In this document: positions 1 to 34,607 of the stretch, piece by piece
Position numbering within the stretch: the stretch's first letter is position 1
Layout: the number at the start of each line of letters is the position of its first letter
IMG/VR virus record: IMGVR_UViG_3300025133_000358
Location: 1-34,607 of that record
Direction: 5' to 3' (one strand)
DNA: 34,607 nt
Source of the DNA: a virus
Program-made: the position numbers and the translations under genes
The notes under the pieces: model-generated
Told to the model about the DNA's origin: nothing
Seen by the model: only the letters and a program-made list of their open reading frames with translations
The model's database searches: none

Positions 1-110
1 ACCACAGCCAGGCGATCATACATCTCGCCCGCCTGCTCCAGCGTCAGCGACATCTGCTGCCCATCGCAGGATAGCACTATCGCCTCGCCCACCTGTCTCA
101 CCTCAGTCAT
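1..110 (-). CDS. partial small protein, runs off the left edge
   Basis: An open frame starts with ATG at 110 and stays open to the window edge (about 36 codons, beginning MTEVRQVGEAIVLSC). Its start overlaps the stop of the upstream gene by eight bases (ATGACTGA), the coupling seen throughout this operon, which is the main reason to call it. No family is recognisable from so short a piece. It is the most distal visible gene of the early, leftward operon that carries the recombination genes, so replication or recombination accessory roles are possible, but that is inference from position only. Confidence 0.55.
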   Translation of the reverse strand, partial: MTEVRQVGEAIVLSCDGQQMSLTLEQAGEMYDRLAV

Positions 111-429
111 CATAGGTCACCGATATCCCTTCCGCTTCCATCCGTTTCAGTTCCTTTGTCACTGCCGTGCCATATGCCATCCCCTGGCGACGGTCCTGCA
201 TCACCCGGTTGTAGCTGCGCAGCGGCATCATCCGTCGCAGCGGTTGCCCGAGCCACGTCAACTTATAGGGGCGCCCCTTGCCCTTGCGGCTCGGCGTCCA
301 TGCCGGCGCGATCTGTTGCGACACATCCTTCGCATCGCGCAGTGCCAAAAACTCATCACTGCCCATGCCTCTGAGCTGTTCGCGCACAAACGCCCCCAGA
401 TCCTCACGATCCGCGTGGCTCATCATCAT
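103..429 (-). CDS. hypothetical protein, 108 aa, basic
   Basis: This is a 108-residue soluble, basic protein with no signal peptide or membrane segment. The start ATG overlaps the TGA of the RecE-like exonuclease gene (ATGA at 426–429), so the two are probably translationally coupled. The middle is rich in Lys, Arg, Pro and Gly (RKGKGRPYKLTWLG), which would suit nucleic-acid contact, and the C-terminal half is predicted helical. I recognise no family. Its place directly after the annealing protein and exonuclease suggests an accessory role in recombination or replication; this is inferred from context only. Confidence 0.65.
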   Translation of the reverse strand: MMMSHADREDLGAFVREQLRGMGSDEFLALRDAKDVSQQIAPAWTPSRKGKGRPYKLTWLGQPLRRMMPLRSYNRVMQDRRQGMAYGTAVTKELKRMEAEGISVTYDD

Positions 430-1334
430 GGTGCCACCTCCGGCAGCGCAAGCAATTCGATGTTGCCGTAGCTACGATCCGTCAGGCGACAGTACTGGCA
501 ACTCCCACAGCGAACTGCATCCGAGCCATCACCCTCCCGCAGCGCCTGGATCCGCGGCACCTGCTCCACGATCTGCGCCAGCTCCCACTCCGCCCGCGCC
601 TCCAGCTCATCCTCCTCCCATCCAAACGCCCGCACCAGCGGTTGCTCATCCTTCGACACCGCCACCAGGTACGGATCTCGCCACACCCCGTCCTGCAACC
701 AGCAGAGATACCGATACACCGCGATCTGGCGCAGATAGTTATGCACCTCATACCACGGCACCAGCACTCGCTTAGGGCGCCCGTCAGGCCACACATCCAG
801 CCGGCTTTCCTTCCAGTCCGGTTTGAGGCTGCGCGGCGTCTTCAGGTCGGAGAAAAAGTCCGGTGCCAGGTTATCGATCGCACAGCGCCAGGGGATCCCC
901 CCTATCGCCCCCGTCAGCAGCACCTCCTTCTGCCCCACCATCAGACCGTGCAGATCCTCCTCCTGCTGCCATCGCGCCAGCATACGGTTCAGCTTCTCCC
1001 CCGTCGCATTCCACTGCCCCTTGGCTGTGCGCATCACCCGGCTCCGACCTATAGTTGCGTGGCTCAGTGCCAGCGCCCGGTCGCTCCAGCCATCGCTCTG
1101 CAACACCATCTCATGCAACCACTTGCCCAAGACAAAATAGTCCCGTTCGGGCGCACAGTAGCCGCCGGCATCCGTCACCGTGCCCGGTCGCTCCGCATCC
1201 CCGCCCACGACATACTCCGCGTAGGCAGCAGACTCACACTTCAGCCAGTCCCCCCACTGCGAGTTGCTCATGTACGCCCGATTCGCCTCAAGGCTATAGT
1301 AATTCTCCCCAGTCAGTGCCAAGTCCGCGCTCAT
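426..1334 (-). CDS. RecE-like PD-(D/E)XK exonuclease (DUF3799 type)
   Basis: Predicted nuclease partner of the single-strand annealing protein encoded two genes upstream; such pairs resect double-stranded ends and anneal the exposed strand in phage recombination. The 302-residue protein shows an AID element (Asp154), then SDLKT (Asp163-Leu-Lys165) as the D...(D/E)xK core, followed by a helix with Gln203 and Tyr207 (YLRQIAVYRYL) as in RecB/Cas4/RecE-like nucleases. A C-terminal cysteine cluster (CGSCQYC, Cys276, 279, 282) could bind zinc or help hold an iron–sulphur cluster; a fourth ligand is not obvious. Start ATG overlaps the upstream TGA (ATGA). Fold assignment is by motif reading, without a profile search. 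Cytoplasmic, about the usual size for the family. Confidence 0.7.
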   Translation of the reverse strand: MSADLALTGENYYSLEANRAYMSNSQWGDWLKCESAAYAEYVVGGDAERPGTVTDAGGYCAPERDYFVLGKWLHEMVLQSDGWSDRALALSHATIGRSRVMRTAKGQWNATGEKLNRMLARWQQEEDLHGLMVGQKEVLLTGAIGGIPWRCAIDNLAPDFFSDLKTPRSLKPDWKESRLDVWPDGRPKRVLVPWYEVHNYLRQIAVYRYLCWLQDGVWRDPYLVAVSKDEQPLVRAFGWEEDELEARAEWELAQIVEQVPRIQALREGDGSDAVRCGSCQYCRLTDRSYGNIELLALPEVAP

Positions 1335-2176
1335 TGCGCCACCAGCGCCTGGCGGATCGTATCCGCCACATGCGCCGCTATTGGCCTCGTCTCATCCACC
1401 AGAATCCGGCAGTCCTCGCACCACACCTTGCCGGTGTCCGCATCCAGCATCGCCAGGTCCACGTTGCACAGCGCACAGTGGTCCGCGCCATGCGGACGCA
1501 GATCCGCCAGCCGAGATCGCAGCACCAGGTTGTCCCGTTTCAGCTTTGCCACCTGCTCCGCATACGACCGCCCCATCTGCACCATGCCACCTTCAGGTTC
1601 AGCCTTCAGCCTCCCACCTTCCACTTCCGCCTTCACCTCTTCCTTCACCGCTTCCTTCACCGCCCACAGCGCCCGGTCAGGCCGGCCACTGCTCACATGC
1701 AGCGCCAGCGCCCGGTCCACCCCATCCTCCGCCTTCAGCGTGCAAGCATGCATGCACGCAGGCCCATAGTCCATACGCACACCAGTGCCCTTCCAGCGAC
1801 CGCCGCGGGCATTGTCCTCCCACACCCACACCGTCCAAGCCTTTACCGCCACCTTCGGCGGCGCGATCCCCTTCGCCTTTACCGCCACCTTGTGGTGCGT
1901 ACTGCCACGCTTACTGCCACGGTGCTTGCCCGTCGCCTGCCGCTTGCGCCCAGACGCCGGTGCCGGTGCCAGCGTCACCGGCACCACCAGCGCCTGCGCA
2001 TCCACCACCTTGCAGCGCTCCACCGAACCCTTCTCCGTGCGATTGCAGATCATCACCTGGTCTGCCGGCATCTCCTCCTTCCGGTAGCAGCACACCCGCG
2101 TGCCCATCTCCCACGCCGCTTCCGAGTTCGCCACCACCGTCACCGTATCCATCACCTGCTTGCTCACTTCCAACAT
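1331..2176 (-). CDS. zinc-finger protein of unknown function, between annealing protein and exonuclease
   Basis: I chose the ATG at 2176 because an AAGGAGG Shine–Dalgarno stands just upstream; a longer frame could start at 2230 but lacks such a site. The protein has 281 residues. Its middle is basic and repetitive (KVAVKAKG, then KVAVKAW), followed by a Lys/Glu-rich heptad-like stretch (KEAVKEEVKAEVEGG) that is probably coiled coil. Near the C-terminus CALC and CEDC form a four-cysteine zinc finger. The DNA encoding the Lys/Glu stretch (about 1588–1665) is itself repetitive. It overlaps the exonuclease start by ATGA. No family is recognised; a DNA-binding accessory of the recombination module is a reasonable inference. 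Confidence 0.65.
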   Translation of the reverse strand: MLEVSKQVMDTVTVVANSEAAWEMGTRVCCYRKEEMPADQVMICNRTEKGSVERCKVVDAQALVVPVTLAPAPASGRKRQATGKHRGSKRGSTHHKVAVKAKGIAPPKVAVKAWTVWVWEDNARGGRWKGTGVRMDYGPACMHACTLKAEDGVDRALALHVSSGRPDRALWAVKEAVKEEVKAEVEGGRLKAEPEGGMVQMGRSYAEQVAKLKRDNLVLRSRLADLRPHGADHCALCNVDLAMLDADTGKVWCEDCRILVDETRPIAAHVADTIRQALVAQ

Positions 2177-2234
2177 ATCCGCCTCCTTCAATTCGTAGAA
2201 TTGTGCCGGGTTCTCACCGGCTCCGCACATCGTG

Positions 2235-3329
2235 CTACTTACCCTGCTCCGTGCGCCATGCATCGATCGCCTTCACAAAATCCGGCACATTGCCCAGGAT
2301 CTTACCCTTCATCTCATCGCTCAGGTCCGTCAGGTTGCTCGTCGCCCCCTTCAGGTAGCCACGCGCCCGACAGAAGTCGCTGGCATGCGCCAGATTCACC
2401 TTCCCCGCCTGCAACACCTTGATTAGCGAAGGCGGTCCCTCCACAGGCTCAGATTCAGACTCAGGAGTCGGTGCCGGCGGCTTCGGCTTGTCCTTCTTGG
2501 GTGCAGGTGCCGCCTCCGGTTCAGCCTTCTTCCCTTCGCCTTCCGTCTTCTCCACCTTCGGCTTCGCAGGTGCCCGACGCTTACGCTTCGCAGGAGTCGC
2601 TGGCGCATCCGTGACATCAGTGCCCGCCACCTCGATGACATCATCCGCGTCACCGTCCGAAAGCACCAGGCCAGTCACCCGTCGGTATAGCCAGTTGCCG
2701 CACTTGCGGTCTGCCTTGCCGAGAAACTGGTCCACACTGCTGTACGGGTCGCCCTTGATCGAGTGGATCAGCTCCTCCTCCATCGTCTCACCGTCCACCA
2801 CCCAGCGCACCATCGTCGTCACGCGAGCGCCGATAGTCACCTGCTGCTTCGTCTTATTCTTCGGATCTGGCCCCTTCAGAATAGCCGGTGGTTGATGCAC
2901 CAGAAACCACATGCCCGCACCCAGGATGTCATCCAGCCGGCGGAAGAAGAAACTCTTCGTCTGATAATCATTTCCAGCGATGATATTCAGCTCATTCTCC
3001 ACCAGTCGACCGCCCTTCGCCACATGCGAGATCAGACAGTTGCGGACGATAGCCACCGGGTAGCCGCCATTGCGGTCCTTGTCCGTGCGAAATCCGAAAC
3101 TCTTCCCCTGCAAAGGCATTACGAAATTGCCCATCAGATCATTCGTCAGCGAGTGATGGATTGCCCCCATCGCCATCGCACTCTCAAAGGCGCGCCCAAA
3201 CACCCCGCCGCTCTGCGGATTCGACAGACTCGACGCCGCCGCATCCATGTGTTGGATCGCAGTCAGCACCTCCGCCGGCAGATTCGCCAGCATCATCGCC
3301 GTTTCAGTTCTTGCCAATTCACTCATCAT
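2235..3329 (-). CDS. predicted phage single-strand annealing protein (RecT-like)
   Basis: The 364-residue frame starts at the ATG at 3329, which has AAGGAG at good spacing and sits one base after the previous stop; a longer start at 3356 would overlap. The N-terminal 230 residues resemble a phage protein group that I associate with RecT-like recombinases: MPLQGKSFGFRTD, then YPVAIVRNCLISH, IIAGNDYQTKSFFFRRL and a conserved VDQFLGKADRK helix. A long charged, Pro/Lys/Glu-rich linker (TPAKRKRRAPAKPKVEKTEG onward) follows, then a helical C-terminal domain of about 70 residues. Phage annealing proteins coat single strands exposed by their exonuclease partner, and such a partner lies two genes downstream. 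Family assignment is from remembered motif pattern, so moderate. Confidence 0.6.
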   Translation of the reverse strand: MMSELARTETAMMLANLPAEVLTAIQHMDAAASSLSNPQSGGVFGRAFESAMAMGAIHHSLTNDLMGNFVMPLQGKSFGFRTDKDRNGGYPVAIVRNCLISHVAKGGRLVENELNIIAGNDYQTKSFFFRRLDDILGAGMWFLVHQPPAILKGPDPKNKTKQQVTIGARVTTMVRWVVDGETMEEELIHSIKGDPYSSVDQFLGKADRKCGNWLYRRVTGLVLSDGDADDVIEVAGTDVTDAPATPAKRKRRAPAKPKVEKTEGEGKKAEPEAAPAPKKDKPKPPAPTPESESEPVEGPPSLIKVLQAGKVNLAHASDFCRARGYLKGATSNLTDLSDEMKGKILGNVPDFVKAIDAWRTEQGK

Positions 3330-3330
3330 C

Positions 3331-3876
3331 CTACTCCTTTTCCGTTTCTTGATCATCGCCTTGCAGGCGTAAAATTACTCGGTAGACCGCATCCATCTGG
3401 TCCACGCTACAGTCCCAGCGATCCCGGCAGATCTCCTCGATCTCCCGCAGCGCCTTCTCCCGCTGCCTGGTCAGCATCCTGTCACACTCCGCGTCCGCCG
3501 CCGCCATCCGCATCTCCAGCGCCACCTGCTGCTCCGCCAGCGCCTTCTCCTCCGCCAGCGCCAGACCGTAGTCCTCCGCCGTCGGCGTATAGTCCGCCAT
3601 ATGCAGGCGCACCGCCTCCGCGATCATCCAGCGAGCGTCCCTCGTCGCCATCTCCAGGTACGCTGGCAGATACACCCGCACAGGCTGGCTCCGCCCCGGC
3701 GGTGTAGTACATGGCTTACCAGCCGCCTCTACTACATCGAGCTTCGCCCGCAGCGAGCGACAGATCACATCAGTCAGGCTCAATCCAGCCACCGCCTGCA
3801 CCCGGCACCACAGCGTCCGCTTCAGCCGAAACACCACAGGCACCCGCGCCATATCCGTAGGTACGATCGACTTCAC
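3331..3876 (-). CDS. hypothetical protein with possible ribbon–helix–helix segments and coiled coil, 181 aa
   Basis: Start ATG overlaps the upstream TGA (ATGA at 3873–3876). Two stretches look like a β-strand followed by two helices, as in ribbon–helix–helix DNA-binding proteins: VVFRLKRTLWCRVQAVAG with LSLTDVICRSL, and VRVYLPAYLEMATRD with ARWMIAEAVRLHM. Residues about 105–150 are Ala/Glu/Arg-rich and probably coiled coil (EEKALAEQQVALEMRMAAAD). A DNA-binding accessory role is possible but unproven; no family name is offered. The gene lies directly before the annealing-protein gene, one base from its start, so the two are probably co-expressed. Confidence 0.65.
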   Translation of the reverse strand: MKSIVPTDMARVPVVFRLKRTLWCRVQAVAGLSLTDVICRSLRAKLDVVEAAGKPCTTPPGRSQPVRVYLPAYLEMATRDARWMIAEAVRLHMADYTPTAEDYGLALAEEKALAEQQVALEMRMAAADAECDRMLTRQREKALREIEEICRDRWDCSVDQMDAVYRVILRLQGDDQETEKE

Positions 3877-4463
3877 GCCATCACCCCGCGGATGAAACGG
3901 TGATAAGCCGAGACCATCCCCTGCTGCACCAACGTCGGGTTCGGCTTCACATTGTGCAGCAGCGGCGCCCGCTTCACCACCTTGCCATACTGGCTAAAGC
4001 AGTGCGACCGCGAGTCCGTCGCCGCGTACTCGCCAAACGTGATCAACCCACAGTTCGCCGGCAACTCCGCCAGCTCGATCATCCCCGCCGGCATCACATA
4101 GTAGAATCGATTCTGGCAGCGTCCGTCCTTATCCGCGATCATCTTCAGCTTATTCAGCGACTCCCAGACACTCAGTTCTTGACTCTTCGCATTGTGGCAG
4201 CGGAAGTCCTTGTACTTCTGAGCATCCCGCCGAAAGTCCGCCCGCGACACCTTTATTTCATACTCCACCGCATAGCCCGACTTCGTCACCGCCCAGACAT
4301 CACATTCCCACCAGCCCGCCGGCGTAAATGTTGGCATCATAAACTCCGGCCCCTGGTAGTACACATGGCGCATCAGCGCCCGCTCCAGCAACCCCGAACG
4401 CATCCCATCCGATATTTTTATCGACTCATTGCTCATCGCATCGCTCCGAGTATTTTTTGCCAT
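3873..4463 (-). CDS. predicted PD-(D/E)XK nuclease-like protein (MmcB-like pattern)
   Basis: This 196-residue protein has a clear nuclease-fold signature: ECDVWAVTKSGYAVEYEIK gives Asp55, then Glu69-Ile-Lys71, followed by SRADFRRDAQKYKDF, a helix typical of MmcB-like and other small PD-(D/E)XK proteins. The C-terminal half (FYYVMPAGMIELAELP, GLITFGEY) matches the strand pattern that follows the core in these folds. Catalytic residues appear intact, so it may cut or process DNA ends or branched DNA; substrate is unknown. ATG 4463 was taken as start; an in-frame ATG at 4436 has a better GGAG site and is an alternative. It lies in the recombination operon and overlaps the next gene by ATGA. Confidence 0.65.
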   Translation of the reverse strand: MAKNTRSDAMSNESIKISDGMRSGLLERALMRHVYYQGPEFMMPTFTPAGWWECDVWAVTKSGYAVEYEIKVSRADFRRDAQKYKDFRCHNAKSQELSVWESLNKLKMIADKDGRCQNRFYYVMPAGMIELAELPANCGLITFGEYAATDSRSHCFSQYGKVVKRAPLLHNVKPNPTLVQQGMVSAYHRFIRGVMA

Positions 4464-4466
4464 CGC

Positions 4467-4673
4467 TCATTGTGCCGCCTCGCGGTACGCCGCCAGCGCC
4501 TGAGCCAGCCCTTCAGACTGCCCATATAGCGCCACATTCCGGCACAGATCCCGGTTCGTCATCCACAGCAGCGAGCGGTCAGTCCGCGTGTACGCCACCT
4601 CCACCTCCGCCGCCGCCACTCCGCGATTGTAGCGCCGTTGATTGAAGCGCGTGAGCCTGAACACCGGGCTCAC
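4467..4673 (-). CDS. small hypothetical protein, 68 aa
   Basis: A GTG start at 4673 overlaps the preceding TGA (GTGA), and the stop lies three bases before the next gene. The 68-residue product is basic at its N-terminus (FRLTRFNQRRYNRG) and helical at its C-terminus (LAQALAAYREAAQ). There are no cysteines of note except one, no membrane segment and no recognisable family. It is called on operon continuity and coupling alone. Confidence 0.5.
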   Translation of the reverse strand: MSPVFRLTRFNQRRYNRGVAAAEVEVAYTRTDRSLLWMTNRDLCRNVALYGQSEGLAQALAAYREAAQ

Positions 4674-5008
4674 TGCTTCACGCCCAGGCGCTTCACCGTC
4701 GTCGGTCCCTCACTCCAGACGCTCACCCGATAGCGCCCCTCAGTGCCCGCGTACACAAACACATGCGTCGCGTACTTGTGATCACGCAACCAGGGCACCG
4801 TGTTTTGCGAGCCATCCGCGTGGTAGTAGGTCAGGGTAGGGTGCCCCTTGGCATCCACCGAGTACTCGCCCACAGATTGCAGCACCAGCATCTGGCGGAG
4901 GCGTGCCGTGCGGCGCATCTCCTCGCTCTTGCGATCGATGCCCAGCACCACCCCACAGGTCGCCAGCCATAGCAGCAACCACACAGAAAACATCGTGCGC
5001 GGCCTCAT
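4670..5008 (-). CDS. membrane-anchored small protein, 112 aa
   Basis: Start ATG at 5008 overlaps the upstream TGA (ATGA). Residues about 6–22 (MFSVWLLLWLATCGVVLG) form one hydrophobic segment preceded by arginines, so the protein should be anchored with its N-terminus inside, or be exported if the segment is cleaved. The rest (about 90 residues) is soluble, with a Glu/Arg-rich helix and then short strands (HPTLTYYHADG, ATHVFVYAG, RYRVSVWS). No family is recognised. A membrane protein in an early phage operon could act in superinfection exclusion or host takeover, but nothing in the sequence proves that. Confidence 0.6.
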   Translation of the reverse strand: MRPRTMFSVWLLLWLATCGVVLGIDRKSEEMRRTARLRQMLVLQSVGEYSVDAKGHPTLTYYHADGSQNTVPWLRDHKYATHVFVYAGTEGRYRVSVWSEGPTTVKRLGVKQ

Positions 5009-5283
5009 GCCCCACCGTCCTTGCAATATTCCGCCATCTCCGTTGTGCAGGGAATGATCGGCCTCAGAGTGTGGGGATTCACCTCCGGCACGATGTCCGG
5101 CGGCGTCTCCACCAACTCCAGCTTGTGCGTCGCGGCCACCTGCATGAGATCGCTCATCGTGTAGCCAGGCACCTTGCCGGTGCCACGCGCCTGCTCCGCC
5201 AGCATCTCCAGCGTCCTGCGTCCGAGCCGCAGATATAGCGCCATCTCCTGCTGCGTGTTCAATCCGTCCAGTATGTTCATCAT
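5005..5283 (-). CDS. small helix-turn-helix-like protein, 92 aa
   Basis: The frame begins ATGATG at 5283/5280, with AGAGGAG just upstream and an ATGA overlap with the preceding gene. Residues 9–45 (NTQQEMALYLRLGRRTLEML, then KVPGYTMSDLMQVA) fit the pattern of an Xis/MerR-type winged helix: a helix, a turn, a recognition helix, then a short wing and helix. The last 35 residues are Pro-rich (PPDIVPEVNPHTLRPIIP) with no structure apparent. A DNA-binding regulator or Xis-like accessory protein is plausible. It is the second such fold in the operon after the 57-aa protein at 5943–6116. Confidence 0.55.
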   Translation of the reverse strand: MMNILDGLNTQQEMALYLRLGRRTLEMLAEQARGTGKVPGYTMSDLMQVAATHKLELVETPPDIVPEVNPHTLRPIIPCTTEMAEYCKDGGA

Positions 5284-5792
5284 CCGTCTCCTCTTTGGGT
5301 TGTGCCATCCATGGATGGTATCATCTGGCCACCGGCTTCGACGACCATCGTCTCCACCACCGCCCGCTGTGTCTCACTCCAGCAGGCGGCAAAGCGCTTG
5401 GCAAAGTGTTGGTCCTCATGCTCCCATGAGGCCGGCGCGATCGCATCGGGCCGGCGCAGGATGCTCACTCCGCCCGCCATCATCTCCCACGCAAACTCCA
5501 TCCCCCCGTCCCGCATCTCCTCCCGTATCGCCACCCGCACCTGCGCGAAGTCCGTCAGCGCCGGCGGCAGATGTGCCAGCACCTGCGCCCGTAGTGCCTT
5601 CTGTGTCCGCCCCTTCGGCAGCAACCGATTCATCGCCCTCGGAAAGCGGTGGCGCTCCGGCCCCTTCTTCCACCCACCCACCGGGCGATTCTCACAGTAC
5701 TCATCTGGTCCGAATCCCATCACCATTTCGCCATCTGTGTATCCTGGATTGCTGTCATTCCGACACCGTGTTATCCTGGCACTGGTGCCCAT
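5280..5792 (-). CDS. hypothetical protein, 170 aa
   Basis: No family is recognised. The protein is soluble, with a basic N-terminal third (WKKGPERHRFPRAMNRLLPK) and helical middle and C-terminal parts (LTDFAQVRVAIREEMRDG). ATG at 5792 gives 170 residues but overlaps the upstream gene by 38 bases; in-frame ATGs at 5726 and 5720 would avoid the overlap, although neither has a strong ribosome site, so the start is uncertain. The stop overlaps the next start (ATGA). It is expressed early, near the start of the leftward operon, and could be an accessory or host-takeover protein. Confidence 0.55.
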   Translation of the reverse strand: MGTSARITRCRNDSNPGYTDGEMVMGFGPDEYCENRPVGGWKKGPERHRFPRAMNRLLPKGRTQKALRAQVLAHLPPALTDFAQVRVAIREEMRDGGMEFAWEMMAGGVSILRRPDAIAPASWEHEDQHFAKRFAACWSETQRAVVETMVVEAGGQMIPSMDGTTQRGDG

Positions 5793-5946
5793 GCCCGCGG
5801 AATTTCCCGCAGCGTCCGCAGACCATCGACTGCGGCGTCCTGTCCAGCGTCCATCGCCGGCGGCGACCGCGCGTCCAGCATCCGTGCAGGATCATCGTGC
5901 CAAGTACCGCGACCACGCAGCAGGGAAATGCCAGCGCTGCGATCAC
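5755..5946 (-). CDS. small membrane protein with cysteine cluster, 63 aa
   Basis: A GTG start at 5946 overlaps the preceding TGA (GTGA). Residues about 2–22 (IAALAFPCCVVAVLGTMILHG) are hydrophobic and could span the membrane; the next residues are very basic (RGRRRR), giving a cytoplasmic-side anchor. The C-terminal half carries CGRC and later a HGHQC motif, which together could bind one zinc ion. A tiny membrane-tethered zinc protein has no function I can name. The coupling to the 57-aa regulator gene supports it being real. Confidence 0.5.
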   Translation of the reverse strand: MIAALAFPCCVVAVLGTMILHGCWTRGRRRRWTLDRTPQSMVCGRCGKFRGHGHQCQDNTVSE

Positions 5947-6116
5947 TGCGCCGCCTTCAGGTAGCGGTCCACACTGGCCACCGAGATGCGGCGGCGCTTG
6001 CGCTGCGGGCCATTCAGCGTCATGCCAGAGAGTTCACCGCGATCGAACATCGCGCATACGGTCGGGCGGCAGACGCCCAGCTTCTTGGCTGCTTGAGCCG
6101 GTGTGTAGTACTTCAT
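5943..6116 (-). CDS. Xis/MerR-type helix-turn-helix protein, first early gene, 57 aa
   Basis: ATG at 6116 was chosen because AAGGAAG stands about eight bases upstream; the frame extends further up only through control-region DNA. The product is a complete small winged helix: YYTPAQAAKKLGVCRPTVCA (helix-turn-helix), DRGELSGMTLNG (wing) and RRRISVASVDRYLKAAQ (basic segment and last helix). This is the excisionase/HTH_17 pattern. In temperate phages such proteins act as Xis, Cox or Cro-like regulators next to the divergent repressor, which is exactly its place here. Whether it bends DNA for excision or represses the opposing promoter cannot be told, and no integrase is in the window. Confidence 0.7.
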   Translation of the reverse strand: MKYYTPAQAAKKLGVCRPTVCAMFDRGELSGMTLNGPQRKRRRISVASVDRYLKAAQ

Positions 6117-6247
6117 GCCAGTGCTTCCTTTTGGTTTTGCTTCCATGCATGCACGCGCAGGACGTGGTGAAAAATTCTTGCGCTCAGAGTGTTTCCATCT
6201 ATATTCATCTGTTTGCATAGAGCAGTAAAACCAGAGGAGGTATTCCG
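6117..6247. promoter_or_regulatory. divergent control region between early operon and repressor
   Basis: This 131-base spacer separates the leftward early operon from the rightward repressor gene and must hold both promoters. It is less GC-rich than its surroundings and contains a self-complementary CATGCATG at 6144–6151. No clear operator repeat could be defined by eye. A leftward −10 candidate reads TATAGA on the minus strand near 6200, overlapping the rightward −10, which would make the two promoters mutually exclusive; this is inference. Confidence 0.5.
6178..6205 (+). promoter_or_regulatory. candidate sigma-70-type promoter of the repressor gene
   Basis: TTGCGC (6178–6183) and TATATT (6200–6205) are separated by 16 bases, close to consensus −35 and −10 elements, and would start transcription about 35 bases before the repressor ATG. 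A strong AGAGGAGG ribosome site follows at 6233–6240. Assigned by eye only. Confidence 0.4.
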
Positions 6248-6628
6248 ATGCTTTTGACATCCGAGATTCAGCACGAGATTGCGACCTGGCTCAAGGCCAA
6301 CGGCGCGACCTATGACGACCTGTGCGCCAAGATCAGTGACGACCCGCACGATCGTCCGAGTGCCAGCACAGTGAGTCGTTGGGTGCGTGGTCGCGTCAAT
6401 TGGATCCAGCCGCAGCTTGGCGTGCGTTTGTGCCAGGTGATTGGTATGTCCATCCCTGAAGACACTGCCGGCCCGGCTCGCCTGGGCCTGAGTAACTTCT
6501 CGCTTGAGTTGGCGCAGACCATCGAGCATCTGCCCCCGCGCTATCGTGCGCGCATCAAGAAGAGCGTTCAGCACGAACTGATGCGCTACATGGCAGACGA
6601 CAACCGCGCCAAGACCGCACTGGCCTGA
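6248..6628 (+). CDS. probable phage repressor/regulator, 126 aa
   Basis: This is the only convincing gene on the plus strand. It starts at ATG 6248 behind AGAGGAGG with seven bases of spacing. Residues about 20–66 (ATYDDLCAKI, then RPSASTVSRWVRGRV and GVRLCQVIG) fit a Cro/C1-type helix-turn-helix, with SASTVSRWVRG as the recognition helix. The remaining 60 residues are helical and charged, with no visible peptidase or ligand domain, so it would not be a self-cleaving LexA-type repressor. Its divergent position opposite an Xis-like gene is the classic place of a lysogeny repressor. Its codon use is more balanced than that of either operon. Family is inferred from motif and context. Confidence 0.7.
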   Translation: MLLTSEIQHEIATWLKANGATYDDLCAKISDDPHDRPSASTVSRWVRGRVNWIQPQLGVRLCQVIGMSIPEDTAGPARLGLSNFSLELAQTIEHLPPRYRARIKKSVQHELMRYMADDNRAKTALA

Positions 6629-6636
6629 CTTTTTTT
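6608..6636 (+). terminator. weak candidate terminator at the end of the repressor gene
   Basis: A short GCCA/TGGC stem (6608–6611 with 6621–6624) overlaps the end of the gene and is followed by seven T at 6630–6636. The stem is short, so this is a weak call; the U-tract is the main support. Confidence 0.3.
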
Positions 6637-6926
6637 CCCGCTCCGATGCCGCGCCTCTGCGGTACTTGCGCAGATGGCATCGGGGGTCTCGGGGGGAAGT
6701 CTCGTTTGGCTGGGTATACATAAGATATAAATCGCGTCGTGGTGCCGCAGATGGCATTCATTGCTCTGTGGGCTGGTTCAGTATTGCACTCTTTTATGGA
6801 AGCGCAAGGCAATGTTTGCAAATATAGGCATTTTATATGCGTATTTAAAAATCCGGCGTCAGAGATTGAAGGCGAGCGATACAATGGAGACAAGTGCGAC
6901 GAAGCGCGACGGAGTGAAACGGTGCG
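6629..6926. other. non-coding intergenic stretch between convergent repressor and late operon
   Basis: No convincing gene is present in these 298 bases. It holds the T-run after the repressor, a hairpin (6643–6683), two copies of CGCAGATGGCAT (6669–6680 and 6746–6757) and AT-rich patches around 6714–6733 and 6802–6852 in an otherwise GC-rich genome. On the minus strand TTTAAA and TATATT stand 17 bases apart around 6850–6818, a possible promoter reading toward the repressor antisense. The window's GC skew changes sign in or near this stretch. No clear intrinsic terminator for the late operon was found here. Confidence 0.5.
6643..6683. repeat. imperfect hairpin (8-bp outer and 6-bp inner stem)
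   Basis: CCGATGCC (6643–6650) pairs with GGCATCGG (6676–6683), and inside it TCTGCG (6656–6661) pairs with CGCAGA (6669–6674) around a seven-base loop. There is no T-run on the 3' side in either direction, so it is not a standard terminator. It could be an operator, a structured RNA element or part of an origin. Confidence 0.55.
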
Positions 6927-7328
6927 CTATTCTTGCATCCTTTCACTTTCTCTGGCATCGGTGATGAGGTCTTTCCCGGTGACGCCGAAGCGGGAACGGA
7001 GCCAGTGGATAAGGTTGGTCTGGCGCTGGGCGTACTCGGGCAGGGGCGGAAAGCCGCGGACGTAGTCGAAGGGACTGCGGGCGTGGTCGCGGAGCTGCTG
7101 GCGAAGATCGGCCAGGTCGGTGGCGCGGAGCAGGAAGTCGTGGTCGATCTCTTTCTCCCAGTTGCTGAAGTACTCGAGGTGACAGACGAGGCTGTCGTCG
7201 TCGAGCTGGTAGAGGGTGAGGTCATGCCAGCGGTTCTGGTCGTCGCCGTCGATGCGGTGGCCGCTGGCATGGGCGATGGGATCGTCTGGCACGACACACT
7301 CGTCGAGGGTGGTGGTGGTGATGATCAT
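6927..7328 (-). CDS. hypothetical protein, 133 aa, last gene of the late-strand cluster
   Basis: Start ATG overlaps the upstream TGA (ATGA at 7325–7328). The product is acidic in its first half (DDPIAHASG, RIDGDDQNRWHDLTLYQLDD) and helical with Arg/Tyr/Trp in the second (DLADLRQQLRDHAR, IHWLRSRFG). No signal peptide, membrane segment or metal-binding cluster is visible and I recognise no family. It closes the accessory cluster that begins at 9379 and precedes the non-coding region facing the repressor. Genes at this edge of phage late operons are often accessory (lysogenic conversion or host defence related), but that is positional inference. Confidence 0.6.
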   Translation of the reverse strand: MIITTTTLDECVVPDDPIAHASGHRIDGDDQNRWHDLTLYQLDDDSLVCHLEYFSNWEKEIDHDFLLRATDLADLRQQLRDHARSPFDYVRGFPPLPEYAQRQTNLIHWLRSRFGVTGKDLITDARESERMQE

Positions 7329-7687
7329 AGCGAGTTGGGCTCGTTGTCTTGGAGCTGTTCGAGCTGGAGTTGGGTCTCTGGGGTGATGGTGAGGCTAAAC
7401 GCAGGGAGGCCAGGACGGGCGGCGCGGCAGGGACCGACGATAACGAATCCGCCATGGGCGAGGGCGACGGCGGTGCGGTCGCTGCCGTCGGCGAGGATCT
7501 CATGGACGACTGCCAGGTCGCCGCGGTCGTCCCAGCACTGGCTGGCCTGGAAGATGTCAACGATGAGCATGACGGTCTTGCGTGCCGCCGGCAGGGGTTG
7601 CCAGCCACAGGCACCGATGGTCTCGCCGCCGATGGTGACGGGGGCGTTGGTCAGGTTGAGGATGGTGAGTTTGATTGGGCTTGGCAT
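7325..7687 (-). CDS. hypothetical β-rich protein, 120 aa
   Basis: The ATG at 7687 has GGAG about ten bases upstream and the stop overlaps the next start (ATGA). The sequence alternates short hydrophobic strands and turns (IKLTILNLTNAPVTIGGETI, TVMLIVDIF, VAVVHEI-like LAVVHEILADG, GGFVIVGPC, FSLTITP), suggesting a small β-sandwich or barrel of 90–100 residues with a short Gln/Leu-rich tail. The pattern is reminiscent of small phage decoration or binding domains, but no family is recognised. It belongs to the 9379–6927 cluster. Confidence 0.6.
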   Translation of the reverse strand: MPSPIKLTILNLTNAPVTIGGETIGACGWQPLPAARKTVMLIVDIFQASQCWDDRGDLAVVHEILADGSDRTAVALAHGGFVIVGPCRAARPGLPAFSLTITPETQLQLEQLQDNEPNSL

Positions 7688-7708
7688 TGGGTGTGTCTCC
7701 AGTTTTTT

Positions 7709-7954
7709 TTAGAAGTATTTCGCGGCTGCTGACATTGCTGTATCGTGGGAATGTCCGGCAGAGCGGTGAGCGAGGTAGATGCGCTCGGGGTGAGAGTCGA
7801 AGGGGTCGACCAGGCAGTCGATGTCGTCTGATGTTGCGGGGCAGCGGTAGCGCTCGAGGCCACCGCCGGGACGCCATTGATCCAGGCGGTGGGCGGCGCC
7901 GAGGTCAGACATGGCACCGACGATCATGCCGCCTATTCGCTTTCCCTGTGTCAT
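7709..7954 (-). CDS. hypothetical protein, 81 aa
   Basis: The start was placed at ATG 7954, which lies five bases beyond the stop of the upstream gene; the same frame is open further upstream but only as a shadow of that gene. The product begins MTQGKRIGGMIVGAMSDLG, has a short glycine-rich N-terminal segment and a polar C-terminal half with several His, Asp and Arg (DPFDSHPERIYLAHRSAGHS). No family is known to me. Support comes from operon continuity only. Confidence 0.5.
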   Translation of the reverse strand: MTQGKRIGGMIVGAMSDLGAAHRLDQWRPGGGLERYRCPATSDDIDCLVDPFDSHPERIYLAHRSAGHSHDTAMSAAAKYF

Positions 7955-7958
7955 GTTC

Positions 7959-8420
7959 TCAGCCCCATCCCATGGGGCGATCGATGCAGAGGGCGTCCCA
8001 CTGGTCGGCGGGGACGTCCTCCTGCTCGTTATGCTCGAGCAGGTGCCTGGCGTAGTGCAGCGCCTGGCGCCACTCGCTGGGGGTGATGTCCCAGGCGGCG
8101 CAGTCGCTAAGGTCTGCCATGCCGGCGATGGCGGTGTCGATCTCGCTGATGCTCTCGCAGGCTTCGGCGAAGCGGAGTGCCGGCCCCTGCATCGGAGTGT
8201 CTGCGTAGCGGGCACAGTTCCAGTTGAGGAAGGTGAGCAGGGCATCGGCAGAGAGGAAGTGCGGGGACTGGGGCTGGTTGACGTGGACGTTGCCGTCCTG
8301 GGCCACCTCGCAGTGGCGGCAGTTGCTCCACTCGCGGATGAGATCGGCGACGTTGAAGTCGTTGAAGGCGCCCCATTCGACGAGGTCGAGGATTTCTTCT
8401 TGTGGGCTGGCGTAGGACAT
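7959..8420 (-). CDS. hypothetical acidic protein, 153 aa
   Basis: ATG at 8420 is preceded by AGGAG at suitable spacing. The product is acidic, Trp-rich and mostly helical (EEILDLVEWGAFNDFNVADL, WRQALHYARHLLEHNEQEDV), with CRHC near residue 34 and scattered further cysteines that do not form a clear zinc site. No membrane segment is present. No family is recognised. Small acidic proteins in phage accessory clusters are sometimes DNA mimics or anti-defence factors, but there is no specific sequence evidence for that here. Confidence 0.6.
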   Translation of the reverse strand: MSYASPQEEILDLVEWGAFNDFNVADLIREWSNCRHCEVAQDGNVHVNQPQSPHFLSADALLTFLNWNCARYADTPMQGPALRFAEACESISEIDTAIAGMADLSDCAAWDITPSEWRQALHYARHLLEHNEQEDVPADQWDALCIDRPMGWG

Positions 8421-8431
8421 TTCTATCTCCT

Positions 8432-8451
8432 GCCGGGTTTTGCCGCCCGGC
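8432..8451 (-). repeat. hairpin between two cluster genes
   Basis: GCCGGG (8432–8437) and CCCGGC (8446–8451) form a six-base-pair stem with an eight-base loop in the 45-base gap between the 252-aa and 153-aa genes, just upstream of the ribosome site of the latter. It could modulate translation or transcript ends; there is no T-run. Confidence 0.4.
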
Positions 8452-8465
8452 TCGGGTTGTTTGGT

Positions 8466-9224
8466 TTATCGGTGGACGATGACTTTGGTGGCGCGGGTGA
8501 TGACGTTGACCCGCAACTCGGGGTCGTCACGATCGTAGTCGCAGGACTTGACGCGGCAGGCGAAGGTGACGCGGTCCATTTCCTGGGCGGCGCCGATGCG
8601 GTTCCAGTAGAGGTAGTGGACGCCGGCGGCATCGACGACCTTGGTGATGGTGCTGTAGCCCCAGGAAGACGGGAAGCTGAAACAGGCGGTGACGGTGCCG
8701 GTGACGGTGACGCGCCCGGCGTCGTCGATCCAGACTGCGTTGTCGAGCGTCTGCTGACGTTTGGCGGCGGCGCGGCGCTTGGCGCGGGCTTCGCGTCGGG
8801 CAGCGAGCTTACGTTCCTTGCCGGCGGCAGTGAGGGCGTCAGCGAAGACGATGGCGACCTGCTCCCAGAAGGCTGGAAACTGGGCGTGGCTCATGGACCT
8901 ATGGACGAAGACCGCATAGTCATCGGGCATGACGGAGATGTCGCTGCCCCGGTACTTGCCAAAGTAGATGATGCGCGGATCGCGATCGCCGCGGGTGATG
9001 GCGTCGAGGTCGCCGGCATCGACGGTGACCGACTTTCCGGTCTTCGCCAGGTAGGCGGCAGCTTTGGCGCGAGCCGTGGCGAGGTCGGTGCTGAGATTGC
9101 GGACGTGGTGTTCGCGTGCCACGGTGACCAACTCGCCGCCGATGGTTTCATGGGTGGTTTCCTCTGCCCGCAGGGTGTACATGCGGTTGAGGAGTCCGGA
9201 AGAGATGAGGTAGCGAGTCTGCAT
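8466..9224 (-). CDS. protein with FGKYRG (ExoX C-terminal/DUF3820-like) motif, 252 aa
   Basis: ATG at 9224 shares its A with the TAA of the upstream gene (TAATG), which decides the start. Residues about 84–107 read RIIYFGKYRG followed by SDISVMPDDYAVF, matching the small FGKYKG...ISEMPxDYL module found at the end of exonuclease X-like proteins and in stand-alone phage proteins. A highly basic helix follows (ERKLAARREARAKRRAAAKR, 137–156), then a β-rich domain of about 90 residues (VTVTGTVTACFSF, ITKVVDAAGVHYLYWN, RVTFACRVKSC). No exonuclease catalytic domain is visible. Binding to DNA or a partner protein is plausible. It is the largest member of the accessory cluster. Confidence 0.6.
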   Translation of the reverse strand: MQTRYLISSGLLNRMYTLRAEETTHETIGGELVTVAREHHVRNLSTDLATARAKAAAYLAKTGKSVTVDAGDLDAITRGDRDPRIIYFGKYRGSDISVMPDDYAVFVHRSMSHAQFPAFWEQVAIVFADALTAAGKERKLAARREARAKRRAAAKRQQTLDNAVWIDDAGRVTVTGTVTACFSFPSSWGYSTITKVVDAAGVHYLYWNRIGAAQEMDRVTFACRVKSCDYDRDDPELRVNVITRATKVIVHR

Positions 9225-9379
9225 TATGCGATATACTCCCACTTGAGGTCGCAGAGCATCTCAAGCAGTGGCTCGTTGCCGAGCTTGGCGGCGCCGACCT
9301 GGAGTTCTGTGATGATCTCCAGGGGGTGCTTGTTTTCGGAAGCGGCGAGGATTTCGACGTTGTGTCTGAGGGCATCCAT
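9224..9379 (-). CDS. small hypothetical protein, 51 aa, first gene of accessory cluster
   Basis: This short gene runs from ATG 9379, behind AAAAGGA with about eight bases of spacing, to a TAA that shares one base with the next start (TAATG). The product (MDALRHNVEILAASENKHPL onward to CDLKWEYIA) is mostly helical and acidic, with no cysteine cluster or membrane segment. The good ribosome site and tight coupling make it credible despite its length. It lies about 100 bases downstream of a promoter-like element at 9473–9510. Confidence 0.65.
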   Translation of the reverse strand: MDALRHNVEILAASENKHPLEIITELQVGAAKLGNEPLLEMLCDLKWEYIA

Positions 9380-9453
9380 GATCTATCCTTTTGTACCGGG
9401 TACTGCCGGCTCAGTAGCGACTTATTTGCGCTGGAAAACAATATGGGGCACCT

Positions 9454-9762
9454 TTAGGACGGATGCAAGGACTTTTCCCATTTTTTCCCATGAAGGTATA
9501 ATATGCAGTCAGTAGTCTGCATGCTGGCCTGGGAGGTGTGGACGACTGCGCGTGAGATCGGGCGGTGAGCCAGGTACTCTCGGAGTAGGTCGTCGTAGAG
9601 GTTGCGGTTCTGAGGGGTGGCGATGCGATCGATGTATTTGTCGATTAGTTGCCGCCAGTCGTCTCGGCAGGTGGCACCGATGGTGCAGATGCTGCGATAG
9701 ATGTCGCGGCGCAGGGGGTCGGGGGAGCGCTCGGCAGGTAGCTGGCGCTCGGCGCGGGTCAT
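9454..9762 (-). CDS. hypothetical protein, 102 aa
   Basis: Start ATG overlaps the TGA of the lipase gene (ATGA at 9759–9762). The product is basic and helical in its first 70 residues (DDWRQLIDKYIDRIATPQNR, NLYDDLLREYLAHR), with three cysteines and no membrane segment. Its last codons are unusual: the DNA encoding them (9473–9510) doubles as a promoter-like element that also occurs before the first late gene. No family recognised. Confidence 0.6.
   Translation of the reverse strand: MTRAERQLPAERSPDPLRRDIYRSICTIGATCRDDWRQLIDKYIDRIATPQNRNLYDDLLREYLAHRPISRAVVHTSQASMQTTDCILYLHGKKWEKSLHPS
9473..9510 (-). promoter_or_regulatory. promoter-like element, second copy, before the accessory cluster
   Basis: On the minus strand this reads GCATATTATACCTTCA then TGGGAAAAAATGGGAAA. 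A closely similar string stands before the first late gene at 34522–34560. ATTATAC resembles a −10 box. An ATGCAG/CTGCAT inverted repeat (9503–9508 with 9517–9522) lies directly upstream. No good −35 is visible, so activator-dependent use is likely if it is a promoter. It would drive the genes from 9379 to 6927. Confidence 0.45.
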
Positions 9763-10496
9763 CGGAGGTGCGCGTCGAGGATCTGGGCGGCGGACTCCTG
9801 GTAGGAGGAGACGAGGTGGCCACCCCATCGGGGGACGTTGATGCCGGGGAGGTGGCGGTAGCCCCAGAGTAGGGGGGGGATGTACGCGACCGTGTCGATG
9901 CAGCGATGGTAGTAGCGACGGATGGTGAGGTTGGGGAGGCTGGCGGCGAATTCTACGAAGGTGGCGTTGCCGCTGCGGCAGGCGGCGATGGTGGGGGCGA
10001 TGATCTGGCGTCGGCCGAATCGAGCTGCAAGGGCGACGGCGAGTTGGTTGGCGACGCTGCCGCCGAGGCTGTGGCCTGCGACTTTGACGATGGCACCGCG
10101 GGGGAGTTTCTCGACCTCGGGGACGATAATGTGGGCGATGGAGCGGAGGGCAGCGTAGTGGCCGGCGTGGACGCGGCCGGCATCGATGCTTTGGATGGGG
10201 TCGACGCAAGCGTTCCAGGGGACGAGGGAGGTGCGCAGGTTCTGTTTCCAGTCCTTGAGGCAGGTGGTGCCGCGGATGACGATGTAGCGGTTGCCCCAGC
10301 GATCGACGGCGATGTAGAACTCGGTGTCGGTGTCGGGGATATGGTAGTTGGCTATCAGCTCGAGTCCCTGGCATTCAATCTCCGCCGCATCGACGGCGTG
10401 GGCAGTGCCGGAGGCGCGGCCATCGCGGACTGCCTGGGGGTAGGCAGCGGCTGAGAGGGCGACGGTGGTGTGGAATTCGTAGGGGTCGAGTGTCAT
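9759..10496 (-). CDS. class 3 lipase-like α/β-hydrolase in the lysis region
   Basis: Predicted esterase or lipase of 245 residues with the Lipase_3 pattern: a YIVIRGT strand-loop at 71–77 that normally forms the oxyanion hole, the nucleophile elbow GHSLGG at 141–146 (Ser143), then CIDTVAYIPP with probable catalytic Asp201, YRHLPG around 213–218, and GGHLVSSY with probable catalytic His227. The triad appears complete. No signal peptide is present, so it would act in the cytoplasm or after membrane permeabilisation by the neighbouring holin-like protein; start ATG overlaps that gene's TGA (ATGA). In phages an esterase here could attack membrane or envelope lipids during lysis, by analogy to LysB, which is a different esterase family. 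Substrate unknown. Confidence 0.8.
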   Translation of the reverse strand: MTLDPYEFHTTVALSAAAYPQAVRDGRASGTAHAVDAAEIECQGLELIANYHIPDTDTEFYIAVDRWGNRYIVIRGTTCLKDWKQNLRTSLVPWNACVDPIQSIDAGRVHAGHYAALRSIAHIIVPEVEKLPRGAIVKVAGHSLGGSVANQLAVALAARFGRRQIIAPTIAACRSGNATFVEFAASLPNLTIRRYYHRCIDTVAYIPPLLWGYRHLPGINVPRWGGHLVSSYQESAAQILDAHLR

Positions 10497-10711
10497 CGGG
10501 TCAAAAACTGGATGGTGGTGGCGATGGCGGAGAGGCTGGAGAGGCAGAGGGCAAATCCGAATGCTATGAGGGCACGACGCTCGAGGTTGCGGATGCGGTC
10601 CTCATGGTCTTGCTTGATGAGATCTGTCTCGCCCAGTTTCTCTTTTATCGAGAGCAGAGTTTGCTTAACCAGGACGCGGAATCCGGCGGCGGTGTCTTCG
10701 TCGGGGGGCAT
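10493..10711 (-). CDS. XhlA-like small holin-region membrane protein, 72 aa
   Basis: The protein begins with about 45 polar residues predicted to form a coiled coil (LLSIKEKLGETDLIKQDHED then RIRNLERR) and ends with one hydrophobic segment (ALIAFGFALCLSSLSAIATT). This is the hemolysin XhlA layout, a membrane-anchored protein often found in phage lysis cassettes. The ATG at 10711 has AAAAGGA upstream. The gene directly precedes the lipase with an ATGA overlap, which supports a joint role in lysis. Whether it makes the membrane lesion itself or assists another holin is unknown. Confidence 0.6.
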   Translation of the reverse strand: MPPDEDTAAGFRVLVKQTLLSIKEKLGETDLIKQDHEDRIRNLERRALIAFGFALCLSSLSAIATTIQFLTR

Positions 10712-10830
10712 ACAGCGGTCCTTTTTACTATTGCGGGTTGTGATCGGGCGGTGATGTCGGTGTCCAGTGCGCGGAGTTCGCGGATCAGATCGGAACGGAA
10801 TTGGCGGGTGTCATCGGTGCAGATTGTCAT
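10645..10830 (-). CDS. small hypothetical protein, 61 aa, overlapping the XhlA-like gene
   Basis: ATG at 10830 lies four bases after the preceding stop. The first 25 residues look protein-like (RQFRSDLIRELRALDTDITA), while the last part runs over the start of the XhlA-like gene in another frame (67-base overlap) and is Pro/Thr/Ser-rich. No family is recognised. It may be a genuine overlapping gene of a lysis cassette, where overlaps are common, or a short peptide whose reading helps start the downstream gene. Confidence 0.45.
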   Translation of the reverse strand: MTICTDDTRQFRSDLIRELRALDTDITARSQPAIVKRTAVCPPTKTPPPDSASWLSKLCSR

Positions 10831-10834
10831 CGTG

Positions 10835-11023
10835 CTATGCTCTCGGCGATTTCCGCGATGGATTTCGCGGTCTCCGCATCTGGTGTATGAGGTGCGTACC
10901 GTCTCTGTAGCCTGTCTCGCCGATGGTCTCGCGCATGAGCAGGTCTACAGAGCAGTATGTGGTGGTGCCGGTAGGCGCATTAGACCATAGGAGGAGCAGG
11001 CACAGGATCAGCATGGCGCGCAT
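10835..11023 (-). CDS. small exported or membrane protein, 62 aa
   Basis: The frame from ATG 11023 (alternative ATG 11014) encodes an N-terminal hydrophobic stretch (MLILCLLLLWSNAPTG) followed by 40 polar, basic residues. It could be a signal-anchored protein or a small spanin-like component. A cysteine is present inside the hydrophobic stretch but not in a clear lipobox. It overlaps the 73-aa gene by 44 bases in another frame. Its position just before the XhlA-like and lipase genes points to the lysis region. No strong ribosome site was found. Confidence 0.45.
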   Translation of the reverse strand: MRAMLILCLLLLWSNAPTGTTTYCSVDLLMRETIGETGYRDGTHLIHQMRRPRNPSRKSPRA

Positions 11024-11201
11024 GTGGAGGCGTGTCGCCTGGCTCGTAGATCTGGGTGAACTGTTCGATAGGCATGGTCGTGGGGTCACTGCCAGGATCC
11101 TCGTTCAGGTTGTGGAATTCCATGTCGCCATCGATCTCGTAGGCATCGACCTCGTATCGCTCACCGCCTGGCACGTTGGTCTCGGAGAGGACATAGAGCA
11201 T
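10980..11201 (-). CDS. small acidic hypothetical protein, 73 aa
   Basis: ATG at 11201 lies four bases after the stop of the signal-peptide-bearing gene upstream. The product (beginning MLYVLSETNVPGGERYEVDA) is acidic, with EIDGDMEFHNLNEDPGSD and a Pro/His-rich tail. No cysteines, membrane segment or known family are visible. It sits between the adhesin-type genes and the lysis region and overlaps the 62-aa gene. Confidence 0.5.
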   Translation of the reverse strand: MLYVLSETNVPGGERYEVDAYEIDGDMEFHNLNEDPGSDPTTMPIEQFTQIYEPGDTPPHARHADPVPAPPMV

Positions 11202-11205
11202 GAGG

Positions 11206-11847
11206 TCAGTTCTCCCAGGGATCGACGACGAATGTGCCGGCCTCATCTACCCATATCCATGCCTGCTCGCGGTCAGTGCCACCATTGCCATCGTGCAGGT
11301 AGACGTAGAGGTAGATACCGCCGGTGTCGTCTACTGAGGTGTATTTGGCGCGGGAGTATTTGGCAATGGTCCTGCCTACCCAGGAGGCGTGGGTGCAGCG
11401 CATGTCCAGATAATCGATCGGTGCCGGTGCCACACCCGGTTCGGAGGGCACGGGCACAGACAGTGCGATCATGGCATCGAGCGCCGTTTTCCCCTTGGCC
11501 AGCAGGTCTTTGGGGCTCAGTGCGGGCCGGTAGTTGTGGACGCGGGTCTCGGTGACGTGGGCGGACTCACCGGGGTCGTTGTAATCGTAGACGGTGATGA
11601 GCATGGTGCTGCGCCGGAGGGCGGGCGGGCTAGTATCGTTGGTGGTGATTAGCACGGGGAGGCTGAACTCGTTGACGGTGACTGTGCCTTCGCCGAGCGT
11701 GAATGTCTGGGCGACGCCGATGGGGACGGGGTCTGACGTCCCCGTGACGATGTCGGCGACGACGAGACGCGCGCGCAGTTCAGCGATGGTCTCCGCCTGG
11801 ACGGGGAGGATGAAGAGGACGAGGGCGAGGGTGATGAGGCGTTTCAT
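11206..11847 (-). CDS. secreted protein of the fibre region, 213 aa, signal peptide
   Basis: ATG at 11847 follows AAGGAA and opens a textbook Sec signal peptide: MKRLITLALVLFILPVQA, with cleavage expected after the AQ-A-type site (VQA|ETI). The mature part of about 195 residues has a helix, then many short β-strands (GTVTVNEFSLPVLITTND, TMLITVYDYND) and a C-terminal GIYLYVYLHDG / AWIWVDEAG segment. No family is recognised. It is the third of three consecutive genes with signal peptides. The leader (AAGGAACCCACC before ATGAAA) is almost identical to that of the 643-aa fibre gene, suggesting that the start signals share ancestry. Confidence 0.65.
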   Translation of the reverse strand: MKRLITLALVLFILPVQAETIAELRARLVVADIVTGTSDPVPIGVAQTFTLGEGTVTVNEFSLPVLITTNDTSPPALRRSTMLITVYDYNDPGESAHVTETRVHNYRPALSPKDLLAKGKTALDAMIALSVPVPSEPGVAPAPIDYLDMRCTHASWVGRTIAKYSRAKYTSVDDTGGIYLYVYLHDGNGGTDREQAWIWVDEAGTFVVDPWEN

Positions 11848-11870
11848 GGTGGGTTCCTTGGGGTGGGGGT

Positions 11871-13004
11871 TTATTGAGTTTCTTCGGTGGAGATGGTGTA
11901 GGTGGAGCCTGGGTCGTCCATGTTCTGGTGGAGCCAGGCAGGATCGACGTGGACGCTGTCGTGGATGCGGGTCTCGTCTATCTGTCCGTGGTAGTAGTCG
12001 CCGGATGGACGCCGCCCAAAATACCAGGGTTGACTGGCCCATGACCATGACCCCGTTTCGGTCTCGGGGCTGTCGGTGACTTCGACGCCGTCGAGGTAGA
12101 ATTTTGCACTTGAGCCATCCCAGGTGGTGATTACATGATACCAAATGCCGGTACTGAGGCCGCTGGTGGGTTCGGTGATGTTGGTCCAGACGTTGCCGCC
12201 GTTGCCGAGGGACGGGCGTAGCTGACTGCCGTATAGCCAGTTGCCGAGTCCGCTGGAGGTGGAATTCATGCTGAGTCCGTAGATGGTGCCGTCCGTGAAA
12301 TCGTCGGCGCGGAACCAGCAGTGGGACGTGAACGTGGTGTCTGGTCGGAGGTAGGTACTGGCGTCTCCAGAGGGGACTGAGAGGTATTCGTTGGACCCGT
12401 CGAAGTCCATGGCGTAGCCGATTTTTCCGATGATCCGGTCGCCGGATTCCATGTTGTTGGCGTCTGCCTCGATGGCGGCGACGCCAGTGGCGGATGTCTG
12501 GGCGGAGTCGCCTGCGTCGCCCATGTGCCAGACGCCGAGGTAGTCGGCTCCGGTGCCGTCCCAGGTGTCCTCGCTGCTGCCGTCGGTGGCGGTACTGTGA
12601 CCATAGTAAATGAAGATATCGGTGTCCGCGGACGAACTGAGATCATCGACGAATACCCAGACCCACCCGATGTCGTTGGCACCGTCGTAGTACTCGAGGT
12701 CGTGGGGGATGGCGGTGGTTTTGTCAGCGCTAGAGAACCGGGTGTCAAACGCATCGCCACGGGTGTTTGAGTGGTAGGTCGCGGGCAGATCGGCCATCTC
12801 GATGAGGGCGACCTGGTTGCTCATGGTGGTGGTGATCTGGCTGGACAGTATGGTGATTTTGCAGCGCCGGTCGTAGTCGGTGTCCATCCAGGGTTCGGCG
12901 CTGCCGGAGGGCATGGAGACGGAGATGATCGGGCCGGCGATGGCTGGAGAGAGTAGGAAGGCTGAAAGGATTGCGAACAGCGCAAGCGGACGTGGATGGA
13001 TCAT
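11871..13004 (-). CDS. DUF2341 plus LamG-type lectin-like protein with signal peptide, 377 aa
   Basis: The start ATG overlaps the TGA of the fibre gene (ATGA at 13001–13004). Residues 1–23 are a Sec signal peptide (MIHPRPLALFAILSAFLLSP then AIA|G). Residues about 38–160 match DUF2341: YDRRCKITI, VALIEMADLP, DTRFSSADKTT, LEYYDGANDIGWVWVFVDDL, FIYYGHSTA and YLGVWHMGD. Residues about 195–365 form a LamG/concanavalin-A-like jelly roll: AMDFDGSNEYLSVP, CWFRADDF, WYHVITTWDG, AKFYLDGVEV, GQIDETRIHD. Such domains usually bind carbohydrate or display a binding face. A receptor-binding or surface-adhesion role fits, but the signal peptide is unusual for a virion protein. Confidence 0.75.
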   Translation of the reverse strand: MIHPRPLALFAILSAFLLSPAIAGPIISVSMPSGSAEPWMDTDYDRRCKITILSSQITTTMSNQVALIEMADLPATYHSNTRGDAFDTRFSSADKTTAIPHDLEYYDGANDIGWVWVFVDDLSSSADTDIFIYYGHSTATDGSSEDTWDGTGADYLGVWHMGDAGDSAQTSATGVAAIEADANNMESGDRIIGKIGYAMDFDGSNEYLSVPSGDASTYLRPDTTFTSHCWFRADDFTDGTIYGLSMNSTSSGLGNWLYGSQLRPSLGNGGNVWTNITEPTSGLSTGIWYHVITTWDGSSAKFYLDGVEVTDSPETETGSWSWASQPWYFGRRPSGDYYHGQIDETRIHDSVHVDPAWLHQNMDDPGSTYTISTEETQ

Positions 13005-14932
13005 TGTCTTGTAAACTCCAGGGTGGCGATGCCAAACCCTTTGGCCTTGACGGATGACATGAGGGTGCAGTCTATGCGGATGCGCTTGTAGGCGGTGACG
13101 TCGTCGTTGGCGCCATCGATGACGGCGGCGGTGACTGCGGTGTCGGAGCCGGTCTCGGTGAGGTCGAGGGTTACGGCGGTACTGAGCATGTCGGCGGCAT
13201 CGCTGACGTTGTAAATCTGGTAGGTGGGCAGGTTGGTAGTGGTGCCGGCGGTGCCGACGGAGACGTGGACGGCGGTGAGGTTCCAGGTGCCGCTCATCCA
13301 GCCGGGAATCACGAATGATGCCTGGTCGTCGGTTGCCTCCAGGTTGGTGCCGCTGCTGCCGAAAGCGACCTGGAATGTGACATGCCCTGTTTCGCTGGAG
13401 CCGATGGCACCGGCGGCGATGGCACCAGTAGCGTCGAGGTCGGCGGCGTCCTCCCACTCGATGGTGCCGTCGGTTGCGATGTTCGCAGATGCGGCACCGA
13501 CGTCGGCGGCTGTGACGTCGTCATCGTCCAGCGCACCGTCGAGGTCGGTGAAAACGTCGGACACGTCGGTCAGGCGCGACTCCAGCTCTGCCTCTGTATT
13601 CAGGTCTGAGTCGGAGCTGAAAATACGCGCCGCAGAACCGTCGCCAACCACGATGCGGTCGTCGTCGGTATCCCATTGCAACCATCCCTCTGTCGTGGTA
13701 GACGGTGCCGTGCTGCCGACGATGGTGTAGGATGTGTTTTGGATGACGCCGGCATCGATGGTCAGGGCATTGGCGACGTTGACGTCGGGCAGGATGCCGG
13801 TGACGTCTGTGGTGAGGTCGATGGCGGTGAGGGTGATCTCCTGGGTGGAGAGGGTGAGGTAGTCGAGACTCCCCGCCAGCGTGACTGCGGTGCTGTTATC
13901 TGTGCCGGCGGCATCGACACCCAGTGTGGTGCGGGTGGCGCTGGCGTCGGCGTCGTCTATGACGGTGGCTCCGAATGCGGAGATGGTCGTGCTGGCGGGG
14001 AGATCGAGGGTGGCGGTGTCCGCATCGAGGCCAAGGATGGCATTGAGTTCGGCAAAGGTATCCCATTCGGTGTCGCGGGTGATACCGGGACCGATGGTGA
14101 CCTGGATCTCGGTGTCGGGGGTCTCGGCGGCACCAAACTCGCTCGAGAAGTCGAGGACGACGATGTCGGTGCCACCCACCTGGGAGTCGTCGAGTTTGAC
14201 GGTGGTCATGCTGCCGGAGCCGGCAGCACTCTCGAGTGCGGCGATAGCCTGGGCGATGCGCAGCGGCGAGAAGCGGCGGATGGCGGCTTCGGTGCCGGCT
14301 TCGGCTTCGCCTTGGGAGGCGGCGGCGACCTGGGCATTGTACGCGGTCTCGATTTCGGCGTCGGACTGGTCGGCGGTGGCGCTGGCCTCGATGGCGTCGA
14401 GCTTGGTCTCGTCGGCCACCAGGAAGCTGGCGGTGGTCGCGGCAAGCACGGCGTCGTATGCCTGCACGTCGGTGCCGATGACTAGGCCGAGCGTGGTCCT
14501 GGCGGCTGCGGAGTCCGCATCGTCGGTGAGGCTGGCACCGAATGCGGAGATGGTGGTGCTGGCGGGGAGATCGAGGGTGGCGAGGTCTACATCGAGGCCA
14601 AGGATGGCATTGAGTTCGGCGAAGGTATCCCACTCGGTGTCGCGGGTTATGCCGGCATCGATGGTGATCTGGATCTCGGTGTCGGGGGATTCGGCGGCAC
14701 CGAATTCGGTCGAGAAGTCGAGGGTGACGATGTCGGTGCCACCCACCTGGGAGTCGTCGAGCTTGACGGTGGATAGGGTGCCGGATCCGGCACCGGCAAA
14801 GGTGACGGTGCCGGTGAAGTTGAGGTCTTCGGTGACGTCGCCGGTGACGGGGTCTACCATGACTGGCTCGCGAGCATGGCATGGGGCGAAGGCAAGGAGG
14901 AAGAGGGTGAGTAGGAGGATGGGTGTTTTCAT
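13001..14932 (-). CDS. tail-fibre-like protein with signal peptide and internal duplication, 643 aa
   Basis: ATG at 14932 follows AAGGAA and opens a signal peptide (MKTPILLLTLFLLAFAPCHA, residues 1–20). The body looks like a phage fibre: low in aromatic residues, rich in Thr, Ala, Asp and Ser, with the fibre motif ETKLDAIEASATADQSDAEI near 176–194 and FSPLRIAQAI near 221–230. About 97 residues occur twice (54–150 and 243–339), beginning STVKLDDSQVGGTDIV and TTVKLDDSQVGGTDIV. The C-terminal 130 residues (HVTFQVAFGSSGTNLEATDD, TYKRIRIDC-like YKRIRIDCTLMSS) form a β-rich head. It should be trimeric if a fibre. The export signal is the odd feature. Cysteine occurs only in the signal peptide and near the end. 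Confidence 0.7.
   Translation of the reverse strand: MKTPILLLTLFLLAFAPCHAREPVMVDPVTGDVTEDLNFTGTVTFAGAGSGTLSTVKLDDSQVGGTDIVTLDFSTEFGAAESPDTEIQITIDAGITRDTEWDTFAELNAILGLDVDLATLDLPASTTISAFGASLTDDADSAAARTTLGLVIGTDVQAYDAVLAATTASFLVADETKLDAIEASATADQSDAEIETAYNAQVAAASQGEAEAGTEAAIRRFSPLRIAQAIAALESAAGSGSMTTVKLDDSQVGGTDIVVLDFSSEFGAAETPDTEIQVTIGPGITRDTEWDTFAELNAILGLDADTATLDLPASTTISAFGATVIDDADASATRTTLGVDAAGTDNSTAVTLAGSLDYLTLSTQEITLTAIDLTTDVTGILPDVNVANALTIDAGVIQNTSYTIVGSTAPSTTTEGWLQWDTDDDRIVVGDGSAARIFSSDSDLNTEAELESRLTDVSDVFTDLDGALDDDDVTAADVGAASANIATDGTIEWEDAADLDATGAIAAGAIGSSETGHVTFQVAFGSSGTNLEATDDQASFVIPGWMSGTWNLTAVHVSVGTAGTTTNLPTYQIYNVSDAADMLSTAVTLDLTETGSDTAVTAAVIDGANDDVTAYKRIRIDCTLMSSVKAKGFGIATLEFTRQ
13916..14206 (-). 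repeat. second copy of the ~97-residue fibre repeat
   Basis: Residues about 243–339 of the 643-aa fibre protein repeat residues 54–150 with mostly conservative changes (for example ESPDTEIQITIDAGITRDTE against ETPDTEIQVTIGPGITRDTE). The DNA is also similar, pointing to a fairly recent tandem duplication or to gene conversion between copies. Confidence 0.85.
14483..14773 (-). repeat. first copy of the ~97-residue fibre repeat
   Basis: This is the copy nearer the N-terminus of the fibre protein (residues about 54–150). It contains WDTFAELNAILGLD and LPASTTISAFGA, both of which recur in the second copy at 13916–14206. The copies are separated by about 92 residues of fibre sequence holding the KLDAIEA motif. 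Confidence 0.85.
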
Positions 14933-14973
14933 GGTGGTTCCTTGGGTGCGCGGCCAATAATGGCCGGCCACTG

Positions 14974-15837
14974 TTACGGGGTTACGGATGTGTAAATGAT
15001 GTAGTCGCTGTTGGTGGGGTCTTCGGGGGTCTCTAGCTCGATGCGGATCTCGGTGCAGGTGCCGAGGGCGAATGCGACGGAGGCGGCGCCGGCGGGGGTG
15101 AGTTTGGACTTGATGACTGCGGCAGCATCCTTGACGTCGAAGGTGACGGTGAATGACCCGCGCTTCTGAAAGATGTTTACGGTCTCGCCTTTGCCGGTGA
15201 GGCCAGCGGGGTCTGGTAGGGTGATGGTGCTGGCGGCGGTGACGGGAAAGCGTTTTTCGCCGTTGACCAGGTCTGAGGCTTCAAGCTCTTCGCTGGCAGC
15301 AATGAGGGTGTGGCGCCCCTTGAACTGGTAGAGGGCGTCGGACTCGGCAGCGGTGTAGTAGGTGGGGCTGGTTGGCGGGGTGCCTCCGGTGACGCCGAGT
15401 TCCTGGAGGATCTGGACGCGGATCTGGGTGAAGGTCTGGGCCTTGGAGCTGATGACTGCGGATAGTTCTATCCATGCCTGCACTGCCTCGAGGCTAGCAC
15501 CGAGGTCGTCATCGATGTCGGTATCGGTGAAGGGGAAGACGACGGTGAACTTGCCGGTGGCGAGGTCTTCGCCGGCGGGGTAGTCTCCCTGGTTGACGGC
15601 GGAGACGATGCCGTAGGCGCTGCCGTCGTCGGTGCGTGCGGACTTCGCAGCGAGTGCGAATGAGGCGGCGGCGGACAGGTCGAGATCCTGGAGGACGCCG
15701 GCGGAGTCGGGTTCTTGGACGTGAAAGGCGAAGAGGACATCGTCGTTGTGGACGACGTCGATGCTGTCTATGGCGTTGCCTGCCCAGTCGGTGGCGGAAC
15801 CATCTTGGGCGTTGATAAGGATGAATAGTTTTTTCAT
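14974..15837 (-). CDS. baseplate/tail-fibre attachment-like protein, 287 aa
   Basis: The protein begins MKKLFILINAQDGSATDWAG and has an N-terminal β-rich domain of about 140 residues (DVLFAFHVQEPDSAGVLQDL, KFTVVFPFTDTDIDDDLG) like the N-terminal adaptor part of many tail-fibre or upper-baseplate proteins. A linker with YYTAAESDALYQFKG, a common fibre motif, follows near residue 160, then a C-terminal β domain (FPVTAASTITLPDPAGLTGK) resembling the small pyocin-knob-like or fibre head modules that bind ligands. No signal peptide: the first hydrophobic stretch is short and part of a strand. Placed between the tail-tip proteins and the long fibre, it probably connects them. Family named only by pattern. 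Confidence 0.6.
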   Translation of the reverse strand: MKKLFILINAQDGSATDWAGNAIDSIDVVHNDDVLFAFHVQEPDSAGVLQDLDLSAAASFALAAKSARTDDGSAYGIVSAVNQGDYPAGEDLATGKFTVVFPFTDTDIDDDLGASLEAVQAWIELSAVISSKAQTFTQIRVQILQELGVTGGTPPTSPTYYTAAESDALYQFKGRHTLIAASEELEASDLVNGEKRFPVTAASTITLPDPAGLTGKGETVNIFQKRGSFTVTFDVKDAAAVIKSKLTPAGAASVAFALGTCTEIRIELETPEDPTNSDYIIYTSVTP

Positions 15838-15852
15838 GGTTCTTGTACCGGG

Positions 15853-17007
15853 TTATGAAGCTGGAAGGAATTGAAAGCCATTGGCGACTGCGTAGTCGAG
15901 CATGACATAGGGTCCGTATGTCTCGGTGTCGTCGCGGGGCTTGCCGTGCTGCTGGAGCATCTGGAATCCGTAGTCGTGAATCCACCATCCGCGGACGGTG
16001 ACGTCGGGGACGTCGGCAGGGGTCGGTGGCCAGTCGATGGCGTTGGCTAGGGAAGTGGCGTTGGGCAGGGGACTGGGCGTGGGGATGATGTCGTAGTCGT
16101 AGGTGCCGGTGTCGCCGTCGGGGTTTGCGAGGGTCTCGATGTGGGTGATCATGTTGGGAGCGGGGTTGCTCCAGATGTCCTCGTACTCGTTCTCGGTGAC
16201 GTCATCGGTGCCCACTTCATCGACAAAGACGAAGCGGTTGTCTATCTGGGTGGGGACCACATAGAAAGACCAGTCGCGATCGAATCCGCTGCCGTTGGCC
16301 CAGTTGGCGGTGCTGATGGTCATGCCCTGCGAGTGGATGCGGGCGTCATACTCGAAGGTTGGCGAGCCGGTCTGCTTGCTAAGGCGTCGGAGTTGGGTGA
16401 TCGCCTTCCATCTGCGCGGGGTAAGTCCGATGCCAGTTTGCCCGGTGCCATCGGCATCGTATTCTGCCTTAGCAGAGGACTTGGCGTCGGCGACTGCGTC
16501 TTCGGTTTCGTTGCCGTCACTGTAGTGGATGAGGTCGACGAGGGGGGCGCGGAATACGAACTTGGTAAACAGGTTCAGGATGGTGTAGCACTGCTTCCAG
16601 AACTTTGCGGATATGGGTTGGTTGATGTCGGGGGAGATGATGTCGTGACCGAGTACGGACTCGACGGCATCGGTGTCCCACCATGCCCAGTCTGTGTCGC
16701 CGGCGGGGTCGACATCTGCGTCGACGAATCCCCAGAGTCTATTGTTTCCAAAGGTGCTACTTCCGAGCCGGCAGATGTCGGTGAGTAGGTAGAGCTTGTA
16801 GGCGAAGCTGAAGGTCCAGGGCGAGTCATCTCCAAAGGCGTCGATGATGTAGTAGTTCGCCACGCCCTGCCCAACTTCGGTGAGGTCCAGGATGGAGGCA
16901 ACGCGCTCGTTGTGCGCCAGGCGAAGTGCCTCTGCATATCGACGGTCCAGGGGTTTGTTCACCAGGTCGGTCCAGTCCATGCCCTCGGATGTCCAGTTGG
17001 TAATCAT
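15853..17007 (-). CDS. tail-associated protein of unknown family, 384 aa
   Basis: Start ATG overlaps the TGA of the tail-tip gene (ATGA at 17004–17007). The product is soluble, acidic and Trp/Tyr/Asp-rich, with an N-terminal helical part (RYAEALRLAHNERVASILD) and many aromatic loops (DTDWAWWDTDAVES, GWWIHDYGFQML). It looks like an enzyme or receptor-binding domain, but no catalytic motif stands out and no family is recognised. Its place between the tail tip and the fibre adaptor suggests a virion component at the tail end. Confidence 0.6.
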   Translation of the reverse strand: MITNWTSEGMDWTDLVNKPLDRRYAEALRLAHNERVASILDLTEVGQGVANYYIIDAFGDDSPWTFSFAYKLYLLTDICRLGSSTFGNNRLWGFVDADVDPAGDTDWAWWDTDAVESVLGHDIISPDINQPISAKFWKQCYTILNLFTKFVFRAPLVDLIHYSDGNETEDAVADAKSSAKAEYDADGTGQTGIGLTPRRWKAITQLRRLSKQTGSPTFEYDARIHSQGMTISTANWANGSGFDRDWSFYVVPTQIDNRFVFVDEVGTDDVTENEYEDIWSNPAPNMITHIETLANPDGDTGTYDYDIIPTPSPLPNATSLANAIDWPPTPADVPDVTVRGWWIHDYGFQMLQQHGKPRDDTETYGPYVMLDYAVANGFQFLPAS

Positions 17008-20000
17008 ATATTGCGCAGGATTTCGGGTTGAAAGACGAAGTGCCCGCGACCAGTGAGGGCGGCGATGTAATGCTCGCCGACGAGATCACTGCCGGAATAT
17101 ATCTGGACGGCGTAGGCGTCTGCATCTTCGATGTCTGGGCTGCGTGCGGTCTGGTTCGCCGATGGGTTGGTGAAGTATCCGTGGTTCAGTTGCCAGGCAT
17201 CGACGGTGTAGCGGTTATCGGCGACGTTTGCGGTGATCTCGATGATGTAGAGGGCAGTGGATGCCCCGATGTGCAGACGCTCGGTGAAGGGGGTGATCTC
17301 GTAGACGCCACTGGTCTCTTTGACATGGCAGATCTGTATCTGGTCGTGATCGGCCCAGTAGGCTTCGCTAGCTAATCCGAGCAGCGGATAGGCGATGTTG
17401 TATTTGCGCCCCCAGTAGATGTAGTCGTCGTACTCGTCGGGGATGGCGATGGTGGTGGCGTCTGGGGAGCCGGTGGGCAGGAGTTTGCTGTCTGCGGATC
17501 GCCAGCCCAAGTTCCAGACTTTGAGCGTGCTGCCGACCATCTCCAGGTGGGTGCGGGAGGCGGCGGGGTAGTGGCGATAGTTGACGTGGGAGGTCTTGAT
17601 GTTGTTGGGGATCTCCCAGGTGCCGTCCTCTGAGAGGTCGATGGATGCCAGGCGGATGAACATGCCGTCTGCCTGGGTTTTTGCAGCGAGTGTGGTGGGG
17701 TCGCTGACGATGGAGTCGTCGTCGATGATAAAGGTGAGGACGGGGGCGTCACTGGTGTGGTGTTCGGCGGCACCGCCGCCGGACGTGGGGCGAAAACCGA
17801 TCTCCAGGCGCACTGTGCCGCTGCCGAATTTCTCGAAGATCCAGGAGACTGTGGGGAAGGTGATTTGGGCACCGGGGTCGGTGAACTCCTGGCCCAACAG
17901 ACCGGGTGGGACTTCGGCAGAGGCGCGCAGGTTGGTGACGGCAACTGTCCAGGTGGAGTCCTCGACGGGATCGGCGAGTGTGTAGGAGACGGCGATGGGA
18001 TCGACTTCGCCACCACTGCCACCGATGGCGGGTGATGACTCGATGGCTTGGAGGTTGCGGGGATCGGCGCCGATTCGGCCACCGGGGGCGCGGGGGGCGC
18101 GGGAGCTGCGTGAGCGTGGCGATGCGACGCTGGCGAAGTCCATGTCTCGGAAGTCGGTCTGGAGTTGGGCGGTGATGCTGTCGTCGCCAAAGCTGTAGGC
18201 GATGCGGGAGACGACGGTGCCGGCGGGGGTGAGGGCACCGCCGGTGGGCACTGTCTCGTTTATGAGGTGGCCGAGGCGATCGAGGAGGCGGGCTTTCTGG
18301 TAGGGGACGGTGAGCTTGGCGCGCCGGCGTCCGTACCAGACTGCTGCGAGGTTCGCAATGCGCAGGAGGGCGGGACTGTCGTCGCGGATGGTAGCCTCGG
18401 CGGCTTCGATGATGAGGGCGTCGTGGTCGAAACCGACGACGGTGTTTGGGGCGCGCCACCAGTAGTGATGGTCGGGGACGGTGATGACTTTGGTCTGGGA
18501 GACCCCAGAGGCGGGTGCCTCGGCGGTGGGGAGGGTAACGCGCACAGGCTCGTTGGTGTAGTAGGAGACGGTGAGCTGGAGTCCTTTGGTGGCGTGGTCC
18601 CAGTCGTAGAGGGGGGCGTCGCTGCTGCTGCCGGTGTACTGCCCCTGGGCAAAGAGGTGGGGGTAGGGTGGCTCGAGGTAGATGCCGGGGGCGTCGTCGA
18701 GGAGGCGCAGGTGGGTGGGTTTGCGATCTTTGCCGGCTTTGTGGACGAGGAAGTAGCCATCGTCGTCTTTGGCCAGGCAGAAGGGTTTGCGGAAGGCACC
18801 TTTTTCGTCCTTGACGGGGAGGGTGCGGTCGAAGACGAGGTTGCCGAGGTAGAGGGGTTGCTGGGCGGAGTCGTTTATCTGTGCGGGATCGGTGGGGGTC
18901 CAGTCTGGCCAGGCGTTGTCTGTGGTGGCGTTGTCGCGGTAGCCATCCCATAGCTCGGGGAGGATGAAGCGGCGGAAGACATGCTCGTACTCGGGGCGGT
19001 CGAGTTCTTTGGGGTCGGCGGCGTTGTATGCGGACTCGTCTGCTGCCTCCCAATCGCTCTGGAGGACGTCGGCGCCGGTGAATGTGGCCATGACGCGGAT
19101 GTTTTCGCCGCGGACTTCGACGTCGGAGTAGTGGGCGTTTTCGACGTGGGTGACGCGGACTTCGCCCATCCGCGCGTCGGTGGTGAGGCCGAGGGTGCCG
19201 ATGTTGGCGTTGGCAGGACAGACGACGGATGGAGATGGGGCGCCGTCGGTGATGGCGACGTCGGAGTAGGTGTCGATGCGGATGGTGTAGGCGTCCATGT
19301 GCCAGTGGTAGCCACGGTCGGCGCTGATGACGCGGGTGAGGATGTCGCGGATGCTGCCTTCGCCCTTGAATGCGTCGGTGATGTTGCGGAGGTCTGAGTT
19401 GCCGTCCATGGTGATGTCGAGGGCGAGGATGTCGTTGGCGAGGCGGACGGCGTACTCGATGACGTCGAATGCGGACCATGGCTGAGTGTCGTCGTCGGGG
19501 CGGGCGAATTTGTGTGATCCGCCGTCTTCGTCGGGGTCGCGTTCTTCGCTGCGGTTGGAGACGATGGCGGTGTCGCGATCGCGGGCGGCGAGGTTGAAGT
19601 GCATGGGGACGGCGATGGTTCCGTTCACCGTGAGGGCGCGGTCGAGGTACTGGCGACCGAGGAACCAGGACAGGTCGTAGCAGGTGTAGTGGTTGGTCCC
19701 TGGCTTGTTTTCTAGGGCGAAACGGTCGGTGTAGGCACCGAGGATGTCGTCGTCTGCTGCCTGGCAGGTGAAGACGAAGTCTTTGCTGCTGGCGCCGTCG
19801 ATGAGGCGGATGAGGATAAACTTGCCGAGCAGGTCTATGGAGGACACACGGTCTGGGTCGCCGTCTTTGGTGAGGACTCCGTGGTGGTGCTGGAGGATAG
19901 CTGTGGTGTAGGCAGGTGCCAGGGCAGCAGTGAGGCGCTCAAGGTAGACATGCTCGTCTGGCTGCGAATTGTCGACTGCGATCCAGTCATCGTCGGTGTA

Positions 20001-20045
20001 GGCGCGGGCCGGGAGGGTGGTGGCGTAGAAGATTTTATACGTCAT
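17004..20045 (-). CDS. tail-tip/baseplate hub-like protein, 1013 aa
   Basis: Start ATG at 20045 overlaps the preceding TGA (ATGA), fixing the N-terminus MTYKIFYATTLPARAYTDDD. The first 600 residues look like a tail hub: strand-rich with HLERLTAALAP-like segments, a middle region with IRDILTRVISADRGYHWHMD, and RAKLTVPYQKARLLDRLGHL, the kind of domain that follows the tape measure protein in siphophages. A flexible Ser/Arg/Pro/Gly stretch around 640–670 (SPRSRSSRAPRAPGGRIGAD) separates this from about 340 β-rich residues (EVDPIAVSYTLADPVEDSTW onward) that could be fibronectin-like or receptor-binding. No peptidase motif was found. It is the largest protein of the window, expected at the tail tip. 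Confidence 0.65.
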   Translation of the reverse strand: MTYKIFYATTLPARAYTDDDWIAVDNSQPDEHVYLERLTAALAPAYTTAILQHHHGVLTKDGDPDRVSSIDLLGKFILIRLIDGASSKDFVFTCQAADDDILGAYTDRFALENKPGTNHYTCYDLSWFLGRQYLDRALTVNGTIAVPMHFNLAARDRDTAIVSNRSEERDPDEDGGSHKFARPDDDTQPWSAFDVIEYAVRLANDILALDITMDGNSDLRNITDAFKGEGSIRDILTRVISADRGYHWHMDAYTIRIDTYSDVAITDGAPSPSVVCPANANIGTLGLTTDARMGEVRVTHVENAHYSDVEVRGENIRVMATFTGADVLQSDWEAADESAYNAADPKELDRPEYEHVFRRFILPELWDGYRDNATTDNAWPDWTPTDPAQINDSAQQPLYLGNLVFDRTLPVKDEKGAFRKPFCLAKDDDGYFLVHKAGKDRKPTHLRLLDDAPGIYLEPPYPHLFAQGQYTGSSSDAPLYDWDHATKGLQLTVSYYTNEPVRVTLPTAEAPASGVSQTKVITVPDHHYWWRAPNTVVGFDHDALIIEAAEATIRDDSPALLRIANLAAVWYGRRRAKLTVPYQKARLLDRLGHLINETVPTGGALTPAGTVVSRIAYSFGDDSITAQLQTDFRDMDFASVASPRSRSSRAPRAPGGRIGADPRNLQAIESSPAIGGSGGEVDPIAVSYTLADPVEDSTWTVAVTNLRASAEVPPGLLGQEFTDPGAQITFPTVSWIFEKFGSGTVRLEIGFRPTSGGGAAEHHTSDAPVLTFIIDDDSIVSDPTTLAAKTQADGMFIRLASIDLSEDGTWEIPNNIKTSHVNYRHYPAASRTHLEMVGSTLKVWNLGWRSADSKLLPTGSPDATTIAIPDEYDDYIYWGRKYNIAYPLLGLASEAYWADHDQIQICHVKETSGVYEITPFTERLHIGASTALYIIEITANVADNRYTVDAWQLNHGYFTNPSANQTARSPDIEDADAYAVQIYSGSDLVGEHYIAALTGRGHFVFQPEILRNI

Positions 20046-20224
20046 GGCGACCTCTGGTCGCGGCATTTGTCATTTGTTATTTGTCGCTTGTCATTTTTCA
20101 TTTGCTGGAGCGCGGGGCGAATGATCCCGAGCCAGACGACGACTCCAGAGAACACGGCGCAGATCACTGCTGCTGCGCTGTCGCTGATAAATACCAAATG
20201 ACAGATAGGAAATGACAAATTCAT
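20042..20224 (-). CDS. small membrane protein partly made of heptanucleotide repeat DNA, 60 aa
   Basis: Both ends are coupled: ATG overlaps the TGA of the 134-aa gene and the TGA overlaps the ATG of the tail-tip gene, each as ATGA, so ribosomes passing through the operon would translate it. The product has a hydrophobic segment (AAAVICAVFSGVVVWLGIIR) and a polar, repetitive tail with QMKNDKR and QITNDKC, which is the translation of seven-base repeats at 20065–20106; its first codons come from inverted copies of the same repeat. A holin-like or membrane-docking role cannot be excluded, but the gene may simply be a repeat element that stayed open and became embedded. No family known. Confidence 0.55.
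   Translation of the reverse strand: MNLSFPICHLVFISDSAAAVICAVFSGVVVWLGIIRPALQQMKNDKRQITNDKCRDQRSP
20065..20220. repeat. heptanucleotide repeat arrays in inverted orientation
   Basis: Six consecutive seven-base units occur at 20065–20106 (ATTTGTC, ATTTGTT, ATTTGTC, GCTTGTC, ATTTTTC, ATTTGCT). At 20195–20220 the reverse-oriented form appears (AAATGAC, AGATAGG, AAATGAC, AAAT). The pair flanks an 88-base centre and lies inside the 60-aa gene. Seven-base tandem repeats of this general type are known from large environmental bacterial genomes such as heterocystous cyanobacteria, so a host-derived repeat is possible. Confidence 0.75.
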
Positions 20225-20625
20225 ATGGTCCTCGTAAAGTCGATGTCGACGTCTACGGCGTAGGTGTAGGTGAGGGCGACTTTTATGGTGATTCTGGCGT
20301 GGACGGCGTAGGGGGCGGAACTCTGAATTCCGTGGATAAATCCCTGGACGTTGTGCGGGGTGCCGAGTACGGACGTGATGCGGGACGCGCCGGCGACATG
20401 GGCAGGCAGGCTTTTGATGTAGTTCTGGGCGTTTGCCAGTGCTTGGAAGTAGGCGCGCCCACGGACGGTCTGGCGGGTGCCTTTTCTGCCCAGTTCATGG
20501 AGTATCTGCCCGTTTATGCCGGCTCGCTTGATGAGGCGGGACTCGTTGGCGACCATGCCGAGAACCCCTGGGTCGCGCTCGTTGAGGATGACATGGAGGA
20601 GGATTTGTTTTGCGACTGCGGCCAT
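20221..20625 (-). CDS. hypothetical tail protein, 134 aa, follows tape measure
   Basis: Start ATG shares one base with the stop of the tape measure gene (TGATG). The product has a helical N-terminus (QILLHVILNERDPGVLGMVA), a basic middle (GRKGTRQTVRGRAYFQAL) and a β-rich C-terminus (ARITIKVALTYTYAVDVDID). In many siphophages the gene after the tape measure encodes a distal tail or tail-tip protein, which this could be, but it is short for that and no family is recognised. No membrane segment is seen. Confidence 0.6.
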   Translation of the reverse strand: MAAVAKQILLHVILNERDPGVLGMVANESRLIKRAGINGQILHELGRKGTRQTVRGRAYFQALANAQNYIKSLPAHVAGASRITSVLGTPHNVQGFIHGIQSSAPYAVHARITIKVALTYTYAVDVDIDFTRTI

Positions 20626-22850
20626 CAGGAATAGTCCAGGTCATGGGGGGGATTATGGGGCAGGGGGAGCGGGGTGCCAGCAGTGCCAGGGGGCTGTCGG
20701 GAGTTGCGGGCGATGGCGGTGGTGATGGCGGCTGTCTGCTCCTGGATGGCGGTGGTCTGGGTCTGGATAGCCAAGGTCTGCGCCTGGGTGGCGGTGAGCA
20801 GGGCGGCTGCGGAGTCCGCAGGGGGGTAGGACTGCCTGAATTGCGCGTCGAACTCGTCATCGATGCGGGTATCCTCTGGCACGCCGGCAGTGCGACGGAC
20901 GACGTTTAGCGAGTCTGCCTCGAAGATGTCCTCGCCAGTAGGCACGGGGTTCGCGTCTGGGGCCTGGGGCGGATAGGCGGTTGCGAAGTCCGCATCAAAC
21001 TCGTCATCGATGCGGGTGTCCTCGGGCACGCCAGCCATGCGGCGGACGACGTTTAGCGAGTCAATCTCCGCATGGTCGTTCGCTGCCGAGATGCGCTGAA
21101 AAATGGCGTTTAGTATGGCGCGAATGGCGGCTAGGGTTTCAGGGGTACGCTCGAGAGGATTGAGGCGCTGAAGCTCGCGGTTCTCGTCTGGGGTGACGAG
21201 TCCGTCTTTCTGGAGCTGGAGGAGGATTTGCCCTTCTATGGGACTGATGCCGGAGCGCGAACTGAGGATGTCCAACTCGCCCGCTCGGCGCAGGAAACCT
21301 TGCTGGTCGCCGGCGTCGATAAAGGGCTGGAGTTCCTGCTTCTTTCGGTAGTCCTCCTCGGCGCTCTCTAGTCTCTCCAGGTGTTCCGCGGAGATGTATG
21401 GCTGGGCACCGACGCCCGCAGTGAAGGTGGGGAAGTGGTTGGTGGGGAGTAGCTTGTTGCGAGAGATTTTGAGCAGGTTCTGCATCTCTCGCTTTTTGAA
21501 GTCACCGGAGGAGGTGTTGGGGGCTACGCGCTGAATGGCTTTGCGAACATCGCCAAAGATGTCTTCCATCTGCGTGGACAGTCCAAACGCTTCGCGAGTG
21601 GCGGTGATATTCTGGGCGACGAGTTCCTTGTCGCCCTCTGAGAAGGTGAGGAATGAGGCTGTGGCGGTGCCTCTCCGCAGCTTGTTTTCCTCGATGAGAG
21701 CGGACTGAGGGTTGACCGCGATTTTGTTCTCAGAGATGCGCTCGACGACGTTCTTGCCGTTGACGTTTCCGGTGTGGATATCGGCAACTTCGGCCTTGAA
21801 TCTCTTGTACTCTTCGTAGTTGTCGCTCTTGGCGAATAGCCCCTGCTTGGTGCCAGTTCCGCCACCGCCGACGGCGGCGTCGATGAGCAACCCCTGCTGG
21901 ATTTCGCGGGAGAACTGCTGGATGTCTTCGAAGAAGTTGTCGACTTTCTCGTGGGGCTTTCCGCGCAGCGGTACTTCGACGCCGCCATAGCTGACGGGCT
22001 TGGTGCGCGTGGGGAAGGTGGTGTTGAACTCTACTTCGGCAGTGGTGGTACGCTCGGTGGATTTGTCACCGAGCTTGGCGGTGGTAAAGGCGAGCGAGGC
22101 GAGGAGGGCGTTGGGGTCTATGAGGTAGGAGTTGGACTCGGGATCGTTGCTGGTGACGGTGAGTGCGCGCGAAAGGTAGTCCGCCAGTCGGTTGAAGGTG
22201 GAGCCGGACTTCGAAACGATGGCGAGCAACCTGTTCGCGCCTTGCTCCATGCTCTCGCCGAACTTCTCGGCGATACGACCAGAGGTGACGAGGAATCCGC
22301 CGACATCGATCTCGGGGTTGATTTTGAGCGCTTGGGCAGCGATGCCGCCGGCGTCTTGAAGTTCTTTGTCGCTGAAGAGTTTGTCGCTCAACTGGGGTCG
22401 GGCCAGCTCGAAGCCTTTGATGATCTTCTGGGGACCATGCTCGCCCGCCTCGGCGCCATGCTCGATGGCGGCATCGCGAAAGGTGGACAGTCGCTTTAGG
22501 TCGAGTCCGACTCCCAGGTTGCTGAAGGCGAAGCTGCCGAGTGCCTGGTCGAATGTCTTCTGTGACTCGGATGCCTTCTTCTGGATGCGGATGGTCTCTT
22601 GGACGTCTGCCTTGATGATGCCCCAGGTTTTCTGGATGGCACTGGCTGCGATGTTCGCACCGACGAAGCCGACGATGAGTTCGCGTGCGGCTTTGACAAG
22701 CCCCTTCATGGGGGTCTGCCCGCGCTTGACTGTGCGGTTTAATCCGGTGGCCTCGGTGAAGACTTTCTGCTGGGCCTTGGAGAGGCTGTGAAAGTCGGCG
22801 ATGGCTTTGCCAAGACCTGGGGTGACGACGGTTTGCTTGAGGCTGGCCAT
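20625..22850 (-). CDS. tape measure protein, 741 aa
   Basis: A long, mostly helical protein in the tape-measure position, after the tail tube and chaperone-like genes and before the tail tip. The N-terminal 100 residues contain SLSKAQQKVFTEATGLNRTV and VKAARELIVGFVGANIAASA, a typical start with a short hydrophobic helix. Long Lys/Glu/Arg-rich coiled coils follow. The last 100 residues carry a repeated module (DSLNVVRR.AGVPEDTRIDDE twice) and a heptad run (LTATQAQTLAIQTQTTAIQE). The length would predict a tail of roughly 110 nm by the usual 1.5 Å per residue rule, an estimate only. No lytic transglycosylase or peptidase motif was seen. Confidence 0.75.
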   Translation of the reverse strand: MASLKQTVVTPGLGKAIADFHSLSKAQQKVFTEATGLNRTVKRGQTPMKGLVKAARELIVGFVGANIAASAIQKTWGIIKADVQETIRIQKKASESQKTFDQALGSFAFSNLGVGLDLKRLSTFRDAAIEHGAEAGEHGPQKIIKGFELARPQLSDKLFSDKELQDAGGIAAQALKINPEIDVGGFLVTSGRIAEKFGESMEQGANRLLAIVSKSGSTFNRLADYLSRALTVTSNDPESNSYLIDPNALLASLAFTTAKLGDKSTERTTTAEVEFNTTFPTRTKPVSYGGVEVPLRGKPHEKVDNFFEDIQQFSREIQQGLLIDAAVGGGGTGTKQGLFAKSDNYEEYKRFKAEVADIHTGNVNGKNVVERISENKIAVNPQSALIEENKLRRGTATASFLTFSEGDKELVAQNITATREAFGLSTQMEDIFGDVRKAIQRVAPNTSSGDFKKREMQNLLKISRNKLLPTNHFPTFTAGVGAQPYISAEHLERLESAEEDYRKKQELQPFIDAGDQQGFLRRAGELDILSSRSGISPIEGQILLQLQKDGLVTPDENRELQRLNPLERTPETLAAIRAILNAIFQRISAANDHAEIDSLNVVRRMAGVPEDTRIDDEFDADFATAYPPQAPDANPVPTGEDIFEADSLNVVRRTAGVPEDTRIDDEFDAQFRQSYPPADSAAALLTATQAQTLAIQTQTTAIQEQTAAITTAIARNSRQPPGTAGTPLPLPHNPPHDLDYS
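20845..21063 (-). repeat. duplicated ~25-residue module in the tape measure C-terminus
   Basis: Two near-identical DNA units, about 20845–20913 and 20991–21063, encode DSLNVVRRTAGVPEDTRIDD and DSLNVVRRMAGVPEDTRIDD, each followed by EFDA and a YPP motif. Third-base differences show the copies have started to diverge. Confidence 0.85.
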
Positions 22851-22867
22851 TTAGACGGAGGACTGGT

Positions 22868-23071
22868 TTAGCGGGTGGAGATATCGGCGGCGGCGGGGCG
22901 GGTGGAACGGGGGCGGGGGTTGCGGATGCCGCATGCCTGGCAGCGGAAGTGGGGAACGGTCCCGATGAGCGTGACGCCATGGGCCTGGCGGTTGTGGGGG
23001 GCGCCACAGGCGCAGACGATGGGATCGGCTGCGGGCTTGGGGGCGGCTTGGGCTTGCTTGCGGCGGGGCAT
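22868..23071 (-). CDS. small zinc-ribbon protein, 67 aa
   Basis: ATG at 23071 has AGGAG at six bases. The product is basic at both ends and contains CACGAPHN and CQACGIRN, giving two CxC/CxxC knuckles (about residues 20–22 and 44–47) that should bind one zinc ion. It lies between the chaperone-like gene and the tape measure gene, where many siphophages encode the second, frameshifted tail-assembly chaperone. Its sequence does not look like a chaperone, and no slippery site linking it to the upstream gene was seen. Function unknown. Confidence 0.6.
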   Translation of the reverse strand: MPRRKQAQAAPKPAADPIVCACGAPHNRQAHGVTLIGTVPHFRCQACGIRNPRPRSTRPAAADISTR

Positions 23072-23100
23072 GATAGGCTCCTGTCAGTAGTAGTTGGCGA

Positions 23101-23862
23101 TCAGGTAGAGGTCGAGGAAGGTGGGGGTGTAGTCGGGGGCGTATCCTTCGCGCCAGGCTCGGTGTCGGATGTAGCGGCCTGACCATCGGTAGGGTTTGCT
23201 CCCTCGCTTGCCTCCGCTATATGGGCAGCGGCAGCAGCCTGTATGGCGTCGAAGTCGGTGATGATGGCGAGGGCATTCCAGTAGATATCGTGGGCGAATA
23301 GGCCGATGCAGGACATCTCGAGGAGGGTGAGGTCGTAGTAGTAGGCGAGGGCGGCGGCGATGAGGGGGCGGCAGACTTCGGTCTGGATGGTGATGGTCTG
23401 GTCGTCCACCATGTTAGCGACGAGGGTGTCGAGGATGGTCTGGCAGTGGTCGGTGAGGCTACTGTGACCGGGGCGCACGACGCGGGTCCACTCGCCGGCG
23501 AGCAGCTTGTCGCAGGTGGGGAGGGAGACGCGGGGGGAGATGGGGTTGAGGGTGGGCAGGCGCCAGGGGCGACCATCGCCCATGGTGAGGGGGGTGCTGC
23601 GGGAATGGGGGCGGGCGATGGCGAAGGCGTTGGGGTCGAAGTCGTCATCGACCCCGATCCACAGGTCGTCGCGGACTTGGTCCCAGTGCTGGTGGTCGGG
23701 GTCGTATTTGACGATGCCGGAACCGGGGGAGATCATGGTGCCACGGGCGTCGTCGGGTCCGTTGGGACGTCCGCTGGCGCGGGAGCGCTCGCGGCCGGCG
23801 AACTCCGCAGGGATCTTGATGCCGGCGGGGAAGTAGTAGATGAGTGGGGCACGGATGGACAT
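23101..23862 (-). CDS. hypothetical tail protein, possible tail-assembly chaperone, 253 aa
   Basis: The gene lies between the tail-tube gene and the tape measure gene, the position of the gpG-like tail-assembly chaperone. The first half is Pro/Arg/Asp-rich and loop-like (IYYFPAGIKIPAEF, DDLWIGVDDDFDPNAF). The second half is helical (SLTDHCQTILDTLVANMVDD, RPLIAAALAYYYDLTLLEMS) as in chaperones, ending in a Thr/Pro/Ser-rich tail. The N-terminal half does not fit the usual short chaperone, so the assignment is positional only. No recoding site was identified at its end. Confidence 0.55.
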   Translation of the reverse strand: MSIRAPLIYYFPAGIKIPAEFAGRERSRASGRPNGPDDARGTMISPGSGIVKYDPDHQHWDQVRDDLWIGVDDDFDPNAFAIARPHSRSTPLTMGDGRPWRLPTLNPISPRVSLPTCDKLLAGEWTRVVRPGHSSLTDHCQTILDTLVANMVDDQTITIQTEVCRPLIAAALAYYYDLTLLEMSCIGLFAHDIYWNALAIITDFDAIQAAAAAHIAEASEGANPTDGQAATSDTEPGAKDTPPTTPPPSSTST

Positions 23863-23948
23863 GGTGGGTTCTCTTTTGTTCTGGGGAAGGTGGTGGGCGC
23901 CGGGCCGGAGCGTTGCCCGACGCCCACCGGGGTGGTGCGGTGGTGGGT

Positions 23949-24740
23949 TTAGACGACGTCGCGGAAGCTGAGTGTGGCTTCGTTGCCCTCGATGCGGGCC
24001 TCGACGAATGCGTTGCCGAGGGAGACGGTGACATCGGCGCCAGCGGCGGGTCCACGGTCTTCGAAGACGACGTCGAGGGTGGCCTCTTTGACGCCGTCCT
24101 CGAGCCGGGCTTTGGTGAGCGCCTTGGCGATGTCGAGGATGCGGGCGGTGCCGCTCATGGCGATGCCGTGAACAACGTAGTAGGTGGGCTCGAGTTGGTT
24201 GTCGTCCTGGACGTCATGCTCCCAGTTGACGCTGAGTTCGGCGAGGTTGAGGATGGTGTCGCCGCCGACAACGATGTGCTTGGGGTAGTATGCCCCGGTG
24301 ACGGCAGGGACGGTGTTGGTGTCTGAGGCGATGGTGTAGGCGGTGCCGGTGGTGAAGGAACCGAGGGCGCGCACGGTGAGCAGGGCTTTGCGATCGGGAC
24401 CACCGGTGAGGGACACTGGGAAGAGTATGCCGGCGGTGAATGATGCGGAGAGGTAGGTGGCGGCGAAGGTGGCGTCTTTCTCGCGCTGGCGCCAGAATGC
24501 CTGGACGGTGCCGGCGGTGGCGATGTCGTCGAGGGCAGCGAGGGCACCGACGTTGAAGAGACCAGCCTCGATCTGCGGACGCTTCTTGGTGACGACGGCG
24601 AGGGATGTCTTGAGTTCGCCCGCGGTCCGCAGTTCGTCTACGGTGAGGTCACCGTTGAGGGTGATGGAATCGGGTTCGCAGGGGTGGTTGGTGGCACCGA
24701 TTTTTAGGCCGGCGGCGGCGTAGGAGTCTGAAGCGGCCAT
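23949..24740 (-). CDS. probable major tail (tube) protein, 263 aa
   Basis: The product is β-rich throughout with few cysteines (LTVDELRTAGELKTSLAVVT, SLTGGPDRKALLTVRALGSF, EATLDVVFEDRGPAAGADVT), of the length and character of siphophage tube proteins. It lies directly after the neck genes and before the chaperone-like and tape measure genes, exactly where the tube protein is expected. AGAGGA stands before its ATG inside the end of the upstream gene. About 40 identical-subunit rings would build the tail. Family name cannot be fixed without a structural search. Confidence 0.65.
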   Translation of the reverse strand: MAASDSYAAAGLKIGATNHPCEPDSITLNGDLTVDELRTAGELKTSLAVVTKKRPQIEAGLFNVGALAALDDIATAGTVQAFWRQREKDATFAATYLSASFTAGILFPVSLTGGPDRKALLTVRALGSFTTGTAYTIASDTNTVPAVTGAYYPKHIVVGGDTILNLAELSVNWEHDVQDDNQLEPTYYVVHGIAMSGTARILDIAKALTKARLEDGVKEATLDVVFEDRGPAAGADVTVSLGNAFVEARIEGNEATLSFRDVV

Positions 24741-24742
24741 GA

Positions 24743-25333
24743 TTATGTCCTCTGTCTTTTAGTGTTGGTGCGCAGGTAGCGTGAGATGGATCTGTCGGCG
24801 ACGCGGTTGAAATCGCGGTTTTCGCCGAGGGTGACGGTGCGGATGGCGTTGGCCTTATGGATGGAGTTGGGTCGGTTTCGGTGGGTGTAGCCGGGTAGTC
24901 CTGAGATGACGAGGGCGCGGGCTTTGGCGGGTCCGGTATGACGCGGGGTGGCGTGGGTCATGACGAGACGGAGCTTGCCGCTGCGGACGAGGGGGATTTT
25001 GTTGAGGGGGTCGAGGTTGCGAAGCCCTGACTCGCCGTACTGGGAGCGCTGCCTCGAGGTGCGGGTGCGACGCTCGGCGTAGAAGCGGGCGCGCTCGGCT
25101 GGGGTCATCTTGGCGAGTTTGCGGCGGAACCACTCTTGCTTGGCGCTGCGGGGGCGGTGCTTGCGATACTCGCCACCGTAACGACCGACGGCGGAGGCGC
25201 GGAAGTGACGGGGGACGGCGCGCTTGTGCCAGTCAACCATGCCTTCGTCGATCGCGTCTTTGAAGGCACCTGCCATGCCGCGTCGGCCAAATTCGGGGGA
25301 CTCGATGACCATGAATATCTGGACGCCTGTCAT
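24743..25333 (-). CDS. neck/tail-completion protein (HK97 gp10 or lambda Z-like), 196 aa
   Basis: Start ATG overlaps the preceding TGA (ATGA at 25330–25333). The product is basic and helical early (GMAGAFKDAIDEGMVDWHKR), then very Arg/Lys-rich (GEYRKHRPRSAKQEWFRRKL, TPAERARFYAERRTRTSRQR), and ends with β-strands (PLVRSGKLRLVMTHATPRHT). The motif PLVRSGKL near residue 117–124 is typical of phage minor tail/neck proteins that close the tail end facing the capsid. Position between the capsid–connector genes and the tube supports this. Confidence 0.6.
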   Translation of the reverse strand: MTGVQIFMVIESPEFGRRGMAGAFKDAIDEGMVDWHKRAVPRHFRASAVGRYGGEYRKHRPRSAKQEWFRRKLAKMTPAERARFYAERRTRTSRQRSQYGESGLRNLDPLNKIPLVRSGKLRLVMTHATPRHTGPAKARALVISGLPGYTHRNRPNSIHKANAIRTVTLGENRDFNRVADRSISRYLRTNTKRQRT

Positions 25334-25851
25334 ATCATGGTGTCCTCGGTGAAGATGGCGAGGTAGCCTTTGGGCTGTGATCCGCGGGGGCACTGGAAGC
25401 TGGGTATGTCGCCGTTTTCGTCGGCGACCTGGGGGTCTTGGACCATGCGTAGTCCGTGGATGTAGCGGCCTTGGTTGGCGGTCTGGCCGGAGAGGGCGAG
25501 GATGTCTGTGAAGATGAGGCCGAGGTCGGTGAGGAAAGTCTGGCGGTTTGCCCTGCTGTAGTCTTGGGCGGCGGTGAGGTGCCACTGGAAGGAGATGACG
25601 GTGCCGTTGGTGACTTCGAAGGCGGCGAGGGTGTTGCCGGTACTCTGGCGGACGAGTTGGAACTCGGGTCCAAATGAGACGGTGGCGAAGCGGGTGGTGG
25701 CGGCGGGGATGACGTCTATCTGGGTGGCGTAGTCGAAGATGTAGTTGGCGATGGCGTCGTCAGCATCGGCGGCACCGCACCAGGTGCGGAAGGCTTCGGA
25801 CTCGGCCAATGAGATGACCATCTGGGCTACGGCTGTGGTGAACATGGACAT
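25330..25851 (-). CDS. neck/tail-terminator-like protein, 173 aa
   Basis: ATG at 25851 lies two bases after the preceding stop (a second ATG at 25845 is possible). The product has an N-terminal helix (FTTAVAQMVISLAESEAFRT), a β-strand region (TTRFATVSFGPEFQLVR, NGTVISFQWHLTAAQDY) and a C-terminal strand-helix part. Size and order (after head closure, before the gp10/Z-like gene) fit a connector between head and tail. No family signature is certain. The stop overlaps the next start by ATGA. Confidence 0.55.
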   Translation of the reverse strand: MSMFTTAVAQMVISLAESEAFRTWCGAADADDAIANYIFDYATQIDVIPAATTRFATVSFGPEFQLVRQSTGNTLAAFEVTNGTVISFQWHLTAAQDYSRANRQTFLTDLGLIFTDILALSGQTANQGRYIHGLRMVQDPQVADENGDIPSFQCPRGSQPKGYLAIFTEDTMI

Positions 25852-25853
25852 GG

Positions 25854-26195
25854 TCAGGCGGTGGCTAGGGTGCTGGTGGTACGAACGGCGACGGTGAGGT
25901 GGGCGCTGCTGCGGGTGATGTTGTAGCGGGGGAGTTCGAGCAGTTCGTAGGAGGTGGTGGTGTCTATGACCTGGATGATGGCGCCGGGCAGGAGATCGGC
26001 TGGGATGTCTACGGCGCGGAGCATGAGGGTGGCGGACTCGGTGTCCTGCTTTCCCCACTGGGCGTCCTCGCGATCGATGGGGCCAGGGATGTAGACGCCG
26101 TCGATGGGGCGACCGGATGGCAGCTTGAGTCGCTGCCCGTAGCGGACCAGGAGGCGCCTGAAATGGCGGAGTTCGTTGGCTGGCGTGGCGGGCAT
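25854..26195 (-). CDS. head–tail joining protein (lambda FII-like), 113 aa
   Basis: This small β-rich protein has a helical start (ANELRHFRRLLVRYGQRLKL), a loop and then strands including LMLRAVDIPADLLPGAIIQV and SYELLELPRYNITRSSAHLT, resembling head-closure proteins with a 'must set to loading' β-barrel (FII family). It is the first gene downstream of the structured spacer at 26196–26466. It has no obvious strong ribosome site; the region upstream is a GGAAGGC repeat whose minus strand (GCCTTCC) lacks a Shine–Dalgarno, so translation may depend on the RNA fold or be weak. Confidence 0.55.
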   Translation of the reverse strand: MPATPANELRHFRRLLVRYGQRLKLPSGRPIDGVYIPGPIDREDAQWGKQDTESATLMLRAVDIPADLLPGAIIQVIDTTTSYELLELPRYNITRSSAHLTVAVRTTSTLATA

Positions 26196-26199
26196 CTTA

Positions 26200-26245
26200 G
26201 AAGGCGGAAGGCGGAAGGCGGAAGGCGGAAGGGCGGAAGGGCGGG
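26200..26245. repeat. heptanucleotide repeat array (GGAAGGC)n
   Basis: About five seven-base units of GGAAGGC type, then two eight-base variants (AAGGGCGG), lie directly upstream of the 113-aa neck gene. The pure purine/G run on the plus strand could form unusual structure. Like the repeats at 20065–20220 the unit is seven bases. Confidence 0.8.
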
Positions 26246-26252
26246 CTCAATG

Positions 26253-26385
26253 ACCGACACACACAAGAACGCTGGCAGGATATCTCCTGACCGCGGCGAC
26301 GGGTCGCGACTGTGACGGTCCCTGGGCCTAGGCGCGCTGGCCACAGTCGGTCGCCTATCCGGCGGTCGCTCTTGTGTGTGTCGGT
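26253..26385. repeat. large inverted repeat with 19-bp arms, inside late operon
   Basis: ACCGACACACACAAGAACG (26253–26271) is matched, with one mismatch, by the reverse complement of 26367–26385. Inside, GACTGTG and CACAGTC form a further stem. As RNA it would fold into a long branched hairpin between the cement-protein gene and the neck genes. No target-site duplication is evident, so it is not clearly a transposed MITE. Confidence 0.75.
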
Positions 26386-26408
26386 AGTTGGACTCATGAG
26401 GGGAAGGT

Positions 26409-26460
26409 GTGCGTCCTGCCTGCCCCCATGGGGGGAGTACCCCAGGCAGACAGGACGCAC
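26409..26460 (-). terminator. strong GC hairpin just after the cement-protein gene (attenuator or RNA-end element)
   Basis: GTGCGTCCTG (26409–26418) pairs with CAGGACGCAC (26451–26460), extended by CTGCCTG/CAGGCAG and a CCCCATGGGG core. It starts six bases after the stop at 26467. No U-tract follows on the minus strand, so it may act as a partial terminator or as a barrier protecting the upstream capsid-gene mRNA end, lowering expression of the neck and tail genes. Confidence 0.55.
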
Positions 26461-26466
26461 GAGTGG

Positions 26467-26793
26467 TTACGCGGGAGCGTTGAGGGCAATGGTGCCCGTG
26501 GTGGCGCCAGAGGCGGCGACGGCGTAGGCGCGACCGGCATAGGCGTTGCTGCTTACGGTGGTGGTGAGCTTGCTGGTGCCAGTAACCCAATAGAGTTTCT
26601 GGTTTTCGGTCCAGGCTTCGCCGGTGGTCTTGGCGCGGTTTTCAAAGACGCCAAAGCGACTGAGAGAACCAACTGCGTTGGCGGCGATGGCGGCGCTGGA
26701 TGCAAACAACTGCCCGCCGATGAGGACGAGGCTATTGGCTGCGATGGCGGAGCCGGGGGTGTGGCGGATCTTATCTAGTGTACGTTTAGCCAT
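26467..26793 (-). CDS. capsid cement/decoration protein (DUF2190-like), 108 aa
   Basis: The 108-residue product begins MAKRTLDKIRHTPGSAIAAN and is rich in Ala, Thr, Val and Ser with alternating strands (SLVLIGGQLFASSAAIAANA, YWVTGTSKLTTTVSSNAYAG, AYAVAASGATTGTIALN). This is the DUF2190 pattern, small trimeric β-barrel proteins that stabilise expanded capsids. AAGGAA precedes the ATG. It sits right after the capsid gene, as usual. Being needed in hundreds of copies, it must be strongly expressed, consistent with the stable hairpin placed right after it. Confidence 0.75.
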   Translation of the reverse strand: MAKRTLDKIRHTPGSAIAANSLVLIGGQLFASSAAIAANAVGSLSRFGVFENRAKTTGEAWTENQKLYWVTGTSKLTTTVSSNAYAGRAYAVAASGATTGTIALNAPA

Positions 26794-26850
26794 GATGGAT
26801 TCCTTTTGGGTGGTGTGTGGGGGCGGGCGGATGTGCCCGCCCCCAGTGAA

Positions 26851-29151
26851 TTAGGCGATGCCGGTGGAGGCGACGATGCCACGGTGGTCGTTCTGACCGA
26901 TGCCGACGTCGTGACGACCTTTGGTCTTAAATCCATCGTCACAGAACTCGGTCTTGCGCTCGAGGTACGGGTTTTCGTTGCCGTTGAGAAAGGCGGCGAC
27001 GATAACCGGGATCACCATGGGATTGGTGAACATGTACATGGCGGTGGCGGAGTTGCCGGTGATGGTGGTGTCTTCGAGGTAGGGTTCGATGACGGGGGTG
27101 AGACCACGGAGGGCGCGGTTTGGCTCTTGGGCCATATCCACCTTGCTGGTGTCGCTGATGGCTTCGAGGACGTAGTCTTCTGCGGTGGGACCAGCAAGGA
27201 CGATGGAGGGCACGACGTTGAGGATCTCGCCCTTCTGGCCGGTCTGGACGCGCATGGTCTTCTTCATGGCGTTGAGCCCAGCTTTGGCCTTTTCGGTGGT
27301 GGTGGGGTCGTAGGCGGTGCCTTCGACGAGGTTGGCATTCTCGGTGCTGGTGAGGGCGTTGCTGTTGTAGGCGGTGTTGGCGTTGGCCAGCAGCTTGATA
27401 ACAGCGAGACGGTTCACGGTGCGGAGTGCAGCCTGCCCCAGGAGGAAGGCGACGCGAGCGAATGCGTTGAGGTCGTCGTTGATGATGGCTTGGCGAGTGA
27501 AGGAGACAATGTTGCCGTAGGTCTTCGCCTGGACGGTCTCTTTCTGCTCACTGAGCGTGTACTCGTTGAAGTCATCGCCTTCTGGCACTTCTTCGAGGAT
27601 GGACAGGTTGGACAGGCCCAAGATGGACTTGGACTTGAAGTCTGGCACATCGTCGATGTAGCACCACTGGCGGTAGGTGGCTTCGGACTCGTTGTAGCCG
27701 GCTACCAGGAGTTTGTTGGCGATGTTCTCCAGGATGCTCGGGAAGTCGCTGGTGGTCTGGCCTGGGAGGGCGCGGCCACCGGGTAGGCGGCTGGTGAAGG
27801 CGGCGCCGACGAGCTCGAGGTTGTTGAGACCACGGAGGTCTGCTTCGCCGACGCCAGCGCTGCGGAGGCAGGCGGAGGCGATGGCGGAGAGGCTGAGACG
27901 ACCGACGGTGCGACCACGCTGGTACTCTTCGTCGCTACCAAAGGTGCCAGTCTGGCTGGTGGTGGCGCGCACGATGAGTGAGGCTTCGAGGTTGGCTCGG
28001 GCTTGGTCACGCTCGTCCATGCCCATGGTGATGTGGGTGCGGCCGAGGTTCTGCTGTCCTTCGCCGCTGGCGATGAAGTCGAGAACTTGGGCGCGGGCTG
28101 CGTCGGGGGTGACGTCGGCGTTGGCGAGGGCAGCATCGAGGAGTTGCTGCCCAGTGCGGGTCTGGGCGGGTGCGCCTTCGACCTGGACGGTGCCGGTGCG
28201 AGCGAGGAAGGTGCCATAGATGCCACGGAGGGCGAGGCAGCGTGCTGCTTCTTGGCGGCGACCTTCGTCGCGGAGTGCGGCGCGGGCGTCGTCATCGATG
28301 CCGGGAGCGGGAGCGGGCGGCGGGTCGAGGACGGCGGTGGTGGCACCTGGGTTCATGGTGCGAATGAGGGCGAGAGCGTCTGCTTGCTCCATGCCTTCAA
28401 ACTGGGCGGCGAGGCGCGTGGCGTCGTCGGCGCTGAAACCTCGGGAGAGGAGGGCGAATTCGAAAGGGTTCATAAGGACGGTCCTTGTGGGCGTGGGGGG
28501 TGGTGGTGGTGGTGGTGGTGTGTATGCTGCGGAGCGGGTGCCTGCGTTGGCGTCTGCTCCGATCGGTACGAGGGAGCCTTCTACGGCGGTCCAGTCGGTG
28601 ACGACCTTCAACTGGCGGGAACTGTCATCGGCGCAGGTGTACGAGACACCTTCGATGACGGCAGTGGTGCCAGGGTCTAGGTAGGTGGCGGCGTGGACGT
28701 GGTAGCCGACGGAGATGTCACGGATGTGTCCTTCGGCGGCTTTGGTGAAGATGTTTTGCTCGACGGAGCTGAATACGGCCAAACCGTTAAACTCGGAGCC
28801 TTCGACGCGGAGGTTGTCCCAGGAACCTAGGACGTCGCCGCAGCGGAACTGATGATGGGTGTCGAGGAGTGCCATGCCCTGCTGGAGGGTGTCGCGGCGG
28901 AGTCCCGGCATGGTGAGGACTTCGTCTACTTCTTCCCAGTTGCGATAGTCGAACATGCGGACGGGGCTGTCGGTGGCGATGGTGGCCTCGATGGTGCGTG
29001 CCTCGAGATCGACGGTGTCGGGGGTGAAGCGGACGGCGAGGTTGCCGGGGATGGGGTCGGCGCGCTCTGCTATGGCGGCGCGGATGGTGGCCTCGTCGGC
29101 ATCTGGGAGGGCGAGGAATGAGCGAAGGGTGGCGAGGATGTGGGGAGGCAT
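26851..29151 (-). CDS. prohead protease–major capsid fusion protein, 766 aa
   Basis: The ATG at 29151, five bases after the portal stop, gives 766 residues. Residues 1–205 are an HK97/U35-type prohead protease: LTMPGLRRDTLQQGMALLDT then His99/His100 in THHQF, and Ser147 in RDISVGYHV as probable nucleophile. An eight-proline run (212–219) links it to residues 227–766. There, about 230–400 resemble a scaffold/delta region (LIRTMNPGATT, ADVTPDAARAQVLDFIASGE), and from about 400 a capsid shell follows (TVGRLSLSAIASACLRSAG, ILGLSNLSILEEVPEGDDFN, GNIVSFTRQAIINDDLNAFA). Such protease–capsid fusions are known in phages. The protease would free itself and the shell by cutting. An internal start at 28473 could also make the shell alone. 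Confidence 0.85.
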   Translation of the reverse strand: MPPHILATLRSFLALPDADEATIRAAIAERADPIPGNLAVRFTPDTVDLEARTIEATIATDSPVRMFDYRNWEEVDEVLTMPGLRRDTLQQGMALLDTHHQFRCGDVLGSWDNLRVEGSEFNGLAVFSSVEQNIFTKAAEGHIRDISVGYHVHAATYLDPGTTAVIEGVSYTCADDSSRQLKVVTDWTAVEGSLVPIGADANAGTRSAAYTPPPPPPPPTPTRTVLMNPFEFALLSRGFSADDATRLAAQFEGMEQADALALIRTMNPGATTAVLDPPPAPAPGIDDDARAALRDEGRRQEAARCLALRGIYGTFLARTGTVQVEGAPAQTRTGQQLLDAALANADVTPDAARAQVLDFIASGEGQQNLGRTHITMGMDERDQARANLEASLIVRATTSQTGTFGSDEEYQRGRTVGRLSLSAIASACLRSAGVGEADLRGLNNLELVGAAFTSRLPGGRALPGQTTSDFPSILENIANKLLVAGYNESEATYRQWCYIDDVPDFKSKSILGLSNLSILEEVPEGDDFNEYTLSEQKETVQAKTYGNIVSFTRQAIINDDLNAFARVAFLLGQAALRTVNRLAVIKLLANANTAYNSNALTSTENANLVEGTAYDPTTTEKAKAGLNAMKKTMRVQTGQKGEILNVVPSIVLAGPTAEDYVLEAISDTSKVDMAQEPNRALRGLTPVIEPYLEDTTITGNSATAMYMFTNPMVIPVIVAAFLNGNENPYLERKTEFCDDGFKTKGRHDVGIGQNDHRGIVASTGIA
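28471..28486 (-). promoter_or_regulatory. internal ribosome binding site and ATG before the scaffold/capsid part
   Basis: On the minus strand AAGGAC (28486–28481) stands seven bases before an in-frame ATG (28473) that is Met227 of the fusion, right after the polyproline linker. Starting here would give a 540-residue scaffold–capsid protein without protease, comparable in logic to nested head genes such as lambda C and Nu3. Confidence 0.5.
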
Positions 29152-29156
29152 GGCGG

Positions 29157-30704
29157 CTATTCCTGGGCTGCGGCAGGTGGCTCGGGGATGGTGAGTAGTC
29201 CCTCGTAGAGCGAGATGTCTGGGTTGAGGAGGCGGGCGAACTGGATGGACTCGTTGATTCGCCGGAGAAGGTCGCGGTAGTCCATGCCACGACGGGCGGC
29301 TTCGTCTGGCAGGGAGGTGAGGCCAGCTCCCATGGCGGTGGTGATGGCGTTGACCTCTTGCATGGGGTTGACGCCCCAGTCGCGGTGTGGTTGGGAGTAG
29401 TTCGCGGAGTAGGGGTTGGCTTTTTTGGGGACGGCGGGGATGGTGCCCCAGGCGCTGGCGATGTCGATGTAGTCGCGGTGGAGGGGCGCCTCGCACTTGC
29501 GGGTGTAGAAGTCGTTGATGGTGTAGATGCGCTTCCAGGTGCGGTTCTCACCGAGTCTTGCGCTGGCGAAGTTGGCCTGGGAGTAGTCGCCAGAGACCCA
29601 CTCGTAGGAGACGCCAAGACCGACGGCGATGCTGCGCAGAACAAGCCGGGTGAGGTCGTCGAGGTCGGTGGAGGGACTTGGGGTGAATGGGGTGACGTTG
29701 CCGGTGCCGACGTCGTGGATCATACCGGGCTGGATGGCGGAGAGTCGGTTGCCGTCGGCATCTGTGGCATCGGCACCAGTGGGGTGGGCAACGCCTGGGG
29801 TGCTGGCACCGAATCCGATGTTGTTGGGGTTTTTGTGTACGAGTACGGCGATGGCGGACTGGATGCGGCGGGCGATGAGGGAGTACTCGATGATATCTTC
29901 GAGTTCGTCGACATGTGCCATGATGGGCGCGAGCCAGGTGATGCCGCGCTGCTGCCCAGGTCGGTCGGTGCGGTAGGTGTGTATGATGTCGGCGGCGGGC
30001 ACGCGGGTGGTGCGGAGGGCATAGGAGTTGTCGGCGATGTGGTAGGCGACGATCTCGCGGTCTGGGTTGTACTCGATGCCTTGCTCGATGAGGTTGCCAC
30101 GGTTGGGGGTGCCGGTGATGCCTTCGAGTTGGGCGGGGTCGATGGGTTCGTAGGCGAGGGGCAGGTGGCGGGAGGGGTCACGCAGGAAGCGGCGGTGGAC
30201 GATGTCTTCGCCATGGATGACGAGGTTGCGCAGGCGGAGGGTCTGAGCCTCGATGTGGTCCATGCGGGAGGCACCAGTGTGCCAGGCGCGCTCGAGCCAG
30301 CGGGACTTGTCGTCTTCGACTGCGGAGTTTGAACTCTCGCGGTTTGCCTGTGCGTCGGCGTCGTCTGGCCTGGCGGATGGGTTGTACCTTATTTCGCAGT
30401 TTGTGCGGATGCCGCCGGCACCGATTGTGTGGTCGGTGATGGCGGTGATGGCACCGGAGACCTGTGCCTGGTTCTGGGAGATGTCTATGGCGCGGGCGCG
30501 GGTGCTGCGACCGTCTGCCGCGAAGACTTCGCCGGTGGTGGGGACGTTGCGATAGAAGCGGCCTTTTTTGCCTCGGGGACTGGAGGCTTTGAGGTAGGCG
30601 CGCTGTGCTTCGCGTGCTGCCATGCGCTGAAGTCCGAGGGCTGGGAAAAAGTAGGACACGGCGCGGTCGAGGACGGTGGGCTTGATGGGGACATGGGTAG
30701 GCAT
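29157..30704 (-). CDS. portal protein, lambda family (gpB-like)
   Basis: The 515-residue product is the right length for a lambda-type portal. It begins MPTHVPIKPTVLDRAVSYFF and shows family-like segments: RARAIDISQNQAQVSGAITA (N-terminal), the DIIHTYRTDRPGQQRGITWL block near 225–245, SYEWVSGDYSQANFASARLG (wing/stem), RKCEAPLHRDYIDIASAWG, and a C-terminal DWGVNPMQEVNAITTAMGAG. Twelve copies form the ring through which DNA enters. The start is one base after the stop of the gpW-like gene, and terminase genes lie upstream, the standard order. The C-terminal tail is Pro/Ala-rich and may be trimmed. Confidence 0.9.
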   Translation of the reverse strand: MPTHVPIKPTVLDRAVSYFFPALGLQRMAAREAQRAYLKASSPRGKKGRFYRNVPTTGEVFAADGRSTRARAIDISQNQAQVSGAITAITDHTIGAGGIRTNCEIRYNPSARPDDADAQANRESSNSAVEDDKSRWLERAWHTGASRMDHIEAQTLRLRNLVIHGEDIVHRRFLRDPSRHLPLAYEPIDPAQLEGITGTPNRGNLIEQGIEYNPDREIVAYHIADNSYALRTTRVPAADIIHTYRTDRPGQQRGITWLAPIMAHVDELEDIIEYSLIARRIQSAIAVLVHKNPNNIGFGASTPGVAHPTGADATDADGNRLSAIQPGMIHDVGTGNVTPFTPSPSTDLDDLTRLVLRSIAVGLGVSYEWVSGDYSQANFASARLGENRTWKRIYTINDFYTRKCEAPLHRDYIDIASAWGTIPAVPKKANPYSANYSQPHRDWGVNPMQEVNAITTAMGAGLTSLPDEAARRGMDYRDLLRRINESIQFARLLNPDISLYEGLLTIPEPPAAAQE

Positions 30705-30705
30705 G

Positions 30706-30966
30706 CTAGTAGCTGTAGCCGATGGTGGTTGCCCCGGTGGCCTGGCTGGAGGCGGCGTTGATCTCTGCGGTGAGGTTGCGACGCTCGGAACGCAGCTTGG
30801 AGATTTGGGCGTTTAGGGCGTCGATGTCCTGGTTGGTGTGGCTCATGGCACCAAAGGCTTCGGAGTGGCTTTTGGCGTCTGCGGCATCGGCGAGGGCGGC
30901 GCGGAGGGCGGCGAGGTCGGTGTCGATCTCAGCGAGGTCTGCTTGGAGGCGGTCGAGATGGGTCAT
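30706..30966 (-). CDS. gpW-like head–tail joining protein, 86 aa
   Basis: A short, almost wholly helical protein: LDRLQADLAEIDTDLAALRA, then ALNAQISKLRSERRNLTAEI, ending ATTIGYSY. It occupies the gpW place directly before the portal. The heptad pattern gives a strong coiled-coil prediction. Many phages carry such a protein annotated as gpW or phage head-tail joining protein. It is not preceded by a strong Shine–Dalgarno, and 102 non-coding bases separate it from the upstream gene. Confidence 0.6.
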   Translation of the reverse strand: MTHLDRLQADLAEIDTDLAALRAALADAADAKSHSEAFGAMSHTNQDIDALNAQISKLRSERRNLTAEINAASSQATGATTIGYSY

Positions 30967-31068
30967 GGCTTAATGTGGTGGGGGATTGTGCATGCATGCA
31001 AGGAATAAATGGGAAAAAAGTGTCCATATGATGTAGTGTATGGCAGGATGGGCGAATGTACTACAGTG

Positions 31069-31419
31069 TCACTTCTTCTTGGGCGCGCTCTTAGTCTTGG
31101 TGTACTCGGCGGTGCGGTAGTGGGCACCGCAGTCGTGACAGTGGCGGTAGCGCTCGACGGTGGTGGCGGTGCGGCGGGTGCCGTTGGTGGTGACGCGGGT
31201 GCCGGCGCAGTAGTGGCAGGCGTCTGCGTGGGTGTGGCGGGGGATGGGGGTGCCCTCTGGGAGCTTGTTGGGGAGGGCGGTGGACCAGTGGCGACCGCAG
31301 GCGGTGCAGGTGTGCTGGCGGGTGGTGAGCTTGGTCTGGACGCGGGAGACGGAGACGCGGGTGTCGGTGCCGGCGCAGGAGGGGCAGGGGGGGATGAGGT
31401 AGATGTCTTCAGTTTTCAT
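31069..31419 (-). CDS. double zinc-ribbon protein, 116 aa
   Basis: Four CxxC knuckles form two zinc ribbons in tandem: Cys12/15 with Cys38/41, and Cys68/71 with Cys94/97 (CPSC, CTAC, CHYC, CHDC), each followed by aromatic or basic residues (GRHWSTALP, GAHYRTAEYT). The tail is Lys-rich (KTKSAPKKK). This resembles transposase/transcription-factor zinc ribbons that bind nucleic acids. Located between the terminase and the portal it may assist packaging, bind the motor or act in late transcription; none is proven. Its ATG overlaps the stop of the short upstream frame (ATGA). Confidence 0.7.
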   Translation of the reverse strand: MKTEDIYLIPPCPSCAGTDTRVSVSRVQTKLTTRQHTCTACGRHWSTALPNKLPEGTPIPRHTHADACHYCAGTRVTTNGTRRTATTVERYRHCHDCGAHYRTAEYTKTKSAPKKK

Positions 31420-31564
31420 GGTGGGGACTCTTGTATGGTGTCGGGGAGTAGGTGGTGGTGTTCCTGGAGGGCGGTGCGGAGTTCCTCGATGGCGAGGCTG
31501 TCGCCGATGATATCGGACAGGACGCCGCGGTCCTGCCCGTGGTTTCTATGACTCGCTCGCTCAT
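31416..31564 (-). CDS. short gene between TerL and zinc-ribbon gene, apparently frameshifted or recoded
   Basis: The ATG at 31564 overlaps the TerL stop (ATGA) and starts MSERVIETT, but that frame continues as low-complexity Ser/Pro/Thr sequence to 31409. The −1 frame instead reads QDRGVLSDIIGDSLAIEELR and so on, plausible helical protein, and ends at 31416 with an ATGA overlap with the next gene. Joining MSERVIETTG to the −1 frame would give about 49 residues coupled at both ends. The −1 frame has no usual start codon of its own downstream of 31564. So either a base is missing in the sequence, or a −1 recoding occurs near 31540, or the 51-aa zero-frame product is the real one. Confidence 0.4.
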
Positions 31565-33510
31565 AGTGTCTCTCCGGTTTGGGGGTTGATCTGCTCGCCA
31601 GTGTAGGGGTTGAACATGGGCTGCGGCGCTGCCGGCGCGGGGTCGTTTGCGGGTTTGAGTGCGTGGACCTGGAAGACGAAGGCGGCGACGAGTTGGTAGA
31701 CTTCGCAGTCCCAAGCATGGTTGGCATGGACGGTGACCCATTCCTCCTTGTAGGCGCGGGAGTCCTTGATGGCGACGCGCCGCTTGACGTCGCCGCGCAT
31801 CTGGTGGCAAAATCCGGCGGAGATGCCTTCTTCGAGGTGCCAGGCGCCTGGGGAGTCCTGAGTGACGCGGAGGCGCTGGAGCATGCCATCGCGCCAGCGG
31901 TCTTGGTGGTAGACGACGAGCTGCACGGCGGTGGGGACGGACAGGCCCATGGCGGGGTCGGCGGGGGCGATCTGCTGGGAGAGGTGGATCATGTCTTTGA
32001 TTGCCTGGGATCCCTTGATGGGGTAGGCGCGACCGGGATAGCGGGCGCAGAATGTGTAGACTTTTTTGGTGTCGTAGCCGGAGTCGATGATGGCCCAGCG
32101 GATCGTCCAGTGGCGCCCGTGGCGGTCGAGGTAGACCTTTGCCATGAGGGCGTCGAGGGTGCCGTAGTCTGGCAGGCACTGCCCCTCTTCGATGCCCCAT
32201 GAGGTGTTGTCTGCTGCCCATGCGCGCACGCGATAGCGGTAATGACTGTCCATGATGTCTGTGGTGAGGATGAGGGCGACGGTGCCATCGGGGACGATGC
32301 CTTGCTGCTGGCCAGGTAGGACGTGGGCGCGGATGGACTCGTCGTCGAGTCCAGGGAGGGTCTCGATGTAGGGGCAGGCGAGGTCGTTGTTGACGAAGTC
32401 GCGGCGTTTGTTGGGGTCGGCGTAGGACTCGAGCCAGCGGAGGACGACTTCGCAGAGACGGTTCCACGATGCGGCCCAGGAGACGATGTGGGATCCGTAG
32501 CGGGCACGGTCTGGGTAGGTGGGGATCCAGCCGGTGACACGGGGGACGCCGGATGCTTCATCGGCAATGGACTCGGCGGTGGCACCGGCGACGGCGTCGT
32601 TGACCTGGGTGTCGTTCCAGTGGGTGCCGCAGTGCTGGCACTCGTAGTAGGCGGAGGCGGCGGTGTCTTCTTTGGTGGATCCAGAGTGCGCTGCCCACTT
32701 GACGCCACCACGGGGCGGGCAGGGGGTGCCTGGCTCGCCGGTCTCGGTGTTGTCTGGGTTGAAGACCTTCCAGTCGATCGGGCCAAAAAACATGATCTGC
32801 GGTTCCTTGCATGCATGGCATCGGACATGGAAGCGGTCCTGCGAGGACTTCTCGAATTCAGTCCACCCTGGTTTGTCGGCGGTGAGGGGGGTGGTGCAGG
32901 CGTAGATGCGGGAGAACTGGCCAAAGGCGCCGGTGCGGCGGCGGGCGAGGGAGACGGAGTCGGCGTCTTGTTTGCGGGAGCCGGCGTGCTTGGCGATCTC
33001 GTCGAGGTTGAGGTATTTGATGGACTCGGCAGCGAGGACGGAGGGGGAGCCTGACCATGCCATAAGGTAGGTGCAGGAGCGCAGCATGAACTGGAATTTG
33101 GTGAGGTCGTCGGCGCGCCCTGTGAGTTGATGGGGGAGGCAGTCCTCGATTAGGGGGCGAAGGTGCTTCTTGGAGCGGCGCTCGCAGACTTCCTTGTCTG
33201 GATAGACGACCATGCCGGGACCGGGGGCGCACTCGATGCACCATGCCATAATGATCTGGAGCTGGATGGTTTTGCCTACTTGTGTCGGCCAGATGAGGAT
33301 CAGCTCCTGGACGCGGCGATAGGCCCAAAGGGGGGAGCGCGGGCCGATCATGTAGGGGCTTCGATGGAATCGGATAGGACCGGGGTAGGGGGAGACACGG
33401 ACGGTGAGCTTGACGTTGGCCTCTGCCCACTCCCAGATCTCCTGGTCGGGCTGCGGGGTCATCACGGAGATGGCACCGGCGAGGAGGGTGTAGGCAAGGG
33501 GCGCGCTCAC
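31561..33510 (-). CDS. terminase large subunit, GpA family
   Basis: ATP-driven packaging motor and headful or cos-type endonuclease. A GTG at 33510 overlaps the stop of the small terminase (GTGA), giving 649 residues, close to lambda A (641). Motifs: ATPase Walker-A-like PTQVGKT (75–81), Walker-B-like YLNLDE (166–171), coupling CTTP (205–208); a zinc knuckle pair CHAC (231–234) and CQHC (291–294); nuclease acids in ILTTDIMDSHYRY, WAIIDSGYDTKKVY and AWDCEVYQLVA. These match GpA-type terminases. The nuclease residues appear intact. It couples by ATGA to the short following frame. The C-terminus is Pro/Gln-rich. Confidence 0.9.
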   Translation of the reverse strand: MSAPLAYTLLAGAISVMTPQPDQEIWEWAEANVKLTVRVSPYPGPIRFHRSPYMIGPRSPLWAYRRVQELILIWPTQVGKTIQLQIIMAWCIECAPGPGMVVYPDKEVCERRSKKHLRPLIEDCLPHQLTGRADDLTKFQFMLRSCTYLMAWSGSPSVLAAESIKYLNLDEIAKHAGSRKQDADSVSLARRRTGAFGQFSRIYACTTPLTADKPGWTEFEKSSQDRFHVRCHACKEPQIMFFGPIDWKVFNPDNTETGEPGTPCPPRGGVKWAAHSGSTKEDTAASAYYECQHCGTHWNDTQVNDAVAGATAESIADEASGVPRVTGWIPTYPDRARYGSHIVSWAASWNRLCEVVLRWLESYADPNKRRDFVNNDLACPYIETLPGLDDESIRAHVLPGQQQGIVPDGTVALILTTDIMDSHYRYRVRAWAADNTSWGIEEGQCLPDYGTLDALMAKVYLDRHGRHWTIRWAIIDSGYDTKKVYTFCARYPGRAYPIKGSQAIKDMIHLSQQIAPADPAMGLSVPTAVQLVVYHQDRWRDGMLQRLRVTQDSPGAWHLEEGISAGFCHQMRGDVKRRVAIKDSRAYKEEWVTVHANHAWDCEVYQLVAAFVFQVHALKPANDPAPAAPQPMFNPYTGEQINPQTGETL

Positions 33511-34187
33511 TTGTCGAACTTCGCAATGATTTCGTTGATCTCGTTGACCAGGAGCTGGCGCTGGTCGCCGATCTCGCGGTCGATCACGACGACGATCTCG
33601 GGGGCGGTGCGACCTACGCATTGCTCGGCAACTGAGGTGCCAACGCGGTCCAGGGAGTTGGCGAATGCGGTCGCAGCCTCGGTGATGATGGGGGAGATGT
33701 CGTGAATGTCGACGAAGCGGCCGCGGGCTTTCATAATAGCCGGCAGGCGCTCGGCGACGGCGGTGCGGATCTTGCAGGTGTCCTGCCAGGCTTTGTGCCA
33801 GGACAGGTAGCTGGCGGGGTCGTCCTTGGTCATGGCGACCAGCATCTTCGCGTGGATTGCCTGCTCCTCTTTGGAGAGGCGGTCGCGCATCGAGGTTATC
33901 TCGTCGGCACTCAGGGTGTGGAGGGGGACTGGAGGGATGTCGCCAGTGGTGTCTGGCGGGTCATCGATGACTGCGATGGCAACGGTGCGCGATCCCCCGC
34001 GGATGTTCTGGGCCACCCATCGGCGGACGTCATCGATGTCCCAGAGGTCTGCTGGGCGCCCGCGTCCACGACGTTGTCCTGCCGGCACCAGCCCCGCCTT
34101 CTTCCAGGCGATGACTGCGCGGCGCTCGACATCGAGAGCTTCGCAGAGTTCTCTAGTCGTTAGTTGGGAGTTTTCCGGTCGAGGCAT
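33507..34187 (-). CDS. terminase small subunit, Nu1-like
   Basis: DNA-recognition subunit of the packaging machine. The ATG at 34187 (MPRPENSQLTTRELCEALDV) was chosen over a longer frame that is only a shadow of the upstream gene. Residues 9–55 form a winged helix-turn-helix like lambda Nu1 (LTTRELCEALDVERRAVIAW then KKAGLVPAG and a RGRGRPADLW wing). Helical residues follow (ADEITSMRDRLSKEEQAIHA, AVAERLPAIMKARGRFVDIH), with a C-terminal helix for contact with the large subunit. The stop overlaps the TerL GTG. At 226 residues it is a little longer than Nu1 (181). Confidence 0.75.
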   Translation of the reverse strand: MPRPENSQLTTRELCEALDVERRAVIAWKKAGLVPAGQRRGRGRPADLWDIDDVRRWVAQNIRGGSRTVAIAVIDDPPDTTGDIPPVPLHTLSADEITSMRDRLSKEEQAIHAKMLVAMTKDDPASYLSWHKAWQDTCKIRTAVAERLPAIMKARGRFVDIHDISPIITEAATAFANSLDRVGTSVAEQCVGRTAPEIVVVIDREIGDQRQLLVNEINEIIAKFDK

Positions 34188-34506
34188 AGTGGGATAGCAG
34201 TTGTGCCCATTGTTTGGCTCCGACGCGGTCCAGTTCGATTCGACCGTCGACAGAGGTGAGATGCAGGAGGCGGCGGCGCAGTGCCACGCTGGCCTGCTTG
34301 CCGGCGTGGTCCTTGCAGAGGCATAGATTGCCCTTGCGGGACCACCCAGCGGGCAAGCCACTGTCGTGCTGCGTGAGACGAGTGATCTCAGACTCGGGGA
34401 TGCGCCCGTCGCCCGTTTGCGTGATCCTGCCGTCACGCAGCCAGTTGGTGATGGTGCGACGGTCCACCCCCAGTTTTTCAGCCGCTTCAGATTTTCTGTA
34501 GTTCAT
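34153..34506 (-). CDS. first late gene: helix-turn-helix protein of 117 aa
   Basis: The ATG at 34506 has GAGGAG at good distance; ATG at 34509 and GTG at 34518 are alternatives. Residues 1–45 (MNYRKSEAAEKLGVDRRTIT, NWLRDGRITQTGDGRIPESE) are a compact Xis/MerR-like winged helix. About 60 further residues include CLC and basic segments (WSRKGNLCLCKDHAGK, ALRRRLLHL). It precedes and overlaps the small-terminase gene by 35 bases. It could be a second DNA-recognition factor for packaging or a regulator of the late operon that it opens; the promoter-like element lies just upstream. No family recognised beyond the HTH. Confidence 0.6.
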   Translation of the reverse strand: MNYRKSEAAEKLGVDRRTITNWLRDGRITQTGDGRIPESEITRLTQHDSGLPAGWSRKGNLCLCKDHAGKQASVALRRRLLHLTSVDGRIELDRVGAKQWAQLLSHYASTGKLPTND

Positions 34507-34521
34507 CATGCTCCTCACATT

Positions 34522-34560
34522 ATTTCCCGTTTTTTCCCAAGCAAAGTGTAATGTCGTGAT
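34522..34560 (-). promoter_or_regulatory. late promoter-like element before the first late gene
   Basis: On the minus strand: GACATTACACTTTGCT, then TGGGAAAAAACGGGAAA, ending 16 bases before the first ATG (34506). The same pattern, with few changes, occurs at 9473–9510. ATTACAC may be the −10 region. A symmetric TTGAAA-T-TTTCAA lies upstream at 34567–34579 and could bind a regulator. No good −35 is seen. Confidence 0.5.
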
Positions 34561-34607
34561 TCATTTTTGAAATTTTCAATGCACGTTTTTTGAGCAGCGG
34601 CGGCGCG

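What the first reader, a model, noticed from the sequence alone, without database searches (positions are those of the whole stretch)
11206..14932. Three consecutive fibre/adhesin-region proteins with Sec signal peptides
The 643-aa fibre-like, 377-aa DUF2341–LamG and 213-aa proteins all start with convincing cleavable signal peptides. Virion proteins assemble in the cytoplasm and normally lack them. Either the proteins are exported and act outside (for example surface adhesins or lectins that change the lysogen or block receptors), or the signals are used as trimerisation or assembly tags. Two of the genes share nearly the same leader before the start codon (AAGGAACC then ACCATGAAA).
Basis: partly seen in the sequence, partly recalled or inferred. 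Interest (0 to 1): 0.7.

Follow-up and report, generated by a model that had tools for sequence, protein, structure and literature searches.

The report
Exported phage fibre and lectin cassette
Three neighbouring tail-fibre-position genes of an uncultured tailed phage all begin with a standard bacterial export signal, and at least three other environmental phages carry the same kind of exported fibre-plus-lectin gene run, which suggests that some tailed phages send part of their host-recognition set outside the cytoplasm where particles are built.

Summary
On the minus strand, the 643-aa fibre-like, 377-aa DUF2341-LamG and 213-aa proteins (13001-14932, 11871-13004, 11206-11847) each begin with a Sec/SPase I-type signal peptide. 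My own model, checked on E. coli, scores them 18.1, 12.0 and 22.7 (SignalP was not available). They are consecutive and closely packed, with an ATGA overlap between the first two, and are the last large genes on the tail side of the structural module.

The pattern recurs. Among 116 non-redundant fibre loci, L063, L028 and L141 also carry an SP-fibre with SP-LamG and small SP genes (3, 4 and 4 in a row). In the four SP-fibre loci 8 of 10 downstream genes carry a signal, against 11 of 210 elsewhere (p=3e-8). No run of three occurs in 111 other loci. Signal-less fibres with the same C-terminal head (35-41% identity) exist, and LamG genes near signal-less fibres mostly lack signals.

Most likely the distal fibre/lectin set is exported as a unit and works outside the cytoplasm. 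Whether it then joins released virions, masks receptors or decorates the cell is unresolved. The near-identical leader is a general ribosome-binding site. Closest working analogue: exported phage-fibre-like MAT adhesins of Bdellovibrio. No experimental proof of export exists.

The parts
13001..14932 (-). SP-fibre gene, 643 aa: signal peptide, fibre repeats, C-terminal beta head
   Evidence: SP score 18.1; repeats shared with environmental phage fibres; head homologous to signal-less fibres L094 and L041
14873..14932 (-). predicted signal peptide of the 643-aa protein, MKTPILLLTLFLLAFAPCHA|REPV
   Evidence: RBS AAGGA just upstream
13004..13420 (-). C-terminal head of the fibre (residues 505-643)
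   Evidence: 41% and 35% identical to L094 and L041 heads; low-confidence all-beta model, pLDDT 58
11871..13004 (-). SP-DUF2341-LamG lectin-like gene, 377 aa; its ATG overlaps the fibre stop (ATGA at 13001-13004)
   Evidence: Pfam PF10102 3.8e-08, PF13385 8.4e-18; SP score 12.0
12936..13004 (-). predicted signal peptide of the 377-aa protein, MIHPRPLALFAILSAFLLSPAIA|GPII
   Evidence: the weakest of the three
11206..11847 (-). SP-213-aa gene, third exported protein, function unknown
   Evidence: SP score 22.7; no Pfam, PHROG or phage match
11794..11847 (-). predicted signal peptide of the 213-aa protein, MKRLITLALVLFILPVQA|ETIA
   Evidence: RBS AAGGA
14974..15837 (-). gene before the SP-fibre, 287 aa, without a convincing signal; possible virion-side adaptor or short fibre (inferred)
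   Evidence: score 8.8 from a short hydrophobic stretch with an implausible cleavage site; no Pfam match
10835..11023 (-). possible fourth exported product, 62 aa, uncertain
   Evidence: SP score 14.5 but Pro at +1 and no clear RBS

Best explanation
The three genes form a Sec-exported distal-fibre and lectin cassette. They sit as the last large genes of the tail side, but their products leave the cytoplasm through Sec and lose their leaders. They then act in the periplasm or outside the cell: a fibre with a receptor-binding-type head, a LamG lectin, and a small third partner. Shown here, by sequence only: the signals, the close gene packing, homology of the fibre head to signal-less phage fibres, and recurrence of the whole run in other phages, with signals on fibre and neighbours present or absent together. 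Inferred: cleavage, trimerisation, sugar binding and the final place of action. My ordering of the final step, within this explanation: attachment to tails released at lysis (about 0.35), masking of receptors on the infected cell and its debris (about 0.35), display on the cell as an adhesin (about 0.2), other (0.1).
For: Strong signals on three consecutive genes. Same cassette type in L063 (3 genes, same ATGA overlap between fibre and LamG), L028 (4) and L141 (4). 8 of 10 genes after SP-fibres carry a signal against 11 of 210 after signal-less fibres, p=2.6e-8. No run of three in 111 other loci. LamG near signal-less fibres lacks a signal in 14 of 15 loci. All 14 leaders match a loose cleavage-site pattern and 11 have K/R at position 2. 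L141 exported proteins (6, 15, 4 Cys) and the L011 fibre (13 Cys) are Cys-rich against 0.13% in 156 signal-less fibres. No promoter-like site in the region and no minus-strand terminator-like site, as expected for an operon member. Exported phage-fibre-like trimers are known in Bdellovibrio (PMC10769870).
Against: No export experiment exists and SignalP was not run. The 377-aa signal is only moderate; the LamG signals of L063 (6.1, called by eye) and L028 (9.4, possibly an uncleaved anchor) are below my main threshold, and the L141 LamG ORF is cut by the contig end and uses a TTG start. Window and L063 proteins are not Cys-rich. Cultured phages with related fibres and 27 prophage regions with related capsids lack the cassette. 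Only four to five independent cases.
Confidence: 0.62

Rival explanations
1. Ordinary virion fibres that are not exported: the hydrophobic N-termini are connectors or trimerisation/anchoring tags used in cytoplasmic tail assembly.
For: Fibre position next to tail genes; head shared with signal-less phage fibres; the usual fibre N-terminus is absent, so something else must attach the protein.
Against: The leaders of three to four neighbouring, unrelated proteins in each phage all look like SPase I substrates and share no sequence. A lectin and a small beta protein would not all need the same tag. Cys-rich relatives point to an oxidising compartment.
Confidence: 0.17
2. Exported proteins of a prophage that change the surface of a lysogen (conversion genes, Lom-like), unrelated to the lytic cycle.
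For: Lambda Lom lies between tail spike and side-fibre genes, has a signal peptide and is expressed in lysogeny (PMC12309495). Exonuclease-like and HTH genes occur in the early region.
Against: No own promoter-like or minus-strand terminator-like site; ATGA coupling; no integrase or repressor recognised in the proteins scanned; head homology to phage fibres.
Confidence: 0.12
3. Chance or prediction artefact: hydrophobic N-termini that only resemble signal peptides.
For: About 1% of shuffled window N-termini reach score 9.3; the 377-aa signal is the weakest.
Against: Runs of three to four in four phages and none in 111 other loci; co-occurrence p=2.6e-8.
Confidence: 0.04

Closest known systems
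Mosaic adhesive trimer (MAT) fibres of Bdellovibrio bacteriovorus (PMC10769870)
   Same: Signal peptide followed by a long phage-fibre-like protein with a variable C-terminal tip; exported and displayed on the surface. A MAT tip (8ok3, 8ond; Z 7.2) is among many middling structural matches of the window head, which may be no more than a common arrangement.
   Different: MATs belong to a predatory bacterium and have a conserved ~130-aa domain after the signal peptide. The window protein is phage-encoded; that domain and trimerisation were not tested.
Ordinary tail fibres of Caudoviricetes with the same repeats and head (L041, L094; phrog_24456)
   Same: Fibre repeats, homologous C-terminal head, LamG gene nearby.
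   Different: No signal peptide on fibre or LamG; usual fibre N-terminus such as MADQKVTDLTEL.
Lambda Lom
   Same: Exported phage protein encoded in the fibre region (PMC12309495).
   Different: Beta-barrel outer-membrane protein, one gene, no fibre or lectin domain.
T5 Llp superinfection-exclusion lipoprotein
   Same: Exported phage product that acts on the phage's own receptor system (PMC9586334).
   Different: Small lipoprotein, no fibre homology; binds FhuA from the periplasmic side.

Membership tests
Sec/SPase I-exported proteins | n-region with positive charge, hydrophobic core, cleavage site with small residues at -3 and -1 | tested here: met
   All three window proteins by a home-made model checked on E. 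coli; the 377-aa protein is the weakest; SignalP not run
Sec/SPase I-exported proteins | Actual translocation and cleavage | not testable with these tools
   Needs reporter fusions or N-terminal sequencing
LamG/ConA-like lectin (PF13385) with DUF2341 (PF10102) | Pfam match above the gathering score | tested here: met
   65.4 bits against 27.6 and 34.1 against 23.4
Phage tail fibre | Homology to phage fibre proteins | tested here: met
   Repeats and head at 41% and 35% identity to L094 and L041; L041 matches phrog_24456 tail fiber protein. The window protein itself has no PHROG match
Phage tail fibre | Present on the virion | not testable with these tools
   Uncultured phage, no proteomics
MAT family of Bdellovibrio | Signal peptide plus phage-fibre-like body | tested here: met
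   MAT features from PMC10769870
MAT family of Bdellovibrio | Conserved ~130-aa beta-rich domain right after the signal peptide | not tested
   No MAT N-terminal domain was compared; phmmer of the fibre found no PDB sequence
MAT family of Bdellovibrio | Tip fold related to a MAT tip | tested here: inconclusive
   Z 7.2 to 8ok3 and 8ond from a model with pLDDT 58
Lysogenic-conversion (moron) gene | Own promoter and terminator | tested here: inconclusive
   No sigma-70-like promoter and no minus-strand terminator-like site in 9700-16000; consensus scans only
Superinfection-exclusion proteins of the Llp kind | Blocks adsorption of the same phage | not testable with these tools
   Needs adsorption assays

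The most novel reading that the evidence does not exclude
A scattered class of tailed phages exports its distal fibre, lectin and partner proteins through Sec, so that these parts meet the tails only after lysis (post-lysis assembly of the receptor-binding apparatus, in some cases with disulphides formed in the periplasm), contrary to the usual picture in which tailed phages are completed in the cytoplasm.
Probability: 0.22. Interest if true: 0.88.

Novelty: new variant of a known kind. Interest (0 to 1): 0.6.

Why it matters
If true, part of the receptor-binding set of some tailed phages is built outside the cytoplasm, or has been turned into an exported tool that shapes adsorption. Either would change how fibre genes in phage genomes are read. 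It would also link virion fibres to exported bacterial fibres such as the Bdellovibrio MATs, for which such phages are a conceivable source (inference). The gene-run signature (SP-fibre, SP-LamG, SP-small) makes the class easy to find and to test.

Tried and rejected
Close relatives of the 377-aa, 213-aa, 1020-aa and 287-aa proteins in viral contigs: none. Phage records with related fibres or fn3 parts (EBPR siphovirus 2, PfAn1, Manatee Spring podoviruses, ppBjS10J-1, CRP-118, PinkBerry phage): no signal on the fibre gene and no run of signals beside it. A4-profile loci: L185 and L186 come from the same contigs as L062 and L063; L184 has no signals. Capsid-related regions in Pseudomonadota genomes (27): no fibre cassette; a pair of adjacent SP genes in L219 looks like host genes, judged by eye. 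Similarity between the third genes of window and L063: none. AF2 of the 213-aa protein: pLDDT 47, not used. AF2 of the fibre head: pLDDT 58, only 'all-beta' taken from it. The shared AAGGAACC leader as a mark of the cassette: rejected. Seven further fibre hits at score 9-14 (L015, L016, L100, L128, L132, L159, L173) rejected on inspection as internal starts or weakly hydrophobic. Literature searches for tail fibres with signal peptides found none in the open-access library. Host: not identified (no tRNA; no close prophage).

Full report
WHAT IS THERE. The window is an IMG/VR virus record. Its head module lies on the minus strand: terminase, portal, protease-capsid fusion and decoration protein. 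The first two overlap by ATGA; 23 bases separate the second and third. In 9700-16000 no sigma-70-like promoter and no minus-strand terminator-like site was found. Further downstream come small ORFs, a 72-aa protein with a C-terminal hydrophobic stretch and a Lipase_3 protein.

SIGNAL PEPTIDES. Most MG1655 proteins that I marked as Sec-exported scored 7.9-29 (one scored 3.0); soluble cytoplasmic ones stayed below 5. The three proteins score 18.1, 12.0 and 22.7. A fourth, very short ORF (10835-11023) scores 14.5 but has Pro at +1 and no clear RBS. The 287-aa gene upstream scores 8.8 from a short stretch and is not convincing; the capsid decoration protein reaches 10.9, which I take as a false positive and which shows the limit of the model.

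RELATIVES. The fibre gene carries repeats common in environmental phage fibres (GATADQSDAEIETAYN; ISAFGA..DDAD). Profiles of these repeats gave loci that, with the window, came to 164 usable and 116 non-redundant. Most fibre ORFs begin without a signal, for example L041 (MADQKVTDLTEL). Five of 109 with the N-terminus in hand have a convincing one: the window, L063 (and its near twin L062), L028, L141 and L011.

THE CASSETTE RECURS. L063: SP-fibre (1515 aa), then a LamG protein whose start overlaps the fibre stop by ATGA, as in the window, then an SP protein of 182 aa, then a gene on the other strand. L028: SP-fibre, a LamG protein with a signal or anchor, an 852-aa SP protein with Calx-beta and fn3 domains, and a 113-aa SP protein. 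L141: SP-159, SP-fibre (899 aa), SP-162 and a LamG-like ORF with a signal at the contig end. L011 ends within its SP-fibre. L063 has a DUF2793 protein before its SP-fibre; the genes around the four cassettes differ from phage to phage.

STATISTICS. Genes +1 to +3 after an SP-fibre have a signal in 8 of 10 cases, against 11 of 210 after other fibres (Fisher p=2.6e-8). The window, as discovery locus, contributes 2 of the 8. In 111 other loci with 1489 genes, 2.6% reach score 9 and there is no run of three. Standalone LamG genes near signal-less fibres lack a signal in 14 of 15 loci; the exception, L174, has no basic residue at its start. In the four SP-fibre loci the LamG gene has one, though the L028 one scores 9.4 and the L063 one (6.1) was called by eye. 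So signals on fibre and lectin go together.

SAME PARTS, WITH AND WITHOUT SIGNAL. The window fibre head (residues 505-643) is 41% and 35% identical to heads of signal-less proteins in L094 and L041. L041 carries the same head plus a LamG gene, neither with a signal, and its fibre matches a PHROG tail-fibre family. The exported proteins are therefore related to parts of ordinary fibre modules and are not simply unrelated host adhesins.

COMPARTMENT HINT. The three complete L141 SP proteins hold 6, 15 and 4 Cys and the L011 fibre 13, while 156 signal-less fibres average 0.13% Cys. That fits an oxidising periplasm. The window and L063 proteins are not Cys-rich, and some other L141 proteins also contain Cys, so the hint is limited.

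MECHANISM. Best reading: the distal fibre, its lectin and a small partner are exported by Sec. Export rests on sequence and comparison only. The final step is open. In favour of joining virions after lysis: head homology, place in the structural module, and no second copy of the fibre repeat in the window (the L028 contig has a second, short copy). In favour of a non-virion role: the usual fibre N-terminus is missing in the SP-fibres, and phages are known to export receptor blockers (T5 Llp, PMC9586334) and envelope proteins from the fibre region (lambda Lom, PMC12309495).

KNOWN KINDS. The closest working analogue is the MAT family of Bdellovibrio: exported, phage-fibre-like trimers with varied tips (PMC10769870). 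A MAT tip appears among the structural matches of the window head, but at a Z (7.2) that may mean only a common arrangement and from a low-confidence model. Membership is not claimed. Phage targets of diversity-generating retroelements have been reported to lack the signal peptides found on bacterial ones (PMC6199706), and signal-bearing proteins of unknown function are reported in Porphyromonas phages (PMC10367356). I found no report of signal-bearing tail fibres in the open-access library searched; subscription papers were not covered.

LIMITS. Uncultured phage; host unknown; home-made predictor; simple gene calls for the other loci; phage records and capsid-related bacterial regions that were checked did not carry the cassette.

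Noticed in passing
window 9759-10496 (-): Lipase_3 protein (PF01764, 3.6e-15) next to a 72-aa protein with a C-terminal hydrophobic stretch, at the place where lysis genes would be expected; no ordinary endolysin was recognised among the proteins scanned.
   Followed up: partly
window 10835-11023 (-): 62-aa ORF with a strongly hydrophobic start (MRAMLILCLLLLWSNAPTG), possibly a small exported or lysis peptide.
   Followed up: partly
L141 7629-11297: Exported proteins of this phage are Cys-rich (6, 15 and 4 Cys), unlike signal-less fibres (0.13% Cys on average).
   Followed up: partly
L028 9486-9812 and 9812-12718: A 108-aa signal-less ORF with a fibre-type repeat lies directly before the SP-fibre, as if a fibre gene had been split into a signal-less proximal and an exported distal part.
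   Followed up: no
L082 15974-16849 (+): A lone 291-aa protein with a very strong signal peptide (score 25.8) seven genes after a signal-less fibre.
   Followed up: no
L141 3613-4266 (+): Glycosyltransferase-2-like gene in the structural region of the phage contig.
   Followed up: no
window 26851-29151 (-): Head maturation protease and major capsid protein in one ORF (phrog_4523, 3.4e-119), with relatives at about 29-36% identity in 25 of 398 genomes of the phylum of a Rhodobacter MAG.
   Followed up: partly
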